Source: Levilactobacillus angrenensis
GTDB lineage: Bacteria; Bacillota; Bacilli; Lactobacillales; Lactobacillaceae
Assembly (NCBI RefSeq): GCF_003946085.1
Contig: NZ_RHOB01000007.1
Span: 1-64,000, forward strand
Reading direction: 5' to 3'
Length of the DNA stretch: 64,000 nt
Below, one piece after another: positions 1 to 64,000 of the stretch (position 1 is its first letter; each line of letters begins with the position of its first letter). A model generated the notes under the pieces. The model made no database searches. It was not told the origin of the DNA and was given only the letters and a program-made list of their open reading frames with translations. The translations under genes and the position numbers were made by a program.

Positions 1-6
1 GTTTCA

Positions 7-35
7 ATGACAACACGGTTCTGGAATGATAAAAT
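7..35 (+). promoter_or_regulatory. Promoter-like sequence at left edge
   Basis: ATGACA at 7-12 and TAAAAT at 30-35 are separated by exactly 17 bp, each one mismatch from the sigma-A consensus. Transcription would start near 42, directly before a strong hairpin terminator. No plus-strand gene follows, so if real it would make a very short RNA; it may instead be chance within the end of a gene lying left of the window. Confidence 0.35.
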
Positions 36-44
36 AGTGGTGCT

Positions 45-107
45 CATCAAGGTCCTTCTTTCTAATGGATTGTGTGGTAACACCATTAAAGACCTTGATG
101 GGTTTTT
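45..107 (+). terminator. Long hairpin followed by T-run
   Basis: The arms CATCAAGGTC (45-54) and GACCTTGATG (91-100) pair perfectly, and an inner stem TAATGG/CCATTA (63-68/83-88) extends the hairpin. Five Ts follow at 103-107. It reads as a Rho-independent terminator for plus-strand transcription, either of a gene ending left of the window or of the short RNA suggested by the adjacent promoter. Confidence 0.6.
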
Positions 108-182
108 CTGTCCACTTAAATGTTCAATTTAAATTTTACAATCTGCCTTACATTAAAATATAACAGTTGTGTTGATTTGGAC

Positions 183-206
183 AAAAAAAGTGGGCGTTCC
201 CCCACT
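183..206 (-). terminator. Terminator of the EAL-domain gene
   Basis: AGTGGG (189-194) pairs with CCCACT (201-206). Read on the minus strand the hairpin is followed by seven Ts (complement of 183-189). It lies about 30 bases after the stop of the EAL gene. Confidence 0.8.
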
Positions 207-233
207 AACAGCTAGCAGGGACGTCCAGATTGG

Positions 234-881
234 TTAAGCTAAACTTGGTTTGCCGTACAGGTAGCCTTGATGTAACGTGATGCCATATTGTTTGGCTAAC
301 GCTTGATCGTCAGCGTCTTCAACGCCTTCCAAAACCAGGCGTAACCGATATTCGCGGGCAATCTGCGCCCAGAAGGCCAGACTGGCGGGAATCAGGTCCC
401 CTTCGCCACTCATCCGCAGATTTTGCATGGCGAATTTGATTTCATCGACGAAGGGTAATAAGTCGCGAATGTTTTGGTAGGTGTTCGAACCGGTGCCCAC
501 GTCATCGAGAACTAACCCGATGCCATACTGGTGCACGGCCAGACTGAATTGCTTCATTTCCTCAAGGGTCGGGGCCTCCGTTAGCTCAATGGTCAAGGCC
601 GCCGGGGTGATGCGCTTTTTGAGCGCAATCACGGTCCCCAGGGTTAGGGGATGACGCAACTGTTGATTGTTGAGATTGAACGCGAGCACCTGATTGTTGA
701 CAGCGGTCTTCAATGAGGTGGCTGTCTCCTCAAGAAGTTTCGCTTGATCGGCTACGGAAATATCCGTGAAGTGGCGGGGGAGAACCCAATTATCGTCTTC
801 CTGTTTACGCAACAGAACTTCGTAGCCAAAGACGCGGTGGTCATCTTGATTGATTTGTGGTTGTACAAAGAAACGATACAT
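234..881 (-). CDS. EAL-domain cyclic-di-GMP phosphodiesterase-like protein
   Basis: A stand-alone, cytosolic EAL domain of 215 residues with no sensory domain, membrane segment or GGDEF partner. Recognisable positions: EVL at 21-23 (the EAL signature), N69 in the FNLN segment, E99 in TIELTE, D126-D127 in LDDVGTG, K149, E185 in LEGVE and Q205 in QGYLYGKP. Most metal and substrate ligands of active enzymes are therefore present, but the Asp normally two residues after the Lys (KID motif) is Ala151. It could be a weak phosphodiesterase or a c-di-GMP or protein-binding domain. The ATG follows an AAGGAG at good spacing. It is monocistronic with its own terminator. Confidence 0.85.
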   Translation of the reverse strand: MYRFFVQPQINQDDHRVFGYEVLLRKQEDDNWVLPRHFTDISVADQAKLLEETATSLKTAVNNQVLAFNLNNQQLRHPLTLGTVIALKKRITPAALTIELTEAPTLEEMKQFSLAVHQYGIGLVLDDVGTGSNTYQNIRDLLPFVDEIKFAMQNLRMSGEGDLIPASLAFWAQIAREYRLRLVLEGVEDADDQALAKQYGITLHQGYLYGKPSLA

Positions 882-1309
882 AACCGATCCACTCCTTTTG
901 CCTCTCTACTCGTAAGTTTAAGTTCATTCTACCGCAATTCTTAAAAAGTACAACGCCATATATCGTTCAGTGTGATAACTGCGATAACCTATAACCGGCT
1001 CGGGGCGCTAGTTATCACCGAATAAGTCGGTTTAAAAATAAGTTGATCCGGTCGCCCGCTTAACTTTCTAACCACGAATTTAGTCGTGATTATCACGAAT
1101 CGCAGTGGCGGTCAAACTAAGCGCATCCCCAAAAGTGTGAGTTAGTTAACGATTGATAAGTCAGGTGTTGCCCAATCATTTAAGTCTAAGTAGCTCCGCC
1201 AACAATACTGTATCTGTTGGCAAAAAGCAAGCAAAACTTTTTTGGGGGGGGAGGTTGGGTCTCATCCAAGCAGTAGCGGACGGTAGGCGGCCAGGCCAGA
1301 CCAATTATC
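882..1309. other. Intergenic stretch with a repeat fragment
   Basis: No convincing gene is seen here. The part nearest 882 carries the start region of the EAL gene. A 19-bp fragment of the dispersed repeat family lies at 1276-1294, preceded by a G-run at about 1243-1250. The rest shows no recognised element. Confidence 0.5.
1276..1294 (+). repeat. Dispersed repeat fragment (copy A)
   Basis: The 19 bases from GCGGACGG to GGCGGCCAG match the most conserved block of the long dispersed repeat found at 9.4, 24, 29, 34, 43, 45, 54 and 60 kb. Only this block and a little upstream sequence (TCTCATCC) is retained, so the copy is a relic. Confidence 0.6.
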
Positions 1310-1355
1310 AAAAAAAGCGCCATCCGCCAGGTCGCTGTGACCCGTGGATGACGCT
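1310..1355 (-). terminator. Terminator of the lytR-family gene
   Basis: On the minus strand a long imperfect stem (AGCG-CATCC-GGTC arm at 1340-1355, partner at 1317-1332) is followed by seven Ts (complement of 1310-1316). It starts about 13 bases after the stop at 1368. Confidence 0.8.
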
Positions 1356-1367
1356 CGGTGTGCTGGT

Positions 1368-2486
1368 TTAATACCCGTAGCCGCTGTTGCCAGTGCTGTC
1401 GGTGGCGTAGCCGGTACCAGTCGAACTGGTGTCGGCGTCCGTTGTGAATTTTTTGGTGTTGGCTAATTCCAACGTCTTGCGAATGTGGTTCGAGACGCGT
1501 TTTAGCTCTGTCATGGTTGGCACTTGATAGGAAAGGCCGTCGATCATAGCATCTTGTCCCTGAAGTGTTTCGGACTTGATGTGGTGAGAGGCATCGCCGT
1601 ACTTGGCCCGGATTTGCATTAAATCATCAAAAGTCAGGTCAGTCTTTAAGTTGCCGTTTAACGACTTCAGAATCGTTTGGTAGCGGGTGATGGACGATAA
1701 GCCGGCCGCCTTGACGACTAATTTCTGTAAGACTTCGCGTTGACGCTTTTGTCGACCGTAGTCGCCCAGCGGATCTTCGTGACGCATCCGCGAGTAGTCG
1801 AGGGCTTGTTTCCCATTCAAATGGGTCTTTTTGCCCTTGACCACGTTGGCCGCCCCGTATTGGAAGGTCAGTGTGGGCTTCACGTCGACCCCGCCGACTG
1901 AGTTGACCATCTTTTCCAGCCCGCCCATGTTGACGATGGCGTAGAAGTCGATGGGCACGTCGAGCAGGTTTTCCACGGTCTTGACCGCGGTCTTGGGACC
2001 GCCAATCGTATAGGCCGCGTTGATCTTTTGAATCGACGCGTTGACCCCGGAACCGACCGTGACGCGTGTATCCCGCGGAATACTGGTCAGGTAAGCCGTT
2101 TCCTTAGTCGGATTGATGGTAGCGACCATCATCGTGTCGGTCCGACCGACATCGGAACGCCCCAAGGCCCCGGTATCCGTTCCCATCAACAGAATTGAGA
2201 AGGGCTTGTTGGACTTCAAAACGGCGGACACATTACGACTCTTAGCGGCGTTAGAGGCCTCATAGGTCTGGCTAAACGTCTTCTTGGCCGAATTCCACGC
2301 TTGATACCCGTAGGCTAAGCCACCGCCTAACAAGACCAGCAGGGCAATGACGATGGTCCACATGACCGGCCGGTGGGGGTGGACCGCCGGCGTCTTGAAG
2401 TGGGAGTTACGGTCAGAGCGGCGATCGTAGACCTGTTCGAAATCCTCAGGTGCGTGTTGCCGTTTTGGTTCATTATCGTTTGGCAT
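1368..2486 (-). CDS. LytR-CpsA-Psr (LCP) family cell-wall glycopolymer transferase
   Basis: LCP enzymes move undecaprenyl-phosphate-linked anionic polymers (teichoic acid, capsule) onto peptidoglycan on the outside of the membrane. The 372-residue protein has a short charged cytoplasmic N-terminus, one membrane helix (about 42-62) and the LCP domain from about residue 95, with the family motifs MGTDTG, GRTDTMM, SIPRDTRV and SRMRHEDPLGDYGRQ. The C-terminus is a Ser/Thr/Gly-rich tail. The ATG at 2486 is preferred over an upstream in-frame codon because GAGGAAA lies eight bases before it. Single gene with its own terminator. Paralogues are usual in lactobacilli, so the exact substrate cannot be told. 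Confidence 0.93.
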   Translation of the reverse strand: MPNDNEPKRQHAPEDFEQVYDRRSDRNSHFKTPAVHPHRPVMWTIVIALLVLLGGGLAYGYQAWNSAKKTFSQTYEASNAAKSRNVSAVLKSNKPFSILLMGTDTGALGRSDVGRTDTMMVATINPTKETAYLTSIPRDTRVTVGSGVNASIQKINAAYTIGGPKTAVKTVENLLDVPIDFYAIVNMGGLEKMVNSVGGVDVKPTLTFQYGAANVVKGKKTHLNGKQALDYSRMRHEDPLGDYGRQKRQREVLQKLVVKAAGLSSITRYQTILKSLNGNLKTDLTFDDLMQIRAKYGDASHHIKSETLQGQDAMIDGLSYQVPTMTELKRVSNHIRKTLELANTKKFTTDADTSSTGTGYATDSTGNSGYGY

Positions 2487-2777
2487 AATTATTTCCTCAT
2501 CCTCATTAAAATCTTGACCAATTTCAGTTTGGGGCCGCACCACGACATCACCGCGGGGCCTCAGCTACATACAGATTGATAAATTCCCCTGAAATCTTAT
2601 CTGTAGACTCAATTAATTCATTAGACCATAAAAACGGTCATTCGTAAATGTTTCTCCCGGACATTTTCGGGATTTTGTTCGGTTGTCTAGACCGGATAAA
2701 CGTGGATTTCACAAGTTGTCAAGGTAAGTAAAAGTGGCTAACACCGCTATTTGTAACCGGTTGCGGACATAGTGACC

Positions 2778-2796
2778 GGTAGAACCGTGCTATAAT
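2778..2796 (+). promoter_or_regulatory. Extended -10 promoter for the AEC transporter
   Basis: TGCTATAAT (2788-2796) is a perfect -10 hexamer with an extended TG. No good -35 is visible at 17 bases. It lies about 58 bases before the next start codon. The rest of the 2487-2854 gap shows no other feature beyond the minus-strand start region of the LCP gene. Confidence 0.6.
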
Positions 2797-2854
2797 AAGA
2801 AGCGTTGCTTAAGAAAATCTAATTTTTGGTAATGTTTCGAGGGGAGGTCGGCAG

Positions 2855-3802
2855 ATGGCCGTTTTTATTCGAAGTGTTTCGGGTGTCTTAATCATTTTAG
2901 TCATGATTGGTCTCGGTTACGTGTTATCGCGGCGGGGCTGGTTTGACGACCAGGCACCGAAGTTAATTGCGCGCCTCGTGACGCAGATTGCGCTGCCGGC
3001 CTACATGATCAGTACGATCACCGCGAAGTTTTCAGCGGAGACGTTGAAACGTACCTTGCCGGATCTCCGGTTCCCGGTGGTTTCGATGCTGATCATGTTT
3101 GGTCTCTCCATTGTGGCCTTCCACGCCTTTCGCATCAAGCCGGGGCACCGCGGGTTGTTTGAGTCCATGTTTTTGAACTCGAACACCGTTTTCGTGGGCT
3201 TACCGGTCAACGAAGCGTTGTTTGGCCCGAAGAGCTTGCCGTTCGTGCTGGTCTATTACATGGCCAACACGACCTTTTTCTGGACGCTGGGGGTGTACCT
3301 GATTCAGCGCGATGGCCAGGGCAACGCCAAGTTTAATTTGAAACAAACCCTGCAAAAGATCTTCTCACCACCGTTGTTAGGCTTTATCGTGGGGGTCATC
3401 TTGGTCTTACTCGACATTCAGTTGCCGGGCTGGATCATGCAGGACTTTCAGTACATTGGCGGTCTGACGATTCCACTGTCCATGATTTTTATCGGGACGG
3501 CCATCGCCGGGGCGGGATTGCAAAATATCCACGTGGACCGCGACAGTCTCGGTATCTTGCTGGGGCGCTTCATCGTGGCCCCCGTGTTGATGGGGCTGTT
3601 GGTGTTGCCCACCAGCATGCCAATATTAATGAAACAAGTCTTTATCTTACAAGCAGCGATGCCCGTTATGACCAACGCACCCGTCGTGGCCAAATTGTAC
3701 CGCGCCGATGCGGATTATGCGGCCATCATGGTAACCGAAACGACCCTCCTAAGTTTAGTGGTGATTCCGATTCTGATGGTCATCGTCCAGCACGTTGCCT
3801 AA
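2855..3802 (+). CDS. AEC-family (auxin efflux carrier / malate permease) transporter
   Basis: A 315-residue polytopic membrane protein of the AEC family, members of which export or exchange small organic anions such as malate in lactic acid bacteria. About ten hydrophobic helices are arranged as two halves; the conserved LNSNTVFVGLPV segment lies near residue 110 and NAPVVAKLYRAD near 275. A GGGGAGG SD precedes the ATG by six bases. The substrate cannot be told from sequence. It is followed closely by a DMT transporter on the same strand, probably co-transcribed. Confidence 0.88.
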   Translation: MAVFIRSVSGVLIILVMIGLGYVLSRRGWFDDQAPKLIARLVTQIALPAYMISTITAKFSAETLKRTLPDLRFPVVSMLIMFGLSIVAFHAFRIKPGHRGLFESMFLNSNTVFVGLPVNEALFGPKSLPFVLVYYMANTTFFWTLGVYLIQRDGQGNAKFNLKQTLQKIFSPPLLGFIVGVILVLLDIQLPGWIMQDFQYIGGLTIPLSMIFIGTAIAGAGLQNIHVDRDSLGILLGRFIVAPVLMGLLVLPTSMPILMKQVFILQAAMPVMTNAPVVAKLYRADADYAAIMVTETTLLSLVVIPILMVIVQHVA

Positions 3803-3842
3803 TTGATCTGGTAGTTACTTTAAGGAGGAACAATTTTTCGTT

Positions 3843-4877
3843 TTGAGAAAAACACTGTTGTACATCGCATTTTCAACGTTAATGTTCAGTTCTATGGAAA
3901 TCGCTTTAAAGTCCGCGGGCAATGCTTTTAATCCCATTCAGTTGAATCTGATTCGCTTCTTCATTGGCGGTTTGATTCTCTTGCCGATTGCTTTGCGGGC
4001 CTTACATAAACAAAGCCACCGGTTGACCGGGCGCGATTGGGCGTTGTTTGCGCTGACTGGATTGGTCTGTGTCATCATCAGTATGACGCTGTACCAGTTG
4101 GCCATTAGCGTAGACGAAGCCTCGACGGTGGCTGTGCTGTTTAGCTGCAACCCCGTCTTTGCACTGATCTTCTCGTACTTGATTTTGCACGAACGGCTGG
4201 GTCGGGCGAACTTGATCGCCGTCGTTGTGTCAATCGTTGGGCTGGTCGTCATCGTCAACCCGGCCCATTTGACCAATCCGGTCGGCTTAGCGTTGGCCAT
4301 TGGCTCCGCATTGACGTTTGGCCTGTACAGTATCGTCTCACGGTGGGGCTCTGTGCGTCACCATTTCAACGGCATCATTATGACCTGTTTTACGTTCTTA
4401 GCTGGGTCAGCGGAACTGCTAGCCATCATGTTACTGACGCACGTACCCGCCGTGGCTGGTGGCTTGCGTCAGGTCAGCTGGACGCGTCAATTTGCGGCTA
4501 TGCCCATCTTGCAAAATGTTAGCCTGCAGTACTTCTGGATTCTGTTCTTCATCGGGGTCTGTGTGACTGGTGGCGGGTTCGCCTTTTACTTCTTGGCCAT
4601 GGAACGCTCCGACGTGTCGACGGCCTCATTGGTCTTCTTCATTAAGCCAGGGTTGGCCCCTATCATGGCGGCCGTTCTGATTCACGAAAAGATTTTGACC
4701 AATACCATCGTCGGTATCGTCATCATCTTGATTGGGTCGGTCATCACCTTCATGGGGAACCGGGTCAAGGCGCGCGAATCTGCATTGGCAGAAGAAGACG
4801 CCAGCGAGTTCCAAGAAGCAGACAGTGCTGTGGCTGCGGATAAATTAGCTGCTCATTCGGAATCTTCTGTGGATTAA
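3843..4877 (+). CDS. EamA/DMT-family permease
   Basis: A 344-residue drug/metabolite-transporter superfamily protein with ten hydrophobic helices in two EamA repeats (about 5-135 and 145-300) and a long acidic C-terminal tail rich in Glu, Ala and Ser, which is unusual but not unknown. Substrate unknown; many relatives export amino acids or metabolites. The start is a TTG at 3843; AAGGAGG at 3822-3828 is 14 bases upstream, longer than ideal, so the exact start is uncertain. It lies 40 bases after the AEC transporter and ends before a strong terminator. Confidence 0.88.
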   Translation: MRKTLLYIAFSTLMFSSMEIALKSAGNAFNPIQLNLIRFFIGGLILLPIALRALHKQSHRLTGRDWALFALTGLVCVIISMTLYQLAISVDEASTVAVLFSCNPVFALIFSYLILHERLGRANLIAVVVSIVGLVVIVNPAHLTNPVGLALAIGSALTFGLYSIVSRWGSVRHHFNGIIMTCFTFLAGSAELLAIMLLTHVPAVAGGLRQVSWTRQFAAMPILQNVSLQYFWILFFIGVCVTGGGFAFYFLAMERSDVSTASLVFFIKPGLAPIMAAVLIHEKILTNTIVGIVIILIGSVITFMGNRVKARESALAEEDASEFQEADSAVAADKLAAHSESSVD

Positions 4878-4893
4878 GTTAAAATTAGTTGTG

Positions 4894-4937
4894 AGTCCCT
4901 TCGCTCGGCATGATTAGCTGAATGAAGGGACTTTTTT
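4894..4937 (+). terminator. Terminator after the DMT permease
   Basis: AGTCCCTTC (4894-4902) pairs with GAAGGGACT (4924-4932), followed by six Ts. Confidence 0.85.
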
Positions 4938-5466
4938 GCGCTTAGAGAGAAAGGCTATTTTTTTCTTAAGAATACGTAAACAGGGGTATCAAACGCGATT
5001 GCATTTCGTTGGTAAAGATATGGGACCTGAGTGCCAACTGATACCAAAGAATTGGTGTAAAAGTAGCCAGTAATATAATAGTCAACTTTTGAAATGTTTT
5101 TGTCATATTATCTTGCAATTAGTTTAAGGGAGGCGCAATGTAAGAAATGTAATAATTCGACTTTATTGGGATACTGCTGATTGAAAAAACCGGTGACAAG
5201 ACAGATGTATTCGGGGATATTCGCAAATTGGGGATGCCGCAAAAGACCCCATGTGAATTAAAGAACAATCGTATCTAACTCCACTAAGGTAAACTTGTGA
5301 GGGTACAGATGGAATTGATTGTGCCAGTGAATTCAGTGAATTATCAGTCAATTGTCGGTTACCAGGGGTCGAAACACTATTTTAGTAGGGGGCTTAACAG
5401 AAGATCAACGGTAAATAGCCGTAATAGTCTTCACGTACAAAGTCGCTAAACTACGGACTAATAATA
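4938..5466. other. AT-rich intergenic stretch without a recognisable gene
   Basis: More AT-rich than its surroundings. Only very short open frames occur, for example ATG 5309 to TAA 5449 (46 codons, GAGGG five bases upstream), with no recognisable product. The composition and the broken genes to its right suggest a decayed or foreign segment. Confidence 0.4.
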
Positions 5467-5688
5467 GTGGAAAGAATTAGAGTCTATTTAACGTACTACA
5501 GTGCTTTTATGTCGTTCCCTGTTAAGAAGATGAGACGAAAAATGACAACTAAGGATGTCAATTTTACTGTCCTTGAGAGTAAGTATTATCGTGAATCGGA
5601 AGGCATGGGTATTACCAGTAGTGGATATGGATATATGATTTTTAATCGGTTTGCTGAAGCTGCGCGTTCTGATAGGACAGTAAAGTAG
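5467..5688 (+). CDS. Possible small protein, unknown
   Basis: An open frame of 73 codons from a GTG, with internal ATGs at 5509 and 5542. It resembles no family I recognise: mixed charge, no membrane segment, no signal peptide, no cysteine motif. It ends 13 bases before the lipoprotein gene, so they could be co-transcribed. No strong ribosome binding site decides a start. It may be a chance frame in a degenerate region. Confidence 0.25.
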   Translation: MERIRVYLTYYSAFMSFPVKKMRRKMTTKDVNFTVLESKYYRESEGMGITSSGYGYMIFNRFAEAARSDRTVK

Positions 5689-5701
5689 GGAGTGATAGAT
5701 C

Positions 5702-6881
5702 ATGAAGTCGAAATTTGTATTTGCGTTGTCATTAGGACTGCTGGTTGCTGGGTGTAGTTCGAATGCAATATCTAATGATAATGCAACGGCCAACACCGGT
5801 CTTTTTACCAATCCTAAAATTGGGCGCGTCAAAAGCAGTACGAAGCCAGATGTAGACGTTGCCTATAAAATGGCAAATAAAAAGGTTATTTTCTATCGGA
5901 GTCTGAAGTCATTTGGTACGAAAGCAGGAGAGCTGTCAGATGCCGTTACCGAAGCAGGAGAAGTGTTTGGGGACAACTACCAAGGGGACATTTTACCATC
6001 TGGTTGCGTATGAGTCGGGTGGCTTTGAGGGAATCGATGGACCAAAAACAATTAGTAACTTTTCAGACTTTGCTAACGTGGGTTACGTTAAAGCTAGCGA
6101 TATGAAGCGGATACAGACAGTTCATTCCGTTAAGACCTGTAAGCGGCCATATTATGTTGCCGATCCCAACTTACATCGAATTTGGAACCGACCAATCTAC
6201 ACGGTGCATTACACGTACGTTTCAGGTGTTTTTGACCGGCTGGCTGCACAACAACTCTATGCCACCAAGGAAGTAACGAAGTATAATGGTGTCCATTTCC
6301 TTTATTTGGAGACGGCCAAGGGAAAGAAATTAGGGTGGACACAGAAGACGCCTAAAACTCTGATTGCTGGCAAGTATCGGGATCCGGGGAAACAATTCTT
6401 AGCACCCAAAAGACATGAATCGTTGCGAAAAAAGGTGCAAAGTGCTCGCTCAACGGGGAATCGTGTTACCACGAATGAGAGTCTATCAATGCCACAGCGT
6501 GCCTATATATTACGAAATCGACAGCATCATATCAGTAAGGTCTTAGTGACGGGGATGGACAATCGCATTTCCAAGATTAACTTTCAACAGGGACGTGCGA
6601 CTAAGCTGACAGTTTATACGTATCGTCGGAAGCCGTGGAAAGTGATTACGAATCGTAAACGATTACGGACCCATTACCAGGCCGCTCATGCGTACACTCA
6701 GGTTGATGAAACGCGGGTGAACTTTCATGCGACCAATAAGAAAAAGCTGGTGACAGTGATTACTTATGGCTATGATGGTACGGCAAAAACGACGATGTAT
6801 CGTAATGGACATGTGACGTTTAGTACGCGAGCGTACAAGCACATTATGACCTATCCGCTCTCTCAATTTAACTATAAGTGA
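5702..6881 (+). pseudogene. Surface lipoprotein, frameshifted in a G-run
   Basis: The first frame (5702-6013) has a lipoprotein signal: MKSK, a hydrophobic core and the lipobox LVAGC with Cys18. It stops after 103 codons. The following frame is open from about 5985 to 6881 and continues naturally: removing one G from the GGGG run at 5984-5987 joins NYQG to TFYHLVAYESGG and gives one protein of about 392 residues. The second part contains YVKASDMK and GWTQKTPK segments reminiscent of GW/SH3-like surface modules, and a basic Tyr-rich C-terminus. GGGAG lies eight bases before the ATG. This is a broken gene, a phase-variable tract or a sequencing error. Function unknown. Confidence 0.65.
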
Positions 6882-6897
6882 TTAGGGAAATAGAAAG

Positions 6898-7094
6898 GTG
6901 AAAATGGGACGGCTGCGACGTTGGCAGGACTAGTTACCTTTGCTGGTGGTTGCGCATGCAACGCAAGAGAAAAAGACGCCCTAGTTCCGCTTGAATCGGA
7001 TGGTCAAACGATTCAAACCCGGGATCAATCAGCCTTGATGGTCGCCAGCCGTCTTTTAGGCTACACTTTTCATTTTCGCCAGAAAAATAAGTGA
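6898..7094 (+). pseudogene. Small lipoprotein remnant
   Basis: In the frame ending with TGA at 7092-7094 the sequence reads TAATLAGLVTFAGGC, a typical lipoprotein signal core with lipobox AGGC, then about 45 polar residues. That frame has no good start. A GTG-AAA at 6898, behind GAAAGG, would read into it if the A-run at 6901-6904 were one base longer; as it stands the frame from GTG stops within a dozen codons. It sits directly behind the larger frameshifted lipoprotein. Probably a second broken lipoprotein gene. Confidence 0.4.
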
Positions 7095-7180
7095 AAACTG
7101 ACACAAATCACACGAACCCGGCCAAAACCTATGGTATGATGGTCAGTGAGAATTGATAAGAGAGAAAGGGATCATGATCA

Positions 7181-7852
7181 ATGGCAACGCTGGTCATTTT
7201 ACGGCACGGGGAAAGTGTCGCGAACCGAGATAACATTTTTACCGGGTGGAGTGATGTGCCGCTGACGGCGAAGGGACGTGAGCAAGCGGTGGCGGCTGGT
7301 AAATTAGTCGCAGCCACGGGCCTGCAATTCGGGGCGCTGCATACGTCCATGCTCCATCGAGCTATCGTGACTTCCAACATCGTCTTAGAGGCTATCGACC
7401 AGCTGTACATTCCAGAGTATAAGTCCTGGCGGCTGAACGAACGCCACTACGGCGCGCTGCGGGGCAAGAACAAGGCGGCGGTCAAGGCTCGCGTGGGGGA
7501 CAAGCAAATCAAGATTTGGCGGCGAAGCTTCAAGACCGTGCCGCCATTGTTGGACCATGTCAGTCAAGACCGGCGTTATGACCAATTTGGCCCGCACGTC
7601 GAACCCCGGGGCGAAAGTCTGGAAATGGCTTACCACCGCTTGATGCCGTATTGGACTGACCAGATTGCGCCGCGACTATTGGATGGGCACAATCAGCTGG
7701 TCGTGGCCCATGGCAGTACGTTACGTGCTTTGATCAAGTACCTGGATCACGTGGCGGATGCGGATATTAGCCAGGTGGAAGTTGCTAACGGTGAACCAAT
7801 TCGTTACGACTTTGATGACCGACTGAATGTCTTACGCAAGCAAACCCTGTGA
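7181..7852 (+). CDS. gpmA: 2,3-bisphosphoglycerate-dependent phosphoglycerate mutase
   Basis: Cytosolic histidine-phosphatase-fold enzyme that interconverts 3- and 2-phosphoglycerate. The RHG catalytic motif is at residues 8-10 (LRHGES), followed by [10 protein letters not shown], the [13 protein letters not shown] segment and the second histidine in [15 protein letters not shown], all typical of GpmA. At 223 residues it is slightly shorter than most GpmA proteins, and several loops differ from the canonical sequence (RHGESVAN for RHGESEWN, HGST for HGNS), so it may be a secondary paralogue. AGAAAGGG precedes the ATG. It is followed by its own terminator. Confidence 0.88.
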
Positions 7853-7879
7853 GTTTTTAAAGTAAATAATAAGTTCACC

Positions 7880-7918
7880 CAGCCGACGAAGACTTTTATT
7901 GTCTTTAGCCGGCTTTTT
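7880..7918 (+). terminator. Terminator after gpmA
   Basis: AGCCG-ACGAAGAC (7881-7893) pairs with GTCTTTAGCCGGCT (7901-7914), followed by Ts. The -35 of the next promoter overlaps its 3' arm. Confidence 0.75.
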
Positions 7919-7926
7919 CGTATAAT
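7899..7926 (+). promoter_or_regulatory. Promoter of serine hydrolase 1
   Basis: TTGTCT (7899-7904), 16-bp spacer, TATAAT (7921-7926). The promoter is embedded in the gpmA terminator hairpin, so read-through and initiation may interfere. Confidence 0.6.
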
Positions 7927-8014
7927 CAGAACTAAAGGACCGACGACTGGGGAAGTCGTTGCCAACTATGATAGAGTAAGGGGTTCACCAGTTAGCTAAT
8001 TGGGGGAGAGAAAA

Positions 8015-9247
8015 GTGAATACACGAAACCTACGCCATTGGGCGGTATTGTTTGCCATCATTCTGGGGATTGGTGGCGTGGTCTGGGGCATGCACGCGAT
8101 TGACCAGCAAGACCAACAAGAAGTCGCAACCAGCAATCATCAGCACGCCAAGCAAATGCACGCGACGATTGCCAAGGATGCCGCGGCCAGTCAGCGGCAA
8201 CGCGACCCGGGGAAGACGGCCTTTGACCGAACGAACCGCGGCCAGGCCACACCGAAATTTAGCAAACGCTTCACGCGTGAGTTGAAGGACAAGAAGTTTG
8301 TCGGCACGGCGCTGGTCGTCAAGGATGATCAGGTCGTCTACCAGCGGGCCTTTGGGAAGGCCAACGCTAAGAAACACCGCAAGAATAAAGTCACGTCGCA
8401 ATTCTTGATCAACTCCGTGCAGAAATCTATGACGGGGATGCTGGTCATGAAGGCGGTCCAGGCCGGTCAATTACAGCTGACGGACCGATTGAGCCAGTAT
8501 TATCCTAACATCCGCCATAGCGGCCGGGTCACGATTCGGCAAATGCTGAACATGGAAGCCGGCATCACGGGCGAGCTACAACCCGGTCGGACGCTGACGG
8601 AAAATGAAGTCTATCAGTACGTCAGTCAAAATGCGCAGATTAATACCAGTAAAATTGGAAAATTCGACTACCAGCAGATTTGCTTCACGTTGCTGGCGGG
8701 GATTTTGCATCAAGTCACGCATGATTCGTATTACGACTTATTTTATCAACAATTGGTCACGCCACTGAACTTGAATCACACTAGTTTTGCCCAACTGCGC
8801 TCGACGACTAAGGGCATGACCACGGGCTATGCCGGCAGTATGCCAGGGGACTACAGCGAACCGCACAAGCCCTCAGCCGCCAGCATGGCCGTCCAGATTG
8901 CGACCGGGAACGCCACGATGAGTGCCGGGGACGTTTACCGTGCCGAACGGGCCATCGTTCAGGGGTCGTTGTTGTCCACGCCAGCGGGTGCGCAAGTCTT
9001 ACACGAGACACAGAATAACCAGCTGCACTATGCGGGGGGGATGTATCACCTCGATCAGCTGGGCTACTACGGCCACGGCATGGGAGACGATTACGAGAGT
9101 ACCTTTGTCATCAGTAAAAATGGCCGCAATGGGGTCGTCCTGTTGTCTAACAACTTCGTGAAGAAGACGATGTACCCGGACTGGTCGACGGAAGACCTGG
9201 CCATTCAAACCTTCAAGCAGATCGACCGAGCCAAGGCGTTGCGGTAA
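8015..9247 (+). CDS. Membrane-anchored serine hydrolase (beta-lactamase / PBP-like fold), copy 1
   Basis: A 410-residue protein with one N-terminal membrane helix (about 9-26), a polar linker, then a class C beta-lactamase-like domain. The SxxK nucleophile motif is S134-V-Q-K137 (LINSVQKSMTG); a GHGMG segment near the end occupies the HxG position. Such proteins act outside the cell on D-Ala-containing or ester substrates; the true substrate is unknown. The GTG at 8015 follows GGGGGAG by six bases and is preferred over the in-frame TTG at 8000. Its paralogue lies 416 bases downstream, with a dispersed repeat between them. Confidence 0.85.
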   Translation: MNTRNLRHWAVLFAIILGIGGVVWGMHAIDQQDQQEVATSNHQHAKQMHATIAKDAAASQRQRDPGKTAFDRTNRGQATPKFSKRFTRELKDKKFVGTALVVKDDQVVYQRAFGKANAKKHRKNKVTSQFLINSVQKSMTGMLVMKAVQAGQLQLTDRLSQYYPNIRHSGRVTIRQMLNMEAGITGELQPGRTLTENEVYQYVSQNAQINTSKIGKFDYQQICFTLLAGILHQVTHDSYYDLFYQQLVTPLNLNHTSFAQLRSTTKGMTTGYAGSMPGDYSEPHKPSAASMAVQIATGNATMSAGDVYRAERAIVQGSLLSTPAGAQVLHETQNNQLHYAGGMYHLDQLGYYGHGMGDDYESTFVISKNGRNGVVLLSNNFVKKTMYPDWSTEDLAIQTFKQIDRAKALR

Positions 9248-9270
9248 GCGTTGAAATGACAATGTCGACA

Positions 9271-9480
9271 CAACTGGCGTCTTTGAGACGCGGGTTTTCG
9301 GCTCAAAGCGAGGCCGAGACCGTCCCTCAGGCTCGGTCCGGTCCGCCCACCGCGTTCCAACCCATAGTTGGCGGACGGTAGGCGGCCAGCTCAAACTACG
9401 AAGCTGCAAACGACTAATTTTTACACCATAAGTCGCGTGGTGACAATGTTTCTAGCTGATTTTCATCTTTCAACATTTAG
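9271..9480 (+). repeat. Dispersed repeat, 3' half (copy B)
   Basis: Begins with the hairpin GCGTCTTTGAGACGC, runs through the GGCTCAAAGCGAGG block and the GACGGTAGGCGGCCAG block, and ends at the putative terminal inverted repeat CTTTCAACATTTAG (9467-9480). Nearly identical to 43600-43750 over about 150 bp. The 5' half of the element is missing. Confidence 0.75.
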
Positions 9481-9491
9481 GTAAGACTACT

Positions 9492-9536
9492 AAGCCGCCA
9501 ATGGCTCGTTAGTGCGAGTTGATTGGCGGCTTTTTT
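9492..9536 (+). terminator. Terminator upstream of serine hydrolase 2
   Basis: AAGCCGCCAAT (9492-9502) pairs with ATTGGCGGCTT (9522-9532), followed by Ts. The imperfect stem of its reverse complement has no long T-run, so it probably serves hydrolase 1 transcription. Confidence 0.75.
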
Positions 9537-9596
9537 GCGACAACGTAAGTGCTCAGGACTCGGCAGGTTGCTGGTACCATAATGACCGTTTGGCGG

Positions 9597-9625
9597 TTGG
9601 TATTTTCCCGAGAGTCTCGTATAAT
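9597..9625 (+). promoter_or_regulatory. Promoter of serine hydrolase 2
   Basis: TTGGTA (9597-9602), 17-bp spacer, TATAAT (9620-9625), 38 bases before the ATG. Confidence 0.7.
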
Positions 9626-9663
9626 CAAAGAAGTAAGTTTGACAAGACAGGGGCTTTGACAAA

Positions 9664-10920
9664 ATGAAACAAGAAACACGAAAGCAACGACACGCCGCGC
9701 CCAGCCATCTCCATTGGGGCAGATGGCTGGTACTGGTGGTGTTACTGGGCTTGGCTGGTTACGGGGCTGTCCAGTGGTACCACGTCGACCAGCAACGGCA
9801 ATTAACAGCTACACCGACGACGGTCAAGCAGACCAACCGCTTGATTCGGCGTAATGCGCAGGTCAGTCGTGAGCAACGGCACAGCCAAACGACGGCGCTA
9901 GACCGCACGGCGGGGAGTACCAATCCTACCTTCACGGCCAATCTGACGCAGCAATTGACGGCCAAGAAATTTTCCGGGACGGCGTTGGTCGTGAAAAACG
10001 ACCGCGTGATTTACCAAAAGTCCTTTGGCTGGGCCAATGTGGCGAAGAAGCAGCGCAACACGCCTAAGACGCAATACCTGATCAATTCGCTGCAGAAATC
10101 AATGACGGGCTTATTGGTCATGCGGGCCATTGAGCAGGGCAAACTCAAGATGACGGATACCCTGCATCAATTTTATCCGCAAATCAAGCATGGTCAGCAG
10201 GTCACGATTCGCCAGATGCTTAACATGGAGGGTGGCTTACTGGGCGACATGAAGCCAGACAAGGACTTGGGCGAACACCAAATCTACCGGTACGCGGTCA
10301 AGCACGTGCGCGTCGACACATCACAGTTGAATCAATTTAACTACCAACCAATCTGCTATGTGATGCTGGCCGCCATTTTAAATCAGGTGACGAACCAGTC
10401 GTACTACCACCAATTTTACCAACAAATCGTGACGCCACTGAATCTGAATGGCACCAGCTTCGTGCAGTTACGCCAGCAAAATTCGGCACTGTCGCTGGGT
10501 TACAATGGCCAGACACCGGGCACGTATTCAGATCCGGAAACGCCGGCCGCCAAGGATGTCAGCTCACGGCTCGGAACGGGCAACGTCACCATGAGCCCGA
10601 GCAACGTGTTTAAGACCGTCCAGGCGATCGTTCAGGGCAAACGGTTCAAGCACGCTGCTAGTGCGAAGACGTTGCTGGAACCGGGAGTCGCGACGCCGAA
10701 ATACACCGGTGGGATGTACCATTTCGCGGACCAGGGCTACTACGGTCACGGGGTGGGCAACTTCTATGAGGACACCTTCCTGGTCAGCACTGATGGCCGA
10801 ACCGGCGTGATCTTCATGTCGAACAATTTTTATAAGAAGACCATGTGGCCGACCTGGTCAACCGAAAAGATTGCCAAGGCCACGTTCAAACAGGTGGTAG
10901 CCGCCACCACGATTCAGTAG
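9664..10920 (+). CDS. Membrane-anchored serine hydrolase (beta-lactamase / PBP-like fold), copy 2
   Basis: A 418-residue paralogue of the preceding hydrolase with the same plan: a basic N-terminus, one membrane helix (about 20-37), a linker and a serine hydrolase domain with S142-L-Q-K145 as SxxK motif and GHGVG near the C-terminus. Segments such as KKFSGTALVVK, QMLNMEGG and MYPDW/MWPTWSTE align closely between the two copies, showing a tandem duplication followed by divergence. It has its own promoter. AGGGGC precedes the ATG. Substrate unknown; a cell-envelope role is inferred from the anchor and fold. Confidence 0.85.
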   Translation: MKQETRKQRHAAPSHLHWGRWLVLVVLLGLAGYGAVQWYHVDQQRQLTATPTTVKQTNRLIRRNAQVSREQRHSQTTALDRTAGSTNPTFTANLTQQLTAKKFSGTALVVKNDRVIYQKSFGWANVAKKQRNTPKTQYLINSLQKSMTGLLVMRAIEQGKLKMTDTLHQFYPQIKHGQQVTIRQMLNMEGGLLGDMKPDKDLGEHQIYRYAVKHVRVDTSQLNQFNYQPICYVMLAAILNQVTNQSYYHQFYQQIVTPLNLNGTSFVQLRQQNSALSLGYNGQTPGTYSDPETPAAKDVSSRLGTGNVTMSPSNVFKTVQAIVQGKRFKHAASAKTLLEPGVATPKYTGGMYHFADQGYYGHGVGNFYEDTFLVSTDGRTGVIFMSNNFYKKTMWPTWSTEKIAKATFKQVVAATTIQ

Positions 10921-10931
10921 GAGGTGGGCGA

Positions 10932-11225
10932 GTGAGTGAGATTCGCATTAATTATGGCCTGACGGACCTCTACCAGATTAGTCTGGTCTTGATGGTGGTC
11001 CTGTCGGTCATTGTCGTGCCGCTAGTGCAGAAGCATTGGCATCGCCGCTATCCGGTGCTCGAGAGCATGTGGTGGCAGCTGACGCCGATTCTCGCGTTCT
11101 CAGCCGTGCAGATTGCCTACGTGACCTTTAATTTGTTTTTGGGTGGGCTGTTCTTGTTGATTGATTTGATGCTGATTTTAGATGGGTATCAGCGACAGCA
11201 GGCACGGTTGCACCGGCATCACTAG
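10932..11225 (+). CDS. Small membrane protein of unknown function
   Basis: A 97-residue protein with three hydrophobic stretches (about 8-27, 45-60 and 63-80) and a basic His/Arg-rich C-terminus. The GTG at 10932 lies 12 bases after the stop of serine hydrolase 2 behind GGAGGTGGG, so the two are almost certainly co-transcribed and translationally coupled. It matches no family I recognise; a partner role in the envelope with the hydrolase is only inferred from position. Confidence 0.7.
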   Translation: MSEIRINYGLTDLYQISLVLMVVLSVIVVPLVQKHWHRRYPVLESMWWQLTPILAFSAVQIAYVTFNLFLGGLFLLIDLMLILDGYQRQQARLHRHH

Positions 11226-11286
11226 AGCAGTGAGTTAAAAATCATACCTGTAGCCTATTTATAATGAAATGATATTGTACCTAAAC

Positions 11287-11338
11287 TAAAAAGGTTCGTG
11301 TAACTCTGGCAGTAGCCAGGATTACACGAACCCTTTTT
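11287..11338. terminator. Bidirectional terminator bounding the catabolic island
   Basis: AAAAAGGTTCGTGTAA (11288-11303) pairs with TTACACGAACCCTTTTT (about 11322-11337). A-run and T-run on the two sides make it work in both directions, for the small membrane protein gene on the plus strand and the YhcH–MFS–YhcH operon on the minus strand. Confidence 0.85.
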
Positions 11339-11347
11339 AGTCATTCA

Positions 11348-11815
11348 TTAGTTCAACGCAATCTTAACGCAAAGCTTGTGGTTGTGACCAATCTTACCGT
11401 CGACCATCCCGTGGGCAGCGTGTAAGTCAGTTGGATCAAAGATAGCGTAGTGACGATCGGTTAAGAGGGCCTTGCTGTGGAAAGCAGGGTGACCAAACCG
11501 TTGAATTTCTTCTTCAGGATCGTATGGGCTAACTGGTTCAGCATCGCCATCATCTGCCCAACGAACCCATTCAGCACCTTTGATCATGTAGTGGATATCG
11601 ATATGTTCGCGGTGAGTTTCGTAGGTCATACCAGCGTAGTCGCGAGTATCGTATTCTTGGAAGCGTAATTCAACGCCGTCAGCAATCACCTTTGGGCCAA
11701 TAGGTTCAGCTAATAATTCTTCAGTAGAGCGAGCATCGAGCCAATCTAAAGCCGTTTGAATCCGTTGCTGTACCTTTTCGTTGCGTTGGTGATTCTTACT
11801 AAGTCCAAATTCCAT
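11348..11815 (-). CDS. YhcH/YjgK/YiaL (DUF386) family protein, copy 1
   Basis: A 155-residue cupin-like protein of the family that includes YiaL, EbgC and the sialic acid anomerase NanQ; members bind a metal and are thought to speed anomer or lactone conversions of sugars or sugar acids in the cytosol. The family signature EFRFQEYDTRDYAG-like segment and the HREHIDIHYMIKG motif (about 67-79), plus the late HAAHG histidines, are present. AAGGAGA precedes the ATG. Last gene of a minus-strand operon with an MFS transporter and a second YhcH protein, controlled by LacI operators upstream. Confidence 0.85.
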   Translation of the reverse strand: MEFGLSKNHQRNEKVQQRIQTALDWLDARSTEELLAEPIGPKVIADGVELRFQEYDTRDYAGMTYETHREHIDIHYMIKGAEWVRWADDGDAEPVSPYDPEEEIQRFGHPAFHSKALLTDRHYAIFDPTDLHAAHGMVDGKIGHNHKLCVKIALN

Positions 11816-11839
11816 GAGTAATTTCTCCTTTAAAATAAA

Positions 11840-13090
11840 TTATTTGTTTTTATCGGCGTCGGATTCACGAACGAAGAGTAAAGCGACGACCGCGATAATC
11901 GGGAAGACAGAGATAATTAAGTATGAAGATACATAACTACCCGTTGAAGCTAACAATTGTCCTAAGAGGACAGGGGCCAAGAAAGAGCCCACTTGGTTGA
12001 AGACGTTGATGAATCCGGAAACAGTTCCTCGCTGGTCAGCAGGAGCGACTTCAACGGAGAGGTTATTGGTAATGGTACTGAACATAAAGGCACCAACACC
12101 CATTGCACCAGTCCAGAAGTACAGCATGCCGAGACTACCTTGTGGCGTCAAAGCAAACCCAATAATGGTTGGGGTAAAGATGGCCATGAAAATAGCGGCC
12201 CAAACGTGACGAGACCATTTCGAGTGATCAGAGATCCAGCCAGCAACAACCATGGAAACCACGGAAGTAATCCCAAAGATGGACATAGCGGTACCAGCAG
12301 TGACAACGTCAAACTTTAAATTCTTAACGATGAACAAGTTGGCCCAGTTAGTAACGCCCCACTTAGCACCAGTAGCAAATAAACCAGTGATGGCAAGCAT
12401 CCACACACTACGGTTGTTAATGGCTTTCTTCAACCGAGACATGGATGATTCAGTTTCAATTTCGCCGTCTGCTTCTTTTACCCCAAATTGTTGAGGGAAT
12501 GGTGGATTACCGCGAAGAGCAAAGAAGGCGAAGATTAAAGCAGCTAATGGGAAGACAGCGGTAACACCCAGAGCAGCACGCCAGCCATAATGAACCATGA
12601 CAGTTGGTGCGTATAAGTTGATAACCGTTAGCCCAAATGAGGTACACGTGTTAAAAATACCAGTTGCGGTAGCTCGCTTTTTACCATCAAACCATTCAGT
12701 AATGATCCCCAAACAAGCTGACAAGTCAGGACCACTAACCAACCCTAAGATGAACCGCAAAGCTAATCCATCCCAGTAACCTTGCATGAAGACCATGGCC
12801 CCCATCACAATTAAGTTACCTAAAACGGCGGCGAGTAGTAATTTCTTGTAACCGAACTTATCGGCAAGCATCCCACCAGGTAAAACGGTGATGGCATAGC
12901 CAATGTAAAAGGCGGTTAGATAGGAGTTACCTTGTTGAACAGTAAAGTGTAACGAATCAATTGCAGAAGGCATGATTGTCGACCAGGACAATCGGGTAAT
13001 GAAACTGATTAAGAAGGCGAACCAAATGCCCGCGATGACCATCACTTGACGAAATGTCCAGTGACTACTTGTGGCTGTAGAATTTTCCAT
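11840..13090 (-). CDS. MFS transporter (sugar acid/hexuronate-like)
   Basis: A 416-residue major facilitator with twelve hydrophobic helices and the loop motif GGMLADKFGYKK after helix 2 (about 72-83). The overall look is that of the anion:cation symporter branch, which takes up hexuronates, aldonates and related acids; this is a family-level guess. It sits between two YhcH genes (10 and 24 base gaps), so the operon is uptake plus two sugar-processing cupins. A cytosolic substrate for the 2-hydroxyacid dehydrogenase–kinase operon to the right is the likely cargo. Confidence 0.87.
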   Translation of the reverse strand: MENSTATSSHWTFRQVMVIAGIWFAFLISFITRLSWSTIMPSAIDSLHFTVQQGNSYLTAFYIGYAITVLPGGMLADKFGYKKLLLAAVLGNLIVMGAMVFMQGYWDGLALRFILGLVSGPDLSACLGIITEWFDGKKRATATGIFNTCTSFGLTVINLYAPTVMVHYGWRAALGVTAVFPLAALIFAFFALRGNPPFPQQFGVKEADGEIETESSMSRLKKAINNRSVWMLAITGLFATGAKWGVTNWANLFIVKNLKFDVVTAGTAMSIFGITSVVSMVVAGWISDHSKWSRHVWAAIFMAIFTPTIIGFALTPQGSLGMLYFWTGAMGVGAFMFSTITNNLSVEVAPADQRGTVSGFINVFNQVGSFLAPVLLGQLLASTGSYVSSYLIISVFPIIAVVALLFVRESDADKNK

Positions 13091-13100
13091 GATAATGCTC

Positions 13101-13550
13101 CTATCTACCTAATTTCAAAACGATTTTTCTTACATGGGTGGGCTGATCAATAAAGCCATTAGTCCGATGAGGTTCATGCATCCCGATTAAGACAAAGTCA
13201 CCTTGGTGCAACAAGACTTGATTGAAATTTGCTGGGCGTTGCACATACTGGAGATCTCTATCCGGATTATAAGGGGAGAGACCGACAAAGTTGGTATCCG
13301 GAGATACATCGATACGTTCTTCACCAGACACAATGTAGTGTAGATCCAAACGGTGTTGATGAATCTCAAAATCAAAATTTTCAATGGATTCGGTTTCATA
13401 TTCAAGCGTTTGGACGTAGAAGCGGTCGCCATCTTGGTGACTGCGCCCAAGCGGCGTTTTCGTTAGATCGGTCTGTTTTAGGAAGTCGACAGCTTCCTGA
13501 AGACGCTGATAATCTTGCGCATCAAAGGATGCTAGGTTTACGTAGAGCAA
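13101..13550 (-). CDS. YhcH/YjgK/YiaL (DUF386) family protein, copy 2
   Basis: A 149-residue second member of the YhcH/YiaL family, only moderately like the copy at the other end of the operon. Conserved segments: YETESIENFDFEIHQHRLDLHYIVSGEE and MHEPHRTNGFIDQP, holding the likely metal histidines. The start is TTG (13548-13550), chosen because a full AGGAGG lies seven bases before it. First gene of the minus-strand operon; its leader carries a perfect LacI operator and its promoter another one. Confidence 0.83.
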   Translation of the reverse strand: MLYVNLASFDAQDYQRLQEAVDFLKQTDLTKTPLGRSHQDGDRFYVQTLEYETESIENFDFEIHQHRLDLHYIVSGEERIDVSPDTNFVGLSPYNPDRDLQYVQRPANFNQVLLHQGDFVLIGMHEPHRTNGFIDQPTHVRKIVLKLGR

Positions 13551-13566
13551 GTTGATTCCTCCTCAT

Positions 13567-13592
13567 GTTTTAGTTAAGCGATTAACTAAAAC
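13567..13592. promoter_or_regulatory. LacI-type operator O1
   Basis: Perfect palindrome: GTTTTAGTTAA (13567-13577), central GCGA, TTAACTAAAAC (13582-13592). It lies immediately upstream of the SD of the YhcH copy 2 gene, about 65-90 bases downstream of the inferred transcription start, suited to looping or roadblock with O2. Confidence 0.75.
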
Positions 13593-13662
13593 TTTAAATA
13601 AAAAGGCAATACATTAATTGCCGTTATGACGGGCTTATTACAAACAATAGCAGAATTTCTAA

Positions 13663-13691
13663 AATATAGTTAATCGCTTAACCACCATCAA
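13663..13691 (-). promoter_or_regulatory. Promoter of the YhcH–MFS–YhcH operon with operator O2 in its spacer
   Basis: On the minus strand TTGATG (13686-13691) and TATATT (13663-13668) are 17 bp apart. The operator TAGTTAATCGCTTAACCA (13667-13684) fills the spacer, so repressor binding would exclude RNA polymerase. A cre site lies directly upstream of the -35. Confidence 0.75.
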
Positions 13692-13701
13692 GCAACGTAA
13701 G

Positions 13702-13715
13702 TGTAAACGATTACA
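13702..13715. promoter_or_regulatory. Catabolite-responsive element (cre)
   Basis: TGTAAACGATTACA matches the CcpA consensus TGWNANCGNTNWCA at every defined position. It abuts the -35 of the YhcH–MFS–YhcH promoter. Confidence 0.75.
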
Positions 13716-13891
13716 AAAAATAATGCAAGAGGATAATGAAAAAATCACAAAGTTAGATAAGGTGTAAAAGATCTCTTCATAGTGGCAATGACTTGTTAGT
13801 GGTGGGTTTGGGTGGGGATTACCCACAAGAAAAAAATATGATCATTTTTTTATTTCACAAATTATATTTGGGTGAATCTTTAAGATAGCAT

Positions 13892-13945
13892 AAAAGCCCG
13901 TCATTATGATCGTTAGATGCGTTAACGACCGTAATGACGGGCTTA
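13892..13945 (-). terminator. Terminator of the LacI-family gene
   Basis: AAGCCCGTCATTA (13894-13906) pairs with TAATGACGGGCTT (13932-13944) with further pairing inside; on the minus strand TTTTAT follows. A half-copy of the same arm (ATGACGGGCTTA) occurs again at about 13626-13637. Confidence 0.7.
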
Positions 13946-13966
13946 ATGGAATAACAAAGTTAAAAA

Positions 13967-14974
13967 TTAAAAGCTTTGGCGGATAACCTGTTTAGTTGGA
14001 ATAATCTTAACCTTCGGCGATGGTTCGCTGGAAAAATGGTGATCGAGTTTTTCTTTGATCAGATCCATAGCAGCACAACCAATGGCAAATGAATCTTGTC
14101 GAATGCAACTAATTCCTGGCTTCATGAGCTGCATCCAATCGAATTCCTCATAGGTTGCGACTCCGAAGTCGTCAGGGTAGGTGTACTTCAAGCGCTGTGC
14201 CGTAATCAGCATTTTCTGTAAGACTCGAGAGTTCATAGTAAAGAACCCAATCTTCTTTTTCTTATCATTGAAGACAGATTTTAGGTGATCGACGAAAAGT
14301 GTCATCTCCCGTGGCGAGTCGCCATAAGGAATCGTGATGAGATGGGAGTCATCTAGGTAGCCGGTAGCCAATTTGAAACCATCATAGCGATTCAACCGGG
14401 TACTGATGCCTTCAAGTGGCCAAGTGACGAAGTAGAGTTCATCGTACTTTTGATTGACCATTTGGGTGACCATACTTTTAACGGCATCACGGTTATCAGT
14501 CACGATGGAATCAATCACACTGCGACGGGCTTGCCGGTCGACAATTACCGTGGTGGCATTGGAGAGTTGGTTGTAGACGTTGCTATCTGGATTGACTGGG
14601 TCGATGATTAGGCCAGCAACTTCTTCTGCCCGCAAGCGATTGATGTTTTCAATTTCCCGTTGCTCGTCATTGTTGGAATTGGTAAAGACCATCTTGTAGC
14701 CATAGGCTGCACAACGCTCTGAGATTCCTGAAATAACTGGGGAAGTAAAGGGGTTGGTAATGTCTGCAACAGAAACACCAATCGTCTTATTTTCATTTTT
14801 AGCCAAACTGCGGGCAGTCGTGCTGGGGTGGTAATCAGTTTTGTTAATAATTCCCGCCAGTTTATCACGGGTATGTTGAGACATTTTGGCATAATTGCCA
14901 TTTAAGTAGTTCGAGACCGTTGCCGTGGAAACTTCTCCAAGCTTGGCAATGTCCTTGATTGTAAATTTATCCAC
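13967..14974 (-). CDS. LacI-family transcriptional regulator of the catabolic island
   Basis: A 335-residue repressor: N-terminal helix-turn-helix with hinge (TIKDIAKLGEVSTATVSNYLNG, about 4-25; hinge near 50-60) and a periplasmic-binding-protein-like effector domain (about 64-330). It lies between the two operons it most likely controls, where five copies of a GTTAAnCGnTTAAC palindrome, a typical LacI-family operator, are found. It resembles KdgR-type regulators of sugar acid use, but the inducer is not known. AGAAGGAG lies before the ATG. Transcribed leftwards with its own terminator. Confidence 0.92.
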   Translation of the reverse strand: MDKFTIKDIAKLGEVSTATVSNYLNGNYAKMSQHTRDKLAGIINKTDYHPSTTARSLAKNENKTIGVSVADITNPFTSPVISGISERCAAYGYKMVFTNSNNDEQREIENINRLRAEEVAGLIIDPVNPDSNVYNQLSNATTVIVDRQARRSVIDSIVTDNRDAVKSMVTQMVNQKYDELYFVTWPLEGISTRLNRYDGFKLATGYLDDSHLITIPYGDSPREMTLFVDHLKSVFNDKKKKIGFFTMNSRVLQKMLITAQRLKYTYPDDFGVATYEEFDWMQLMKPGISCIRQDSFAIGCAAMDLIKEKLDHHFSSEPSPKVKIIPTKQVIRQSF

Positions 14975-15153
14975 GATAAACTCCTTCTAAGATGCAAACA
15001 TCTTTCACACTGAGTAGTCTTTACTGTTAGTTTAGCATGGTTATCGATCTTGGGGGTCGATAATGATAGCAGAAATTAAATTAAAACGGTTGCAGATTGA
15101 CCGCCAGGCAATGCAATCGCTAACAATACTAACAACAAGTTTAAAATCGACGG

Positions 15154-15182
15154 TTGACAAATCAGTATAATAGCTTTAGAAT
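15154..15182 (+). promoter_or_regulatory. Promoter P1 of the dehydrogenase operon
   Basis: TTGACA (15154-15159), 17-bp spacer, TAGAAT (15177-15182). Transcription would start near 15189, just before operator O3, leaving a leader of about 230 bases. Confidence 0.65.
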
Positions 15183-15196
15183 TCTTCTTGTAAAGT

Positions 15197-15214
15197 TAGT
15201 TAACCGCTTAACCA
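15197..15214. promoter_or_regulatory. LacI-type operator O3
   Basis: TAGTTAACCGCTTAACCA, near-identical to O2. It lies just downstream of the P1 start, a roadblock or promoter-proximal position. Confidence 0.7.
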
Positions 15215-15323
15215 CATTCTAAATTAAGTTTGATTGAATTACCACCAAATTATTCAGTTTACTGATTTTTAGACCGAATTAACAGGCACTAGGCTTGATG
15301 CTCTATCAGGATATATAACTGTT

Positions 15324-15353
15324 TTGATAGAAAGTTAAGCGAATAACTTAATA
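15324..15353 (+). promoter_or_regulatory. Second promoter-like site P2 with operator O4 in its spacer
   Basis: TTGATA (15324-15329) is followed by the operator half-sites GTTAAGCGAATAAC (15334-15347) and TTAATA (15348-15353), 18-bp spacing. The layout copies that of the minus-strand promoter (TTGATG, operator, TATATT), although the -10 is weak. Confidence 0.5.
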
Positions 15354-15373
15354 ACTTGACACCGTGAGACATT

Positions 15374-15387
15374 TGTAACCGTTGTCA
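15374..15387. promoter_or_regulatory. Catabolite-responsive element (cre)
   Basis: TGTAACCGTTGTCA fits TGWNANCGNTNWCA at every defined position. Located in the leader, 32 bases before the dehydrogenase start, where CcpA would act as a roadblock. Confidence 0.7.
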
Positions 15388-15418
15388 AAGACAAGACACT
15401 TTAAGGAGCGTACATCTT

Positions 15419-16375
15419 ATGAGTAAAGCAAAAGTATTAGTTACGGGAATCATTCCAGAAGCTGGATTGACTGAATTACGAGAAGTCTTCGATGTGACTT
15501 ATGAACCAGAAAAAGAAACTCGTGAATGGATTTTAGCTAACCTTGCCCAATTTGATGGTTTGCTGTTAATGGGAACTAAGGCTGACCGTGAATTGATTGA
15601 TGCCGGTAAGAACTTGAAAATTATTACCGCCAACGGTGTTGGTTTTGATCACATTGATATTGCTTACGCTAAAGAAAAAGGTATCGTTGTTTCTAACTGC
15701 CCAATGGGTGTTCGGGTTCCAACTGCTGAAATGACTTTTGCCTTATTACTGGCTACGGTTCGTCGGCTATACTTCTATGACAAGGTCGTTCGTCGTGGCG
15801 ACTGGATGGATGTTTCCGAAGAAAAGTACATGGGCATGAGCTTACAAGGTAAGACTTTAGGGATTTATGGTATGGGCCGAATTGGTTCTGAAGTTGGTCG
15901 CTTCTGCCAAGCCTTAGGCATGAAGGTTATTTACAATGATGTTCGTCGACTTGACAGTGATTTAGAAAACAAGTTAGATGTCACTTACGTTGACTTTGAT
16001 ACATTGGTTAAGACTGCGGATGTGATTACGTTACATGCGCCAGCTTTGCCATCAACGACTGGTATTTTCAATGCAGATGTCTTCAGCAAGATGAAGAATA
16101 CAGCTTACATTGTCAACGCTGCACGGGGTGTTCTGATCAAGGAAGCTGACTTGGTTACCGCCTTGAAGACTGGCCAAATTGCTGGTGCTGGTTTAGACGT
16201 CTTCGAAAATGAACCAAATGTTTCTGCGGACTTGCGGGCTTTAGACAATGTTATCATGTCACCACATGCCGGGACTGGAACTTTGGAAGCACGGGTAGCC
16301 ATTGCTCAAGAGGCCTCTCGCAACTTGATTTCGTTCATTCGTGATGGGAAGCCATTGAATCACGTTAACGCATAG
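15419..16375 (+). CDS. D-isomer-specific 2-hydroxyacid dehydrogenase
   Basis: A 318-residue NAD(P)-dependent dehydrogenase of the D-2-hydroxyacid family (glyoxylate/hydroxypyruvate/2-ketogluconate reductase-like). The Rossmann motif is G151-M-G153-R-I-G156; the catalytic triad is R236 (NAARGVL), E265 (FENEP) and H283 (SPHAGTG). It would interconvert a 2-keto acid and a D-2-hydroxy acid. AAGGAG lies before the ATG. First gene of the plus-strand catabolic operon; its leader has P1, P2, operators O3 and O4 and a cre site. In this context it probably reduces or oxidises a sugar acid; the substrate is unknown. Confidence 0.9.
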   Translation: MSKAKVLVTGIIPEAGLTELREVFDVTYEPEKETREWILANLAQFDGLLLMGTKADRELIDAGKNLKIITANGVGFDHIDIAYAKEKGIVVSNCPMGVRVPTAEMTFALLLATVRRLYFYDKVVRRGDWMDVSEEKYMGMSLQGKTLGIYGMGRIGSEVGRFCQALGMKVIYNDVRRLDSDLENKLDVTYVDFDTLVKTADVITLHAPALPSTTGIFNADVFSKMKNTAYIVNAARGVLIKEADLVTALKTGQIAGAGLDVFENEPNVSADLRALDNVIMSPHAGTGTLEARVAIAQEASRNLISFIRDGKPLNHVNA

Positions 16376-16416
16376 ATAGACGCAGTATTGATAAAAAAGG
16401 TAATCTAAATGGTTTA

Positions 16417-16447
16417 AGTGAACCACTCTCTTACAGGAGTGGTTCTG
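16417..16447 (+). terminator. Intercistronic hairpin after the dehydrogenase gene
   Basis: GAACCACTC (about 16421-16429) pairs with GAGTGGTTC (about 16437-16445), followed by a weak T stretch. It may attenuate read-through into the downstream genes or stabilise the upstream mRNA. Confidence 0.5.
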
Positions 16448-16460
16448 CTTTACAGTTTTA

Positions 16461-16474
16461 GTTAACCGGTTAAC
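16461..16474. promoter_or_regulatory. LacI-type operator O5
   Basis: GTTAACCGGTTAAC is a perfect palindrome of the same family as O1-O4. It lies 22 bases before the start of the beta-propeller gene. No good promoter was found around it, so it may act as an internal roadblock. Confidence 0.65.
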
Positions 16475-16495
16475 AAGAGATTTGGAGGAAGCACA

Positions 16496-17503
16496 TTGAA
16501 GTTTGAAAAGATTTTTAAAGATGAATTGGATCATTGTTACGCCATTATGAGGCTACAACATGGTGACCATGACTTTATCGTGGTGGCTTCGGAAGAAAAT
16601 AAGCCTTGCTATGCCTATGATTTGAACAATGATTACCAACGGACGACTGTCTGGCCCGATGTTGGGGGAACCATGACGATGGTTCAAATTCCCGGAACGC
16701 TGAACTTTTTGGCTACTCAGAAGTTCTACCCTGGTTTTAACTCAGCGGCTTGCCGCATTGTTAAAGAGACCTTTAATGGTCAGGACTGGGATCAAACAAT
16801 TGTTGGAGATTTTCCATACATCCACCGGTTTGACATTCTCCCTAAGGCTGATGGCAAAGGGTACTGGTATGTGGGCTGTTCCATTGCCAATTCTAAGAAA
16901 GATACTGATGATTGGACGGATCCTGGCAAAGTTTGGGTCGGTGATTATGACGATGCTGCTGTTCGAGTAGATAATTTGCGTTCATTGCCTAACTTCACGC
17001 TGACTAAAAACCACGGTTACAAGCGGATGAACGGCTATTCGTTAATTACCGGAGTTCAAGGGATTTTTAAATTAACACCACCAACAGCAACGGCCGATTG
17101 GCAGCTAGAACAATTGTCAGATATTGAGACCTCTGATATTTTCAGTGCTGATATTAATCAGGATGGCCGAGAAGAATATTTGACGATTGAAGGCTTTCAC
17201 GGTCCTTACTTACGCGTATCAGATGAACACTTTAACTCTATTACGCGGAGCGAAGCGAATACACCATTTGGACACGCTATTTGGGGCGGCAAGTTAGGCG
17301 ACCGTGATTACTTTATCTTTGGTTGGCGGTCTGGTAAGCAAAATCTGGAGTTAATTACCAGCGATCACCTTGATGCACAATTGATTGACAAGCAAGTTGG
17401 CCCAAGTAACGTGACCGTCTATGAAAAGGATGGTCAGACTTATCTGTTATCAGCCAATCGTGAAGCCAATCAGGTCGCTATTTACGCCATCGACATCGAT
17501 TAG
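16496..17503 (+). CDS. Predicted cytosolic beta-propeller protein of unknown function
   Basis: 335 residues, no signal peptide or membrane segment, with short Trp/Tyr/Gly-rich repeats typical of propeller blades. D219-I-N221-Q-D223-G with a following Glu is a calcium-binding FG-GAP/EF-like loop. Conserved-looking segments: FPYIHRFDIL, NHGYKRMNGYS and TPFGHAIWGG, with His residues that could sit in an active centre. The TTG start follows GGAGG by eight bases. It is the only gene of the island without an obvious step in the L-xylulose route; some cytosolic propellers (for example oligouronide lyases) act on sugar acids, so a catalytic role is possible but not shown. Confidence 0.6.
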   Translation: MKFEKIFKDELDHCYAIMRLQHGDHDFIVVASEENKPCYAYDLNNDYQRTTVWPDVGGTMTMVQIPGTLNFLATQKFYPGFNSAACRIVKETFNGQDWDQTIVGDFPYIHRFDILPKADGKGYWYVGCSIANSKKDTDDWTDPGKVWVGDYDDAAVRVDNLRSLPNFTLTKNHGYKRMNGYSLITGVQGIFKLTPPTATADWQLEQLSDIETSDIFSADINQDGREEYLTIEGFHGPYLRVSDEHFNSITRSEANTPFGHAIWGGKLGDRDYFIFGWRSGKQNLELITSDHLDAQLIDKQVGPSNVTVYEKDGQTYLLSANREANQVAIYAIDID

Positions 17504-17515
17504 GAGGCTGTAACC

Positions 17516-19048
17516 ATGGCAAACCACTTTTTAACGATTGATAACGGTGGGACAAATACAAAGGTAGCAATCTTTGATGAGCAAGGTAACCAATTGGCGG
17601 TTGCAGCGTTTCCGACGAAGAATCGGGAACCGCATCCTGGTTTTCATGAAATCGATTTAAATGAACTACGAAAAGATTTGGGCGTTGCCATTCAGTCAGC
17701 ACTGGACAAGGCAAAAATTGATGGCGACCAAATTACTGGGATTTCAACAGTGGGACACGGCAAAGGCTTGTACGTCTTGGATCAGCAGCATCGAATCTTT
17801 ATGAATGGCATTCTTTCGGCAGATAATCGTGCTGAAGAACTGGCGATTGGGTTCGAGCAACGCGTTCATGAAATTTTTGATATCAGTCATCAGCATGTTA
17901 TGGCCAGTCAAGCACCAGTTATTTTGCGGTGGCTAAAAGAAAATGCGCCTCAGCGTTATCAGCAAATTGGAACGGTCTTGTCGAACAAAGACTTTGTACG
18001 CTTTCTGCTGACGGGTGAGATTTACCAAGAAATTGGCGATGTTTCTGGCAATAATTTGATCAATCTTGATACGCAGAACTATGATTCACGGCTGTTTGAG
18101 TTCTTTGGAATCCCCGAAGTGGCCGCAAAAATGCCGCGGTTAGTGCAGGCAACAGACCTTTGTGGGCATATTTCCAAGGAAGCTCAACAACTCACTGGTA
18201 TTCAGGCGGGGACACCTGTATTTGGTGGGATGTTTGATATTGATGCTTGCGCAATTGCGACAGGCGTTTTGGACAATGACAAGTTCAGTCTAATTGCGGG
18301 AACGTGGAATATGAATATCTTTCCCAATGACAAAATGGCTTCTGAAAACAGTGGATTGATGAACTCTATCTTTCCTACTGGGAAAAAGCTAATTGAAGCT
18401 TCTAGTCCAACCTCAGCTGGTAACTTAGCTATCGTTATCAAGATGTTAATGACGGCGGAACAACGTGATGCTGAGGCCAGTGGCAAATCGATTTATGATA
18501 ACTTGGAAGTCTTTCTTGAGAATACGGATGCGGCATTTACCAAACTGATCTACTTTCCATTTTTATATGGGAGTAATGCGGATCCTGACGCTTCAGGCGC
18601 ATTTATTGGGTTGCGTAGTGCAACGACCAAATCAGAAATGATTCGGGCTGTCTATGAAGGGATTGCGTTTGCCCATCGATATCACGTTGAGAAGCTGTTG
18701 AAAGTCTTGGGACATCAGCCACAAGTCGTTCGAATGTCTGGTGGCGGAACCAATTCACCTAATTGGGTGCAAATGTTTGCCAATATTTTAAACTTGCCGA
18801 TTGAACTGGTTACGGCTAATGAATTAGGCGGCTTGGGTGGTGCTATTACTTCAGCTGTCGGGGTTGGGCAGTACCCAGACCTAGAAACGGCAGTTGCTCA
18901 AATGTCACGAGTCAAGGTGCGTTACGAGCCACAGCCCGACCAAGTGGCACTGTATAACCAAAAGTACCGGGCTTACGTGAGCTTATTAACCGCGTTAGAT
19001 GGTCATTGGCAAGACTTGAAGAATTTTCAGGAGGGTGTAGCAAAGTGA
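17516..19048 (+). CDS. FGGY-family carbohydrate kinase, L-xylulokinase-like
   Basis: A 510-residue sugar kinase of the FGGY family. The N-terminal phosphate loop is DNGGTNTK (9-16); the middle has VGHGKGLYVLD and GGMFDIDACA; the C-terminal ATP site has MSGGGTNSPNWVQMFA. Segment by segment it resembles E. coli LyxK (GKGLxxLD, EASPTSxGNL, FLYGSNA), which phosphorylates L-xylulose or 3-keto-L-gulonate. The two epimerases downstream fit the product L-xylulose-5-phosphate. AGGAGG precedes the ATG; 12 bases separate it from the propeller gene and its stop overlaps the next start. Confidence 0.9.
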   Translation: MANHFLTIDNGGTNTKVAIFDEQGNQLAVAAFPTKNREPHPGFHEIDLNELRKDLGVAIQSALDKAKIDGDQITGISTVGHGKGLYVLDQQHRIFMNGILSADNRAEELAIGFEQRVHEIFDISHQHVMASQAPVILRWLKENAPQRYQQIGTVLSNKDFVRFLLTGEIYQEIGDVSGNNLINLDTQNYDSRLFEFFGIPEVAAKMPRLVQATDLCGHISKEAQQLTGIQAGTPVFGGMFDIDACAIATGVLDNDKFSLIAGTWNMNIFPNDKMASENSGLMNSIFPTGKKLIEASSPTSAGNLAIVIKMLMTAEQRDAEASGKSIYDNLEVFLENTDAAFTKLIYFPFLYGSNADPDASGAFIGLRSATTKSEMIRAVYEGIAFAHRYHVEKLLKVLGHQPQVVRMSGGGTNSPNWVQMFANILNLPIELVTANELGGLGGAITSAVGVGQYPDLETAVAQMSRVKVRYEPQPDQVALYNQKYRAYVSLLTALDGHWQDLKNFQEGVAK

Positions 19049-19929
19049 CTGTGAATGCACTAGGAATTTATGAAAAAGCATTACCACAAGATTTAACTTG
19101 GGAAGAAAAGTTTAATTTAGTTCATGAGTTAGGCTTTAACTTTTTAGAATTCTCAATTGATGAAAGTGACGAACGACTGGCACGGCTGGATTGGACCAAA
19201 GAACAGCGGACTGCTTTTCGGGAAGCTATGTGGCGGACCAATAGCCGAATCAATACCATGATGTTGTCTGGTCATCGTCGTTTTCCGTTGGGGTCGGCTG
19301 ATCCAGAGATCCGTGCCAAGGCTTTGGAAATGATGCAAAAAGCAATTAATTTGGCAGTGGACTTGGGTATCCGCAATATCCAAATGGCCGGTTATGATGT
19401 CTACTACGAAAAGAAGACGGTTCAGTCGCGAGAATACTTCACCGAAAATCTGGCGAAGTGTGTTCACATGGCCGCTGAAAAGTTAGTCACGTTATCCATT
19501 GAAACGATGGACGATCCGTTCATTAATTCGATGAGTAAAATTGCTCATTACAAGTCAATGATCAAGAGTCCATTTCTTCAGGGATACCCGGACCTGGGTA
19601 ACATTTCGGCTTGGCCTGAAAACAACGTGGTTGAAGATTTGAAAAACAATATCGAACACGTTGCGGCGGTTCATTTGAAGGATACGTTGCCGGTTACACC
19701 AACCTTTAAAGGAAAGTTCAAAGAAGTTCCCTTTGGAGAAGGCTGTGTTGACTTTGAGGGGTGCTTACGCTTACTCGAACGGTTGAACTACTCAGGAAGT
19801 TATACCATTGAAATGTGGACGGGAACGACTGATGATGCAGTAGAAGAAGTCAAGGCTGCTAAGCGCTTCTTTGACCAATTGTTTGAAAAAGTTGGAATCA
19901 CGCAAGAACCAGTTAAAATCACGAATTAA
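19045..19929 (+). CDS. ulaE: L-ribulose-5-phosphate 3-epimerase (UlaE/SgbU type)
   Basis: A 294-residue TIM-barrel sugar phosphate epimerase that turns L-xylulose-5-P into L-ribulose-5-P. The family pattern LGIYEKALP, FLEFSIDESDERLARLDW, SGHRRFPLGS, QMAGYDVYYE and SIETMDD (catalytic/metal Glu) is clear, as are HLKDTLPVT and the late IEMW. The GTG at 19045 is chosen because GGAGGG lies upstream and its GTGA overlaps the kinase stop, which implies translational coupling. Together with the kinase and the 4-epimerase it feeds D-xylulose-5-P into the phosphoketolase pathway. Confidence 0.93.
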   Translation: MTVNALGIYEKALPQDLTWEEKFNLVHELGFNFLEFSIDESDERLARLDWTKEQRTAFREAMWRTNSRINTMMLSGHRRFPLGSADPEIRAKALEMMQKAINLAVDLGIRNIQMAGYDVYYEKKTVQSREYFTENLAKCVHMAAEKLVTLSIETMDDPFINSMSKIAHYKSMIKSPFLQGYPDLGNISAWPENNVVEDLKNNIEHVAAVHLKDTLPVTPTFKGKFKEVPFGEGCVDFEGCLRLLERLNYSGSYTIEMWTGTTDDAVEEVKAAKRFFDQLFEKVGITQEPVKITN

Positions 19930-19943
19930 AGGAGAATAGTCAC

Positions 19944-20675
19944 ATGCTTGAAAAGTTAAAACAAGAAGTCTATGACGCCAACATGCGTCTGCCAGAACTG
20001 GGTCTGGTCTCATTTACTTGGGGTAATGTTTCTGGAATTGACCGAGAAAAGGGTCTATACGTCATCAAGCCTTCAGGGGTTGATTACAATGATTTGAAGC
20101 CAGCCGATATGGTAGTTGTCAACCTGGATGGTAAAGTCGTTGAAGGGGACATGAACCCATCTAGTGACACGCCAACGCATACGTACTTGTACAATCATTT
20201 TCCTAAGATTGGTGGGATTGTGCATACGCATTCTCCGTGGGCTGTGTCATTTGCTGGGGCTAAGATGGACGTACCAGCTATGAACACGACACATGCGGAT
20301 ACTTTCTATGGGGATGTTCCTGCAGCGGATGCATTAACTAAGCAAGAAATCGAAGAAGATTATGAAGGGAACACGGGCAAAACTATCGTTAAGACTTTTA
20401 ACGAACGGGGATTAGACTACGAAGCGATTCCCGCCGCACTGGTCAGCCAACATGGACCGTTTGCTTGGGGGCCAACACCAGATAAGGCTGTTTACAATGC
20501 TAAGGTCTTAGAAGTCGTGGCTGAAGAGGATTATCACACGTTACAATTGACGCGGGCTAACCGTGAATTACCACAATACCTGTTGGACAAGCATTATTTG
20601 CGAAAGCATGGCGCCAACGCTTACTATGGGCAAAACAATGCGCATTCTAAGGATCACGCCGCTCGCGAAAACTAA
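19944..20675 (+). CDS. araD: L-ribulose-5-phosphate 4-epimerase
   Basis: A 243-residue class II aldolase-fold epimerase (AraD/UlaF/SgbE) converting L-ribulose-5-P to D-xylulose-5-P. GNVSG (28-32), SSDTPTH (73-79) and the zinc ligands H94 and H96 in VHTHSPW are visible, with a third His in VSQHGPFAWG. AAAGGAGA lies before the ATG and the gap to the 3-epimerase is 14 bases. Last gene of the island; it ends at a bidirectional terminator shared with pepC. Whether to call it araD, ulaF or sgbE depends on the unknown upstream substrate. Confidence 0.93.
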   Translation: MLEKLKQEVYDANMRLPELGLVSFTWGNVSGIDREKGLYVIKPSGVDYNDLKPADMVVVNLDGKVVEGDMNPSSDTPTHTYLYNHFPKIGGIVHTHSPWAVSFAGAKMDVPAMNTTHADTFYGDVPAADALTKQEIEEDYEGNTGKTIVKTFNERGLDYEAIPAALVSQHGPFAWGPTPDKAVYNAKVLEVVAEEDYHTLQLTRANRELPQYLLDKHYLRKHGANAYYGQNNAHSKDHAAREN

Positions 20676-20721
20676 AATCACTTCATCTCCAGAAGCGAAT
20701 TAAGTTTGACTAGGGTAAAAC

Positions 20722-20762
20722 AAAAGGTACCGGAACCTCTCAAGGATTCCGATACCTTTTTC
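20722..20762. terminator. Bidirectional terminator between araD-like gene and pepC
   Basis: AAAAGGTACCGGAA (about 20723-20736) pairs with TTCCGATACCTTTTT (about 20747-20761). It closes the catabolic island on the right and serves pepC on the minus strand. Confidence 0.85.
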
Positions 20763-20772
20763 ATTTACGCGA

Positions 20773-22107
20773 TTAAGCCAAAGCACCCATTGGATCCCAA
20801 GGCGCTAAGACCGTTGGTTCTTCTGTTTCTTGGATGTGCTTCAAGTCGTCAGGTAAGAATTGCTTGTTGACGACGACTTGGTAGCAGTATTCATCCATCC
20901 AGGCGTCACTCATGACGAAGTAGCCCTTGGTACCGACCTTTTCGCCCCATGAGTTTTCGACCTTCCACTTGGTTGGTTGGCCGTCGACCAGATCTACACC
21001 GGTCAAGACCATGGCGTGGGTCATCATGCTTTCCCCGTAGTCCAGGCGTTGCGCCTTAGTCGTGGAGAAGTCGATGTTGAAGAGGGCATCCTTGTCGTAG
21101 TACTTGGTGTCCATGATCCCCTTTTGCCGTTCGGAAGATTGGCCGACATCACAGCCGAACCAAACGGATTGACCGGCTTGTAGTTGCTTGATAGCCAGTT
21201 GCTTGAAGTCCTTCATGGAGACGTTCAAGTGCTTGACTTGACGGCCGCTGACCACGTTACCCAGCATTTCAACCGTGTAAGTATGGTTGTATGGCTTGTC
21301 GTCAGTTGGGGCATTGATGATGGAAACGTAATCGTTCAAGTCCCAGTCCACGTACTTGTCGAAGAAAGACTTTGGCGTCAAGCCCTTGTCGATGTGGTAG
21401 TTCTTATCATCGTCGCGGTATTCGAAGTCAAATTTATCCACAGGTTGGCCTAACGAGAAGCTCAGTAAGCGGTAAACTTCGCCAAGCATCTTGTCCTTAG
21501 CAGCCGCGATATCAGCATCACTGGCCTTGTCGGCGACTAATTTCCGCAGGGTAACAGCGTCTTTGCGCAACTTTAAGTTCAACGTACTGTTCAGTTCGCT
21601 AGACTTGGAGCTGTTGTAGGTTTCGGGCATGACCGACTTTGGCACGATCCCGTATTTTTGGATGATGGCACACAGCATGTCCCATTGACCCCCATCTTGT
21701 TGTGGGGTCGCCATTAAGAAGGCCACCTTACGACTAGACGTGGGTTGGTCAGCAGTGGCCAAGACATTTTCGTAGAAGTAGTTGGCTTTTTCAAATTTGT
21801 CCCAGAAGTTCGTGTAGTTCTGCGATAATTCGAAATCGCTCAGGTTAAACAGGTCGGCTAAGTGATGACGCATCGTGTTCAATGCGGCAAACATCCAGCA
21901 ACGGCCACTTTGCTTTTGGTTGGCAACCTTGCCAGTGTCCAAATCAATGGAGAACACTGGGGTCATGTCGGTCTCGGAAGCGTAATCGGCAGAGGTTGCT
22001 AAAATACCTTGGTGGCTGACAGCGCGTTCCAAAACCTTTGCGGTGGGGTCAGCAGCTAAAGCTTGTTGATAACGGGCGGTTTGATCCGCCGTGATTTTTT
22101 TACTCAA
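20773..22107 (-). CDS. pepC: Aminopeptidase C (bleomycin hydrolase family)
   Basis: Cytosolic papain-fold cysteine aminopeptidase that trims peptides from casein or other protein nutrients, C1B family, usually hexameric. The catalytic Cys70 is in NQKQSGRCWMFAALN; the His is in MMTHAMVLTGVD and the Asn in KVENSWGEK. The 444-residue length is usual for the family. The start is TTG at 22107, because AGGAGA lies nine bases upstream and the product then begins MSKKITADQ as in relatives; in-frame codons further upstream are ignored. Monocistronic. Confidence 0.95.
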   Translation of the reverse strand: MSKKITADQTARYQQALAADPTAKVLERAVSHQGILATSADYASETDMTPVFSIDLDTGKVANQKQSGRCWMFAALNTMRHHLADLFNLSDFELSQNYTNFWDKFEKANYFYENVLATADQPTSSRKVAFLMATPQQDGGQWDMLCAIIQKYGIVPKSVMPETYNSSKSSELNSTLNLKLRKDAVTLRKLVADKASDADIAAAKDKMLGEVYRLLSFSLGQPVDKFDFEYRDDDKNYHIDKGLTPKSFFDKYVDWDLNDYVSIINAPTDDKPYNHTYTVEMLGNVVSGRQVKHLNVSMKDFKQLAIKQLQAGQSVWFGCDVGQSSERQKGIMDTKYYDKDALFNIDFSTTKAQRLDYGESMMTHAMVLTGVDLVDGQPTKWKVENSWGEKVGTKGYFVMSDAWMDEYCYQVVVNKQFLPDDLKHIQETEEPTVLAPWDPMGALA

Positions 22108-22273
22108 TGACGTCACTCTCCTATCTTGTTCTCTCATTGTACTCCAATCTTCTCATTTTTTGTATAGGCAAACGAAAAGTTGGGAGTTTTTACGTTGGCT
22201 GTCACTTTTTCCATCGCGCATTAGGAAAAATGGCGGGCGGTTAACTTGAGCTGGTTGAGGCAAGAACAGTCAA

Positions 22274-22313
22274 AGGGCTTCCGCCAATTTCGCCCGTGGA
22301 AGTCCTTCAGATT
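22274..22313 (-). terminator. Probable terminator after mazF
   Basis: AAGGGCTTCC (about 22275-22284) pairs with GGAAGTCCTT (about 22298-22307) around a GC-rich loop. The T-run on the minus strand is weak. Confidence 0.45.
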
Positions 22314-22325
22314 TATGAAATGTGG

Positions 22326-22691
22326 TTAAAGCATTCTTTTAACGATTTCTTTTAGGTAAGCCAGTTGTTTAGGAGGGAGGGTGATGCCAGTGTCCTCAGC
22401 CTGTCTGGCTAGCATATCATACCCTAAAATTTGGGTCAGAATAATGTTTGATGAATGTTTGACAATCACTGGGAGTAAATAGCGACTGCGTTCCTGCCTT
22501 GAGGTGATTGGAAAAACGATGGACATGCCGCCCTGGTTATACTGGTTGTTTGAAATTACCACGACAGGACGGCGAATATTTCTGCGATGCACATTATAGC
22601 CACCTTCTTCGTGACCAGCATGCGGTTCCGCATTCACCCAGTAAATATGACCTTGTTTAATCTGCGCTTTCTTTTCCAGAGTCACTCCCAT
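22326..22691 (-). CDS. MazF/PemK-family toxin endoribonuclease
   Basis: A 121-residue protein with the MazF fold: IKQGHIYWVNAEPHAGHE at the N-terminus, RRPVVVISNN, the conserved VFPITS and late IILTQILGYDMLARQ. MazF toxins cut mRNA at short motifs when not bound by antitoxin. The ATG at 22691 overlaps the end of the upstream antitoxin-like frame, as in normal operons; no strong SD is visible, which fits coupled translation. The partner looks truncated, so either the toxin is inactive or poorly expressed, or another antitoxin acts on it. Confidence 0.82.
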   Translation of the reverse strand: MGVTLEKKAQIKQGHIYWVNAEPHAGHEEGGYNVHRRNIRRPVVVISNNQYNQGGMSIVFPITSRQERSRYLLPVIVKHSSNIILTQILGYDMLARQAEDTGITLPPKQLAYLKEIVKRML

Positions 22692-22854
22692 CGTCGGATA
22701 ATCCGATATGTTGGTTAAAGTCGGCAATATCTTGGGGATCGTCATGCCAAATCTCTGGGAAATTAGGCTCCCCAGTTGGCGTAAAGGGTAACTTGTTAGT
22801 TTTACTAATTTCCACGAGAAACATGTTAACGGCAGTACTGAGATCAATTCCCAT
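22657..22854 (-). pseudogene. Truncated RelB/DinJ-type antitoxin
   Basis: The frame reads MGIDLSTAVNMFLVEISKTNKLPFTP, the hallmark of DinJ/RelB ribbon-helix-helix antitoxins, then an acidic tail. An intact DinJ would have 20 to 25 more residues before this, including the DNA-binding beta strand. Upstream the frame continues only as KTDEAKVASG and then hits a TAA, without a start codon. An internal deletion that removed the start and the strand is the simplest reading. RelB/DinJ antitoxins normally pair with YafQ/RelE toxins, so its pairing with mazF is itself unusual. Confidence 0.6.
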
Positions 22855-22901
22855 GCCAGAGGCTACTTTAGCTTCGTCGGTTTTTTAGCTGTAGCGGCGT
22901 A

Positions 22902-22937
22902 TAAAAAATGCTCGATACATGGCGTATCGAGCATTTT
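22902..22937. terminator. Bidirectional terminator between antitoxin relic and aldo/keto reductase
   Basis: AAAATGCTCGATAC (about 22905-22918) pairs with GTATCGAGCATTTT (about 22924-22937). It most likely ends the minus-strand reductase transcript. Confidence 0.75.
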
Positions 22938-22941
22938 ACGA

Positions 22942-23748
22942 TTAATCGTAGTTTAAGTGCTTGTCCTGATCCAAAGCATTAATCTCCGCAATTTCCTCTG
23001 CAGTCAGATTAAACCCAGAGATTTCAAAGTTTTCTCGTACCCGGGCTGGCTTGGATGACTTGGGGAAGACCACGAAGCCGGTGTCGACTTGCCACCGCAA
23101 GACGATTTGGGCGGGGGACTTGCCGTACTTGTCAGCCAGCTTGGTGATGACGGGGTCTTCAAGAATCAAGTGGCCGTGGCCAATTGGGGAATAACCCTCA
23201 TTGACGATGCCATTGTCCGTGTCAAATTTACCCAATTCGGCTTGCACCTTGTAGGGGTGGCGTTCGATTTGGTTGACCATTGGCTTGACGGTCGCCATGG
23301 CGAAGACCCTTTCTAATTGGTCTTCAGAGAAGTTAGAAACGCCGATGGCCCGGACCTTCTTTTGTTGGTACAAGGTTTCCAAGGCGCGCCAGGTGTCCAG
23401 CGTCAGGTCGAAGTTTTCTTCGTTCGGCCAGTGAATCAAGTAGAGGTCCAGGTAGTCCAATTGTAAGTCACTCAAGGTCTTATCGAAGGCGGCCAGCGTC
23501 TTGTCGTAGCCTTGATCGGCGTTCCAGACTTTAGACGTGATAAATAGGTCGGACCGGTCAACACCGGAAGCCTTGATAGCGGCCCCAACGGCTGGTTCGT
23601 TGCCGTAAATGTGGGCACAATCTAAATGCCGATAACCCGCGTCCAGAGCCGTCTTGATGGCGGCGGGGACGTCCTTACTGTCGATTAAGTAGGTGCCAAA
23701 TCCTAGCATGGGGATGGTGACGCCGTTACTTAACTGTGTCGTTTCCAT
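22942..23748 (-). CDS. Aldo/keto reductase
   Basis: A 268-residue NADPH-dependent (beta/alpha)8 oxidoreductase of the prokaryotic 2,5-diketo-D-gluconate reductase-like branch. Catalytic tetrad: D43 and Y48 in LDCAHIYGNE, K73 in ITSKVW and H106 in LIHWP. The C-terminal FPKSSKPARVRENF segment is the NADP-binding motif. AGCGAGG precedes the ATG. Monocistronic. A second, different aldo/keto reductase begins at 63691. Likely role: reduction of small aldehydes or ketones; physiological substrate unknown. Confidence 0.92.
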   Translation of the reverse strand: METTQLSNGVTIPMLGFGTYLIDSKDVPAAIKTALDAGYRHLDCAHIYGNEPAVGAAIKASGVDRSDLFITSKVWNADQGYDKTLAAFDKTLSDLQLDYLDLYLIHWPNEENFDLTLDTWRALETLYQQKKVRAIGVSNFSEDQLERVFAMATVKPMVNQIERHPYKVQAELGKFDTDNGIVNEGYSPIGHGHLILEDPVITKLADKYGKSPAQIVLRWQVDTGFVVFPKSSKPARVRENFEISGFNLTAEEIAEINALDQDKHLNYD

Positions 23749-23880
23749 GAAATTACCTCGCTCATTTAAGATTTTAAAATCACTTATATAAAATATGATA
23801 CACTACTGTGCGAATCATTTCATGGTTGCCGCTTGTTAGTTGCTGCGTAAGCGGGATGTTTTTGGCGACGGGACAGGGTT

Positions 23881-24132
23881 ATCCGCCTTACCGTTCAGTA
23901 ACTATGGGATGGGATAAGCCCCTACCTGTGGCTGGCAGGGGGGCCCACCTGCAATAGGGAACGCCTCTAGCCCGAGAAACGGTCGTCCTGCTCGCTTGAA
24001 AGCCTGGCCTCCTTCGGCGAGATTGACGGATTCAGAAAAGTGTTTCGCACTAAGCGGTTGTGAGCAGCCGGTGTCTGGATCAAACCAGTTATTTTGTTAA
24101 CAGCCACCGTAGCGAACGGTAAGGCGGCCAAT
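23881..24132 (+). repeat. Dispersed repeat, internally deleted (copy C)
   Basis: Bounded by perfect 14-bp inverted repeats: CCGCCTTACCGTTC (23883-23896) and GAACGGTAAGGCGG (24114-24127). Inside, the blocks CTGTGGCTGGCAGGGGG, GGAACGCCTCTAGCC and GCTTGAAAGCCTGGC recall the 5' half of the family (43250-43340). It is the most diverged long copy. Confidence 0.6.
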
Positions 24133-24157
24133 GCGCCTCTATGTCGGTCTTCGAAGC

Positions 24158-24200
24158 AAAAAAGCACCGCTAACTTTCCAGTACAGAAAGTAGCGGTGCT
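24158..24200 (-). terminator. Terminator of rpiA
   Basis: AGCACCGCTA (24163-24172) pairs with TAGCGGTGCT (24191-24200), followed on the minus strand by TTTTTT. Confidence 0.85.
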
Positions 24201-24214
24201 GAGAGTTAATTTAA

Positions 24215-24901
24215 TTAGTCACGGGCGTTCAGGACTTCTGGCCCGTCTTGGCGGCCAACGATGACCGTGTTGACCGTGTCCAAGAACAGACCGTGTTCCA
24301 CGACGCCGACGATACCATTTAAGGTGTTGGCGAGTTCGTGGGGATGGTCGATACGACCCAGGTGCAGGTCGATGATGTAGTTCTTAGAATCAGTCAAGAC
24401 GTGGCTACCGTCTTCTTTCATCCGGAAGGTGGGGTTGAAGCCCATCTTGTCTAGTTTTTCCAAGACGTGGCTGGAGCCAAAGGGGATGACTTCCAGTGGT
24501 AAGGGGAACTTGCCCAGGTGATGGACCATTTTGCTTTCATCCACGATCCACATGTTCTTGGTAGAGTTGATGGCCACAATCTTTTCCCAGAGGTGGGCAG
24601 CCCCGCCACCCTTGATGCCTTGGAAGTTGTCGTCGATTTCGTCGGCGCCATCAATGGTCAAGTCGAGGTGATCGACTTCGTCCAATTGCTTGATGGTGAT
24701 GCCCAGTGATTCAGCTTGCTTAGCGGAACGGTCAGACGTGGCCACACCAACGATGCTCAGGCCTTCATTCTTCACGCGTTCGCCGAGGGCGTCGATCATG
24801 TAGCGAACGGTCGACCCGGTCCCAATTCCTAAAATCATGCCATCTTGGACGTACTTAACGGCTTCTTGACCCACTAAAGCTTTCAATGCGTTTTGATCCA
24901 T
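24215..24901 (-). CDS. rpiA: Ribose-5-phosphate isomerase A
   Basis: Converts ribose-5-P and ribulose-5-P in pentose metabolism; cytosolic. 228 residues, the usual length. Family motifs: [15 protein letters not shown] (phosphate loop), the TIDGADEID segment with catalytic Asp, [12 protein letters not shown] with catalytic Glu/Lys, and GVVEHGLFL near the end. GAGGAG, overlapping the stop of the GNAT-like gene, precedes the ATG; the two genes lie five bases apart and form an operon. Confidence 0.96.
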
Positions 24902-24906
24902 CTTAA

Positions 24907-25248
24907 CTACTCCTCTTCTGTGTGTAGGTGTAAGGCGACTGGTTTGACCGCCGCGTCACCGGTGACGGGTAACTGGTTGGCCGCCAGGATTGCCTGGTCG
25001 GCGGGATGGTGGCTGAAGTACCGTTTGGCGTACGGATCCAGCAGGTTGACCGTCACCGATTGGGCGGTTGCCAGTTCAGTAAAACGTTTTATCAGTTGGT
25101 CAGCTAACGTGGTGGCAGACTGTGAGGGCCGGACAAAAATTTGTTCCAGCACCCAACTGCGGTCGCTCAAACACAGGTAGTGTAGGCGCGCCAACAGCTG
25201 TTCGTCTTGTACCAATTGTAATTGGCCAGGCTGTTCCGTAATCGTCAT
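24907..25248 (-). CDS. Small GNAT-like N-acetyltransferase (YjdJ type)
   Basis: A 113-residue protein of the compact GNAT-related family often annotated as a putative acetyltransferase. [19 protein letters not shown] (about 38-56) matches the acetyl-CoA binding region, and [13 protein letters not shown] (about 70-82) is the family signature. It has an extra short tail rich in His/Thr/Glu. AGGAG lies before the ATG. Co-transcribed with rpiA. The acceptor substrate is not known. Confidence 0.8.
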
Positions 25249-25524
25249 GGGTGAACTCCTTTCATGACCAGTCTCGCCTTTAATTCTGGTCTATCCGCCG
25301 GTCATTGTCAACTCCTTTTCGCGAAGAAAAAAAGTGGTGGCCGAACATACTTTTGCTGGTAATCTGCGGGCAGGTTGCTTATGCTTAGAAGGGCTGGTGT
25401 TGACGGCGTCAGGACTGACCTAGGCCAATTGCCGCGTCCTTGGCCGTGAATTAGGGTAGCGGAAGGAGAAATTTCTGTAGTTCCGGCTACGGTTCAATGC
25501 CCGGTTTTCCGGCAAATAAAAGGA
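25249..25524. other. Intergenic stretch without a gene
   Basis: Divergent gap between the GNAT gene and the dUTPase promoter. It has a GC-rich hairpin GCCCGG/CCGGGC-type at about 25500-25513 and scattered words that may be an eroded dispersed repeat (GGTGGCC, GGTGTTGACGGCGTC), but no block long enough to claim. No open frame worth listing. Confidence 0.35.
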
Positions 25525-25552
25525 TTGCGTCACGGCAGATTCATGGTAAAAT
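25525..25552 (+). promoter_or_regulatory. Promoter of the dUTPase gene
   Basis: TTGCGT (25525-25530), 16-bp spacer, extended -10 TGGTAAAAT (TAAAAT at 25547-25552). A leader of about 110 bases follows, containing a GTTGGC/GCCAAC hairpin. Confidence 0.6.
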
Positions 25553-25669
25553 GAAACACTCACGGTTAGGTGCTAGACCAGTTGGCAACAGCGCCAACAA
25601 TTTAGCCAAGCTATTGACTGTTGGAATCAATGAATAATAATGTAAAAGATTATCGAAGGAGTGCTTGTC

Positions 25670-26209
25670 ATGCAACGCGGATTTGAAATTGTTAGTAAAT
25701 ATGCCAACCAGGGAATCAAGCTGCCATATCGCACCACGAAGCAGGCCGCGGGCTACGACTTTGAGTGTGCCGCGGATTTCACGTTACCATCCATTTGGCA
25801 TCACGACCTACTGCACGCCTTCAAACGGCTCCGGCACCAAGATGAGTTAACGGCCGAGGAATTATTGGCGGGGCAAAGTGACCTCAAGCCCTGGTTAGTG
25901 CCCACGGGTATCAAGGCTTACATGCAACCAGGTGAGGTGTTAGTTTTGGCTAACCGGTCGAGTAACCCACTGAAACACAGCCTGATTTTACCCAACGGTA
26001 TCGGTGTCATCGACGCAGATTACTACAACAACGAAAAGAACGAGGGTGAAATTTTCGTTCAATTAATTAACGTGGGGCTGAAAGATCAGGTCATTAAAAA
26101 AGGGCAACGCATTGCTCAAGGGCTGTTCATGCCTTATCTGCTGGCCGATGACGAGCAGGCGCCGCAACAGCAGCGGACTGGGGGCTTTGGTTCCTCGGAC
26201 CGTAACTAA
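25670..26209 (+). CDS. dut: dUTP diphosphatase (trimeric dUTPase)
   Basis: Hydrolyses dUTP to dUMP, keeping uracil out of DNA and supplying dTMP synthesis. All five motifs are present: AGYDFEC (1), NRSSNPLK (2), LPNGIGVIDADYYNNEKNEGEI (3), RIAQGLF (4) and RTGGFGSSD (5). At 179 residues it is longer than E. coli Dut because of an insertion between motifs 1 and 2 (about 37-70), as in other lactobacilli. GAAGGAG precedes the ATG at 25670, which is preferred over the frame start nine bases earlier. Confidence 0.93.
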   Translation: MQRGFEIVSKYANQGIKLPYRTTKQAAGYDFECAADFTLPSIWHHDLLHAFKRLRHQDELTAEELLAGQSDLKPWLVPTGIKAYMQPGEVLVLANRSSNPLKHSLILPNGIGVIDADYYNNEKNEGEIFVQLINVGLKDQVIKKGQRIAQGLFMPYLLADDEQAPQQQRTGGFGSSDRN

Positions 26210-26225
26210 AACTTTAGAATTGTCG

Positions 26226-26267
26226 TTGACAGACTAGTGGGGGATTGCCCGCTAGATATGCTAAAAT
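26226..26267 (+). promoter_or_regulatory. Promoter region of radA
   Basis: TTGACA at 26226-26231 and an extended -10 TGCTAAAAT ending at 26267 are both good, but too far apart (30 bp) to be one promoter. The extended -10 may act alone, or TTGACA may pair with TAGATA at 26253-26258 (21 bp). Confidence 0.45.
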
Positions 26268-26301
26268 AAAGGTATTCAGACTAAGAAAAAGGGGGATCTT
26301 C

Positions 26302-27684
26302 GTGGCTAAACCAAGAACAACTTACGTTTGTCAAAATTGTGATTACAGTTCACCGCGGTATTTGGGACGTTGTCCAAATTGTGGCGAGTGGAACACCATG
26401 GTCGAGGAGGTCGTGACCCCTACGGCCGCTAAGGCGAAGCCCCAATCGACGCGGACCGCAGTGGGAAGTGCGCAATCGCACCCCCAATTAATGAAAGACA
26501 TTAAGCATTCCACGGAAACGCGGACCAAGACGCAGATGGAAGAACTCAACCGGGTCTTGGGGGGCGGTATCGTTGCCGGTTCCCTGATTCTGATTGGGGG
26601 CGACCCGGGGATTGGGAAGTCCACACTGTTGTTGCAGGTTTCTGGTCAATTGAGCGAGACCGGTGGCAAGGTCCTTTACGTTTCAGGGGAAGAAAGTGCC
26701 TCGCAAATCAAGATGCGTGCGGATCGGCTGGTCGTTAACAGTGACAACTTATATCTGTATCCGGAAACGGACATGGCCAGCATTCGGGCCAACATCGAAC
26801 AAATGCAGCCGGACTACGTGGTCATTGACTCTGTCCAAACCATGCAGGCGCCGGGCATTGAATCGGCCATTGGCTCCGTATCGCAAATTCGGGCCGTGAC
26901 GGGTGAACTGATGCAGATTGCTAAGACCAATGGCATTACCATCTTTGTTGTCGGCCACGTGACCAAGGGTGGCGCGATTGCTGGACCCAAGATTTTGGAG
27001 CACATGGTGGATACCGTGCTGTACTTCGAGGGCGATTTGCACCACACCTACCGAATCTTACGGGCGGTCAAGAACCGGTTTGGCTCGACCAACGAGTTAG
27101 GCATTTTTGAAATGCGGGAGGGTGGCCTGTATGAGGTCGCCAATCCGTCGGAAATTTTCCTAGAAGAACGGCTCAAGGACGCGACTGGTTCGGCCATCGT
27201 GGTCTCAATGGAAGGAACCCGGCCAATTCTGGTCGAAGTGCAGGCGTTGATTACGCCATCAGTCTTTGGTAACGCGCAACGGACCTCCAGTGGGTTGGAC
27301 CGCAATCGGGTTTCCTTGTTGATGGCGGTGCTGGAAAAGCGGGCCAATTTGATGCTCCAAAACCAGGATGCTTTCCTCAAGGCGGCCGGGGGTGTCAAAT
27401 TAGACGAACCCGCCATCGACTTGGCGATTGCCTTAGCGATTGCCTCCAGTTACCGGGATACCGCGACTGCGCCGACCGATTGTTTCGTGGGTGAAGTCGG
27501 GTTGACGGGCGAGATTCGGCGGGTCAACCGGGTGGAATCCCGGGTTGCCGAAGCCAAAAAACTGGGTTTCAAACGGATTTTTGTTCCTAAAAACAATCTG
27601 CAAGGGTGGACTGCACCAAAGGGCATTGAAGTCGTTGGTGTCTCCACGTTACGGCAGACGTTAAAATTAGCCCTCGGCGTTTAG
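26302..27684 (+). CDS. radA: DNA repair and recombination ATPase RadA
   Basis: RadA (Sms) is a RecA-like hexameric helicase that drives branch migration in recombination and transformation. 460 residues: a four-Cys zinc finger (C10, C13, C24, C27), Walker [11 protein letters not shown], the RadA-specific [11 protein letters not shown] motif, and a C-terminal Lon-protease-like domain with the [13 protein letters not shown] segment. The GTG at 26302 is preferred because GGGGG lies before it and the product starts at the zinc finger. Followed after 32 bases by yacL, a classic pair. Confidence 0.97.
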
Positions 27685-27716
27685 ACGTCAGGGACCTTGA
27701 AGGGAGGTGAACAAAT

Positions 27717-28883
27717 ATGCGTAAAAAAACGGTTGTTTTAATTATCTTCGCCATCTTAGGTGGGGTCATGGGGGCAGCGTACTTCTCCCGGGCCTGGCTC
27801 CTACTTGGCGTGACCAACCGCTTGATCGACAACGTGTTCGTGAATATTTTGCTTGGAGCTATTATTTTCCTCATTCTCGGATTACTCTTCGCGAACGTGA
27901 TCTTGCGGCTGATCAATCGAATCGAAACTTACCTGAATAAGCAAAACCCGATGACCATCATCTTCGGGAGCCTCTTGACGATTGTGGGGTTGGCGTTAGC
28001 CTTATTGATTTCGCAATTCCTCTTTCACGTGCCGTCCTTCTTCATCGGCACCGTGATTCCGTGGATTCTGATGCTGCTTTTCGGTTACTTTGGCTTCCGG
28101 ATTGGCGCACGATTGAGCAAGATTCGGCTGGAAGAGTGGCGCAAGCTGTTTCAACCGCGGGGCAAGAAGGCCGAAGAAGAGGCCGACAAGAAGGTTTTGG
28201 ACAAGGAAACCGAACCGAATTTCCACCATTATAAGATTTTGGATACCAACATCTTAATTGATGGCCGGATTTACGATTTGGCCAAGACGGGTTTCTTAGA
28301 AGGCACGTTGTTGGTCCCTAACTTTGTCCTGTATGAACTGCAGTACATTGCGGATTCCAGTGACTCCATCAAACGGGTCCGGGGTCGGCGTGGGCTGGAT
28401 ATTTTGAACAAGTTACAAAATGAACACATCATGCCGATTGAAATGTACGAAGGCGACTTCGAAGACATTCCAGAAGTCGACAGTAAGCTGATCGCCTTGG
28501 CCAAGCAAAATGGTGGGGTCATCGTGACCAACGACTATAACTTGAACAAAGTCATTCAGTTCCAAAATGTTCAGGTCTTAAACATCAACTCGTTAGCCAA
28601 CGCCCTGAAACCACGGGTCATTCCGGGAGAAAATCTCCACGTGATGGTCGTGAAAAACGGGACGGAACGCCAACAAGGGGTGGCTTACCTCGACGACGGC
28701 ACCATGGTCGTGGTCGAAGACGGGCGCTACTTCATCAACAAGCAATTGGATGTGGTCGTCACCAGTGCCATCCAGACGGATGCTGGGCGAATGATCTTTG
28801 CCAAGCCACTGCATTCGACTAAGAACATTGAAGACCAAGAAAAAGACAAGAAAAAAGGTCGCAACGCCAAGCAACAGCGTTAG
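27717..28883 (+). CDS. yacL: PIN/TRAM-domain membrane protein (YacL)
   Basis: 388 residues: four membrane helices (about 5-25, 38-60, 80-100 and 105-125), a PIN nuclease-like domain beginning ILDTNILIDGRIYDLAKTGF (about 178) and a C-terminal TRAM RNA-binding domain. PIN acidic residues D in LDTN, the following Asp pairs and VTNDYNLNK are kept, so metal-dependent RNase activity is plausible, though the role in Firmicutes is not settled. GGGAGGTG precedes the ATG. Probably co-transcribed with radA. Confidence 0.93.
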   Translation: MRKKTVVLIIFAILGGVMGAAYFSRAWLLLGVTNRLIDNVFVNILLGAIIFLILGLLFANVILRLINRIETYLNKQNPMTIIFGSLLTIVGLALALLISQFLFHVPSFFIGTVIPWILMLLFGYFGFRIGARLSKIRLEEWRKLFQPRGKKAEEEADKKVLDKETEPNFHHYKILDTNILIDGRIYDLAKTGFLEGTLLVPNFVLYELQYIADSSDSIKRVRGRRGLDILNKLQNEHIMPIEMYEGDFEDIPEVDSKLIALAKQNGGVIVTNDYNLNKVIQFQNVQVLNINSLANALKPRVIPGENLHVMVVKNGTERQQGVAYLDDGTMVVVEDGRYFINKQLDVVVTSAIQTDAGRMIFAKPLHSTKNIEDQEKDKKKGRNAKQQR

Positions 28884-28890
28884 GCGTGAC

Positions 28891-28924
28891 GAGAGCTCGG
28901 GCAAATGTCCGGCTCTCTTTTTCT
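28891..28924 (+). terminator. Terminator after yacL
   Basis: GAGAGCTCGGGC (28891-28902) pairs with GTCCGGCTCTC (about 28907-28917), followed by a T-run. Confidence 0.85.
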
Positions 28925-28926
28925 TT

Positions 28927-29414
28927 ACGCAGCTAACGTTGGTGTGAGCCAGTTGCCTCCAGCTATCAGGGACTCCGCCTGCTATGGGGGGCGATTCCAG
29001 CCTGGAAAGCGGTCTGGAATCTCGCTTCAAAGCCTCGCACAACCCCGCGAGTCTCTGAAGTCGCCCCACGCTGTAGGCTGAGAAAGGACCTCAGCCAACA
29101 CCGTCGACACAGCTGGCTCCGTCCCTGGTAGCTTCCGGCAGGTAGTCGTTCGTAATGTAGCTGAGAGTTCGCCAAATATGAGCTTAGCCGTGGGAGTTTT
29201 CTTAGCGGCGGGCTGGGCCGTTTAGAAAACTGGCGTCTTTGAGACGCGGGCTTCGGCTCAAAGCGAGGTGTCGAGACCGTCTTTTGGCTCGACCCGGCCG
29301 CCCACCGCGATCCAGTCTCATATTTGGCGAACGGTAGGCGGCCAGCAACACCCCCAGGCAACAGAACACATCTACCCCCCTAGAATTTGGCGAACGGCAG
29401 GTGGCCAGCAACAG
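28927..29414 (+). repeat. Dispersed repeat, long copy (copy D)
   Basis: Contains the family blocks in order: TCCGCCTGCTATGGGG, the conserved hairpin CCCACGCTGTAGGCTGAG, CCTCAGCCAACACCGTCG, GCTGGCTCC, GAGAGTTCGCCAAATATG, GCGTCTTTGAGACGC and GCGAACGGTAGGCGGCCAG (ends 29345). The last block is repeated in a variant form at 29385-29412. Both termini of the element are missing. It fills most of the yacL–gltX gap; the open frames across it are shadows. Confidence 0.75.
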
Positions 29415-29496
29415 CCGCTGTGGCTGGCAATCGACCACCCAAATTTAAATTTATGCGGCGGATTAGGAGTGAGTCCTTTCTTTTTCCGCCTGAGCA

Positions 29497-29524
29497 TTGT
29501 AAAATTAAGACATTCTGTCATAAT
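29497..29524 (+). promoter_or_regulatory. Promoter of gltX
   Basis: TTGTAA (29497-29502), 16-bp spacer, CATAAT (29519-29524). It lies immediately after dispersed repeat copy D. Confidence 0.55.
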
Positions 29525-29569
29525 TGACTATTGATTATGAAAAAAACTTTAGAAAGAGGCGCAAACGTT

Positions 29570-31060
29570 TTGGCGAAAAATTCAATTCGGGTTCGGTACG
29601 CTCCGAGCCCAACCGGTCATTTGCACATTGGTAATGCCCGGACAGCCATTTTTAACTATTTATTTGCCCGTCACAACAAGGGTAAGTTCATCATTCGGAT
29701 CGAGGATACAGATACGAAACGGAACATTGCTGACGGTGAACGGAGCCAATTAGAAAACTTAAAGTGGCTTGGTTTGGATTGGGACGAAGGTCCTGACGTC
29801 GGTGGCGACTACGGTCCTTACCGTCAGTCTGAACGCCGTGACATTTACACCCCATTGATCCAACAATTGCTGGACGAAGGCAAAGCTTACGAATCTTACC
29901 GGACGGAAGAAGAATTACAAGCCGACCGGGAAGCCCAAAAGGCACGTAAGGAAATGCCACACTACGAATACGAATATGCTGGCATGACGGAAGACGAAAA
30001 GGCTGCGGCCATCGCTGACGCCAAGGCCAAGGGCTTGAAGCCAGTTATTCGTTTCCGCGTCCCTAAGGATGAAGTCTTTGCCTGGGACGACATGGTCAAG
30101 GGCCACGTCTCCTTCAACTCCGATACCATCGGTGGGGACTTTGTCATTGCCAAGCGTGACGGCATGCCAACCTACAACTTTGCCGTTGTCGTGGATGACC
30201 ACAAGATGGCGATCAGCCACGTCTTCCGGGGTGACGACCACGTTGCCAACACGCCTAAGCAATTGATGATCTACCAAGCATTCGGCTGGGAAGCACCTAA
30301 GTTTGGCCACATGAGCCTGATCATCAGCAAGGATACCGGGAAGAAGTTATCCAAGCGTGACGAATCCGTCTTACAATTCATCGAACAATACCGGGAATTG
30401 GGTTACCTACCAGAAGCCATGTTCAACTTCATTCTGTTGTTGGGCTGGTCACCAGTGGGCGAAGACGAAATCTTCAACCGGAAGCAATTTATCAAGATGT
30501 ACGACGAAACGCGGCTGAGCTCCTCACCAGCCACGTTTGACAGTGATAAGCTGGAATGGTTGAATAACCGTTACGTTAAGGATGCTGACGACAGTACGAT
30601 CATGGATCTGGCCTTGAAGCAATTGATCAAGGCTGGCAACATTCCGGCTAACCCAGACAACCAAAAGATTGAATGGGCACGCCAACTGATCAACCTGTAC
30701 AAACGGCAAATGAGCTACATGGCACAAATCAACGACATGGCTTCGGTCTTCTTTGAAGAACCCGACCAAGTCAGTGGTGAAGCCTTTGACGAAATCAATA
30801 ACGAAACGGCACCCGTCGTTTTGAAGGAATTCGCTGCGCAAATCGAAAAGCTCGACCTCTTTGATTCTGTGGAAATCTTCCACGTCATCAAAGCAGTTCA
30901 AGCTAAGACGGGCATCAAGGGTCGGCAATTATGGATGCCGATTCGGATCGCGGTGACCCACGAAATGCACGGACCAGAATTACCAGAATCCATCGAATTA
31001 GTGGGACGGGAGACCGCCTTACAACACATTCACCAGACCTTAGCCCAATTAGAAGGCTAA
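29570..31060 (+). CDS. gltX: Glutamyl-tRNA synthetase
   Basis: Class I aminoacyl-tRNA synthetase charging tRNA-Glu, and in lactobacilli usually tRNA-Gln as well for later amidation. 496 residues. HIGH motif as HIGN at 19-22, KMSKS motif as KLSKR (about 255), and the DTDTKRN segment. TTG at 29570 is chosen: AAGAGG lies about ten bases upstream and the product then begins [16 protein letters not shown] as in relatives; two in-frame ATGs lie upstream at 29531-29537. Confidence 0.96.
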
Positions 31061-31070
31061 TGATTTGGTA

Positions 31071-31115
31071 AAGAAGCCGGATGAGGGCCAATTGGCGCTT
31101 CATTCGGCTTCTTTG
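31071..31115 (+). terminator. Terminator after gltX
   Basis: AAGAAGCCGGATGA (31071-31084) pairs with TCATTCGGCTTCTT (31100-31113). Confidence 0.8.
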
Positions 31116-31215
31116 TTATCCCCGGAATATGCTACAATGGACCTAACTCATTTAGTCGGCGGCCGGGTGTTAGGCCCAGGCTGAATTTAACTAATGATGC
31201 GAAAGGAGCTTCGGC

Positions 31216-32628
31216 ATGCTCAGAGTTTTTAATACCATGACTCGCCAAAAAGAAACATTCGAACCCATCACCCCGGGAGTGGTCAACATGTACGTGTGTG
31301 GCCCGACCGTTTACAATTACATTCATATTGGAAACGCGCGGAGTGCCATTGCCTTTGACACCATTCGCCGGTACTTTGAATACCGCGGCTACCAGGTGAA
31401 GTACGTTTCTAATTTCACAGACGTTGATGATAAAATGATTAATGAAGCGCGTAAGGAAGGCATTACGGTGCCAGAATTAGGTGATAAGTTTATTGCGGCC
31501 TTCAAGGAAGACACGGCGGCGTTGAACATCGAACCCGCGACGGTCAATCCGCGGGCGACGGACCACATTCCAGAAATCGTGGCCTTTGTGCAGGACTTGA
31601 TTGACAAGGGGTATGCTTACCCAGTCGATGGGGACGTGTACTACCGGGCCCACAAGTTTGCCCATTACGGGGAATTGGCTCATTTGAACTTGGATGACCT
31701 GGAAGAGGGCGCCTCACAGCACACCAACGACGAGGAAACGGCCCGCAAGGAAGACCCCGTCGACTTTGCCCTGTGGAAGGGTGCCAAGCCGGGAGAAATC
31801 TCTTGGCCATCCCCGTGGGGCGCTGGTCGGCCGGGTTGGCACATTGAGTGCTCGGTCATGTCCACGCACTACCTGGGCGACACCTTTGACATCCACGGCG
31901 GTGGCGAAGACCTGATCTTCCCGCACCACCAAAACGAAATCGCTCAGAGTGAAGCCAAGACGGGCAAGCCATTTGTCCACTACTGGCTCCACAACGGCTT
32001 CGTCACGGTCGGCGAGGATGATGAGAAGATGAGCAAATCACTGGGGAACTTTGTGACGGTCCACGATATCTTAAAGACCGTTGACCCCCAGACGTTGCGC
32101 TTCTTCATGGCCACGACGCAATATCGGCGGCCGATTCAGTACACGCAACAGAACTTGGATACTGCGGAACGTAATTTGGAACGCCTCCAGACGGCCTACG
32201 ACAACATGGGCTACCGGCTCAAGGATGCCGAAGTTGGCAATGATCCCAAGGTCGAACAAGAGACCCGGCAAATCGTGGCGGACTACATCGACGCCATGGA
32301 CGATGACTTTAACGTGCAAAACGGGGTCGCCGAAGTCTTTGAACTCTCGCGGCTCGGCAACGTTTACGCGGAACGCCCCGTCGTCTTTGCGGGGACGTTG
32401 AAATTCATGCGGCAAACGCTGGCAGAATTGTTGAGCGTCTTTGGCGTGAAGCTGACCGCTGCGGCTGAACTGGATGACGACCGGATTCAAGGCCTGATCG
32501 ACGAGCGGTTAGCTGCCCGCAAGGCCCGGAACTTTGAACGCAGTGATGAAATCCGTGAACAATTAAAGAACCAAGGGATTATCTTGGAAGACACGCCCCA
32601 AGGGACGCGTTGGCGAAAGGGAAATTAA
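31216..32628 (+). CDS. cysS: Cysteinyl-tRNA synthetase
   Basis: Class I synthetase charging tRNA-Cys. 470 residues; zinc ligand Cys28 in [14 protein letters not shown] motif HIG at 37-39, KMSKS as KMSKSLGNF (about 272). GHIECSVM with Cys and [15 protein letters not shown] supply further zinc ligands. AAAGGAG precedes the ATG. No T-box leader is seen; an extended -10 TGCTACAAT ends at about 31138. Its stop overlaps the next ATG (TAATG), starting the cysS–mrnC–rlmB–yacP operon. Confidence 0.97.
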
Positions 32629-33035
32629 TGACAACTGAAGTAGATTATCAACAACTAAATGGTGTGGCGCTGGCTTACATGGGGGATGCCGCCTATGAGG
32701 TCATCATCCGCCGCCACCTGATTGCGGCTGGTTTGGCCAAGCCCAATCATTTACAAAAGAAAGCCACCCATTACGTGTCGGCCAAGGCCCAAGCGGCGTT
32801 GATCGACCTGATGGGACAGGACAAAATTTTAAGCGAAGACGAATGGACCATGTTTAAGCGGGGCCGTAACGCTAAGAGCTACACCCACGCCAAGAACACG
32901 GACGTCGTGACTTACCGCATTTCCACCGGGTTTGAAGCCTTGATGGGCTACCTGGCGTTGAGCGGACAGCAAGACCGGGTGGATGAGCTCGGCCAGTGGT
33001 GCATTGAACAAGTAGAAGCGGGGCGGACTGAATAA
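32628..33035 (+). CDS. mrnC: Mini-ribonuclease III
   Basis: Dimeric double-strand RNase lacking an RNA-binding domain; matures 23S rRNA ends. 135 residues with the RNase III signature [16 protein letters not shown] (about 12-27) and the catalytic acidic residues, and [15 protein letters not shown]. It overlaps cysS at its start and rlmB at its end, each through TAATG, so translation of the three is coupled. Confidence 0.95.
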
Positions 33036-33805
33036 TGACAGAAAATCAAGCAAACACGGAAACCAGCAGCGACTTTGTGATCGGTCGGCACCCAGCCGTC
33101 GCCGCACTGCGCAGCCAACAGACCATCAATAAGGTCTTCTTGCAGAGCGGACTGAAGGCCGAAGCCATTGATGAGATTCGGCAATTGGCCAAGAAACGCC
33201 ATTTGGTCATTTCAGAAGTCCCTAAGCAAAAATTAGACCTTTTGACGGATCACCAAAACCACCAAGGCGTGGCGCTGGGGGTGGCGGCTTTTGCCTATGC
33301 CACAATCGACGACCTCTTTGCGAACGCCGATAAAGCCGGCGAAGCACCATTCTTCTTGATCTTAGACGGTGTCGAAGATCCCCACAACTTGGGGTCTATC
33401 TTGCGGACGGCGGATGCCAGCGGCGTACATGGGGTCATCATTCCCAAACGCCGGGCAGTCGGCCTGACCTCCGTGGTGGCGAAAACCTCGACGGGCGCCA
33501 TCGAACGGGTGCCGGTGGCTCGGGTCACCAACCTGGTCAACACGGTCAAGGAATTGAAGGACCGCGGTCTGTGGGTCTTTGGGACTGATATGAACGGGAC
33601 CGACTACCGCGACTGGGACGCCAAGGGCGCTAGCGCGTTGATCATCGGCAATGAAGGCAAGGGCATTTCCCGCCTGCTGAAGGAAACCGTCGACGAGATG
33701 TTGACGATTCCCATGGTGGGCCAAGTCCAAAGCTTAAACGCGAGTGTGGCGGCCGGCCTACTGATGTATCAGGGCTTTAGCTCACGGCACCCGGTACAAC
33801 ACTGA
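33035..33805 (+). CDS. rlmB: 23S rRNA (guanosine-2'-O)-methyltransferase RlmB
   Basis: SPOUT-fold SAM-dependent methyltransferase of the TrmH/RlmB family. 256 residues: a small L30e-like substrate domain (about 12-85) and the knotted catalytic domain with LDGVEDPHNLGSILRTADASG, LIIGNEGKGIS and SLNASVAAGLLMYQ (motifs 1-3). Overlaps mrnC by one base and is followed by yacP after 29 bases. Confidence 0.95.
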   Translation: MTENQANTETSSDFVIGRHPAVAALRSQQTINKVFLQSGLKAEAIDEIRQLAKKRHLVISEVPKQKLDLLTDHQNHQGVALGVAAFAYATIDDLFANADKAGEAPFFLILDGVEDPHNLGSILRTADASGVHGVIIPKRRAVGLTSVVAKTSTGAIERVPVARVTNLVNTVKELKDRGLWVFGTDMNGTDYRDWDAKGASALIIGNEGKGISRLLKETVDEMLTIPMVGQVQSLNASVAAGLLMYQGFSSRHPVQH

Positions 33806-33834
33806 GCAAACGGCATGAGCGAGGGAGCAAGTCA

Positions 33835-34404
33835 ATGAAAGAGGACATTTTAATTGTTGATGCCTATAACATGATTGGCAATTGGCCCAAACTCAACCGG
33901 CTCAAATTAACGGACCGGTTACCCGAGGCCCGCGACGAGTTGCTGAACATGTTGGCCAACTATAAGAAGTTACGGGATGCGAAAATCACCGTGGTGTTTG
34001 ACGCGATGTACGTGCCAGGCATCTCCAAAAGTTATAAGCAATTCGACTTGGAGGTCGTCTGGACCAATCGTGACGAGACCGCGGATAGCTATATTGAAAA
34101 ATTAGCCAAGGAACGGCAGACGCGCTTCACCCAGGTGACGGTCGCCACCAGCGACCAAGCCGAACAGTGGACCATTTTTTCAGAAGGGGCACTGCGGATT
34201 CCGGCGGGGGAACTCCTGACGGACATCGAGCGGGCGCAAAACGAGGTCAAACAAACGGCCCGCGAGTTTGCGGACCGCGGTATCGTGCGCAAGTCACCGT
34301 GGAACGATCAACAGCTCTACAAGCTGGAAAAACTGCGCGACCAAATGATGGCACAGCCGGAGAAGTCACCGCAGCGGTCCAAGACAAAGAAAACGAAACG
34401 CTAA
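33835..34404 (+). CDS. yacP: NYN-domain endoribonuclease YacP/Rae1
   Basis: 189 residues with a PIN-like NYN domain: ILIVDAYNMIGNWP (about 5-18), the ITVVFDAMYVPG segment and DETADSYIEKLA with conserved acidic residues. The B. subtilis homologue Rae1 cuts mRNA within the ribosomal A site. GAGGGAG precedes the ATG. Last gene of the cysS operon, ending at a terminator. The basic C-terminal tail (KSPQRSKTKKTKR) suggests RNA or ribosome contact. Confidence 0.93.
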   Translation: MKEDILIVDAYNMIGNWPKLNRLKLTDRLPEARDELLNMLANYKKLRDAKITVVFDAMYVPGISKSYKQFDLEVVWTNRDETADSYIEKLAKERQTRFTQVTVATSDQAEQWTIFSEGALRIPAGELLTDIERAQNEVKQTAREFADRGIVRKSPWNDQQLYKLEKLRDQMMAQPEKSPQRSKTKKTKR

Positions 34405-34434
34405 AAAAGTCGTGCGTGAGTGCGGCTTTTTTGC
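34403..34434 (+). terminator. Terminator after yacP
   Basis: AAAAAAGTCGTGC pairs with GTGCGGCTTTTTT (arms about 34406-34417 and 34421-34432), directly after the stop codon. Confidence 0.8.
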
Positions 34435-34447
34435 TTACATGGTGGTG

Positions 34448-34927
34448 GCTGGCCGCCTACCGTCCGCCAACTAAGGTGTGTGGTAGTAACCGTCGGCTTA
34501 ACCCCAGATGGTAGTTGATTTAGCGACTAGTCTCTAACGCATTGTTGTAGGCGGTCATCACCCCGCCGGAGGCAGCCAGGGTGGAGCCAGCTGTGGCGAC
34601 GGTGTTGGCTGAGGTTTTTTCTCAGCCTACAGCGTGGGACGACTTTGGAGATTTGCGGTTTCGGCAAGGCTTCAAAGCGAACCGGAAGCCCGTTCCTCAG
34701 GCTGGAGGTGTTCCCCATAGCAGGCGGAACCCTGGCTGACGCAGGCCTTGGTTTTACTAGTTCTAGTGGACAAAACGCTGTCGCTCGGGGAGTCAAGACA
34801 TTAATTCAACTTTCAACCTTTAGACAACAGCCTTTAACTGGAGAGTTTCGCCCACAAATGGCTAAACCGGCGATGGCTGACAACCACAACCATAGCCTAG
34901 AGCTTCGCGTAACGGTAGGCGGCCAGC
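34448..34927 (-). repeat. Dispersed repeat, composite copy with 16-bp inverted ends (copy E)
   Basis: GCTGGCCGCCTACCGT (34448-34463) and ACGGTAGGCGGCCAGC (34912-34927) are perfect inverted repeats 480 bp apart. From 34823 leftwards it is a minus-orientation copy: terminal word CTTTCAACCTTTAG (34810-34823), the GTGGACA block, CCCCATAGCAGGCGG, the GGCTGAG/CTCAGCC hairpin (34608-34626) and GGTGGAGCCAGCTG. Right of 34823 a short plus-orientation piece (GAGAGTTTCGCCC, then the 3' block) follows. The GCGTCTTTGAGACGC module is absent. Confidence 0.7.
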
Positions 34928-35009
34928 AGACACTAAATCATGGTGATCAACCGGTTTATAACAAAATAAATTGCCCATTAAACGAGCGTTCGCTATGGCT
35001 CGGTGGTGA

Positions 35010-35044
35010 CCTCCCGTAGACTGAAAAGACTACGTAAAGGGAGG
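35010..35044 (+). promoter_or_regulatory. Hairpin sequestering the sigH SD
   Basis: CCTCCC (35010-35015) is complementary to the SD GGGAGG (35039-35044), and GTAG (35016-35019) pairs with CTAC (35030-35033), with further CT/AG pairs closing a GAAA loop. The ribosome binding site of the sigma factor gene could thus be masked until the stem opens. Confidence 0.55.
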
Positions 35045-35052
35045 CGTTACCC

Positions 35053-35622
35053 GTGTTTGATTTGTCCGATGATGACTTGATCGACTTGCTCCGCCAAGAC
35101 CTGGATTCACCCGCATTGCTGATTTTATTTGAGCGCTACCACCCCGTGTTGCAACGCATCCAAAAGCAGTATTTCATTCCAGGCTATGAACAAGCAGACT
35201 GGGATCAAGAGGCCCTGTTGGTTCTGTGCAGCACGGTGCAGCGCTTCAACCGCGAGTTATCGCGGAGCTTCGGGGCGTTTTATCGGCTGCGGTTGCGTCA
35301 TCGGGTCTTTGATTTGATTCGACAAAGTCAGGCATTGAAGCGACAACTGTTGCAGCAATCGCTGTCGTTAGAGGCCGAGGCGGAGTATTTTGCCGATACG
35401 TTATCGGATCAGCGTTGGTTGTTACGGGAACAGCTCGAGGCTAAAGAGGCGGTATATCAAGTCTTACCTCGGTTATCACCGGTCGAACACGGCGTTTTTC
35501 ATGGCATTTTGACCGGGCAATCTCTACATGCCATCAGCCAGCAACAAAATTTGACCGTGCCACAAGTCCAAGCAGCGTCGCACCGCAGCCAGGCGAAGTT
35601 ACGCGAACTGCTCGCGGAATGA
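35053..35622 (+). CDS. sigH: SigH/ComX-like sigma-70 family factor
   Basis: 189 residues. Region 2 is visible as LLILFERYHPVLQRIQKQYFIPGYEQADWDQEALLVL (about 20-57) with DLIRQ-type region 2.4 following, and a region 4-like helix-turn-helix at the end (LSPVEHGVFHGILTGQSLHAISQQQNLTVPQVQAASHRSQAKLR). Its place between yacP and rpmG is that of sigH in Bacillus, which turns on competence and stationary-phase genes. The GTG start lies eight bases after GGGAGG. In lactobacilli the target genes are usually competence genes; not shown here. Confidence 0.82.
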   Translation: MFDLSDDDLIDLLRQDLDSPALLILFERYHPVLQRIQKQYFIPGYEQADWDQEALLVLCSTVQRFNRELSRSFGAFYRLRLRHRVFDLIRQSQALKRQLLQQSLSLEAEAEYFADTLSDQRWLLREQLEAKEAVYQVLPRLSPVEHGVFHGILTGQSLHAISQQQNLTVPQVQAASHRSQAKLRELLAE

Positions 35623-35697
35623 TTGACGGGGAGGGCAAACGATGGTAAGCTACTACAGTATGAGTGACGCTAGGTTTTAATAAAAGGTGGTGGCAAG

Positions 35698-35847
35698 ATG
35701 GCTCAACGGAAAATTGCCTTGGCTTGTTCAGTTTGCGGGTCGCGGAATTATACCATCACCGCAAGTGCGACCCGCACCAAGCGACTAGAGGTTATGAAAT
35801 TTTGTAAATACTGTGGTAAACACACATTACACCGTGAAACCCGTTAA
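35698..35847 (+). CDS. rpmG: 50S ribosomal protein L33
   Basis: 49 residues, zinc-binding form: CxxC at C10-C13 and C36-C39 with [18 protein letters not shown] at the start and a Lys/Arg-rich body, ending HRETR. AAAAGGTGG lies about seven bases before the ATG. It is the first of rpmG–secE–nusG. Confidence 0.93.
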
Positions 35848-35889
35848 TTTGACGTCAATGACAAACACTAATTTTAGGGAGGCAACACC

Positions 35890-36066
35890 ATGCGTTTAAT
35901 CCGTTTCTTCAAATCGGTCGGAGCCGAAATGAAACAAGTTTCTTGGCCCGGCGTTAAGCAGACCCGGCATGATACTGGTACTGTGATTGGCATCTCAGTT
36001 CTGTTCGCAATCTTCTTTGCGGTCGTGGACTGGGTCGTACAATATGGCTTAAAGTTCCTCTCCTAG
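35890..36066 (+). CDS. secE: Preprotein translocase subunit SecE
   Basis: 58 residues: an amphipathic N-terminus with the family motif EMKQVSWPG (about 13-21) and a single membrane helix (about 32-52). It clamps the SecY channel. GGGAGGCAACACC precedes the ATG. Position before nusG is universal. Confidence 0.95.
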   Translation: MRLIRFFKSVGAEMKQVSWPGVKQTRHDTGTVIGISVLFAIFFAVVDWVVQYGLKFLS

Positions 36067-36101
36067 TGGAATTGTCAGTAGTCAAATCACGTAAAATATG
36101 C

Positions 36102-36147
36102 TATATTAGTTGGTAACAGGGAACTTCGTGTACACGGAGTTTTTTTA
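36102..36147 (+). terminator. Extended -10 and hairpin with T-run in the nusG leader
   Basis: TGCTATATT (36099-36107) is an extended -10. Right after it AACTTCGTG (36122-36130) pairs with CACGGAGTT (36133-36141), followed by seven Ts. The hairpin may end secE transcripts, or attenuate transcripts begun at the adjacent promoter before they reach nusG. Confidence 0.6.
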
Positions 36148-36190
36148 TTTTGCTCGAAAAGTCAATGATATTAAAAGGAGTGCACCAAAC

Positions 36191-36742
36191 ATGGTTGAGT
36201 CAGCTGAAAAGCAATGGTACGTTCTTCACACCTACGCGGGTTACGAGAACAAGGTTATGGCAAACTTGGAATCCCGGGCCGAATCAATGGGGATGCAAGA
36301 CAACATCTTCCGCGTGGTTGTGCCGGAAGAAGAGGAACACGAAGTTAAGAACGGTAAGGACAAGGTCACGATGGAAAAGACCTTCCCTGGCTACGTCTTA
36401 GTGGAAATGGTGATGAGTGACCAAGCTTGGTACATCGTCCGGAACACGCCTGGTGTTACTGGGTTCTTAGGGTCTCATGGGCAAGGAAGTAAGCCAACGC
36501 CACTGTTGCCTGACGAAGTGGAACGCATCTTGCGGCGGGTCGGTATTTCTGCGCGGCACGCGGATCTGGACGTGGCGCCTGGCGATTCCGTGACGATCGT
36601 GGACGGTGCCTTCAGTGGCTTAGTCGGGAAGATTACCGAAGTTGACAACGAAAAGATGAAGTTGAAGGTCAACATCGACATGTTCGGTCGTGAAACCAGT
36701 ACTGAACTGAACTTCGACCAAGTCGATCCAATTCTGAAGTAG
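36191..36742 (+). CDS. nusG: Transcription termination/antitermination factor NusG
   Basis: 183 residues: NGN domain (WYVLHTYAGYENKVMANLESR, then FPGYVLVEMVM and VRNTPGVTGFLGS) binding RNA polymerase, and a C-terminal KOW domain (PGDSVTIVDGAFSGLVGKITEV). The ATG at 36191 follows AAAAGGAG; the open frame extends 27 codons upstream but these lie in the leader hairpin. It affects elongation and pausing and couples to ribosomal protein S10. Confidence 0.96.
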   Translation: MVESAEKQWYVLHTYAGYENKVMANLESRAESMGMQDNIFRVVVPEEEEHEVKNGKDKVTMEKTFPGYVLVEMVMSDQAWYIVRNTPGVTGFLGSHGQGSKPTPLLPDEVERILRRVGISARHADLDVAPGDSVTIVDGAFSGLVGKITEVDNEKMKLKVNIDMFGRETSTELNFDQVDPILK

Positions 36743-36782
36743 GACCGGCATCACAGTTTTCGCAATGTTTTCAGAAAAGAAC

Positions 36783-36811
36783 TTGTTGCGGTTAGTAAAG
36801 TGTGGTATGAT
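36783..36811 (+). promoter_or_regulatory. Promoter of rplK-rplA
   Basis: TTGTTG (36783-36788), 17-bp spacer, extended -10 TGGTATGAT (TATGAT 36806-36811). Confidence 0.65.
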
Positions 36812-36839
36812 TCTCAGGTATGCGTGACGCATATGCACA

Positions 36840-36869
36840 AAGTGGGAGGGGCAAACTAACAGCCCCACT
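36840..36869 (+). promoter_or_regulatory. Putative L1 autoregulatory hairpin in the rplK leader
   Basis: AGTGGGAGGGGC (36840-36851) pairs with GCCCC-CACTT (about 36860-36869). A related GTGGGAGG word occurs again between rplK and rplA (about 37375-37382), with CCAC shortly after. In Firmicutes such elements in L11-L1 operons bind L1; assignment here is by position and motif only. Confidence 0.4.
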
Positions 36870-36901
36870 TACCACACACGGACTCAAGGAGGTATTGTCT
36901 C

Positions 36902-37327
36902 GTGGCTAAAAAAGTAGCTAATGTCGTTAAATTACAAATTCCTGCGGGTAAAGCAACCCCAGCTCCCCCAGTTGGACCAGCTTTAGGTCAAGCAGGTATC
37001 AACATCATGGGCTTCACTAAGGAATTCAACGCTCGTACCGCTGACCAAGCTGGTATGATCATTCCTGTTGTGATCAGTGTCTATGAAGATCGTTCCTTTG
37101 ATTTCATCACCAAGACCCCTCCAGCAGCAACTCTGTTGAAGAAGGCTGCTGGTGTTGAAAGTGGTTCCGGCGAACCTAACACGAAGAAGGTTGCTACTGT
37201 AACCAAGGATCAAGTTAAGCAAATCGCTGAAACTAAAATGCAAGATCTAAACGCAGCTGACGTTGAAGCAGCTATGCGCATGATTGAAGGTACTGCCCGG
37301 AGCATGGGCTTCACGGTCGAAGGTTAA
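36902..37327 (+). CDS. rplK: 50S ribosomal protein L11
   Basis: 141 residues. N-terminal [29 protein letters not shown] (about 11-39) is the thiostrepton-region signature; the C-terminal rRNA-binding domain ends [14 protein letters not shown]. The start is GTG, 9 bases after AAGGAGG. Part of the GTPase-associated centre of the large subunit. Confidence 0.97.
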
Positions 37328-37425
37328 GCTCAGTTTTCGGATAGTCGGACACTTCACGAAAATGAAATGTGTCAAGTGGGAGGTTTATCCGTTACAACCA
37401 CATTTGCAAGGAGGAATACACAAAA

Positions 37426-38124
37426 ATGGCTCACAAACGAGGTAAGAATTATCAAGACGCTGCCAAAATGGTCGAGGCTGACAAGGTCTACACTATGGGC
37501 GACGCTGTTGATTTAGTTAAGAAGATGGATTTCGCTAAGTTCGATGCAACTGTTGAAGTTGCTTTCAAGCTTAACGTTGATACGAAGCAAGCGGACCAAC
37601 AACTCCGTGGCGCATTAGTATTACCAAATGGTACCGGTAAGGAAACCACGGTAATCGTATTCGCTAAGGGTGATCAAGCTAAGGCTGCACAAGCTGCCGG
37701 TGCTGACGTTGTTGGCGACCAAGACTTAGTTGAACGTATCCAAGACGGCTGGTTAGACTTTGACGTTGCCATCGCAACGCCAGACATGATGGCCCAAGTT
37801 GGTCGTTTAGGTCGGGTCTTAGGTCCTAAGGGCTTAATGCCTAACCCTAAGACGGGTACGGTTACGATGAACGTCGAAAAGGCCGTTTCCGATGCTAAGA
37901 ATGGTCAAGTTACCTACCGGACTGACCGTGACGGTAACGTCGCTGTTCCTTTTGGTAAGGTTTCCTTTGATGCTGACAAGCTTGCCGGCAACTTGAAGAC
38001 CATTGCTGAAACGATTGTTCGTATTCGCCCAGCCGCTGTGCGTGGGACTTACGTTCAACACGTTTCAATTTCTTCAACGTTCGGCCCTAGTGTCGACGTT
38101 GACTTGGCTTCCTTATTAGCCTAA
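37426..38124 (+). CDS. rplA: 50S ribosomal protein L1
   Basis: 232 residues with the L1 two-domain fold: [16 protein letters not shown] start, [35 protein letters not shown] (the L1 signature) and a C-terminal [19 protein letters not shown] precedes the ATG at 37426. Lines the L1 stalk near the E site and represses its own operon in other bacteria. Confidence 0.97.
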
Positions 38125-38158
38125 GTTAATTAGAAATAAAAAAATCCCTAACAATTCA

Positions 38159-38187
38159 TTGACAGCAATGTCGAAGTATTGTATGCT
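38159..38187 (+). promoter_or_regulatory. Promoter of rplJ-rplL
   Basis: TTGACA (38159-38164), 17-bp spacer, TATGCT (38182-38187). Confidence 0.65.
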
Positions 38188-38194
38188 ATTGAAG

Positions 38195-38314
38195 TTGTAT
38201 TTAATAGATCTACCTAAGACTCAGGTGGCCTAATGGTCTTAATTTCCTGCCGAGGCAGAAGTTTACTTAAACTTTTGACTCCTTATGTCTTGGTGGCATA
38301 GGGATTTTTTTATC
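38195..38314 (+). ncRNA. Ribosomal protein L10 leader
   Basis: Leader between the promoter and rplJ with the usual Firmicutes layout: a GACTCAGGTGG-type L10-binding kink-turn region, then CCTGCCGAGGCAG, and last an intrinsic terminator-like stem CCTTATG/CATAGGG (about 38281-38305) followed by seven Ts. L10(L12)4 binding is known in this family to favour termination, which balances L10 synthesis. Confidence 0.75.
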
Positions 38315-38343
38315 CCACCAAACTACTCCGGGAGGTGAACAAT

Positions 38344-38850
38344 TTGAGTGAACAAGCTATTGCAATTAAAGCTAAAAAGGTTGATGAGGTTGTTGAAAAA
38401 TTCAACAACGCCACCAGTGCTATCGTGGTTGACTACCGTGGTTTAACCGTTGAACAAGTAACGGACTTACGGAAGCAATTACGTGACGCCGGCGTTCAAA
38501 TGAACGTCATCAAGAACAAGGTTTTGGTCCGGGCTGCAGAAAAGGCTGGCTACGAAGGTTTAAACGAACTCTTCGCTGGTCCTACTGCCGTTGCTTTCTC
38601 TGACGAGGATCCAATCGCCCCAGCTAAAGTTTTGAAGAAGTTTGCAGATAGTGTTGACGCCCTTGAAATCAAGGGTGGTTACATCGAAGACAAGATCATG
38701 TCTATCGACGAAATCAACACCTACGCAACGTTGCCTAGCCGTGAAGACCTGCTCTCTATGCTGGCTAATGTCTTACAAGCACCAGTACGGAACGTGGCTT
38801 ACGCTGTTAAGGCGATTGCTGACAAGGGTGACGAAGGCGACGCAGCCTAA
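38344..38850 (+). CDS. rplJ: 50S ribosomal protein L10
   Basis: 168 residues. [34 protein letters not shown] (about 28-61) is the rRNA-binding signature; the C-terminal helix binds L12 dimers. The TTG at 38344 is chosen because GGGAGGTG precedes it by seven bases and the product then begins [13 protein letters not shown] as in relatives. Confidence 0.96.
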
Positions 38851-38900
38851 GTCCCTGATTGAAACATAAATATAAAACCCAATTATTGGAGGAAAATAAC

Positions 38901-39266
38901 ATGGCTTTTGATAAAGATGCTATCATCGCTTCTCTTAAAGAAGCATCCATTACTGACCTTAACGACTTAGTTAAGGGTATCGAAGACGAATTCGGCGTAT
39001 CCGCTGCTGCCCCAGTTGCTGCAGCCGGTGCTGCTGGTGGCGACGCTGCTGCCAAGGATTCATTCGACGTTGAATTAACTGAATCTGGTGACGCCAAGGT
39101 TAAGGCCATCAAGGCTGTCCGTGAAATCACTGGTTTAGGTTTGAAGGACGCTAAGGGTCTTGTTGACAACGTACCATCTGTCATCAAGGAAGGCGTTTCT
39201 GAAGACGAAGCTAACGACATCAAGGAAAAGCTTGAAGCCGTTGGTGGTACTGTTACGCTTAAGTAA
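38901..39266 (+). CDS. rplL: 50S ribosomal protein L7/L12
   Basis: 121 residues: N-terminal dimerisation domain ([33 protein letters not shown]), an Ala/Gly hinge (about 37-52) and the factor-binding C-terminal domain ([24 protein letters not shown]). GGAGGA precedes the ATG. Codon use is strongly biased as expected for a very highly expressed gene. Followed by a terminator. Confidence 0.97.
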
Positions 39267-39281
39267 TGACGTACTAAAAAC

Positions 39282-39312
39282 GAACCGTTGCCTTCGGGTG
39301 ACGGTTTTTTTT
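39282..39312 (+). terminator. Terminator after rplL
   Basis: AACCGTTGCC (39282-39291), UUCG tetraloop, GGTGACGGTT (39296-39305), then eight Ts. Confidence 0.9.
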
Positions 39313-39468
39313 GCGTAAAAATAAGCGCAGAACCAACTGTCTTGGGACGCGCCAGGACCTGAGAGATCAACCGTCAGCGAACCAAGTGCCACGCCACGTT
39401 GTGATAGGTGTAGGTGACCGTGCGGCAATTCACTTACTTTTAGTTATCAAATGATTAATTAGTTTTTA

Positions 39469-39497
39469 TTGTAATTAGTTAACCCGTATGTTATAGT
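39469..39497 (+). promoter_or_regulatory. Promoter of the flavin reductase gene
   Basis: TTGTAA (39469-39474), 17-bp spacer, extended -10 TGTTATAGT (TATAGT 39492-39497). Confidence 0.6.
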
Positions 39498-39530
39498 TGG
39501 CTTTGTCAATGAAAATAGGAGGCCACAAAC

Positions 39531-40130
39531 ATGACAGTAAAAATTGGAGTAATTTTAGGAACGACGCGGACAAACTCACTCGGGGGCCGGCTCTTTCAGT
39601 ATCTTCAGCGGTCTTTGGCAACGACCGACGTGACGTACACGTGGATCGACTTGCAAGACTACCCGTTACCGCTGTATGACCATGCCGAGACGCCATTGTC
39701 TGAACCCATTCAGCATTTGGCCGCACCGGAGAAACGCTGGTTAGATGTGTTGGCCGATCAGGATGGTTACCTCATCTTGAGTCCCGAATACGATCACGCC
39801 ATTCCTGGTAGTCTCAAGAATGCGTTGGACTTCGTGGGCCCCGAAGTGGCAGCCAAGCCAGTTCAAATCGTGACCTACTCCAAGTACAGTGACGGCGGTA
39901 TGTTGGCGGCGGCCTCCTTTGTCGGCATCCTCCAAATGCTGAAGATGCTGGTCTTGCCGACACCAGTTCTGTTGTGGAATGCCGAACCCAACTTTACGGC
40001 GGCTGGGGAACTGGTACCTGACGCAGCTAACAGCGCTCATTTCGCGCAACGCCTGGTCGCGGCCGCCGATGAGCTACGCCACTACGCTCAGATTACTAAG
40101 GACCACCCGTATACTGGGCTGAACAATTAG
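39531..40130 (+). CDS. NAD(P)H-dependent FMN reductase
   Basis: A 199-residue flavodoxin-like oxidoreductase. The FMN phosphate site is GTTRTNSLGG near the N-terminus; LSPEYDHAIPGSLKNALDFVG (about 84-104) is the family signature. Such enzymes reduce flavins, quinones or azo dyes with NAD(P)H. GGAGG precedes the ATG. Monocistronic, with its own promoter and terminator. Confidence 0.9.
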   Translation: MTVKIGVILGTTRTNSLGGRLFQYLQRSLATTDVTYTWIDLQDYPLPLYDHAETPLSEPIQHLAAPEKRWLDVLADQDGYLILSPEYDHAIPGSLKNALDFVGPEVAAKPVQIVTYSKYSDGGMLAAASFVGILQMLKMLVLPTPVLLWNAEPNFTAAGELVPDAANSAHFAQRLVAAADELRHYAQITKDHPYTGLNN

Positions 40131-40207
40131 ATTAAGGCAGAACCTGCGTCAGTCAGGCTGCTCGGTCGATTGTTTACGCCGTTAAATATTATCCGAAGCC
40201 TTAAAAT

Positions 40208-40254
40208 TCGCGTAAGGCCGCCGAAAGTTGTGGGCGGTCTTGCGCCTTTTTGGT
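40208..40254 (+). terminator. Terminator after the flavin reductase gene
   Basis: CGCGTAAGGCCGCC (40209-40222) pairs with GGGCGGTCTTGCGCC (40232-40246), followed by Ts. Confidence 0.8.
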
Positions 40255-40377
40255 ATGCTGGTAGCAGATACGGTTGTTGTTAAGTGGACAAATTAACCGC
40301 GTCCTTCAGCGGGGTTAAGATTGTTCTTTGCCAGCCAGCTTGCGATAATGAAGAACTACGGGGAGGGGTCAATCATT

Positions 40378-42987
40378 ATGGGGAAAAGATTGTGGGGGAG
40401 TATACAGAAACACCTAACGTTAATTAAAGGCATTTTTATCTTTTCGATTTTAATTTTTGTGATTCAAATGGTCGGGCACATTGCCCATGAGGTCAGTGGT
40501 GAACAGCTTCAGGCGGAACTGGCCTCCCTTGATACCGGGACGTTTATCCTACTTCTAGTCTGTGGCTTCATCGCCGTCTTGCCCATGTTGATCTATGATT
40601 TTTCAATCGTGCAATTTTTACCGGGCAAGTTTTCACGCGGTTATGTCATCCGTAGTGGGTGGACCACCAACACCTTTACCAATTTGGCTGGGATGGGCGG
40701 TCTATTGGGGGCCAGTTTGCGCGCGAATTTTTATGCCAAATCAGCCACCAAGAAACAGGTCGTCTACGCCATCTCGAAGATTGCGCTCTTCTTATTGGCT
40801 GGGCTGTCGCTGTTGTGTTGGGTAGCGTTGGTCTGCTTATTTGGGTTCGACATCGGCGCGCCATTCCGGGGTTACTGGTTTTGGCTACTGGGTGGTGGTC
40901 TGTATTTTCCAGTGGTCTTCATCTTTACCCGCATTAGCGACAGCGAATTCTTTCGCGACCTGACGTGGCGCCGTGAAGGGATCCTCATCCTCGGTTCCAG
41001 CTTGGAGTGGGGGAGCTGCGCGCTGTTCTTCCTCCTGATTGGCTGGGCCTTGCGGTTACCGATTCCGCTGGCAGCGGTCTTTCCCATGTTCGTCGTCGCT
41101 TCGGTGGCAGGGGTCGTCTCGATGATCCCCGGGGGCTTGGGTTCTTTTGACGTCTTCATGATCATTGGTTTAGGCTTTCTGGGCGTCAGTCGCGCGGATG
41201 CCACGGGCTGGCTGTTGTTGTATCGACTGTTCTACTACCTGCTCCCATTTGGCGTGGGGGTCGGCTTTTTCATCCACGATGTCGGTCGGCGGGTGAACGG
41301 GTTCTTAAATGGTCTGCCGGTGGCGACACTGCGGCGGGCGGCCCATTTATTCGTGACCATCTTCATGTACTTTTCGGGCGTGATGATGCTGCTGTTTGCC
41401 ACGATTCCGGACGTGGTCTTGGCTAACCGCTTTTACCTCCGTTTGGTGCCCTACATGTTTTACTTCCTGAGCCAAATCACCAACATCGTGATGGCTTTTC
41501 TACTGATTGGTCTGGCTCGCGGCGTAGGGGCGCGGGTGAAACGAGCCTACTGGCCGACTCTGGTCGTCTTGGTCGTGGCCATAGGCGTGACGTTGTGGCG
41601 GGAGAATTTCCCCGTCAGCCTCGCCATCTTACTGGGGCTAGTCCTGGCCTGCTTGATCTTTGCTCGGCCTGAGCTCTACCGAACTGGCTTTCACTACTCG
41701 TGGGGCGGCCTACTGGTGGACGGCGTGATTTACGTGGGGACCTTCGTGTTGTACACCATCTTGGGTCTTTCCAGTTTTCAAGGGAGCCATCACCGGCCAT
41801 TTTTGCCGAGCGCTTGGCTCCTGCCATCGACGCAGGTCTGGCTGACCGGTTTAGGGAGCCTACTAGCCGCGCTGCTGATTTTGATTGGCATTTACCGGTA
41901 CTTGGCCGCCCCCAAGCCACAATGGCTCCACGCGCCTTACGATGCGCCGAGGATGCGGGCAATTATTACCAAATTCGGCGGCAATGAAGTCAGCCACTTG
42001 GCCTTCTTGCGTGATAAACGGGCGTACTTCTACCAAGCTGACGGCGCGGACCAGCTGTTCTTGTTGTTCCGCCAAAAGGCCGACAAGTTGTTGGTGATGG
42101 GCGAGCCGATTGGTAATCAAGACTATTTAACGCCGGCATTGCAGGCCTTCATGCACGACGCCAATCAGGCCGGTTTGCGCCCCGTCTTTTACGAAATCAG
42201 TGAATCATTGACGTTGCGGCTCCATGAAATGGGCTTTGACTTCATCAAGGTGGGCGAAGAAGGGCACGTCGATCTGGCGACCTTCAGCCTCGCAGGCAAG
42301 GCGCACCGGGGAGAACGCGCCTTGATCAACAAGTTTAAACGCGAGGGGTACCAATTTGACCTGCTCCAACCGCCGCTGAGTGACGCGCAATTCCAGGAAC
42401 TCAAGGCCATCTCGGATTCGTGGCTGCATGACGAAACGGAAAAGGGCTTCTCCATGGGCTTCTTCGACCGAGACTACCTGAATGAGGCGCCAGTGGCGGT
42501 CATGAAAAATGCGGCCGGTGAGCTGGTGGCCTTTGCCAATCTCATGCCGACCGGTGACCATCGCATGACGTCCATCGACTTGATGCGGGCCAGCCGCGAG
42601 GCACCGTCTGGGATTATGGATGGTCTGTTCGTTTATCTATTTGAGACTTGCCGGGAGACCGGCTATCTGAGCTTTAACTTGGGGATGGCGCCGCTAGCCA
42701 ACGTCGGGGTCTCCGAGTTCAGCTTCATTGAAGAACGAGCTGCCCATTTGATCTATCAGTACGGTTCGAACTTCTACAGTTTCCAAGGCTTGCGTGCGTA
42801 CAAGGAAAAATACGTGACCGACTGGGAGCCGAAATACCTGGCTTACCGGCGTCGGCAGTCACTGATCTTCAGCATGCTCCAACTGATGTCCGTGATCAAT
42901 CAATGGTCACCGGTGGGCGTGCGGGTGGCCCCCAAGTGGTTCAGCCACTGGGTCACCGATGAGGTTCGTTGGCAAAATCATGGGTAA
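40378..42987 (+). CDS. mprF: Phosphatidylglycerol lysyltransferase MprF
   Basis: 869 residues. The N-terminal two thirds hold about 14 membrane helices (flippase part, with SMIPGGLGSFDVFMIIGLGFLGV); the cytosolic C-terminal part from about residue 520 is the DUF2156/GNAT-like lysyl transferase domain (FYEISESLTLRLHEMGFDFIKVGEEGHVDL, FSFIEERAAHLIYQYGSNFYSFQGLRAYKEKY). It moves Lys from Lys-tRNA onto phosphatidylglycerol and flips the product, lowering surface charge and raising resistance to cationic peptides. The ATG at 40378 follows GGGGAGGGG. Confidence 0.94.
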   Translation: MGKRLWGSIQKHLTLIKGIFIFSILIFVIQMVGHIAHEVSGEQLQAELASLDTGTFILLLVCGFIAVLPMLIYDFSIVQFLPGKFSRGYVIRSGWTTNTFTNLAGMGGLLGASLRANFYAKSATKKQVVYAISKIALFLLAGLSLLCWVALVCLFGFDIGAPFRGYWFWLLGGGLYFPVVFIFTRISDSEFFRDLTWRREGILILGSSLEWGSCALFFLLIGWALRLPIPLAAVFPMFVVASVAGVVSMIPGGLGSFDVFMIIGLGFLGVSRADATGWLLLYRLFYYLLPFGVGVGFFIHDVGRRVNGFLNGLPVATLRRAAHLFVTIFMYFSGVMMLLFATIPDVVLANRFYLRLVPYMFYFLSQITNIVMAFLLIGLARGVGARVKRAYWPTLVVLVVAIGVTLWRENFPVSLAILLGLVLACLIFARPELYRTGFHYSWGGLLVDGVIYVGTFVLYTILGLSSFQGSHHRPFLPSAWLLPSTQVWLTGLGSLLAALLILIGIYRYLAAPKPQWLHAPYDAPRMRAIITKFGGNEVSHLAFLRDKRAYFYQADGADQLFLLFRQKADKLLVMGEPIGNQDYLTPALQAFMHDANQAGLRPVFYEISESLTLRLHEMGFDFIKVGEEGHVDLATFSLAGKAHRGERALINKFKREGYQFDLLQPPLSDAQFQELKAISDSWLHDETEKGFSMGFFDRDYLNEAPVAVMKNAAGELVAFANLMPTGDHRMTSIDLMRASREAPSGIMDGLFVYLFETCRETGYLSFNLGMAPLANVGVSEFSFIEERAAHLIYQYGSNFYSFQGLRAYKEKYVTDWEPKYLAYRRRQSLIFSMLQLMSVINQWSPVGVRVAPKWFSHWVTDEVRWQNHG

Positions 42988-42992
42988 GTAAA

Positions 42993-43173
42993 TGAGAGTG
43001 GGACAAAAGGCGGTTAGGCGGCGAGCATTAAGGCTGATAACCGAATAATCCCGGGCTTGGATTGTTTGGTTATCAGTTTTAAGCGGAACCGGCTGCCTTT
43101 TGGCGCACGTTTCGGCCATTTAAAGTTGGCGCAAAATGGGTCTGGGATGTTTTGTCCCAGGCCCATTTTAATT
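42993..43173 (+). repeat. Second repeat family, long copy (F2), ending as mprF terminator
   Basis: Starts GAGAGTGGGACAAAA; contains the pair CTGATAACC/GGTTATCAG (about 43041-43079), GGCGCACGTTTCGGCCATTTAAAG and the hairpin TGGGTCTGGG (43137-43146), loop ATGTTTTGT, CCCAGGCCCA (43156-43165), followed by TTTTA. TGGGACAAAA (42999-43008) is also complementary to TTTTGTCCCA (43150-43159), giving an alternative long-range fold. It shares more than 60 bp with the dnaX leader. Confidence 0.7.
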
Positions 43174-43756
43174 TAGAGGATGAAAGTAGCATTAACGCGG
43201 TAGTTCCCGGAACGACAGTGTGCTGTCCACTAAAACTAGCGAAACCAGAGGCCTGCGTCAGCCAGGGTTCCGCCTGCTCTGGGGAACACCTCCAGCCTGA
43301 GGATTGGTCTTCCGGTTCGCTTGAAAGTCTGGCAAGGACCGCCAGACTCCCAAGTCGTCCCACGCTGTAGGCTGAGGCAAAACCTCAGCCAACACCGTCG
43401 TCACAGCTGGCTCCACCCTGGCTGCCTCCGGCGGGGTTGCTGATTATCAGCAACATGGCGTTAGGTAACAGTTGCTAAATCAGCTGTTATCTGGGGCTAA
43501 GCAGCTTGTTACTAGCACACACTCTAGTAGCCGAGAGTCCGTCAAATATGGGTTCAGCCGTGGGAGTTGCCTTAGCGGCGCGGTTCATGCCGCTTAGACA
43601 ACTGGCGTCTTTGAGACGTGGGTTTCCGGCTCAAAGCGAGGCCGAGACCGTTTCTCAGGCTCGGTCCGGTCCGCCCACCGCGTTCCAACCCATAGTTGGC
43701 GGACGGTAGGCGGCCAGCCCAAACTACGAAGCTGTCAACGACTAATTTTCACGCCA
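43174..43756 (+). repeat. Dispersed repeat, longest 5'-complete copy (copy F)
   Basis: Begins with TTTAGAGGATGAAAG (terminal repeat), then CATTAACGCGG, CTGTCCACTAAAACTAGCG, GTTCCGCCTGCTCTGGGG, the perfect hairpin GGCTGAGGCAAAACCTCAGCC (about 43363-43383; conserved with variable loops in copies D and E), CACAGCTGGCTCCACCCTGGC, GCTGATTATCAGC, GTCAAATATGGGTTCAGCC, GCGTCTTTGAGACG and GGACGGTAGGCGGCCAG. It runs into the 3' end of the LOG gene, whose stop lies in element sequence. No transposase frame. Confidence 0.75.
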
Positions 43757-44335
43757 TTAGTTGGTGTACTTGAATGGCAGCTGGTGGTGGAAATTGGCGA
43801 AGCCGCTAAAGATATCGTCGATAGTCGCCGCGTCGATGAACAGATTCATGTTTTCTTGGGGCGCAAAGCCAGCGTCACAGCTATTTTGCATCATCGTGAC
43901 CAACGGATCGTAGTAGTGGTCGATATTAAAGAGGGCGATGGGCTTTTGATGAACGTTGATCTGGCTCCAAGACAGCATGGTCGTGAACTCTTCAAAGGTG
44001 CCAAAGCCTCCTGGTAACACGATAAAGGCATCGGACTGGCGGAGCATTTCGTCCTTGCGTTCATCCATGGTGCTGGTCTCTAACAGGGTGGTGATGTCTG
44101 TCTTGGCCAGACCGAGTTCACTCAAGAAAGTCGGGATGATGCCGATGACCTGGCCCCCGGCCGCCATGGTGGCACTGGCCACCGCGCCCATTAAGCCTTC
44201 CTTACCGCCACCGTAGACCAGTGGATGACCATTGTCGGCTAAGTATTTGCCTAAAGCGTTCGTTTGTGCGAGAAATTGTGGATCGTACCCGTGGTTGGAC
44301 CCGCAGAAGACGCAGACATTTTTAATCGTTGGCAA
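43757..44335 (-). CDS. LOG-family (lysine-decarboxylase-like) nucleoside 5'-monophosphate phosphoribohydrolase
   Basis: 192 residues, Rossmann-like. VCVFCGSNHG at the start, VYGGGKEGLMGAVA (about 41-54), the catalytic Arg/Glu motif MDERKDEM and PGGFGTFEEF (about 110-119). Relatives hydrolyse AMP-type nucleotides, in plants and some bacteria releasing cytokinins; in lactobacilli a nucleotide salvage or damage-control role is inferred. TTG at 44335 is chosen because GGGGG lies nine bases upstream; a TTG five codons earlier overlaps that SD. Its last codons abut dispersed repeat copy F. Confidence 0.88.
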   Translation of the reverse strand: MPTIKNVCVFCGSNHGYDPQFLAQTNALGKYLADNGHPLVYGGGKEGLMGAVASATMAAGGQVIGIIPTFLSELGLAKTDITTLLETSTMDERKDEMLRQSDAFIVLPGGFGTFEEFTTMLSWSQINVHQKPIALFNIDHYYDPLVTMMQNSCDAGFAPQENMNLFIDAATIDDIFSGFANFHHQLPFKYTN

Positions 44336-44516
44336 GTAAAAGACCCCCAAAGTTTAGTGTTTAAAATTAGTATACCGCAAAAAGGATGGGCTACCACTTG
44401 GTTTTGGCCCTTAGTTAGGTATTTCCCCTAACCGGGTGACCTGAATGGTGGTGTGCCGCGCAACTGCGTATGCTGGGGAGCATGTAAAAGCTAATTAGTA
44501 GGGAGGATGACACGCA

Positions 44517-45419
44517 ATGAAGTTTAAGAAGATCGTGGTGGCTGGTGGCGGATCGCTGGGCAGTCAGATTGCTTATCAAATTGCCTATAGTGGGTTTCAG
44601 GTCGTTATTGAGGATGTCAATGCGGCGGCCATTGCTGCGACCAAACGGCGTTTAGCCACTTGGAACTTGTCCTATGCGCAAGCGAAGAACGCAACGCCCG
44701 CTGTCATCTTTGATACGAATGAACGGATCAGTTTTGCGACGGACCTGGAGACCGCGGTCGAGGATGCCGACCTGGTCATTGAGGCGGTACCCGAGGTCGC
44801 GACCATCAAGCAGGCATTCTACGCCGAACTGGCCAAAGTCGCGCCAGCACAGACCGTGTTTGCGACGAATTCCGCGACGATGGTGCCTAGCCAATTCGCG
44901 GCGATCACCGGGCGACCAGCCAAATTTTTGGCCATCCACTTCATGGACCATATTTGGGAAAATGGGTTGGCCGAGGTCATGGGGCATGCCGGCACTGATC
45001 CAGCGGTCTTCCACCGGGTCTGCCATTTCGTTCATCAGATTGGCCTCGTGCCGATTGAAGTCAAACGAGAGCACCCGGGCTACGTGCTCTCGGCCATGTT
45101 ACTGCCATTTGTGAATACGGCGTTAACGTTGTGGGTTCACGGGGTTGCGGAGCCCCAAGCCATCGACCGGGCCTGGATGATTGCGACTGGCGCGTCCATG
45201 GGGCCGTTTGGCATTTTAGATGAGATTGGTCTGCGCCAAGTCTACCAATTGTTGTTAGCGACCAGTGGCGAACCGGGCAAGGGGTATCTGGTAGATGTCG
45301 CCCACAAGCTCAAGTGTGAGCTGCTGGACCAACAAAAATTTGGCCAGGAAAATCAGCGGGGCTTTTACACTTATCCAGTGCCAGCGTTTGCGTCGGCCAA
45401 GTTCCTGACGGCGGGGTGA
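44517..45419 (+). CDS. 3-hydroxyacyl-CoA dehydrogenase-like NAD-binding protein
   Basis: 300 residues. N-terminal Rossmann domain with VAGGGSLGSQIAYQIAYSG (about 7-25) and the HAD signature region (IEAVPEVATIKQAFYAEL, TNSATMVPSQFA, AIHFMDHIWENGLAEVM), then the all-helical C-terminal domain (HPGYVLSAMLLPFVNTAL). Lactobacilli lack beta-oxidation, so it may act on a short 3-hydroxy acid or L-gulonate-like substrate. AGGGAGGATG precedes the ATG. The stop codon overlaps the first base pairs of dispersed repeat copy G, so the C-terminus may have been altered by it. Confidence 0.85.
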   Translation: MKFKKIVVAGGGSLGSQIAYQIAYSGFQVVIEDVNAAAIAATKRRLATWNLSYAQAKNATPAVIFDTNERISFATDLETAVEDADLVIEAVPEVATIKQAFYAELAKVAPAQTVFATNSATMVPSQFAAITGRPAKFLAIHFMDHIWENGLAEVMGHAGTDPAVFHRVCHFVHQIGLVPIEVKREHPGYVLSAMLLPFVNTALTLWVHGVAEPQAIDRAWMIATGASMGPFGILDEIGLRQVYQLLLATSGEPGKGYLVDVAHKLKCELLDQQKFGQENQRGFYTYPVPAFASAKFLTAG

Positions 45420-45524
45420 CGGTCGGCGGCCAGTCCGCACTACGAAGCTGTAAACGCCTGATTTTTACGCCACGAGTCGTGTGGTGGCAATACTCCTAGC
45501 TGATTTTCATTTTTAAACCTTTAA
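45418..45524 (+). repeat. Dispersed repeat, 3' end (copy G)
   Basis: Starts GACGGTCGGCGGCCAG, then ACTACGAAGCTGTAAACG, CCTAGCTGATTTTCAT and the degenerate terminal repeat TTTTTAAACCTTTAAA. Aligns with the last 107 bp of copy B. Confidence 0.7.
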
Positions 45525-45541
45525 ACAAACTACCAAGACGC

Positions 45542-45583
45542 AAAAAAGGATTTGGGCGCGACACGCTCAAATCCTTTTTTGCT
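45542..45583. terminator. Bidirectional terminator after nrdF
   Basis: AAAAAAGGATTTG (45542-45554) pairs with CAAATCCTTTTTT (45568-45580). Works for nrdF on the minus strand and the dehydrogenase gene on the plus strand. Confidence 0.85.
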
Positions 45584-45592
45584 GACATCGAA

Positions 45593-46588
45593 TTACTTAC
45601 TAGGGTCATCCGGATCTGCGGGCTCACCAATGTTGTAGTCGTCATTGTTCATGGCTTCGACGTTTCCCAACAGGTAACCGTTACCGACCTGCGAGAAGAA
45701 GTCGTGGTTGGCCGTGGACGTGGAAATCCCGTTCATGACCACGGGGTCGACGTCTTCGGCCGTATCGGGGAACAGGGGATCTTGGCCCAAGTTCATCAGG
45801 GCCTTGTTGGCGTTATAGCGAATGAACGTCAACACCTTGTCTGACCAGCCAATTTGGTCGTAGAGGGTGTGGGTGTACTTTTCCTCGTTGGCGTAGAGCT
45901 TGTAGAGAAAGTCGTACATCCAGTCCTTCATGGCCTGTTGTTCGTTGTCGGTCAGTTCTTTCATGCCCAGTTGGAACTTGTAGCCGATGTAGGTGCCGTG
46001 CACAGACTCATCGCGCAAGATCAGCTTGATGATCTCGGCCACGTTGTTTAACTTGTTGTGCCCCAGGTAGTACAGCGGCGTGAAGAAGCCGGAGTAGAAC
46101 AGGAAGGTTTCCAGAAAGACGCTGGAAATTTTCTTCTTTAGGGGGTGCTCATCGTCGTGGTACAAATCATAGATGCGCTTAGTTTTGTTTTGCAGAAATT
46201 CCTCGGAATCGCTCCATTGGAAAATTTCGTCGATTTCATCCGGCGTGTTCAGCGTGGAGAAAATGGTGGAGTAACTCTTTGCGTGCACGGATTCCATGAA
46301 TTGAATGTTGTTTAAGACCGCCGTTTCGTGGGGCGTCCGGACATCGCGCCGCAACGCTGCCATCCCGTCTTGGGACTGGAGCGTATCCAGCAAGGTCAAG
46401 CCACCAAAGACGTGGCCTACGGCCCATTGGTGGTCGGTGTCTAGCGTTCGCCAGTCATCCAAGTCGTTGGAGACGGGGATCCGCGTGTCTAACCAAAATT
46501 GCTCGGTGAGTTTTTCCCACGTTGCCTTGTCGATTTCATCTGAGACTTGATTCCAATTGATTGCGTTATAATTTTCAGTTCTTGCCAA
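45593..46588 (-). CDS. nrdF: Ribonucleotide reductase class Ib, beta subunit
   Basis: 331 residues; the dimetal-tyrosyl radical subunit. Iron/manganese ligands are visible as DWRTLDTDHQWAVGHVFGG, the E-x-x-H of FMESVHAKSYSTIF and LRDESVHGTYIGYKF. Makes the radical for NrdE. The TTG at 46588 lies nine bases after AGGAG and gives MARTENYNAINW; a GTG two codons earlier is too close to the SD. Third gene of nrdHEF, 33 bases after nrdE. Confidence 0.95.
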   Translation of the reverse strand: MARTENYNAINWNQVSDEIDKATWEKLTEQFWLDTRIPVSNDLDDWRTLDTDHQWAVGHVFGGLTLLDTLQSQDGMAALRRDVRTPHETAVLNNIQFMESVHAKSYSTIFSTLNTPDEIDEIFQWSDSEEFLQNKTKRIYDLYHDDEHPLKKKISSVFLETFLFYSGFFTPLYYLGHNKLNNVAEIIKLILRDESVHGTYIGYKFQLGMKELTDNEQQAMKDWMYDFLYKLYANEEKYTHTLYDQIGWSDKVLTFIRYNANKALMNLGQDPLFPDTAEDVDPVVMNGISTSTANHDFFSQVGNGYLLGNVEAMNNDDYNIGEPADPDDPSK

Positions 46589-46626
46589 TGACACCCACTC
46601 CTTTTTCGTTTCCTGACTTGCGCTGG

Positions 46627-48792
46627 CTAAATGACACAGCTTTCACATTGGTTGGCGCCGACTTCGTTGTTGTCGTCGGTGAAGGTCCGCACGTAGTACA
46701 GCGACTTGATGCCCTTACGGTAGGCGTAGTTGCGCAGGATACTCAGGTCACGCGTCGTCATCTTATCTGTGCGGCCGTTCTTCCATTCGTACAGGCCGGT
46801 TGGAATCGTGGAGCGCATGAACAGCGTCAGGCTCATCCCTTGGTCCACGTGTTTTTGGGCAGCGGCGTAGACGTCAATAACGCGGCGCATGTCGGTGTCG
46901 TAAGCAGATTTGTAGTAAGGCATGGTGTCGTTATCCAGGTATGGCGCTGGGTAGTAGATCTTCCCAATCGTCTTTTCCTGGCGTTCCTCGATCCGGTTGA
47001 TGATGGGGTGGAGACTCGCGGTGGTGTCGTTGATGTATGAAATGGAGCCGTTCGGTGCCACGGCCATCCGGTTTTGGTGATACAAGCCGTCGCGCATGAC
47101 GTCCGCCTTCAAGGCCGCCCAGTCTTCAGGGGACGGTAGCCAAATGTTGGCGAAGAGTCCCTGGACTTTTTCACTGCTAGGGCGCCAGTCAGTCTCGGTG
47201 TAGCGGTCGAAATAGGTGCCAGACGCGTAGGTACTCTTCTCAAAGTTGTGGAACGTTTCGTGGCGTTCCTTGGCAATTTGATTGGAAGCTTTGAGCGTCC
47301 AGTAATTCAGCAGCATGAAGTAAACGCTGGTGAAGGCGATACTGTCTTTGGAGCCGTACATCATGTGGTTCTTGGCAAAGTAGCTGTGAAGCCCCATGGC
47401 ACCCAGGCCAATCGTGTGGGCCAGCCGGTTGCCTTTTTGAATTGAGGGGACCACGTCGATGTCGGAGTGATCCGTGACAAAGGTCAAGGCCCGGACCATG
47501 GTTTCTACGGAATGACCGAAATCAGGTGCCGCCATCAGGTTCACAATATTTGTGGAGCCGAGGTTACACGAAATGTCGGTACCTTTTTGAATGTATTCTT
47601 GTTGGTTGTTAACGGTCGATGGCGTTTGGACCTGCATGATTTCTGAGCACAAATTACTCATCACGATGCGGCCGTCGATCGGGTTCTCACGGTTAGCCGT
47701 GTCAATGTTGACGATGTAAGGGTAACCGGATTCTTGTTGGAGCTTGCCGATGTCCGTTTCCAGGTCGCGGGCCTTGAGCTTCTTCTTACGGATATCCGGG
47801 TTGGCAACCATATTGTCGTATTCCTTGGTGATATCGACGTAGGAGAAGGGCTTGCCGTAGATGCGTTCGACATCGTAGGGACTAAATAAGTACATGTCCG
47901 CGTCAGCCGCACACAACTCGTAGAACTTGTCGGGAACCGTAACGCCCAGGGACAAGGTCTTCAAACGAATCTTTTCGTCGGCGTTTTCCTTTTTGGCACT
48001 CAAAAAAGCCACGATGTCTGGATGGAACACGCTGAGGTAGACCACGCCGGCCCCTTGCCGTTGGCCCAATTGGTTAGAATAAGAAAAGCTGTCTTCCAGT
48101 AATTTCATGACGGGGACGACACCGGAAGCGGCGCCCTCGATGTGCTTGATGGGATCGCCAGCCCCGCGCAGGTTGGATAGGCTAATGCCGACCCCGCCAC
48201 CGATGCGGGAGAGCTGTAGCGCAGAGTTGATGGTCCGGCCGATGGTGTTCATGTCGTCGGTCGATTGGATCAGAAAACATGAGACCAATTCACCGCGCCG
48301 AGACCGCCCGGCATTCAAGAAGCTGGGGGTAGCGGGTTGGTAGCGTTGATGAATGATTTCATCGGCGAGATCATGGGCCAGTTGTTGGTCGCCATCCGCA
48401 AAGTCCAGCGCGTTCATGGCCACCCGGTCGATGAAGTTTTCCAGGTAGTAGTCGTTATCATCTGTCTTCAAGGCGTATTGAGCATAAAATTTATAAGCGG
48501 CCATGAAGGATTTGAAATGAAAATTCTGAGCCCGCAAGTAGGCGTAGAGGTCTTCGATGAAGCTCATTGGGTAAGCGTCGATCACGTGCTTTTCGACGTA
48601 GTTGTTGGCAATCAAGAAGTCGAAACGCTCCTGTAGGGACGCAAAGGTCTTGGTATTGGGAATCACATTTTCCTTGAGGAAGGCCTGCAAAGCTTCCTGG
48701 TCCTTGTTCAACGGAATCTGACCGTTCACGGGGATGTTAATTTCGTTATTTAAATCATAATACGTGACGTCGGTTAGGTCTTTTAAACTCAT
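46627..48792 (-). CDS. nrdE: Ribonucleotide reductase class Ib, alpha subunit
   Basis: 721 residues; reduces ribonucleoside diphosphates to deoxy forms. Visible: PATPSFLNAGRSRRGELVSCFL (active-site region with Cys), the NLCSEIMQVQTPS segment with radical-site residues, and the C-terminal CESCVI redox pair that NrdH reduces. ATG at 48792 follows AAAGAG by nine bases; an in-frame TTG lies three codons upstream. Between nrdH and nrdF in one operon. Confidence 0.96.
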   Translation of the reverse strand: MSLKDLTDVTYYDLNNEINIPVNGQIPLNKDQEALQAFLKENVIPNTKTFASLQERFDFLIANNYVEKHVIDAYPMSFIEDLYAYLRAQNFHFKSFMAAYKFYAQYALKTDDNDYYLENFIDRVAMNALDFADGDQQLAHDLADEIIHQRYQPATPSFLNAGRSRRGELVSCFLIQSTDDMNTIGRTINSALQLSRIGGGVGISLSNLRGAGDPIKHIEGAASGVVPVMKLLEDSFSYSNQLGQRQGAGVVYLSVFHPDIVAFLSAKKENADEKIRLKTLSLGVTVPDKFYELCAADADMYLFSPYDVERIYGKPFSYVDITKEYDNMVANPDIRKKKLKARDLETDIGKLQQESGYPYIVNIDTANRENPIDGRIVMSNLCSEIMQVQTPSTVNNQQEYIQKGTDISCNLGSTNIVNLMAAPDFGHSVETMVRALTFVTDHSDIDVVPSIQKGNRLAHTIGLGAMGLHSYFAKNHMMYGSKDSIAFTSVYFMLLNYWTLKASNQIAKERHETFHNFEKSTYASGTYFDRYTETDWRPSSEKVQGLFANIWLPSPEDWAALKADVMRDGLYHQNRMAVAPNGSISYINDTTASLHPIINRIEERQEKTIGKIYYPAPYLDNDTMPYYKSAYDTDMRRVIDVYAAAQKHVDQGMSLTLFMRSTIPTGLYEWKNGRTDKMTTRDLSILRNYAYRKGIKSLYYVRTFTDDNNEVGANQCESCVI

Positions 48793-48901
48793 ACTAGTCA
48801 ACTCTTTCTAGGTTAGAATGCGCAAGTGTCAAATAAAAATGGCGCCACCGTGCAAAACACGACATCGCCAAAAAACAATTCTGGACCAACTCAAAAAGAG
48901 T

Positions 48902-49129
48902 CTAGCCCGCGATTTGCGTTAATTGATCTGGCCGGAAGCCATAAAAGGCCGGGTGACCAGAAGCCTCAACAACGGGAACGGCTTGAAAACCCTTCTCCTT
49001 GAGGTATGTCACATATTCGGGATTCTGGTTAATATTACGTTCTTCAAAATCCACGTTGTGTTCACTCAGAAAACGCTTTGTCATCTTGCACTGCATACAA
49101 TTGTTCTTGGAATAAACGGTTACTTTCAT
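48902..49129 (-). CDS. nrdH: Glutaredoxin-like NrdH-redoxin
   Basis: 75 residues with the C11-M-Q-C14 active site (CMQC, as in NrdH) and the thioredoxin-fold motif ending HPAFYGFRPDQL. Supplies electrons to NrdEF from thioredoxin reductase. GAGGA lies ten bases before the ATG at 49129. First gene of nrdHEF; no nrdI flavodoxin gene is present in the operon or elsewhere in this window. Confidence 0.94.
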   Translation of the reverse strand: MKVTVYSKNNCMQCKMTKRFLSEHNVDFEERNINQNPEYVTYLKEKGFQAVPVVEASGHPAFYGFRPDQLTQIAG

Positions 49130-49204
49130 TGTTGCCACTTCCTCATCAATTTCAATATCAATGAGTACAGTTTACACCAGCCAGCGAAAATTACAATCAA
49201 AAAA

Positions 49205-49254
49205 GACACCATATTTGGTAGTTGATACATACAATAACTACCAAATATGGTGTC
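49205..49254. promoter_or_regulatory. 19-bp perfect inverted repeat upstream of nrdHEF (NrdR-box pair or attenuator)
   Basis: The arm 49205-49223 (GACACCATATTTGGTAGTT) is perfectly repeated in inverted orientation at 49236-49254. Each arm contains an ACACCATATTTGG word close to the NrdR box consensus ACACWATATMTWGTGT, and the two boxes are 32 bp apart, about three helical turns, as in known NrdR sites. On the minus strand six Ts follow the hairpin, so it would also serve as an intrinsic terminator ahead of nrdH. Confidence 0.6.
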
Positions 49255-49316
49255 TCAGCGAATAAACTTTTTTTATTAGCCACCAGGAAGTATCTACGGT
49301 AAAATAAGAGGTAAAG

Positions 49317-49931
49317 GTGGCGGAGAAATTGACTAATCACTATTATACACAAAATCCAGACGTTTTACACGAGGAACATCATTGGCCGTTTACCCTCTTA
49401 GGCAACGAATTGTTGTTTACCACCGACAACGGTGTTTTTTCCAAAAACAGGGTGGACTATGGGTCCCGGGCGTTACTCAACGCTTTTAATGCGGACAAGA
49501 CGCCGGCTGGTCCTTGGTTGGACCTGGGCACCGGGTATGGGCCAATCGGCTTGGCACTGGCAAAGAAGTGGCCTGATCGTCAGGTGACCATGGTCGATGT
49601 CAACGAGTTGGCACTGAGCTTGGCACGACAAAATGCGGTGGCGAACCAGATCGACAACGTGGAGATCAAGACGTCTGACGTCTATGCCAACATCACGGAG
49701 CGTTACGCGGCTATCGTTACGAATCCACCGGTTCGGGCCGGTAAGCAGGTCGTCACGGCCATGTTGACGGGCGCGAAGGACCATCTGTTGCCCGGTGGGA
49801 CGTTGACGGTCGTCTTGCAGAAGAAGCAAGGGGCGCCATCGGCGGAAAAAACCATGCAAGCAACGTTTGGTAACTGTACCAACATTAAAAAGGATAAGGG
49901 CTATTACATTTTAGAGAGTACGCTGGCCTAA
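49317..49931 (+). CDS. rsmC: RsmC-like 16S rRNA (guanine-N2) methyltransferase
   Basis: 204 residues, SAM-dependent Rossmann fold: WLDLGTGYGPIGLALAKKWP (about 67-86) binds SAM and IVTNPPVRAGK (about 135-145) is the NPPF/Y-type catalytic motif. Single-domain form found in Firmicutes (YbxB type). GTG start seven bases after AGAGG. Divergent from nrdHEF; followed 24 bases later by tadA. Confidence 0.92.
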   Translation: MAEKLTNHYYTQNPDVLHEEHHWPFTLLGNELLFTTDNGVFSKNRVDYGSRALLNAFNADKTPAGPWLDLGTGYGPIGLALAKKWPDRQVTMVDVNELALSLARQNAVANQIDNVEIKTSDVYANITERYAAIVTNPPVRAGKQVVTAMLTGAKDHLLPGGTLTVVLQKKQGAPSAEKTMQATFGNCTNIKKDKGYYILESTLA

Positions 49932-49955
49932 CGAAGTAGAAAGGAAGGGGTCTGG

Positions 49956-50486
49956 ATGCGCGATCAGCATTATACGGGCCGGCAACGCCATTACATGGAA
50001 GAGGCCCTCTTCGAAGCAGACCAGGCAGCCTTGATCGGCGAGGTCCCCATCGGTGCGGTCATCGTCCACGACAACCAAATCGTGGGTCGGGGGCATAACT
50101 TGCGGGAACACGGCAACGACGCCACTATGCACGCGGAGGTCCGAGCCATTGAAGAGGCTTGTGGGACCTTGAAAAGCTGGCGACTAGAAGATTGCCAGCT
50201 GTATGTGACGATTGAACCGTGCCTGATGTGTAGCGGAGCCATCATCAATTCCCGGATTCCCGAAGTCTTTTACGGCGCGCGGGACCCTAAGGCTGGTGCG
50301 GTCGATAGCCTCTACGAAACGCTCACCGACAGTCGGTTGAACCACACGGTCACGGTGCACGAAGGCTTGCTGGCTAAGGACGCGGGGGAACGCATGGTGC
50401 AGTTCTTCCGGGCGGCCCGGGTGCGGCAAAAGGCCCGCAAGAAAGCACGGCGGGCAGCGGCCCAAGCCGGCCCAAGCCGAAAATGA
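49956..50486 (+). CDS. tadA: tRNA-specific adenosine deaminase
   Basis: 176 residues. Deaminates A34 of tRNA-Arg(ACG) to inosine. Zinc and proton-shuttle residues: HAEVRAIEEAC (H, E) and PCLMCSGAI (CxxC). A Lys/Arg/Ala-rich tail of about 20 residues follows the catalytic domain. AGGAAGGGG precedes the ATG. It precedes the SRP RNA gene, an order common in Firmicutes (tadA–ffs–dnaX). Confidence 0.96.
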   Translation: MRDQHYTGRQRHYMEEALFEADQAALIGEVPIGAVIVHDNQIVGRGHNLREHGNDATMHAEVRAIEEACGTLKSWRLEDCQLYVTIEPCLMCSGAIINSRIPEVFYGARDPKAGAVDSLYETLTDSRLNHTVTVHEGLLAKDAGERMVQFFRAARVRQKARKKARRAAAQAGPSRK

Positions 50487-50494
50487 GAAGACGC

Positions 50495-50523
50495 TAGACA
50501 ACCAGAAAAAAGCATGATACACT
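50495..50523 (+). promoter_or_regulatory. Promoter of the SRP RNA gene
   Basis: TAGACA (50495-50500), 17-bp spacer, TACACT (50518-50523). Confidence 0.7.
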
Positions 50524-50529
50524 AGTACT

Positions 50530-50630
50530 TGCCGTTAAGGCCTTGAAGCAAGGGTGGGCTTACGAATCGTGTCAGGTCCGGAAGGAAGCAGCACTAAGTT
50601 TGTTTCGCTTTGTGCTTCAAGTTTATGAGA
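50530..50630 (+). ncRNA. ffs: Signal recognition particle RNA (4.5S type)
   Basis: The invariant domain IV core GTCAGGTCCGGAAGGAAGCAGCAC occupies 50570-50593, with the GGAA loop and the asymmetric internal loop that bind Ffh. CCTTGAAGCA (50541-50550) pairs with TGCTTCAAG (50613-50621), closing a single long hairpin of the small bacterial type without an Alu domain. Ends estimated from promoter and pairing. Confidence 0.93.
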
Positions 50631-50637
50631 TTATAAC

Positions 50638-50672
50638 AACTCCTAGTCGCTGGACTGGGAGTTTTTTTATAC
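50638..50672 (+). terminator. Terminator of ffs
   Basis: AACTCCTAGTC (50638-50648) pairs with GACTGGGAGTT (50653-50663), followed by seven Ts. Confidence 0.85.
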
Positions 50673-51022
50673 CACCCGCTAACGCACTTGCAACCGGCTT
50701 ACCCAGTCAATGATGGCTTGTCGGGCTAGCGTCAACGAGGTATGGTTGACGTCGCCAATCAGCTAGTGACGAAGTGATCGGCTAATGCGATGATTTTATC
50801 GGTATTTAGTTAGCGACTGCTTGTCATTGACAGTTTGATTATTTAATGGAAGAAATGATAGTGTTTGTTGGCTGAAAATGAGGGTCGCGCCTCTCTGTGG
50901 CAGGTGACACACCTGACAGCCGTAGACAATTGGTTTAAGCTATTTCGGTGAACAGTGGATTACGGCAACTGGCTGGTTTGCGAATACCTGGATTAATTTT
51001 GCGTAAATCTACTAGTCAATCC
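50673..51022. other. Intergenic stretch with a possible hydrolase fossil
   Basis: No intact gene. On the minus strand, from about 50758 down to a TAG near 50681, the sequence reads GDVNHTSLTLARQAIIDWVSRL, which looks like the C-terminal end of an alpha/beta-hydrolase (catalytic His region and last helix). The reading frame is closed upstream by a stop. Low-confidence relic. Confidence 0.25.
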
Positions 51023-51052
51023 GTGACAGCGACTACCGAAAAAGGCTATAAT
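51023..51052 (+). promoter_or_regulatory. Promoter of dnaX
   Basis: GTGACA (51023-51028), 18-bp spacer, TATAAT (51047-51052). Gives a leader of about 155 bases that contains the second repeat family. Confidence 0.65.
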
Positions 51053-51072
51053 ATTAATCAGCGAATTTAGTA

Positions 51073-51181
51073 ATGAACAGGCGGTTATCAGCCTTAAGCG
51101 AAACCAGCTACCTTTGGCGCAGGTTTCCGCTATTTAAAGTTGGTGCACAGAAGAGTTTGGGCGGTTTTGTCCCAAACTCCG
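51073..51181 (+). repeat. Second repeat family, copy X, in the dnaX leader
   Basis: GGTTATCAGCCTTAAGCG, CCTTTGGCGCAGGTTTCCGC, TATTTAAAGTTGGTGCA, then the hairpin GAGTTTGGG (51153-51161), loop CGGTTTTGT, CCCAAACTC (51171-51179). The same order occurs at 43041-43165, but the stem bases differ and still pair. The hairpin ends 34 bases before the dnaX ATG. Confidence 0.7.
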
Positions 51182-51212
51182 CAAAGAATTATGAACGAAA
51201 GGAACGGATTGC

Positions 51213-52961
51213 ATGGCTTATCAAGCACTTTACCGGGTTTGGCGGCCCCAACGATTTGAGGATATGATTGGGCAAGAAGTCATTACCCGGACCTTGAAGA
51301 ACGCCATTACGACGAATCAGATCAGCCACGCTTATCTTTTTGCGGGTCCCCGGGGAACTGGGAAGACCTCGGCAGCCAAGATTTTTGCCAAGGCCATCAA
51401 CTGCCATCATCAACAAGATGGCGAGCCCTGCAACGAATGTGAGACCTGTAAGGCCATTACGGCGGGGACTTTAAACGATGTCATCGAAATCGATGCCGCC
51501 TCGAACAACGGGGTCGAAGAGATTCGTGACATCCGGGACAAGGTCAAGTATGCGCCCACGGTTGCCGACTACAAGGTCTACATCATTGATGAAGTGCACA
51601 TGCTGTCGACGGGGGCGTTTAACGCCCTACTGAAAACGTTGGAAGAGCCACCGGCTAACGTGATCTTTATCCTGGCGACCACGGAACCCCACAAGATTCC
51701 CGCCACGATTATTTCTCGGACCCAGCGATTTGATTTCAAACGCATCGCGGCCAATGACAGCTACAATCGGATGATCTACATTCTGGATCAAAAGGGCGTC
51801 ACCTACGACGAGCAGGCCGTGAAGGTGATTGCCAAAGCAGCCGAAGGGGGAATGCGGGATGCGTTGAGTATCCTGGATCAGGCGTTGTCCTTTGGCGATA
51901 ACGAAATTACCCTGGATAATGCGCTGCTCGTGACGGGGAGTGTGACCCACGAACTGTTGGCTACCTACGTGCAACAGGTGCTGGGCGGCGACACCAAGGC
52001 GGCCTTAGCGACGTTGCAGTCCGTGTTGGAAGCCGGTAAGGACGCGGAGCGCTTCACTGAAGACCTGATCAGCTATGCCCGGGACCTGCTATTGTACCAA
52101 CAGGCGCCACAGCTAGTTGAAGAAGCCGAGATGGGTAGCGTCAGCGAGGACTTCCAGCAACTGGCCAAGCAGACGCCAGCGCAAACGATGTACGCAATGA
52201 TCAACGAACTCAATGCGATTCAGCAGCAGATGCGTTTCACTACGCACCCGGACGTTTATTTGGAAATCTTGACCATTAAATTGGCCGAGATTGGCCGGCA
52301 AAATGGGGCGCCGCAAGCGACACCTAGCGCGACTCCAACTGCGGCGGCTGCGACACCGAGTGCGCCGGCGGCTAGTTCATTAGCATTGACGGCCTTGCAA
52401 CACGAGGTCGATCAACTGAAGAGCACGGTCAAGCAATTAGAGCAGACACCGGTCGCGGCGAAACCAGCGGCTAAACCGCGAATGACGAAGAAGGCGCCCG
52501 CCAAGGAAGTCAACTTGGCTAAAATCTATCCGGTCTTGGGCGCCGCTACCCGCGAGAAGCTCAATCAACTCCAAGAAGTCTGGCCAGACGTGCTGGATAG
52601 CCTGTCGATCACGCAACGCGCGGTCATGAAGGTCTCCCAACCGGTCGCTGCGGCCGATTCAGGGGTGATTGTCGCCTTTGACTACGCCTTCTTGTATCAA
52701 CGAGCCACGTCTGATCATGAATTGACGGACGCGTTGGAGAACGGCTTAGACCGGATGATTGGCACGGCGTTACCCGTCGTGTTTGTGCCGAAGGAGGATT
52801 GGCCAGTGATCCGGAAGAATTATTTGACAGCCCACAAGGATGAGCTGCAGAATAATCACGCCGGGGCGGCGGAAGAACCCGCCAAACCAGCGGCCAATCC
52901 GGTCGTCACTAAGGCCGAAGAATTATTTGGTAAAGATGTTGTTGATGTGAAAAACGATTAA
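51213..52961 (+). CDS. dnaX: DNA polymerase III subunits gamma/tau
   Basis: 582 residues; AAA+ clamp loader subunit. Walker A FAGPRGTGKTSAAK (about 43-56), four zinc Cys (C-x8-CNECETC), Walker B YIIDEVHML and sensor LATTEPHKIPATIISRTQ. The tau C-terminal part has a Pro/Ala-rich linker (about 370-400) and the domain that binds the polymerase. AAAGGAA precedes the ATG. First gene of dnaX–ebfC–recR–yaaL, with gaps of 22, 21 and 14 bases. Confidence 0.97.
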   Translation: MAYQALYRVWRPQRFEDMIGQEVITRTLKNAITTNQISHAYLFAGPRGTGKTSAAKIFAKAINCHHQQDGEPCNECETCKAITAGTLNDVIEIDAASNNGVEEIRDIRDKVKYAPTVADYKVYIIDEVHMLSTGAFNALLKTLEEPPANVIFILATTEPHKIPATIISRTQRFDFKRIAANDSYNRMIYILDQKGVTYDEQAVKVIAKAAEGGMRDALSILDQALSFGDNEITLDNALLVTGSVTHELLATYVQQVLGGDTKAALATLQSVLEAGKDAERFTEDLISYARDLLLYQQAPQLVEEAEMGSVSEDFQQLAKQTPAQTMYAMINELNAIQQQMRFTTHPDVYLEILTIKLAEIGRQNGAPQATPSATPTAAAATPSAPAASSLALTALQHEVDQLKSTVKQLEQTPVAAKPAAKPRMTKKAPAKEVNLAKIYPVLGAATREKLNQLQEVWPDVLDSLSITQRAVMKVSQPVAAADSGVIVAFDYAFLYQRATSDHELTDALENGLDRMIGTALPVVFVPKEDWPVIRKNYLTAHKDELQNNHAGAAEEPAKPAANPVVTKAEELFGKDVVDVKND

Positions 52962-52983
52962 AACCTTGAAAGGATGACGAACA

Positions 52984-53301
52984 ATGCGGAACATGGGTAA
53001 TATGGGTAGTATGATGAAACAAATGCGGCAAATGCAAAAGAAGATGGCTGAGGATCAAGCCAACTTGAATGCGCAGACCTTCACCGGCGTCTCACCAGAT
53101 AGTATGGTCCAAGCGACCTTTACTGGGGAACGGAAGATGACCGACCTGACCATCAAGCCAGAAGCCATCGACCCCGACGATCCCGACATGTTGGCCGACT
53201 TAGTCTTAGCCGCTGTCAACGATGCCTTGGACCAAGTGGAAACGGCGACGAAACAATCCTTAGGGAAGTACACACAAGGCATGAACATTCCCGGGATGTA
53301 A
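52984..53301 (+). CDS. ebfC: YbaB/EbfC-family nucleoid-associated protein
   Basis: 105 residues: Met/Gln-rich N-terminal helix ([18 protein letters not shown]), the conserved [37 protein letters not shown] core and a Gly/Met-rich tail. Binds DNA as a dimer. Between dnaX and recR as in most bacteria. AAAGGATG precedes the ATG. Confidence 0.96.
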
Positions 53302-53322
53302 TTTAGAAAGGACGTTGAGACC

Positions 53323-53922
53323 ATGCAATATCCAGAACCGATTGCGCAGCTGATCGACAGCTACATGAAGCTGCCGGGCATCGGCCAAAAGTCAGCGACG
53401 CGGCTGGCCTTCTTCACGATTGATATGCAAGAAGATGACGTTAAGGCGTTTTCTAAAGCGCTGGTCTCAGCTAAAAAGGACCTGCATTTTTGCTCGATCT
53501 GTGGCAACATCACGGAGAGTGACCCGTGCACCATTTGCGCTGATAAGACGCGGGACCAGACCCACGTGTTAGTGGTCGAACAGGCCAAGGACATCATGGT
53601 CATGGAAAAGATGAAGGAATACCACGGCCTGTATCACGTTTTGCACGGGGTCATGTCGCCCATCGAGGGCAAGGGCCCAGAAGACCTGAACATCACCAGC
53701 CTGATCAACCGGCTACAGAGCAATCCCGCTATCAAGGAAGTCATCATCGCCACGAACGCGACGCCAGAAGGGGAAGCCACGGCGATGTACTTGTCACGGT
53801 TGATCAAGCCGGCGGGAATCAAGGTAACCCGCTTAGCTCACGGTTTGTCCGTGGGGAGCGACATTGAATACGCGGATGAGATGACCCTGTTTAAGGCGGT
53901 TGAAGGCCGGACGGAAATGTAA
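53323..53922 (+). CDS. recR: Recombination mediator protein RecR
   Basis: 199 residues: helix-hairpin-helix ([16 protein letters not shown]), four-Cys zinc finger ([16 protein letters not shown], about 54-69), Toprim domain with [17 protein letters not shown] and C-terminal Walker-B-like region ([22 protein letters not shown]). Works with RecO and RecF to load RecA on gaps. AAAGGACG precedes the ATG. Confidence 0.97.
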
Positions 53923-53936
53923 GGAGGGGCTTGGGC

Positions 53937-54188
53937 ATGTTTGGACGAAAGAAACGGCAACTCTCACGGTTAAAGGCAGTTTATGATGACCAATTACTGG
54001 TGACCATTGATAACGCCAAGGATCGTTGGGACCACGCCAAACAAACGGAAGAAGCCATTGCGGATGCCGATAATCAAATGACGGCCAACACGGCGTTAGC
54101 ACGACAAACGTACCTCTTCTTGTACCGCGAAGCACGGCGGCGTCAAGTGAAAGGCAAGCACATTTCCGCGGCAGTATTTCGAGATTAG
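53937..54188 (+). CDS. yaaL: YaaL-family small protein (DUF2508)
   Basis: 83 residues, highly charged, mostly helical: MFGRKKRQLSRLKAVYDDQLL, then DRWDHAKQTEEAIADADNQMTANTALARQTYLFLYREARRRQVKGKHISAAVF. Family of unknown function always found after recR in Firmicutes. ATG at 53937 follows AAGGAGGGG. No membrane segment. Confidence 0.9.
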   Translation: MFGRKKRQLSRLKAVYDDQLLVTIDNAKDRWDHAKQTEEAIADADNQMTANTALARQTYLFLYREARRRQVKGKHISAAVFRD

Positions 54189-54338
54189 CTGAATACCAAG
54201 TAGGGGCGGACTAGAAGTGGTTTTCTGGTGCGCCTTTTGCTTGTGATGGAGCGGCGCGTCTTCGCGTGGACAAAACTAACGGGAAGCCGGCGCGGCAATA
54301 GACATCAATTCTGAATTCAAGTACAATGTAACTATCAA

Positions 54339-54805
54339 GCTAAAGATTGAAAGATAAAAATCAGTTGATCATGCGACTCATGTGTTAAGTCTGATCGTCC
54401 ATGGTTTTGTAGCGTGAACTGGCCGCCTACCGTTCGTCAAAGATGGGTTGGAACGCGGTGGGCGGACCGGTCGAGCCAAAGTGCGGTCTCGACCTCGCTT
54501 TGAGCCGAAAACCACGTCTCAAAGACGCCAGTTCCCTAAACGCCCAAGACCGCCGTTAAGGGAACTCCCACGGCTGAACCCATATTTGACGAACTCTCGG
54601 CTACAAGACTGATAGTCAGCAACGGTTAGTTTAATTCGCGATAACAACTGATTTGTCAGTTGTCTTGGGGTTAACGTCGTATTTCGGATAGCTACCAATT
54701 TGCCGGAATCCCTGACTGACGCAGGCTCCTGGTTTCGCTGATTTTAGTGGACAGAATACTGACGTTTCAAGAAGTAACGCGTTAATTTTGCTTTCAATAC
54801 TTTAG
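54339..54805 (-). repeat. MITE-like dispersed element, most complete copy (copy H)
   Basis: Left end GCTAAAGATTGAAAG (54339-54353) and right end CTTTCAATACTTTAG (54791-54805) are inverted repeats with one indel. TATCAA flanks it on both sides (54333-54338 and 54806-54811), as a 6-bp target duplication would. Inside, in minus orientation: GTCCACTAAAATCAGCG, CCTGCGTCAGTCAGGGATTCC, GTTGCTGACTATCAG, GAGAGTTCGTCAAATATGGG, GCGTCTTTGAGACG and ACGAACGGTAGGCGGCCAG. The CACAGCTGGCTCC block of other copies is absent. No transposase is encoded. Confidence 0.75.
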
Positions 54806-54829
54806 TATCAAACAAAAATGGGGTCGAGT

Positions 54830-55474
54830 ATGTTGTCAGGAACGTTTATTAGTTTTGAAGGACCCGACGGCGCCGGGAAGACCAGCGCGCTGCAGGCCAT
54901 TACCGCAGAAATCGCGCCTGCCTTGGGCGACCGGTTGACGATTACCAGAGAACCGGGGGGCAATCCCATTTCCGAGAGCATTCGGTCAATCATTTTAGAC
55001 CGGGCCAATACGGCGATGGATTACCGAACGGAAGCCCTCTTGTATGCGGCAGCGCGGCGGCAGCACTTGGCCCAAACGATTCTCCCTGCATTAGCGGCGG
55101 ACAAATTGGTGCTTTGCGACCGTTACGTCGATAGTTCGGTGGCCTACCAAGGGGCCGGACGAGAAATCGGGGAGGCAGCGGTTGCCCAAATGAATGAGTT
55201 CGCGACCGATGGGTTACTACCGGAGCTCACGATTTACTTTGATGTGCCGGCTGAGGTCGGCCTGCGCCGCATTCAAGCACACCGTGACCCGCAAAAGGTC
55301 GATCGGCTCGATGTCGAACAGACGGCCTTTCATGACCGGGTCCGGGCGGCTTATTTGAAGCTACAAGCTGCGCACCCCGACCGCATTAAATTGATCGACG
55401 CCACGCAGGACCCGGCCACTGTGGTCGCGCAGTCCTTGGCTTTGATCAAACAGACCGCACACGCTTACTTTTAA
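54830..55474 (+). CDS. tmk: Thymidylate kinase
   Basis: 214 residues, P-loop kinase making dTDP from dTMP. Walker A FEGPDGAGKTSAL (about 9-21), the DR(Y/H) motif CDRYVDSSVAYQGAGR with lid region, and TREPGGNPISE. The ATG at 54830 lies six bases after a GGGG; an earlier in-frame ATG at 54818 has no SD. It begins 25 bases after repeat copy H, so its promoter may come from, or be displaced by, the element. Starts tmk–yaaQ–holB–yabA–rsmI. Confidence 0.94.
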   Translation: MLSGTFISFEGPDGAGKTSALQAITAEIAPALGDRLTITREPGGNPISESIRSIILDRANTAMDYRTEALLYAAARRQHLAQTILPALAADKLVLCDRYVDSSVAYQGAGREIGEAAVAQMNEFATDGLLPELTIYFDVPAEVGLRRIQAHRDPQKVDRLDVEQTAFHDRVRAAYLKLQAAHPDRIKLIDATQDPATVVAQSLALIKQTAHAYF

Positions 55475-55485
55475 CATCGGCATAA

Positions 55486-55830
<345 letters not shown>

Positions 55831-55839
55831 GGGGTCAAG

Positions 55840-56853
55840 ATGAGCGAAGAATCCGTGGTGGCCACGGCCCAACGGCTGCAGCCGCAACTCGTGAGCCATT
55901 TTATGCAGTTAATTCAAACCAATCATTTGGCACACGCGTACCTGTTTAACGGCGCGGATGGGACCGGCCGGCAGGAAGTCGCGCGGACCATTGCCATGCG
56001 GTTATTTTGCCAAAACGTTACCGCTGACGGGATGCCGTGTGGTCAATGCGCGGAGTGCCGTCGCATCATGGCGGGGGACCATCCCGACGTGGTCAGCGTC
56101 GTTCCCGACGGCCAACGCATCAAGGTCGACCAAGTCCGCTATCTCAAGGCGGAATTCACCAAGAGTGCGGTGGAGGGCAATCAAAAGATCTTCATCGTCG
56201 ATCAGGTCGACCGGATGACGACGGGGGCGGCCAACAGCCTGCTGAAATTCATTGAAGAACCCGTAGGCAATACGGTCGCACTGTTATTAACTGCCAACAA
56301 GAATTTGATTTTGCCCACGATTTTGTCACGGACGCAAATCGTGGACTTCATCAAGGTCGCGCCCCAAGCGCTGACCACGGCGCTGGCGCAAGCGGGCATC
56401 GTGCCCAGTCAACGCTACCTGTTGACCACGTTGACGGAGAGTGTCAGTGCGGCCCAAGATCTAGTGGCCGACGACTGGCTGGCCAATGCGCAAACGGCGG
56501 TCGGCCAGTGGTTTACGGCTTGCTGCGACCGTGATGAACGGGCCTTTGTGCGGGTCCAAACGGAACTCGTGCCCCTCGGTAGTAATCGGGACCGTCAAGG
56601 CGTGGTTCTCGACATGGTCGTTCAGGTCTGGCACGACGCCTTGCGCCAACAGGCCAACACCATCGACCCGGCCGACCTGGCTTATCCGCAGGTGGCCCAA
56701 GTCAGCCAGCGGGTGGCCCAACAATTGTCGATCGACCGGCTGGTCAACATCATGACCGAAACGTTGGCGACACGCGGCCAATTAGCCGGCAACCTGAATT
56801 TTCAAGCAATTTTAGAAGCCTTAACGTTACAGATTCTGGCGCAGATGCGCTAA
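55840..56853 (+). CDS. holB: DNA polymerase III subunit delta'
   Basis: 337 residues, AAA+ clamp loader subunit: AYLFNGADGTGRQEVARTIA (degenerate P-loop, as usual), zinc Cys in CQNVTADGMPCGQCAECRRI, VDQVDRMTTGAANSLLKFIEEP and the SRTQ sensor. Forms the clamp loader with DnaX and HolA. Starts ten bases after yaaQ behind GGGGG. Confidence 0.95.
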   Translation: MSEESVVATAQRLQPQLVSHFMQLIQTNHLAHAYLFNGADGTGRQEVARTIAMRLFCQNVTADGMPCGQCAECRRIMAGDHPDVVSVVPDGQRIKVDQVRYLKAEFTKSAVEGNQKIFIVDQVDRMTTGAANSLLKFIEEPVGNTVALLLTANKNLILPTILSRTQIVDFIKVAPQALTTALAQAGIVPSQRYLLTTLTESVSAAQDLVADDWLANAQTAVGQWFTACCDRDERAFVRVQTELVPLGSNRDRQGVVLDMVVQVWHDALRQQANTIDPADLAYPQVAQVSQRVAQQLSIDRLVNIMTETLATRGQLAGNLNFQAILEALTLQILAQMR

Positions 56854-56882
56854 AACTAGTCAGCATTGGAGGGGTGGCAACT

Positions 56883-57221
56883 TTGGATAAAGAAGCGCTT
56901 TACGATCAGTTTAAAAGTCTTGAGGGCCAGCTACAGCAGATGCTTGCCCAATTTTCTGACTTACAAACGCAGATGACGCAGGTGTTTGAACAAAACGCCG
57001 AGCTGGAAATCGAGAATCAACATTTACGCGAGTTGGTCCGCGAATTACAAAAGACGCTGCCGGAAGACCCGGAGACCCCCCAAGGCCTCTCAAAGTCCCG
57101 ACAGATTCTGGAAAAACTTTACGAGGAAGGCTTTCACGTGTGCCGCGAATTTTACGGAACCCGGCGCAAGCAAGATGAAGAGTGTGCCTTTTGTCTGGAA
57201 GTTATTTATCGCGATCAGTAG
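56883..57221 (+). CDS. yabA: Replication initiation control protein YabA
   Basis: 112 residues: N-terminal coiled-coil tetramerisation helix (about 5-60; LYDQFKSLEGQLQQMLAQFSDLQTQMTQVFEQNAELEIEN) and a C-terminal zinc domain with HVCREFYG and CAFCLEV (His-Cys and CxxC). Bridges DnaA and DnaN to limit initiation. TTG at 56883 is chosen since GGAGGGG lies about eight bases upstream; a GTG three codons earlier is too close to the SD. Confidence 0.93.
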   Translation: MDKEALYDQFKSLEGQLQQMLAQFSDLQTQMTQVFEQNAELEIENQHLRELVRELQKTLPEDPETPQGLSKSRQILEKLYEEGFHVCREFYGTRRKQDEECAFCLEVIYRDQ

Positions 57222-57235
57222 GAGGACCCAACTTG

Positions 57236-58117
57236 ATGGAACGAACACGCAGTTTTAAGACCGAGGCGCAGGGGCATTTGTATTTGGTACCCACGCCCAT
57301 CGGTAATTTAGACGACATGACTTTTCGGGCCGTGAAGACGTTAAAAGCCGTCGACCTGATTGCTGCCGAAGATACGCGTAACACGCAGAAATTATTAAAT
57401 CATTTTGAAATTACGACTAAACAAATCAGCTTTCACGAACACAACACCCAGGAGCGGATTCCCCAGTTGGTGGCCAAGCTGCAACAGGGATTAGACATTG
57501 CCCAGGTCAGCGACGCGGGGATGCCGTCCATTTCGGATCCCGGCCATGAACTGGTCAACGCTTGTATCGCCGCGCACATTCCAGTCGCGCCGTTGCCCGG
57601 GGCCAATGCGGGCTTGACGGCGCTGATTGCGTCGGGGTTGGCGCCGCAGCCATTTTATTTTTACGGCTTTTTGGACCGCAAGCCCAAGGATCAACGGGCT
57701 GAAATCGAGGGCTTGGCCCAGCGGCCAGAGACCTTGATCTTCTATGAAGCGCCGCACCGGCTGAAGAAGACCTTACAAAACCTGGCGATGGGCTTTGGGG
57801 ATGACCGGCCCGCCGTGTTGTGCCGGGAATTAACGAAGCGCTACGAAGAGTTCTTGCGGGGCACGTTAGCGGAGTTGGCCGAATGGGCCGCCACCGATAC
57901 CGTGCGCGGCGAGTTCGTCGTGCTGGTCGGCGGTAATCCTGCGCCAACCACGACCGCCACCACTGCTGTGGACCTCAGCGAACCCGTTGAAGTCCAAGTC
58001 GACCGGTTGATTGCGGCGGGGGAAAAGCCCAACGCTGCCATCAAAGAGGTCGCCAACCTGCGGGGGGTCAAGAAACAAGCAATTTATAACACTTATCATC
58101 ATTTAGACAAGGAGTGA
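57236..58117 (+). CDS. rsmI: 16S rRNA (cytidine-2'-O)-methyltransferase RsmI
   Basis: 293 residues, tetrapyrrole-methylase fold. YLVPTPIGNLDDMTFRAVKTLKAVDLIAAEDTRNT (about 18-52), VSDAGMPSISDPG and VAPLPGANAGLTAL mark the SAM site, FYEAPHRLKKTL the catalytic region. Methylates C1402. GGAGGA precedes the ATG at 57236; a TTG directly before it is possible. The stop overlaps the next reading frame. Confidence 0.95.
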   Translation: MERTRSFKTEAQGHLYLVPTPIGNLDDMTFRAVKTLKAVDLIAAEDTRNTQKLLNHFEITTKQISFHEHNTQERIPQLVAKLQQGLDIAQVSDAGMPSISDPGHELVNACIAAHIPVAPLPGANAGLTALIASGLAPQPFYFYGFLDRKPKDQRAEIEGLAQRPETLIFYEAPHRLKKTLQNLAMGFGDDRPAVLCRELTKRYEEFLRGTLAELAEWAATDTVRGEFVVLVGGNPAPTTTATTAVDLSEPVEVQVDRLIAAGEKPNAAIKEVANLRGVKKQAIYNTYHHLDKE

Positions 58118-58122
58118 CCCAG

Positions 58123-58863
58123 GTGGCTGCTAATGAATTTACTGAACCACACCGCGTCGTCTACTACGAAGCGGACGATACCGGCCATTTAACGCTGGCC
58201 ATGCTGATCAACCTGTTCGTGCTGGTCTCTGAAGACCAAAACGACGCGTTGGGATTGACGACTGAATTCGTGCAGTCCCACCGGGTGGGGTGGGTCGTCA
58301 CGCAGTATCACCTGCAAATCACCGCGTTACCCAAGACCGGTGATCAGGTTCAATTGAAAACGCGGGCGACGTCTTACAACAAATACTTCGCGTACCGGGA
58401 ATACTGGCTGTTAGATATGGCCGGTAACCAGTTGGCCTATGGTGAGGGTATTTGGGTCACGATGAGCTACGCCACTCGTAAGATTGCGACGATTCCCGCC
58501 GAGGTCATGGCGCCGTATCAATCTACCCAGTCGGTGCGCTTACCGCGGTTACCGCGGCCCGACCGGCTGACTGCCACGGACCTACCAACTAAGCCGTACA
58601 CGGTGCGGTATTTTGATATTGACGGCAACGGACACGTGAACAACGCCCACTACTTTGATTGGATGCTCGACGTGTTACCCGCCGATTTCTTACGGCACCA
58701 TCAGCCGGCAGACGTCCGGATCCGGTTTGAAAATGAAGTGACCTATGGCGAACCGGTGACGAGCAGTTATGATTTGCCCGCTGAAACGTTGACCTCGCAA
58801 CACTTAGTTCAACGTGACGACGTGGTTGCGGCTAAGGCGACCATCCAATGGCAGGAACGCTAA
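58123..58863 (+). CDS. Acyl-ACP thioesterase
   Basis: 246 residues, double hot-dog fold (FatA/B family). FTEPHRVVYYEADDTGHLTLAMLINLF begins the first domain; the second starts KPYTVRYFDIDGNGHVNNAHYFDWMLD with the catalytic N-x-H-x-x-N region. Releases fatty acids from acyl-ACP, a common single gene in lactobacilli. GTG at 58123 lies nine bases after AAGGAG; an earlier GTG at 58114 overlaps that SD. Translationally close to rsmI. Confidence 0.92.
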   Translation: MAANEFTEPHRVVYYEADDTGHLTLAMLINLFVLVSEDQNDALGLTTEFVQSHRVGWVVTQYHLQITALPKTGDQVQLKTRATSYNKYFAYREYWLLDMAGNQLAYGEGIWVTMSYATRKIATIPAEVMAPYQSTQSVRLPRLPRPDRLTATDLPTKPYTVRYFDIDGNGHVNNAHYFDWMLDVLPADFLRHHQPADVRIRFENEVTYGEPVTSSYDLPAETLTSQHLVQRDDVVAAKATIQWQER

Positions 58864-59008
58864 CAGATTTTGAAACAGATTAAGCAGGTAAGGTGTCGCC
58901 ACCGGTCTTTTGTGGTAGTATAGTAAACTGATAAAGACAGTAAACGGCCGCAATGACCGGGACTGAGTCTTACCTGGTGAAGCAAAGTGAAGGGGAACGC
59001 AAGCAAAT

Positions 59009-59734
59009 ATGAAGATTTTAGCAATTGATACATCGAATCGACCGTTGAGTGTGGCCGTCTTGGATGACGACACGGTGTTGGCGGCCATTACGGTCACCGT
59101 CCACCAAAAACACGCGGAATACCTCTTACCCGAGATTGAACGATTACTGGCGATGGCGGACCTCAAGCCGACTGACTTGGACCGCGTTGTCGTGGCAGCG
59201 GGCCCCGGTTCGTATACAGGCATTCGAATTGCCGTGACCACGGCCAAGACGTTAGCGGCCACGCTGGACATTGACCTGGTCGCCGTATCCAGCTTGGAAA
59301 CGCTAGCGGCCAACGTTCCCGTCGAAGGGGCTTTAGTGGCACCCATGTTTGATGCGCGGAATCAAAATGTGTTCGCCGGCTTGTACCGCATTGCCGGGGG
59401 CGTACCCACGCCCGTGATTGCGGATGCTCATACCAACATCACCGATTTCTTAAAAGCCGTCACTGAATACGCCGAACCGGTCTGGTTTTTAGGGGATGCC
59501 AATCACTTTGCGGACCTGATCAGTACGACCGTTTCGGCCGCGACGCCACGCATCAGTTCTTGGTTGAACCTGCCCCAAGTCGCGACGATTGGGCTACTGG
59601 GCCAACAGTTAGATCCTGTGGCTGATGTGGACCGGTTCGTACCCAATTATTTACGTCTGACCCAAGCCGAGGCCGAATGGCAGGCTAAGAACCCAAACAA
59701 GAAGGATACCGAATCATATGTTGAAAAAATTTAA
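59009..59734 (+). CDS. tsaB: tRNA threonylcarbamoyladenosine biosynthesis protein TsaB
   Basis: 241 residues, ASKHA fold: MKILAIDTSNRPLSVAVLDDD (phosphate 1 loop) and VVAAGPGSYTGIRIAVTTAKTLA (about 62-84, the TsaB/TsaD signature). Scaffold of the t6A complex with TsaD and TsaE. GAAGGGG precedes the ATG by about ten bases. It overlaps rimI by 17 bases and is followed by tsaD, a conserved cluster. Confidence 0.95.
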   Translation: MKILAIDTSNRPLSVAVLDDDTVLAAITVTVHQKHAEYLLPEIERLLAMADLKPTDLDRVVVAAGPGSYTGIRIAVTTAKTLAATLDIDLVAVSSLETLAANVPVEGALVAPMFDARNQNVFAGLYRIAGGVPTPVIADAHTNITDFLKAVTEYAEPVWFLGDANHFADLISTTVSAATPRISSWLNLPQVATIGLLGQQLDPVADVDRFVPNYLRLTQAEAEWQAKNPNKKDTESYVEKI

Positions 59735-60308
59735 AGTCTGGTATAAAAATATCTTTGGCAGCCGCCGAGAACTGGTGCGCGAGGAGGCCATGGACGTGAA
59801 AAACCACCGGGTCGATATCCGGGAGGTCACGTACTTCGTCGCCAAAGCGCTCTTTACCGATATCCCAGAAATGATTGAGATTGAACGGGCGGTTTATGCC
59901 GGCAAGGCGCCTTGGGATTCGACGGCCTTTGCCAATGAATTGCGACGCGAAAAGGACCGGTTGTACCTGGTTATTCGTAAGGAAGACAAACTACTGGCTT
60001 TCATCGGCAGTACGTTTGATGAACGGACGCGGGATGCCCACATCACCAATATTGCGGTGGTACCGGAATACCAAAACCGCGGCCTCGGCCGGTTCCTGCT
60101 AGAAACCATGATTAAAAAGGCCCGTAAGTTGAATTACAAGTCAGTTAGTCTAGAGGTCCGGGTGTCCAATCAAAATGCCCAGAAGCTCTACCGCGACTTG
60201 GACTTTGAACAAACGGGAATCAAGCGGGGATATTACTTCGGTGACCACGAAGACGCAGCGGATATGACGTTGTATTTGGCTGAGGATTCAGCTGCGGATG
60301 ACGAGTAG
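59718..60308 (+). CDS. rimI: Ribosomal protein S18-alanine N-acetyltransferase RimI
   Basis: 196 residues: GNAT domain from about residue 33 (VDIREVTYFVAKALFTDIPEMIEIERAVYAGKAPWDS, HITNIAVVPEYQNRGLGRFLLE acetyl-CoA loop, VSLEVRVSNQNAQKLYRDLDFEQTGIKRGYY). It carries about 30 extra basic residues at its N-terminus compared with the usual 145-150 residue RimI; an internal ATG at codon 25 (MDVKNHRVDIREV) would give a more typical length. Overlaps tsaB; followed by a terminator over its stop codon. Confidence 0.9.
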   Translation: MLKKFKVWYKNIFGSRRELVREEAMDVKNHRVDIREVTYFVAKALFTDIPEMIEIERAVYAGKAPWDSTAFANELRREKDRLYLVIRKEDKLLAFIGSTFDERTRDAHITNIAVVPEYQNRGLGRFLLETMIKKARKLNYKSVSLEVRVSNQNAQKLYRDLDFEQTGIKRGYYFGDHEDAADMTLYLAEDSAADDE

Positions 60309-60331
60309 GCGCTTCGCCACTCGTTTTTTTC
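60300..60331 (+). terminator. Terminator overlapping the rimI stop
   Basis: ACGAGT-GGCG (60301-60311) pairs with CGCC-ACTCGT (60315-60324), followed by seven Ts. The rimI stop codon lies in the 5' arm. Confidence 0.8.
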
Positions 60332-60361
60332 GTGATTAGACGACTGAAATTGTGCTAGTCG

Positions 60362-60463
60362 GTACCTGTGGCTGCCAGGAGTTCTGCCTGCTATGGGGCT
60401 GGGAACTGTCCGCCTACCGCGGCGCACCAGCCTGGAATTTCGCGCAACGGAAGGCGGCCAATA
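60362..60463 (+). repeat. Dispersed repeat, short copy (copy I)
   Basis: CTGTGGCTGCCAGGAGTTCTGCCTGCTATGGGG-type 5' words, TCCGCCTACCGCGGCGC (about 60409-60425) and, inverted, GCGCAACGGAAGGCGGCC (60442-60459). A collapsed copy in the rimI–tsaD gap. Confidence 0.55.
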
Positions 60464-60515
60464 CGGACACTATCATTGAGAAGAATAAAAACAAAGATCA
60501 AGAATTTTAGAGGGA

Positions 60516-61559
60516 GTGAGTCCAACGGAAAAGCGAAACCTAATTTTAGCGTTTGAATCAAGTTGTGACGAGACGAGTGTGGCGGTCATTGAGGATGGAC
60601 ATAAGATCTTGTCCAATATCGTGGCGACCCAGATCAAGAGTCACCAGCGATTTGGCGGCGTCGTGCCCGAAGTGGCTAGTCGTCATCACATTGAAGAAGT
60701 CACGCTGTGCATCAAGGATGCCTTGGATGAGGCGCAAGTCACTTATGACGACCTGGATGCAGTGGCGGTGACTTACGGACCCGGTTTGGTTGGTGCGCTG
60801 TTGATTGGCGTCACGGCGGCTAAGACGGTCGCCTTTGCCCACAACCTGCCCCTGATTCCCGTCAACCACATGGCTGGCCACATCTATGCGGCCCGTTACG
60901 TGGAGCCCATTGAATTTCCAGCCATGGCCTTATTGGTCTCTGGTGGGCACACGGAATTGGTCTACATGCCGGCTGAAAATGAATTTGAAATCATTGGTGA
61001 GACCCGCGACGATGCCGCTGGGGAAGCCTACGACAAGGTCGGCCGGGTTATGGGGGTCAATTATCCTGCCGGCAAGACCGTTGACGAGTGGGCGCACCAG
61101 GGCCACGACACGTTCAACTTCCCGCGGGCGATGGAAAAGGACGACAACTTTGACTTTAGCTTTAGCGGGTTGAAGAGTGCCTTCATCAACACGACCCATC
61201 ACGCGGACCAAATTGGCGAGACGCTGAACAAGCAAGACCTCGCTGCCAGTTTCCAACAGGCGGTCGTTGACGTATTGGCTGAAAAGACGCAACGGGCCTT
61301 GGCTGACTATCCCGTCCACCAGCTGATCTTAGCCGGTGGGGTGGCGGCTAACCATGGGCTACGGGAACGGCTCGAACGGGACTTGTCCAGTAACCCGGTC
61401 ACCCATTTGGTCAAAGCGCCCCTCAATTTGTGCGGAGACAACGCGGCCATGATTGGGGCCTTTGCCTACGTGGCTTACCAACACGGCGTCTTTGCGGACG
61501 CAACGTTGAACGCCGACCCGAGTTTGGAATTCGATTGGGTTGAAGATCCAGTTAAATAA
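60516..61559 (+). CDS. tsaD: tRNA N6-adenosine threonylcarbamoyltransferase TsaD
   Basis: 347 residues. Iron-binding HxxxH in [11 protein letters not shown] (about 110-120), [31 protein letters not shown] and [15 protein letters not shown] are the family motifs. Transfers threonylcarbamoyl to A37 of ANN-decoding tRNAs. The annotated GTG at 60516 is only one or two bases from the GAGGG SD; an in-frame ACG at 60525, with better spacing, would give the family-typical start (T)[17 protein letters not shown]. The true start is therefore uncertain. Confidence 0.95.
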
Positions 61560-61604
61560 AAAGATGGTTTCATCCCGAATTGAGATGAAGCCATCTTTTT
61601 TTTG
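61559..61604 (+). terminator. Terminator after tsaD
   Basis: AAAGATGGTTTCATC (61560-61574) pairs with GATGAAGCCATCTTT (61584-61598), followed by Ts. Reverse A-run makes it usable from the right too. Confidence 0.85.
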
Positions 61605-61616
61605 TAATTTTAAGGG

Positions 61617-61742
61617 GGCACCTATCAATGCGATGCGTTGACGCTGGCAAGTTTGCTGTTCCAGCATGTTCAAGGTGCCGGTGACAAAGTCGACGTCGTT
61701 GATAGAACGATACTTCTTTGATAGATTGTCGGTCTTAATGAT
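61617..61742 (-). pseudogene. Possible ABC-transporter ATPase fossil
   Basis: Directly after the Dabb stop and in the same frame, the minus strand reads KTDNLSKKYRSINDVDF, like an ABC ATPase N-terminus, followed by QRQRIALIGAPL, like the region after the signature motif (QRQRIALARAL). The Walker A region between them is gone and there is no start codon. Short and degenerate; the resemblance could be chance. Confidence 0.25.
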
Positions 61743-62039
61743 TTAATAACTGATTTGTGATAAGACGAAATTGTCGGTTCTGAAAACCTCGCCAGCAGCT
61801 GCACTAACCTTTTGGTGCGAATCATTGGCAAGTAAGCGCTCGAAACTAGCCTGGTCGGCGACGTCGATTACCATGCTGACAGTGTCGGCACTACCAGCCC
61901 AGCCCAACGAGCGGCCAACCGTCAGGGACTGAATTTCTGGGACCGTGTCTTTCATGGCGCGCATATCTTGAATGGCTTGTTCGACGTTGGCATCTGACAC
62001 GCCAGGCTTAATCGTTGCAATAAAAATGTGTTTGATCAT
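61743..62039 (-). CDS. Dabb-domain (stress-responsive alpha/beta barrel) protein
   Basis: 98 residues: MIKHIFIATIKPGVSDANVEQAIQDMRAMKDTVPEIQSLTVGRSLGW is the typical Dabb start, with a later ADQASFERLLANDSHQKV helix. Forms ferredoxin-like dimers; role unknown in bacteria, related to stress proteins and to small acid-binding enzymes. GGAGGAATCA precedes the ATG at 62039. Divergent from a LysR regulator that may control it. Confidence 0.85.
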   Translation of the reverse strand: MIKHIFIATIKPGVSDANVEQAIQDMRAMKDTVPEIQSLTVGRSLGWAGSADTVSMVIDVADQASFERLLANDSHQKVSAAAGEVFRTDNFVLSQISY

Positions 62040-62149
62040 GATTGATTCCTCCAAGTTTAGGGTTAGTTGTTAAGCATTGCCATTAGTTTAAACGAAAAGC
62101 CATTAAGTTGAAAATGCTTAATTTCTTAGATTAGTTATTTGTATTTTGC

Positions 62150-62163
62150 ATATCTATGCTAAA
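62150..62163 (+). promoter_or_regulatory. Extended -10 of the LysR gene
   Basis: TATGCTAAAAT (TAAAAT 62158-62163) with TG extension. The 62070-62115 part of the divergent gap has TTAAGCATT (about 62070-62078) and its inverted partner AATGCTTAA (about 62113-62121), a possible LysR site. Confidence 0.45.
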
Positions 62164-62199
62164 ATATGGCTAATTAACCCATGAAGGACGTGAGGATGA

Positions 62200-63066
62200 A
62201 TGGATATTCGGGTGCTCAATTACTTTTTAATTACGGCGCGTGAAGAAAATGTGACGCGGGCGGCGGCCTTACTTCATATGACCCAACCGACCTTGTCGCG
62301 ACAATTAAAGGGATTAGAAGCTGAGCTGCAAGTCGACTTGTTTCGCCGGAGTAATCATAGTATTTATCTAACGCGGGAAGGCTTGCTCTTTCGCCGGCGG
62401 GCCCAGGATATGGTGAATATTCTAGAACGGGCCCGAGACGAGCTACAAGAAAAGCAGGAACTTGCGGGGACGATTGCCATTGGCTGTAGTGAACTTCATA
62501 GTATGGCGGAAGTCGCGAAATTAATTGATGCGTTTCAGGAGCAGCATCCCCAAGTCAAATTTAACTTGAGAAGCGGTAATAATGACGACATTAAAGGTTG
62601 GATTGAACAGGGTGTTTTAGACTTGGGGTTACTCATCGAACCGGTTGAGATTGGTAAATATGACTTTGTTCGTCTGGAGAGTCAAGAAGAGTGGGGAATC
62701 TTAGCGCATCAGGACTCAAAATTTGCGAGCTATGATGCCATTCGCCCGGGCGATCTGGTTGGGACTCGCGTCATCACGATTGCCGATCGGGTGGTTCAAA
62801 ATGAACTCGTCAGCTGGTCGGGAGATTACGCGGTAAAGATGCGAAATAAGGCCCGTTATAATCTGCTTTACAGTGCGGCGATGCTGGCGCAACAAAATCA
62901 CGGGGTCGTGATTTGTTTAAAGCTCAATCAGACCTTTGACCACTTAACCTTTGTGCCATTAGAGCCGGCACTAAAATTAGATTCGGTATTAGCCTGGCGA
63001 GGTCAGCAGCCACATTCGGCGGCAACAAAAGCATTTATTGAATTTGTCCGGCAAGAAAAAAACTAA
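62200..63066 (+). CDS. LysR-family transcriptional regulator
   Basis: 288 residues: winged helix-turn-helix at the N-terminus (MDIRVLNYFLITAREENVTRAAALLHMTQPTLSRQLKGLEAELQVDLFRR) and a substrate-binding domain (about 90-285) with SGNNDDIKGWIEQGVLDLGLL. Divergent from the Dabb gene, the usual layout for LysR control of a neighbour; inducer unknown. The ATG at 62200 lies behind GGACGTGAGGATGA. Confidence 0.93.
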   Translation: MDIRVLNYFLITAREENVTRAAALLHMTQPTLSRQLKGLEAELQVDLFRRSNHSIYLTREGLLFRRRAQDMVNILERARDELQEKQELAGTIAIGCSELHSMAEVAKLIDAFQEQHPQVKFNLRSGNNDDIKGWIEQGVLDLGLLIEPVEIGKYDFVRLESQEEWGILAHQDSKFASYDAIRPGDLVGTRVITIADRVVQNELVSWSGDYAVKMRNKARYNLLYSAAMLAQQNHGVVICLKLNQTFDHLTFVPLEPALKLDSVLAWRGQQPHSAATKAFIEFVRQEKN

Positions 63067-63122
63067 AGGTGACGCGAAAGCGCCTGGGCGGTTTTATCCC
63101 AGGCGCTTCGACTATTTAAGAA
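63067..63122 (+). repeat. Second repeat family, short copy Y
   Basis: Perfect hairpin AAGCGCCTGGG (63078-63088), loop CGGTTTTAT, CCCAGGCGCTT (63098-63108), followed by CGACTATTTAAGAA. Loop and trailing TATTTAA are shared with copies at 43147-43165 and 51131-51179, while the stem differs. Confidence 0.6.
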
Positions 63123-63130
63123 CAGACGTC

Positions 63131-63168
63131 AAGCGACCCGGGATAAGACATCCCAGGCCGCTTTTTAG
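63131..63168 (+). terminator. Terminator after the LysR gene
   Basis: AGCGACCCGGGA (63132-63143) pairs with TCCCAGGCCGCT (63151-63162), followed by five Ts. Its stem resembles the reverse of the adjacent repeat hairpin. Confidence 0.7.
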
Positions 63169-63208
63169 ATATTTAAAATACGTATTTCTAATCAGTCAAA
63201 ATAGGCAT

Positions 63209-63237
63209 TTAACATATCTAAAAAATCGCGATACACT
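63209..63237 (+). promoter_or_regulatory. Promoter of the MerR-like gene
   Basis: TTAACA (63209-63214), 17-bp spacer, TACACT (63232-63237). The ATATCTAAAA words between 63165 and 63222 are repeated (GATATTTAAAATAC, CATATCTAAAAA). Confidence 0.55.
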
Positions 63238-63322
63238 ACAGTCATCGATTAGCAAGGGCATCACCACTGATGGTTTTACTAAGCGAGAAAATTTTGAGCA
63301 ATTGGTTGTTCAGGAGAAAGCG

Positions 63323-64000
<678 letters not shown>

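Follow-up and report, generated by a model that had tools for sequence, protein, structure and literature searches.

The window analyzed here, a stretch of 64,000 nucleotides from a Levilactobacillus angrenensis contig (NZ_RHOB01000007.1), carries a dispersed repeat whose near-complete representative, termed copy F, has as neighbors mprF (40321-42987, plus strand) and a TIGR00730-family gene (43757-44350, minus strand). The left terminal repeat of copy F (43173-43186) is damaged by 3 mismatches. The features of copy F and of the eight other places with the family are as follows, R1 being a covariance model built from unit 1 alone.

43132-43174, plus: terminator-like hairpin and T tract directly preceding copy F, read by eye and unscored in a scan
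43173-43766, plus: copy F, element positions 1-598 of 640, right end lost
43252-43432, minus: unit 1 of copy F, folding on the minus strand; 184 bits with R1, a score that is not independent, copy F being one of the 56 sequences behind the model
43530-43710, plus: unit 2 of copy F, folding on the plus strand; R1, 60 bits, E 1e-14, full model length
1276-1301, plus: copy A, short remnant of the end of unit 2; blastn, 92% over 26 nt, E 2e-4; weak
9270-9479, plus: copy B, right end together with the latter half of unit 2; blastn, profile
23924-24010, plus: copy C, unit 1 remnant; blastn, profile, and a weak R1 match at 23925-24155, minus
28939-29347, plus: copy D, both units without the ends (unit 1 at 28956-29139, minus; unit 2 at 29160-29338, plus); profile, R1
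34437-34823, minus: copy E, retaining the left end and its terminal repeat, unit 1 (34565-34745, plus), and a small fragment from the end of unit 2; profile, R1
45416-45522, plus: copy G, right end; profile
54341-54798, minus: copy H, both ends and unit 2 (54426-54601, minus) retained, unit 1 deleted; profile, R1
60365-60420, minus: copy I, heavily deleted remnant; R1, 19.5 bits, E 7e-4; weak

A sequence-only reading of the window had described nine copies that share blocks in a fixed order and have lost different ones, and all nine places indeed carry the family. A blastn search with F as the query matched B, C, D, E, G, and H plus a 26-nt piece at A, and a profile built on 40 copies recovered B to H. 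Copy A is weak because its match spans 26 nt, and copy I because it was detected by the covariance model alone. Positions 42990-43176, adjoining F, belong to a second, unrelated dispersed repeat of ∼180 nt, which contains GAGAGTGGGACAAAAGG and ends in a terminator-like hairpin; it gave 10 matches (self included) in a contiguous 424-kb Levilactobacillus sample and another 9 matches in the named loci, and pieces of it flank several element copies. The window also holds an L10 leader (38195-38319) and a small SRP RNA (50540-50626), both ordinary.

The repeat is abundant. In the genome of the window, a search with F that scored the best 40 of 278 candidates yielded at least 39 further copies (513-589 bp, 84-88% identity, E from 4.5e-213) plus one 33-bp piece, and one 18-mer of the element had 158 sites at ≤3 mismatches, versus 23 for the reversed control. 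The profile located 47 loci in the 424-kb sample, 10 of them ≥600 bp, for a total of 13.8 kb, or ∼3% of the sample; by proportion, this extrapolates to ∼300 to 310 loci per 2.8-Mb genome.

Alignment of 40 copies (F included) with their flanks gave a consensus of 640 nt with ends that are sharp in most copies. Intact copies are bounded by 14-bp terminal inverted repeats (TIRs), CTRAAGGTTGAAAG on the left and its complement on the right, and the genome contains 138 such sites at ≤1 mismatch, versus 5 in the control. Target duplications were perfect at 7 or 8 bp in 13 of the 24 own copies having both TIRs within 660 nt, with a mean identity over these 24 of 0.65 at 7 bp (0.36 when shuffled). The consensus is non-coding, with stops in all six frames, which together with variable loop lengths rules out a coding element. 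With its TIRs, target duplications, and short non-coding sequence, the element resembles a MITE-type non-coding DNA transposon. We found no autonomous relative or transposase bounded by element TIRs in the stretches examined; TIR pairs 2.0 and 3.9 kb apart in the window genome and 3.7 kb apart in another genome, G320 (locus L152), had element copies at one or both ends. A known RNA was excluded, as Rfam release 15 gave no gathering-threshold match in the window repeats and the best sub-threshold scores had E values of 0.16 (F region) and 0.18 (one solo unit). A phage or plasmid passenger was rejected for lack of a blastn match in either collection, and one strict pattern with 28 fixed bases had 0 exact matches in viral contigs. 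No sigma-70-like promoter was detected in the two copies scanned (F and one from G320).

We also looked into the genomic positions of the elements. According to a crude ORF rule, 27 of the 46 elements placed in the 424-kb sample lie between tandem genes, 15 between convergent genes, and 4 between divergent genes, compared with 160, 47, and 45 of the 252 background intergenic regions. Within tandem pairs, the element was at a median of 84 bp from the upstream stop and 189 bp from the downstream start. Many elements abut terminator-like T tracts (F by eye), and the flanks of other copies resemble the hairpin and T tract next to F. A terminator reading towards the element was present within 70 nt at 9 of 24 insertion sites, versus 1.8% of 400 random positions, a control unmatched for intergenic position; shifting the sites by 100 or 200 nt left 1/24 and 0/24, and a terminator reading away was seen at 10/24. 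These figures are suggestive of an insertion target often near the T tract behind a terminator. In L. brevis ATCC 14869, the F and E sites have no profile match, and the matches to the two flanks are separated by 213 and 144 bp, versus 857 and 744 in the window. The F region of genome G030 holds an element copy of another subtype, and two more intergenic regions common to genomes carry elements in opposite orientation, so that intergenic regions common to genomes appear to have received independent insertions. The F and G030 copies were considered as orthologues for testing selection in place and set aside, since they look like different subtypes.

We then analyzed the interior of the element. 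Conservation peaks at consensus positions 80-262 (unit 1) and 355-546 (unit 2), and for both units RNAalifold predicted a closing stem, a long second hairpin, and a third hairpin of the type CUUUGGAG/CUUCAAAG; unit 1 alone has a predicted fourth hairpin with a conserved GACCG...CAGGCU. The folds, minus-strand for unit 1 and plus-strand for unit 2, were predicted from separate sets for each unit, as mixed alignments of 83 and 68 rows folded poorly. A long-range helix, GGGAC/GUCCC, was read by eye. Although built from unit 1 alone, R1 matched unit 2 over its full length on the opposite strand, with an E value of 1e-14 in F and 1e-10 to 1e-15 elsewhere, which indicates that the two units are diverged copies, in inverted orientation, of one multibranched unit of ∼180 nt. 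Their 5' ends face the center of the element and the units point outward, so transcription entering from either side would always give one sense unit.

The sequence-only reading had proposed to look for covariation above background, and it proved to be far in excess of shuffle and slide controls in both units. Neither control amounts to a phylogenetic null, and the alignments, which comprised 56 of 135 unit-1 places and 40 of 114 unit-2 places picked for species spread, had also served to predict the structures. In unit 1 (56 sequences), 42 of 49 pairs change on both sides, in 413 cells versus 113 when shuffled; 96.2% of the cells are paired, and the covariation score is 0.468, versus 0.189 shuffled and ≤0.077 slid. 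In unit 2 (40 sequences), 27 of 43 pairs change on both sides (178 cells versus 48), 97.2% of the cells are paired, and the score is 0.348, versus 0.153 and ≤0.067. None of 500 shuffles matched the observed score of either unit; the number of pair types in unit 2 was just modestly above shuffles (56 versus 50.6, equalled in 4/500). A stronger argument than the controls is that the effect is so large and that the fold has survived between units 1 and 2. As for the individual hairpins named earlier, GGCTGAG/CTCAGCC is real and covaries (helix 3, 12/12 pairs), with variants AGCTGGC/GCCAGCT and GTCCGGG/CCCGGGC, whereas GCGTC/GACGC is merely a local palindrome: its pairs are broken in 0 to 12 of 40 sequences, while every pair of the overlapping CUUUGAG/CUCAAAG helix is formed in 39 or 40 of 40.

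A DNA cruciform would show G-T and A-C mismatches equally, and we therefore compared G-U and A-C cells on the sense strand, using Watson-Crick-only structures for seven sets. G-U exceeded A-C in six of them: unit 1 of the window genome (69 versus 24; column test, P = 0.05) and of other species (92 versus 27; P = 0.008), unit 2 of the window genome (69 versus 40; P = 0.18, not significant), units of genome G342 (19 versus 6), and units 1 and 2 of G320 (37 versus 21 and 37 versus 20). Unit 2 of other species leaned the opposite way (27 versus 34; P = 0.56, not significant). With RNA-folded structures, which lean to G-U, the counts were 110:24 (29 versus 5 pairs; P = 4e-5) and 43:12 (16 versus 6 pairs; P = 0.05). 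The excess on the sense strand implies that selection sees one strand, as RNA or as strand-specific single-stranded DNA, and this one-strand signal together with the covariation supports the earlier proposal that structure matters beyond simple transposition.

Where this selection acts was examined by comparing copies. Between copies of the window genome, the units are steady at 8 to 10% divergence, while the left end goes from 9% in the closest pairs to 42% in the most distant ones, the divergence classes having been defined by ends and spacer, a choice that introduces bias into the closest class. In the window genome, where 3 of 40 copies with unalignable ends were dropped, singletons counted 12 G-U and 12 A-C in unit 1 and 12 and 8 in unit 2, versus 7 and 0 and 6 and 3 for shared variants. 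In G320, singletons counted 9 G-U and 10 A-C in unit 1 and 6 and 10 in unit 2, versus 8 and 3 and 9 and 4 for shared variants. Summed over both units and both genomes, shared variants give 30 G-U and 10 A-C and singletons 39 and 40, sums which mix RNA-folded structures and a threshold of 3 copies (window genome) with Watson-Crick-only structures and a threshold of 2 (G320); singletons come from ∼40 copies of hundreds and may be common to unsampled copies. A G-U bias in shared but not in private variants fits selection on the lineage that spreads, with copies decaying once inserted. Some constraint may act on copies in place, as singleton densities per 100 in the window genome are 1.58 and 1.81 in the ends and 0.78 and 0.65 in the units, about twofold higher in the ends, and unit 2 singletons are rarer at paired sites (0.51 versus 0.99 per 100). 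In G342, 22 of 44 singleton-bearing cells are Watson-Crick, i.e., compensated. Thus, neutral decay across all blocks, which the sequence-only reading had taken as evidence against a structural role, holds in part: inserted copies of the window genome decay almost evenly, but the lineage that spreads retains the fold. Selection on the fold appears to act during spread rather than clearly in every copy.

The missing blocks are internal deletions. Five deletion junctions recur, each at 2 to 4 of the 35 loci inspected, 20 of which were picked from TIR sites; one junction cuts out nearly all of unit 2 and another unit 1. For 12 of 13 such loci, the most similar copy across the retained positions does not have the same junction, and so the same deletions probably occurred repeatedly and independently. 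Loci L223 and L228, with the same junction and 7.9% apart (rank 5-6 of 52), may be an exception. Some deleted forms keep both TIRs and target duplications (e.g., L222, L224, L228, L231, and L239), and these forms, with the closeness of L223 and L228, suggest that loss of units need not end movement altogether. Breaks share 3 to 5 bases, against a background mean of 3.9. It looks as if folded DNA guides the recurrent deletions. In the window genome, the same junctions were seen across different subfamilies (L223, L228, and L235; L229, window copy E, and C61:64627-65096).

The distribution of the element and of its unit differed between searches. The top matches to the MprF protein of the window, up to 96%, belong to named Levilactobacillus genomes. 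A blastn search with F found the element in 27 of 35 Levilactobacillus genomes (own included), and one with the consensus found it in 24 of 301 family genomes, covering 4 of 40 genera. R1, run with stricter Infernal filters, detected the unit in 105 of 397 Lactobacillaceae genomes (10 of 40 genera, own included) and in 0 of 397 other genomes drawn from the phylum. TIR sites per genome peak at 142 (G008). Three Levilactobacillus genomes (G014, G016, and G029) have more than 250 first-look candidates each, with over 260 in G014 and G029, yet 2, 16, and 3 TIR sites, and may thus carry other element ends. G320 has 138 TIR sites and an element version of ∼545 nt, with perfect target duplications in 15 of 19 copies selected for having both TIRs listed.

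In genera g4 and g20, units stand solo or in divergent pairs, and no TIR pair bounds them at ≤2 mismatches (18 loci). The unit thus either predates the TIR element or exists independently of it. No target duplications were definable for solo units. The single 2.7-Mb contig of G342 has 150 scored unit matches; in position and strand analyses covering 145 of them, all 11 neighbors within 900 nt were divergent, where ∼7 of any orientation were expected. Below 1.35 Mb, 43 units are on the minus and 25 on the plus strand, and above it 46 are on the plus and 31 on the minus strand. In the 23 G342 units used for flank and singleton analyses, conservation starts at the CTA/GCCGGA boundary and stops at CGGC, and the flanks are mostly unrelated, some with a common upstream leader. 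Genome G168 has 7 units in all. Two of them (L180, 2001-2175 and 3093-3267) are solo units 1.1 kb apart and 92% identical over 196 nt, each just after a terminator-like sequence and with otherwise unrelated flanks; this pair gives the impression of copying with RNA-defined ends. Three g20 species keep a solo unit at one locus, downstream of yhgE/pip, with most of the intergenic flank unalignable; in 2 of 3 species pairs, the unit is 85 to 89% and the gene 79 to 82% identical, and the third pair gave 78.7% in a joint alignment.

We propose a non-autonomous mobile element with a structured RNA at its core, the intact fold of which aids the spread of the element, a reading to which we give a probability of about 0.47. 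The unit would act as RNA, with strand-specific single-stranded DNA as the less likely form, and its intact fold would aid spread, for example by being what a trans-acting protein recognises. Copies losing the fold would mostly stop multiplying and decay where inserted. The TIRs and target duplications point to a transposase acting in trans, by which the TIR form would move as DNA, and a target often near a T tract behind a terminator would be a harmless site. We prefer an RNA that helps the element to spread because the fold persists in the lineage but is lost from single copies, and because no large families of deleted forms were seen among the copies examined. Why a DNA transposon keeps two RNA folds is a real puzzle. 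Weighing against the proposal are the lack of a sigma-70-like promoter in the two copies scanned and of a transposase with these TIRs in the stretches examined, the deleted forms that keep TIRs and target duplications, the signs of constraint or function in place, and the one strand set of seven that leans to A-C.

The main rival, which we judge somewhat unlikely, is a host-useful structured RNA acting in place (a 3'-end structure, a stabiliser, or a small RNA behind terminators), with the TIR element having copied a host RNA gene. The g20 and G342 data favor it: the yhgE/pip unit outlasts its flank and, in two species pairs, is better conserved than the gene, and private changes are often compensated in G342. 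The low copy number in G168 and the excess of elements at convergent over divergent sites are also in its favor. It accounts poorly for private pair changes without G-U bias in the window genome and G320, the even divergence of close copies, the scatter of at least 145 units over G342, where most flanks of the 23 inspected are unrelated, and orientations that differ at two shared sites.

We consider it quite unlikely that the ∼180-nt RNA is itself the spreading unit, a bacterial counterpart of SINEs, copied or guided as RNA with a trans-acting protein and packaged as a divergent TIR pair in some genera. On this reading, solo copies in some genera would have sharp RNA-defined ends, and a divergent pair within a TIR transposon would give one intact RNA upon transcription from either side.

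Very unlikely, in our view, are strand-specific single-stranded DNA hairpins recognised while the DNA is replicated or transferred, in the manner of REP elements or IS200/IS605. G-T is better tolerated than A-C in single-stranded DNA too, the units form inverted pairs as REPs do in REPINs, and those of G342 favor opposite strands by contig half (89/145, the halves not being set by a located origin). Against this, the window genome, G342, and G168 all have the repeat and lack a Y1 transposase, the 7- to 8-bp duplications of the TIR form are unlike the Y1 mechanism, and the fold is multibranched and ∼180 nt long. An ordinary MITE whose inner palindromes are unselected mutational by-products would fit the TIRs, target duplications, non-coding sequence, and nearly even decay after insertion, but this hardly credible reading is already contradicted by covariation in both units across genera that 0/500 shuffles equal, by the one-strand bias, by the same fold in diverged units 1 and 2, and by units without bounding TIRs.

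Returning to the proposed mobile element with a structured RNA, we compared it with known systems. Bacterial MITEs, BOX, RUP, and ERIC are short and non-coding, MITEs with TIRs and target duplications, and their blocks vary between copies; the element differs from them in an interior under structural selection that is common to TIR-less solo units, and no parent transposon was found in the stretches examined. Group IIC introns insert behind terminators, but the window has no Rfam group II match and the element has TIRs and target duplications. GOLLD, which takes its name from Lactobacillales, ROOL, and OLE are described as structured bacterial RNAs that are large and conserved (PMC12286853); unlike these, the element has no Rfam match and hundreds of dispersed copies. 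We recognised no paper on this repeat in one open-access library, a scope that leaves most subscription papers outside. The single Lactobacillus repeat family in the portion of PMC2267715 consulted comes from L. johnsonii.

A fold without an Rfam entry thus lies in an element covering ∼3% of the 424-kb Levilactobacillus sample and occurs in about a quarter of the sampled Lactobacillaceae. If the fold aids spreading, this would be a bacterial mobile element that depends on RNA, whereas a fold serving the host would be a major uncharacterised RNA of food bacteria.

The systems closest in kind are structured dispersed repeats such as REPINs and bcr elements. In the account of PMC6542083 drawn on here, bcr1-bcr18 of the Bacillus cereus group are dispersed, mostly chromosomal, lineage-restricted repeats of 100 to 400 bp with mobile features, their mobility being linked to a TTTAT motif. 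That account describes no inverted pair of one RNA unit for bcr, and R1 gave no match in the 397 genomes sampled from the rest of the phylum. REPINs/BIMEs, as outlined in the cited part of PMC3116915, have many extragenic copies, occur as singlets and inverted doublets, form predicted hairpins, and are non-autonomous, and REP units measure 20 to 40 bp in that of PMC3733652. The element is likewise extragenic, single or in inverted pairs, hairpin-forming, and non-autonomous, but its unit is ∼180 nt long and multibranched, with 49 consensus pairs, and its paired form has TIRs and 7- to 8-bp duplications. Mobilisation by RAYT was rejected, since PF01797 (Y1/RAYT) is absent from the window genome, G342, and G168 (1 each in G025 and G320). 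What is new to us, relative to these nearest relatives in kind, is the large covarying unit, the inverted RNA pair within a TIR element, and the TIR-less solo forms.
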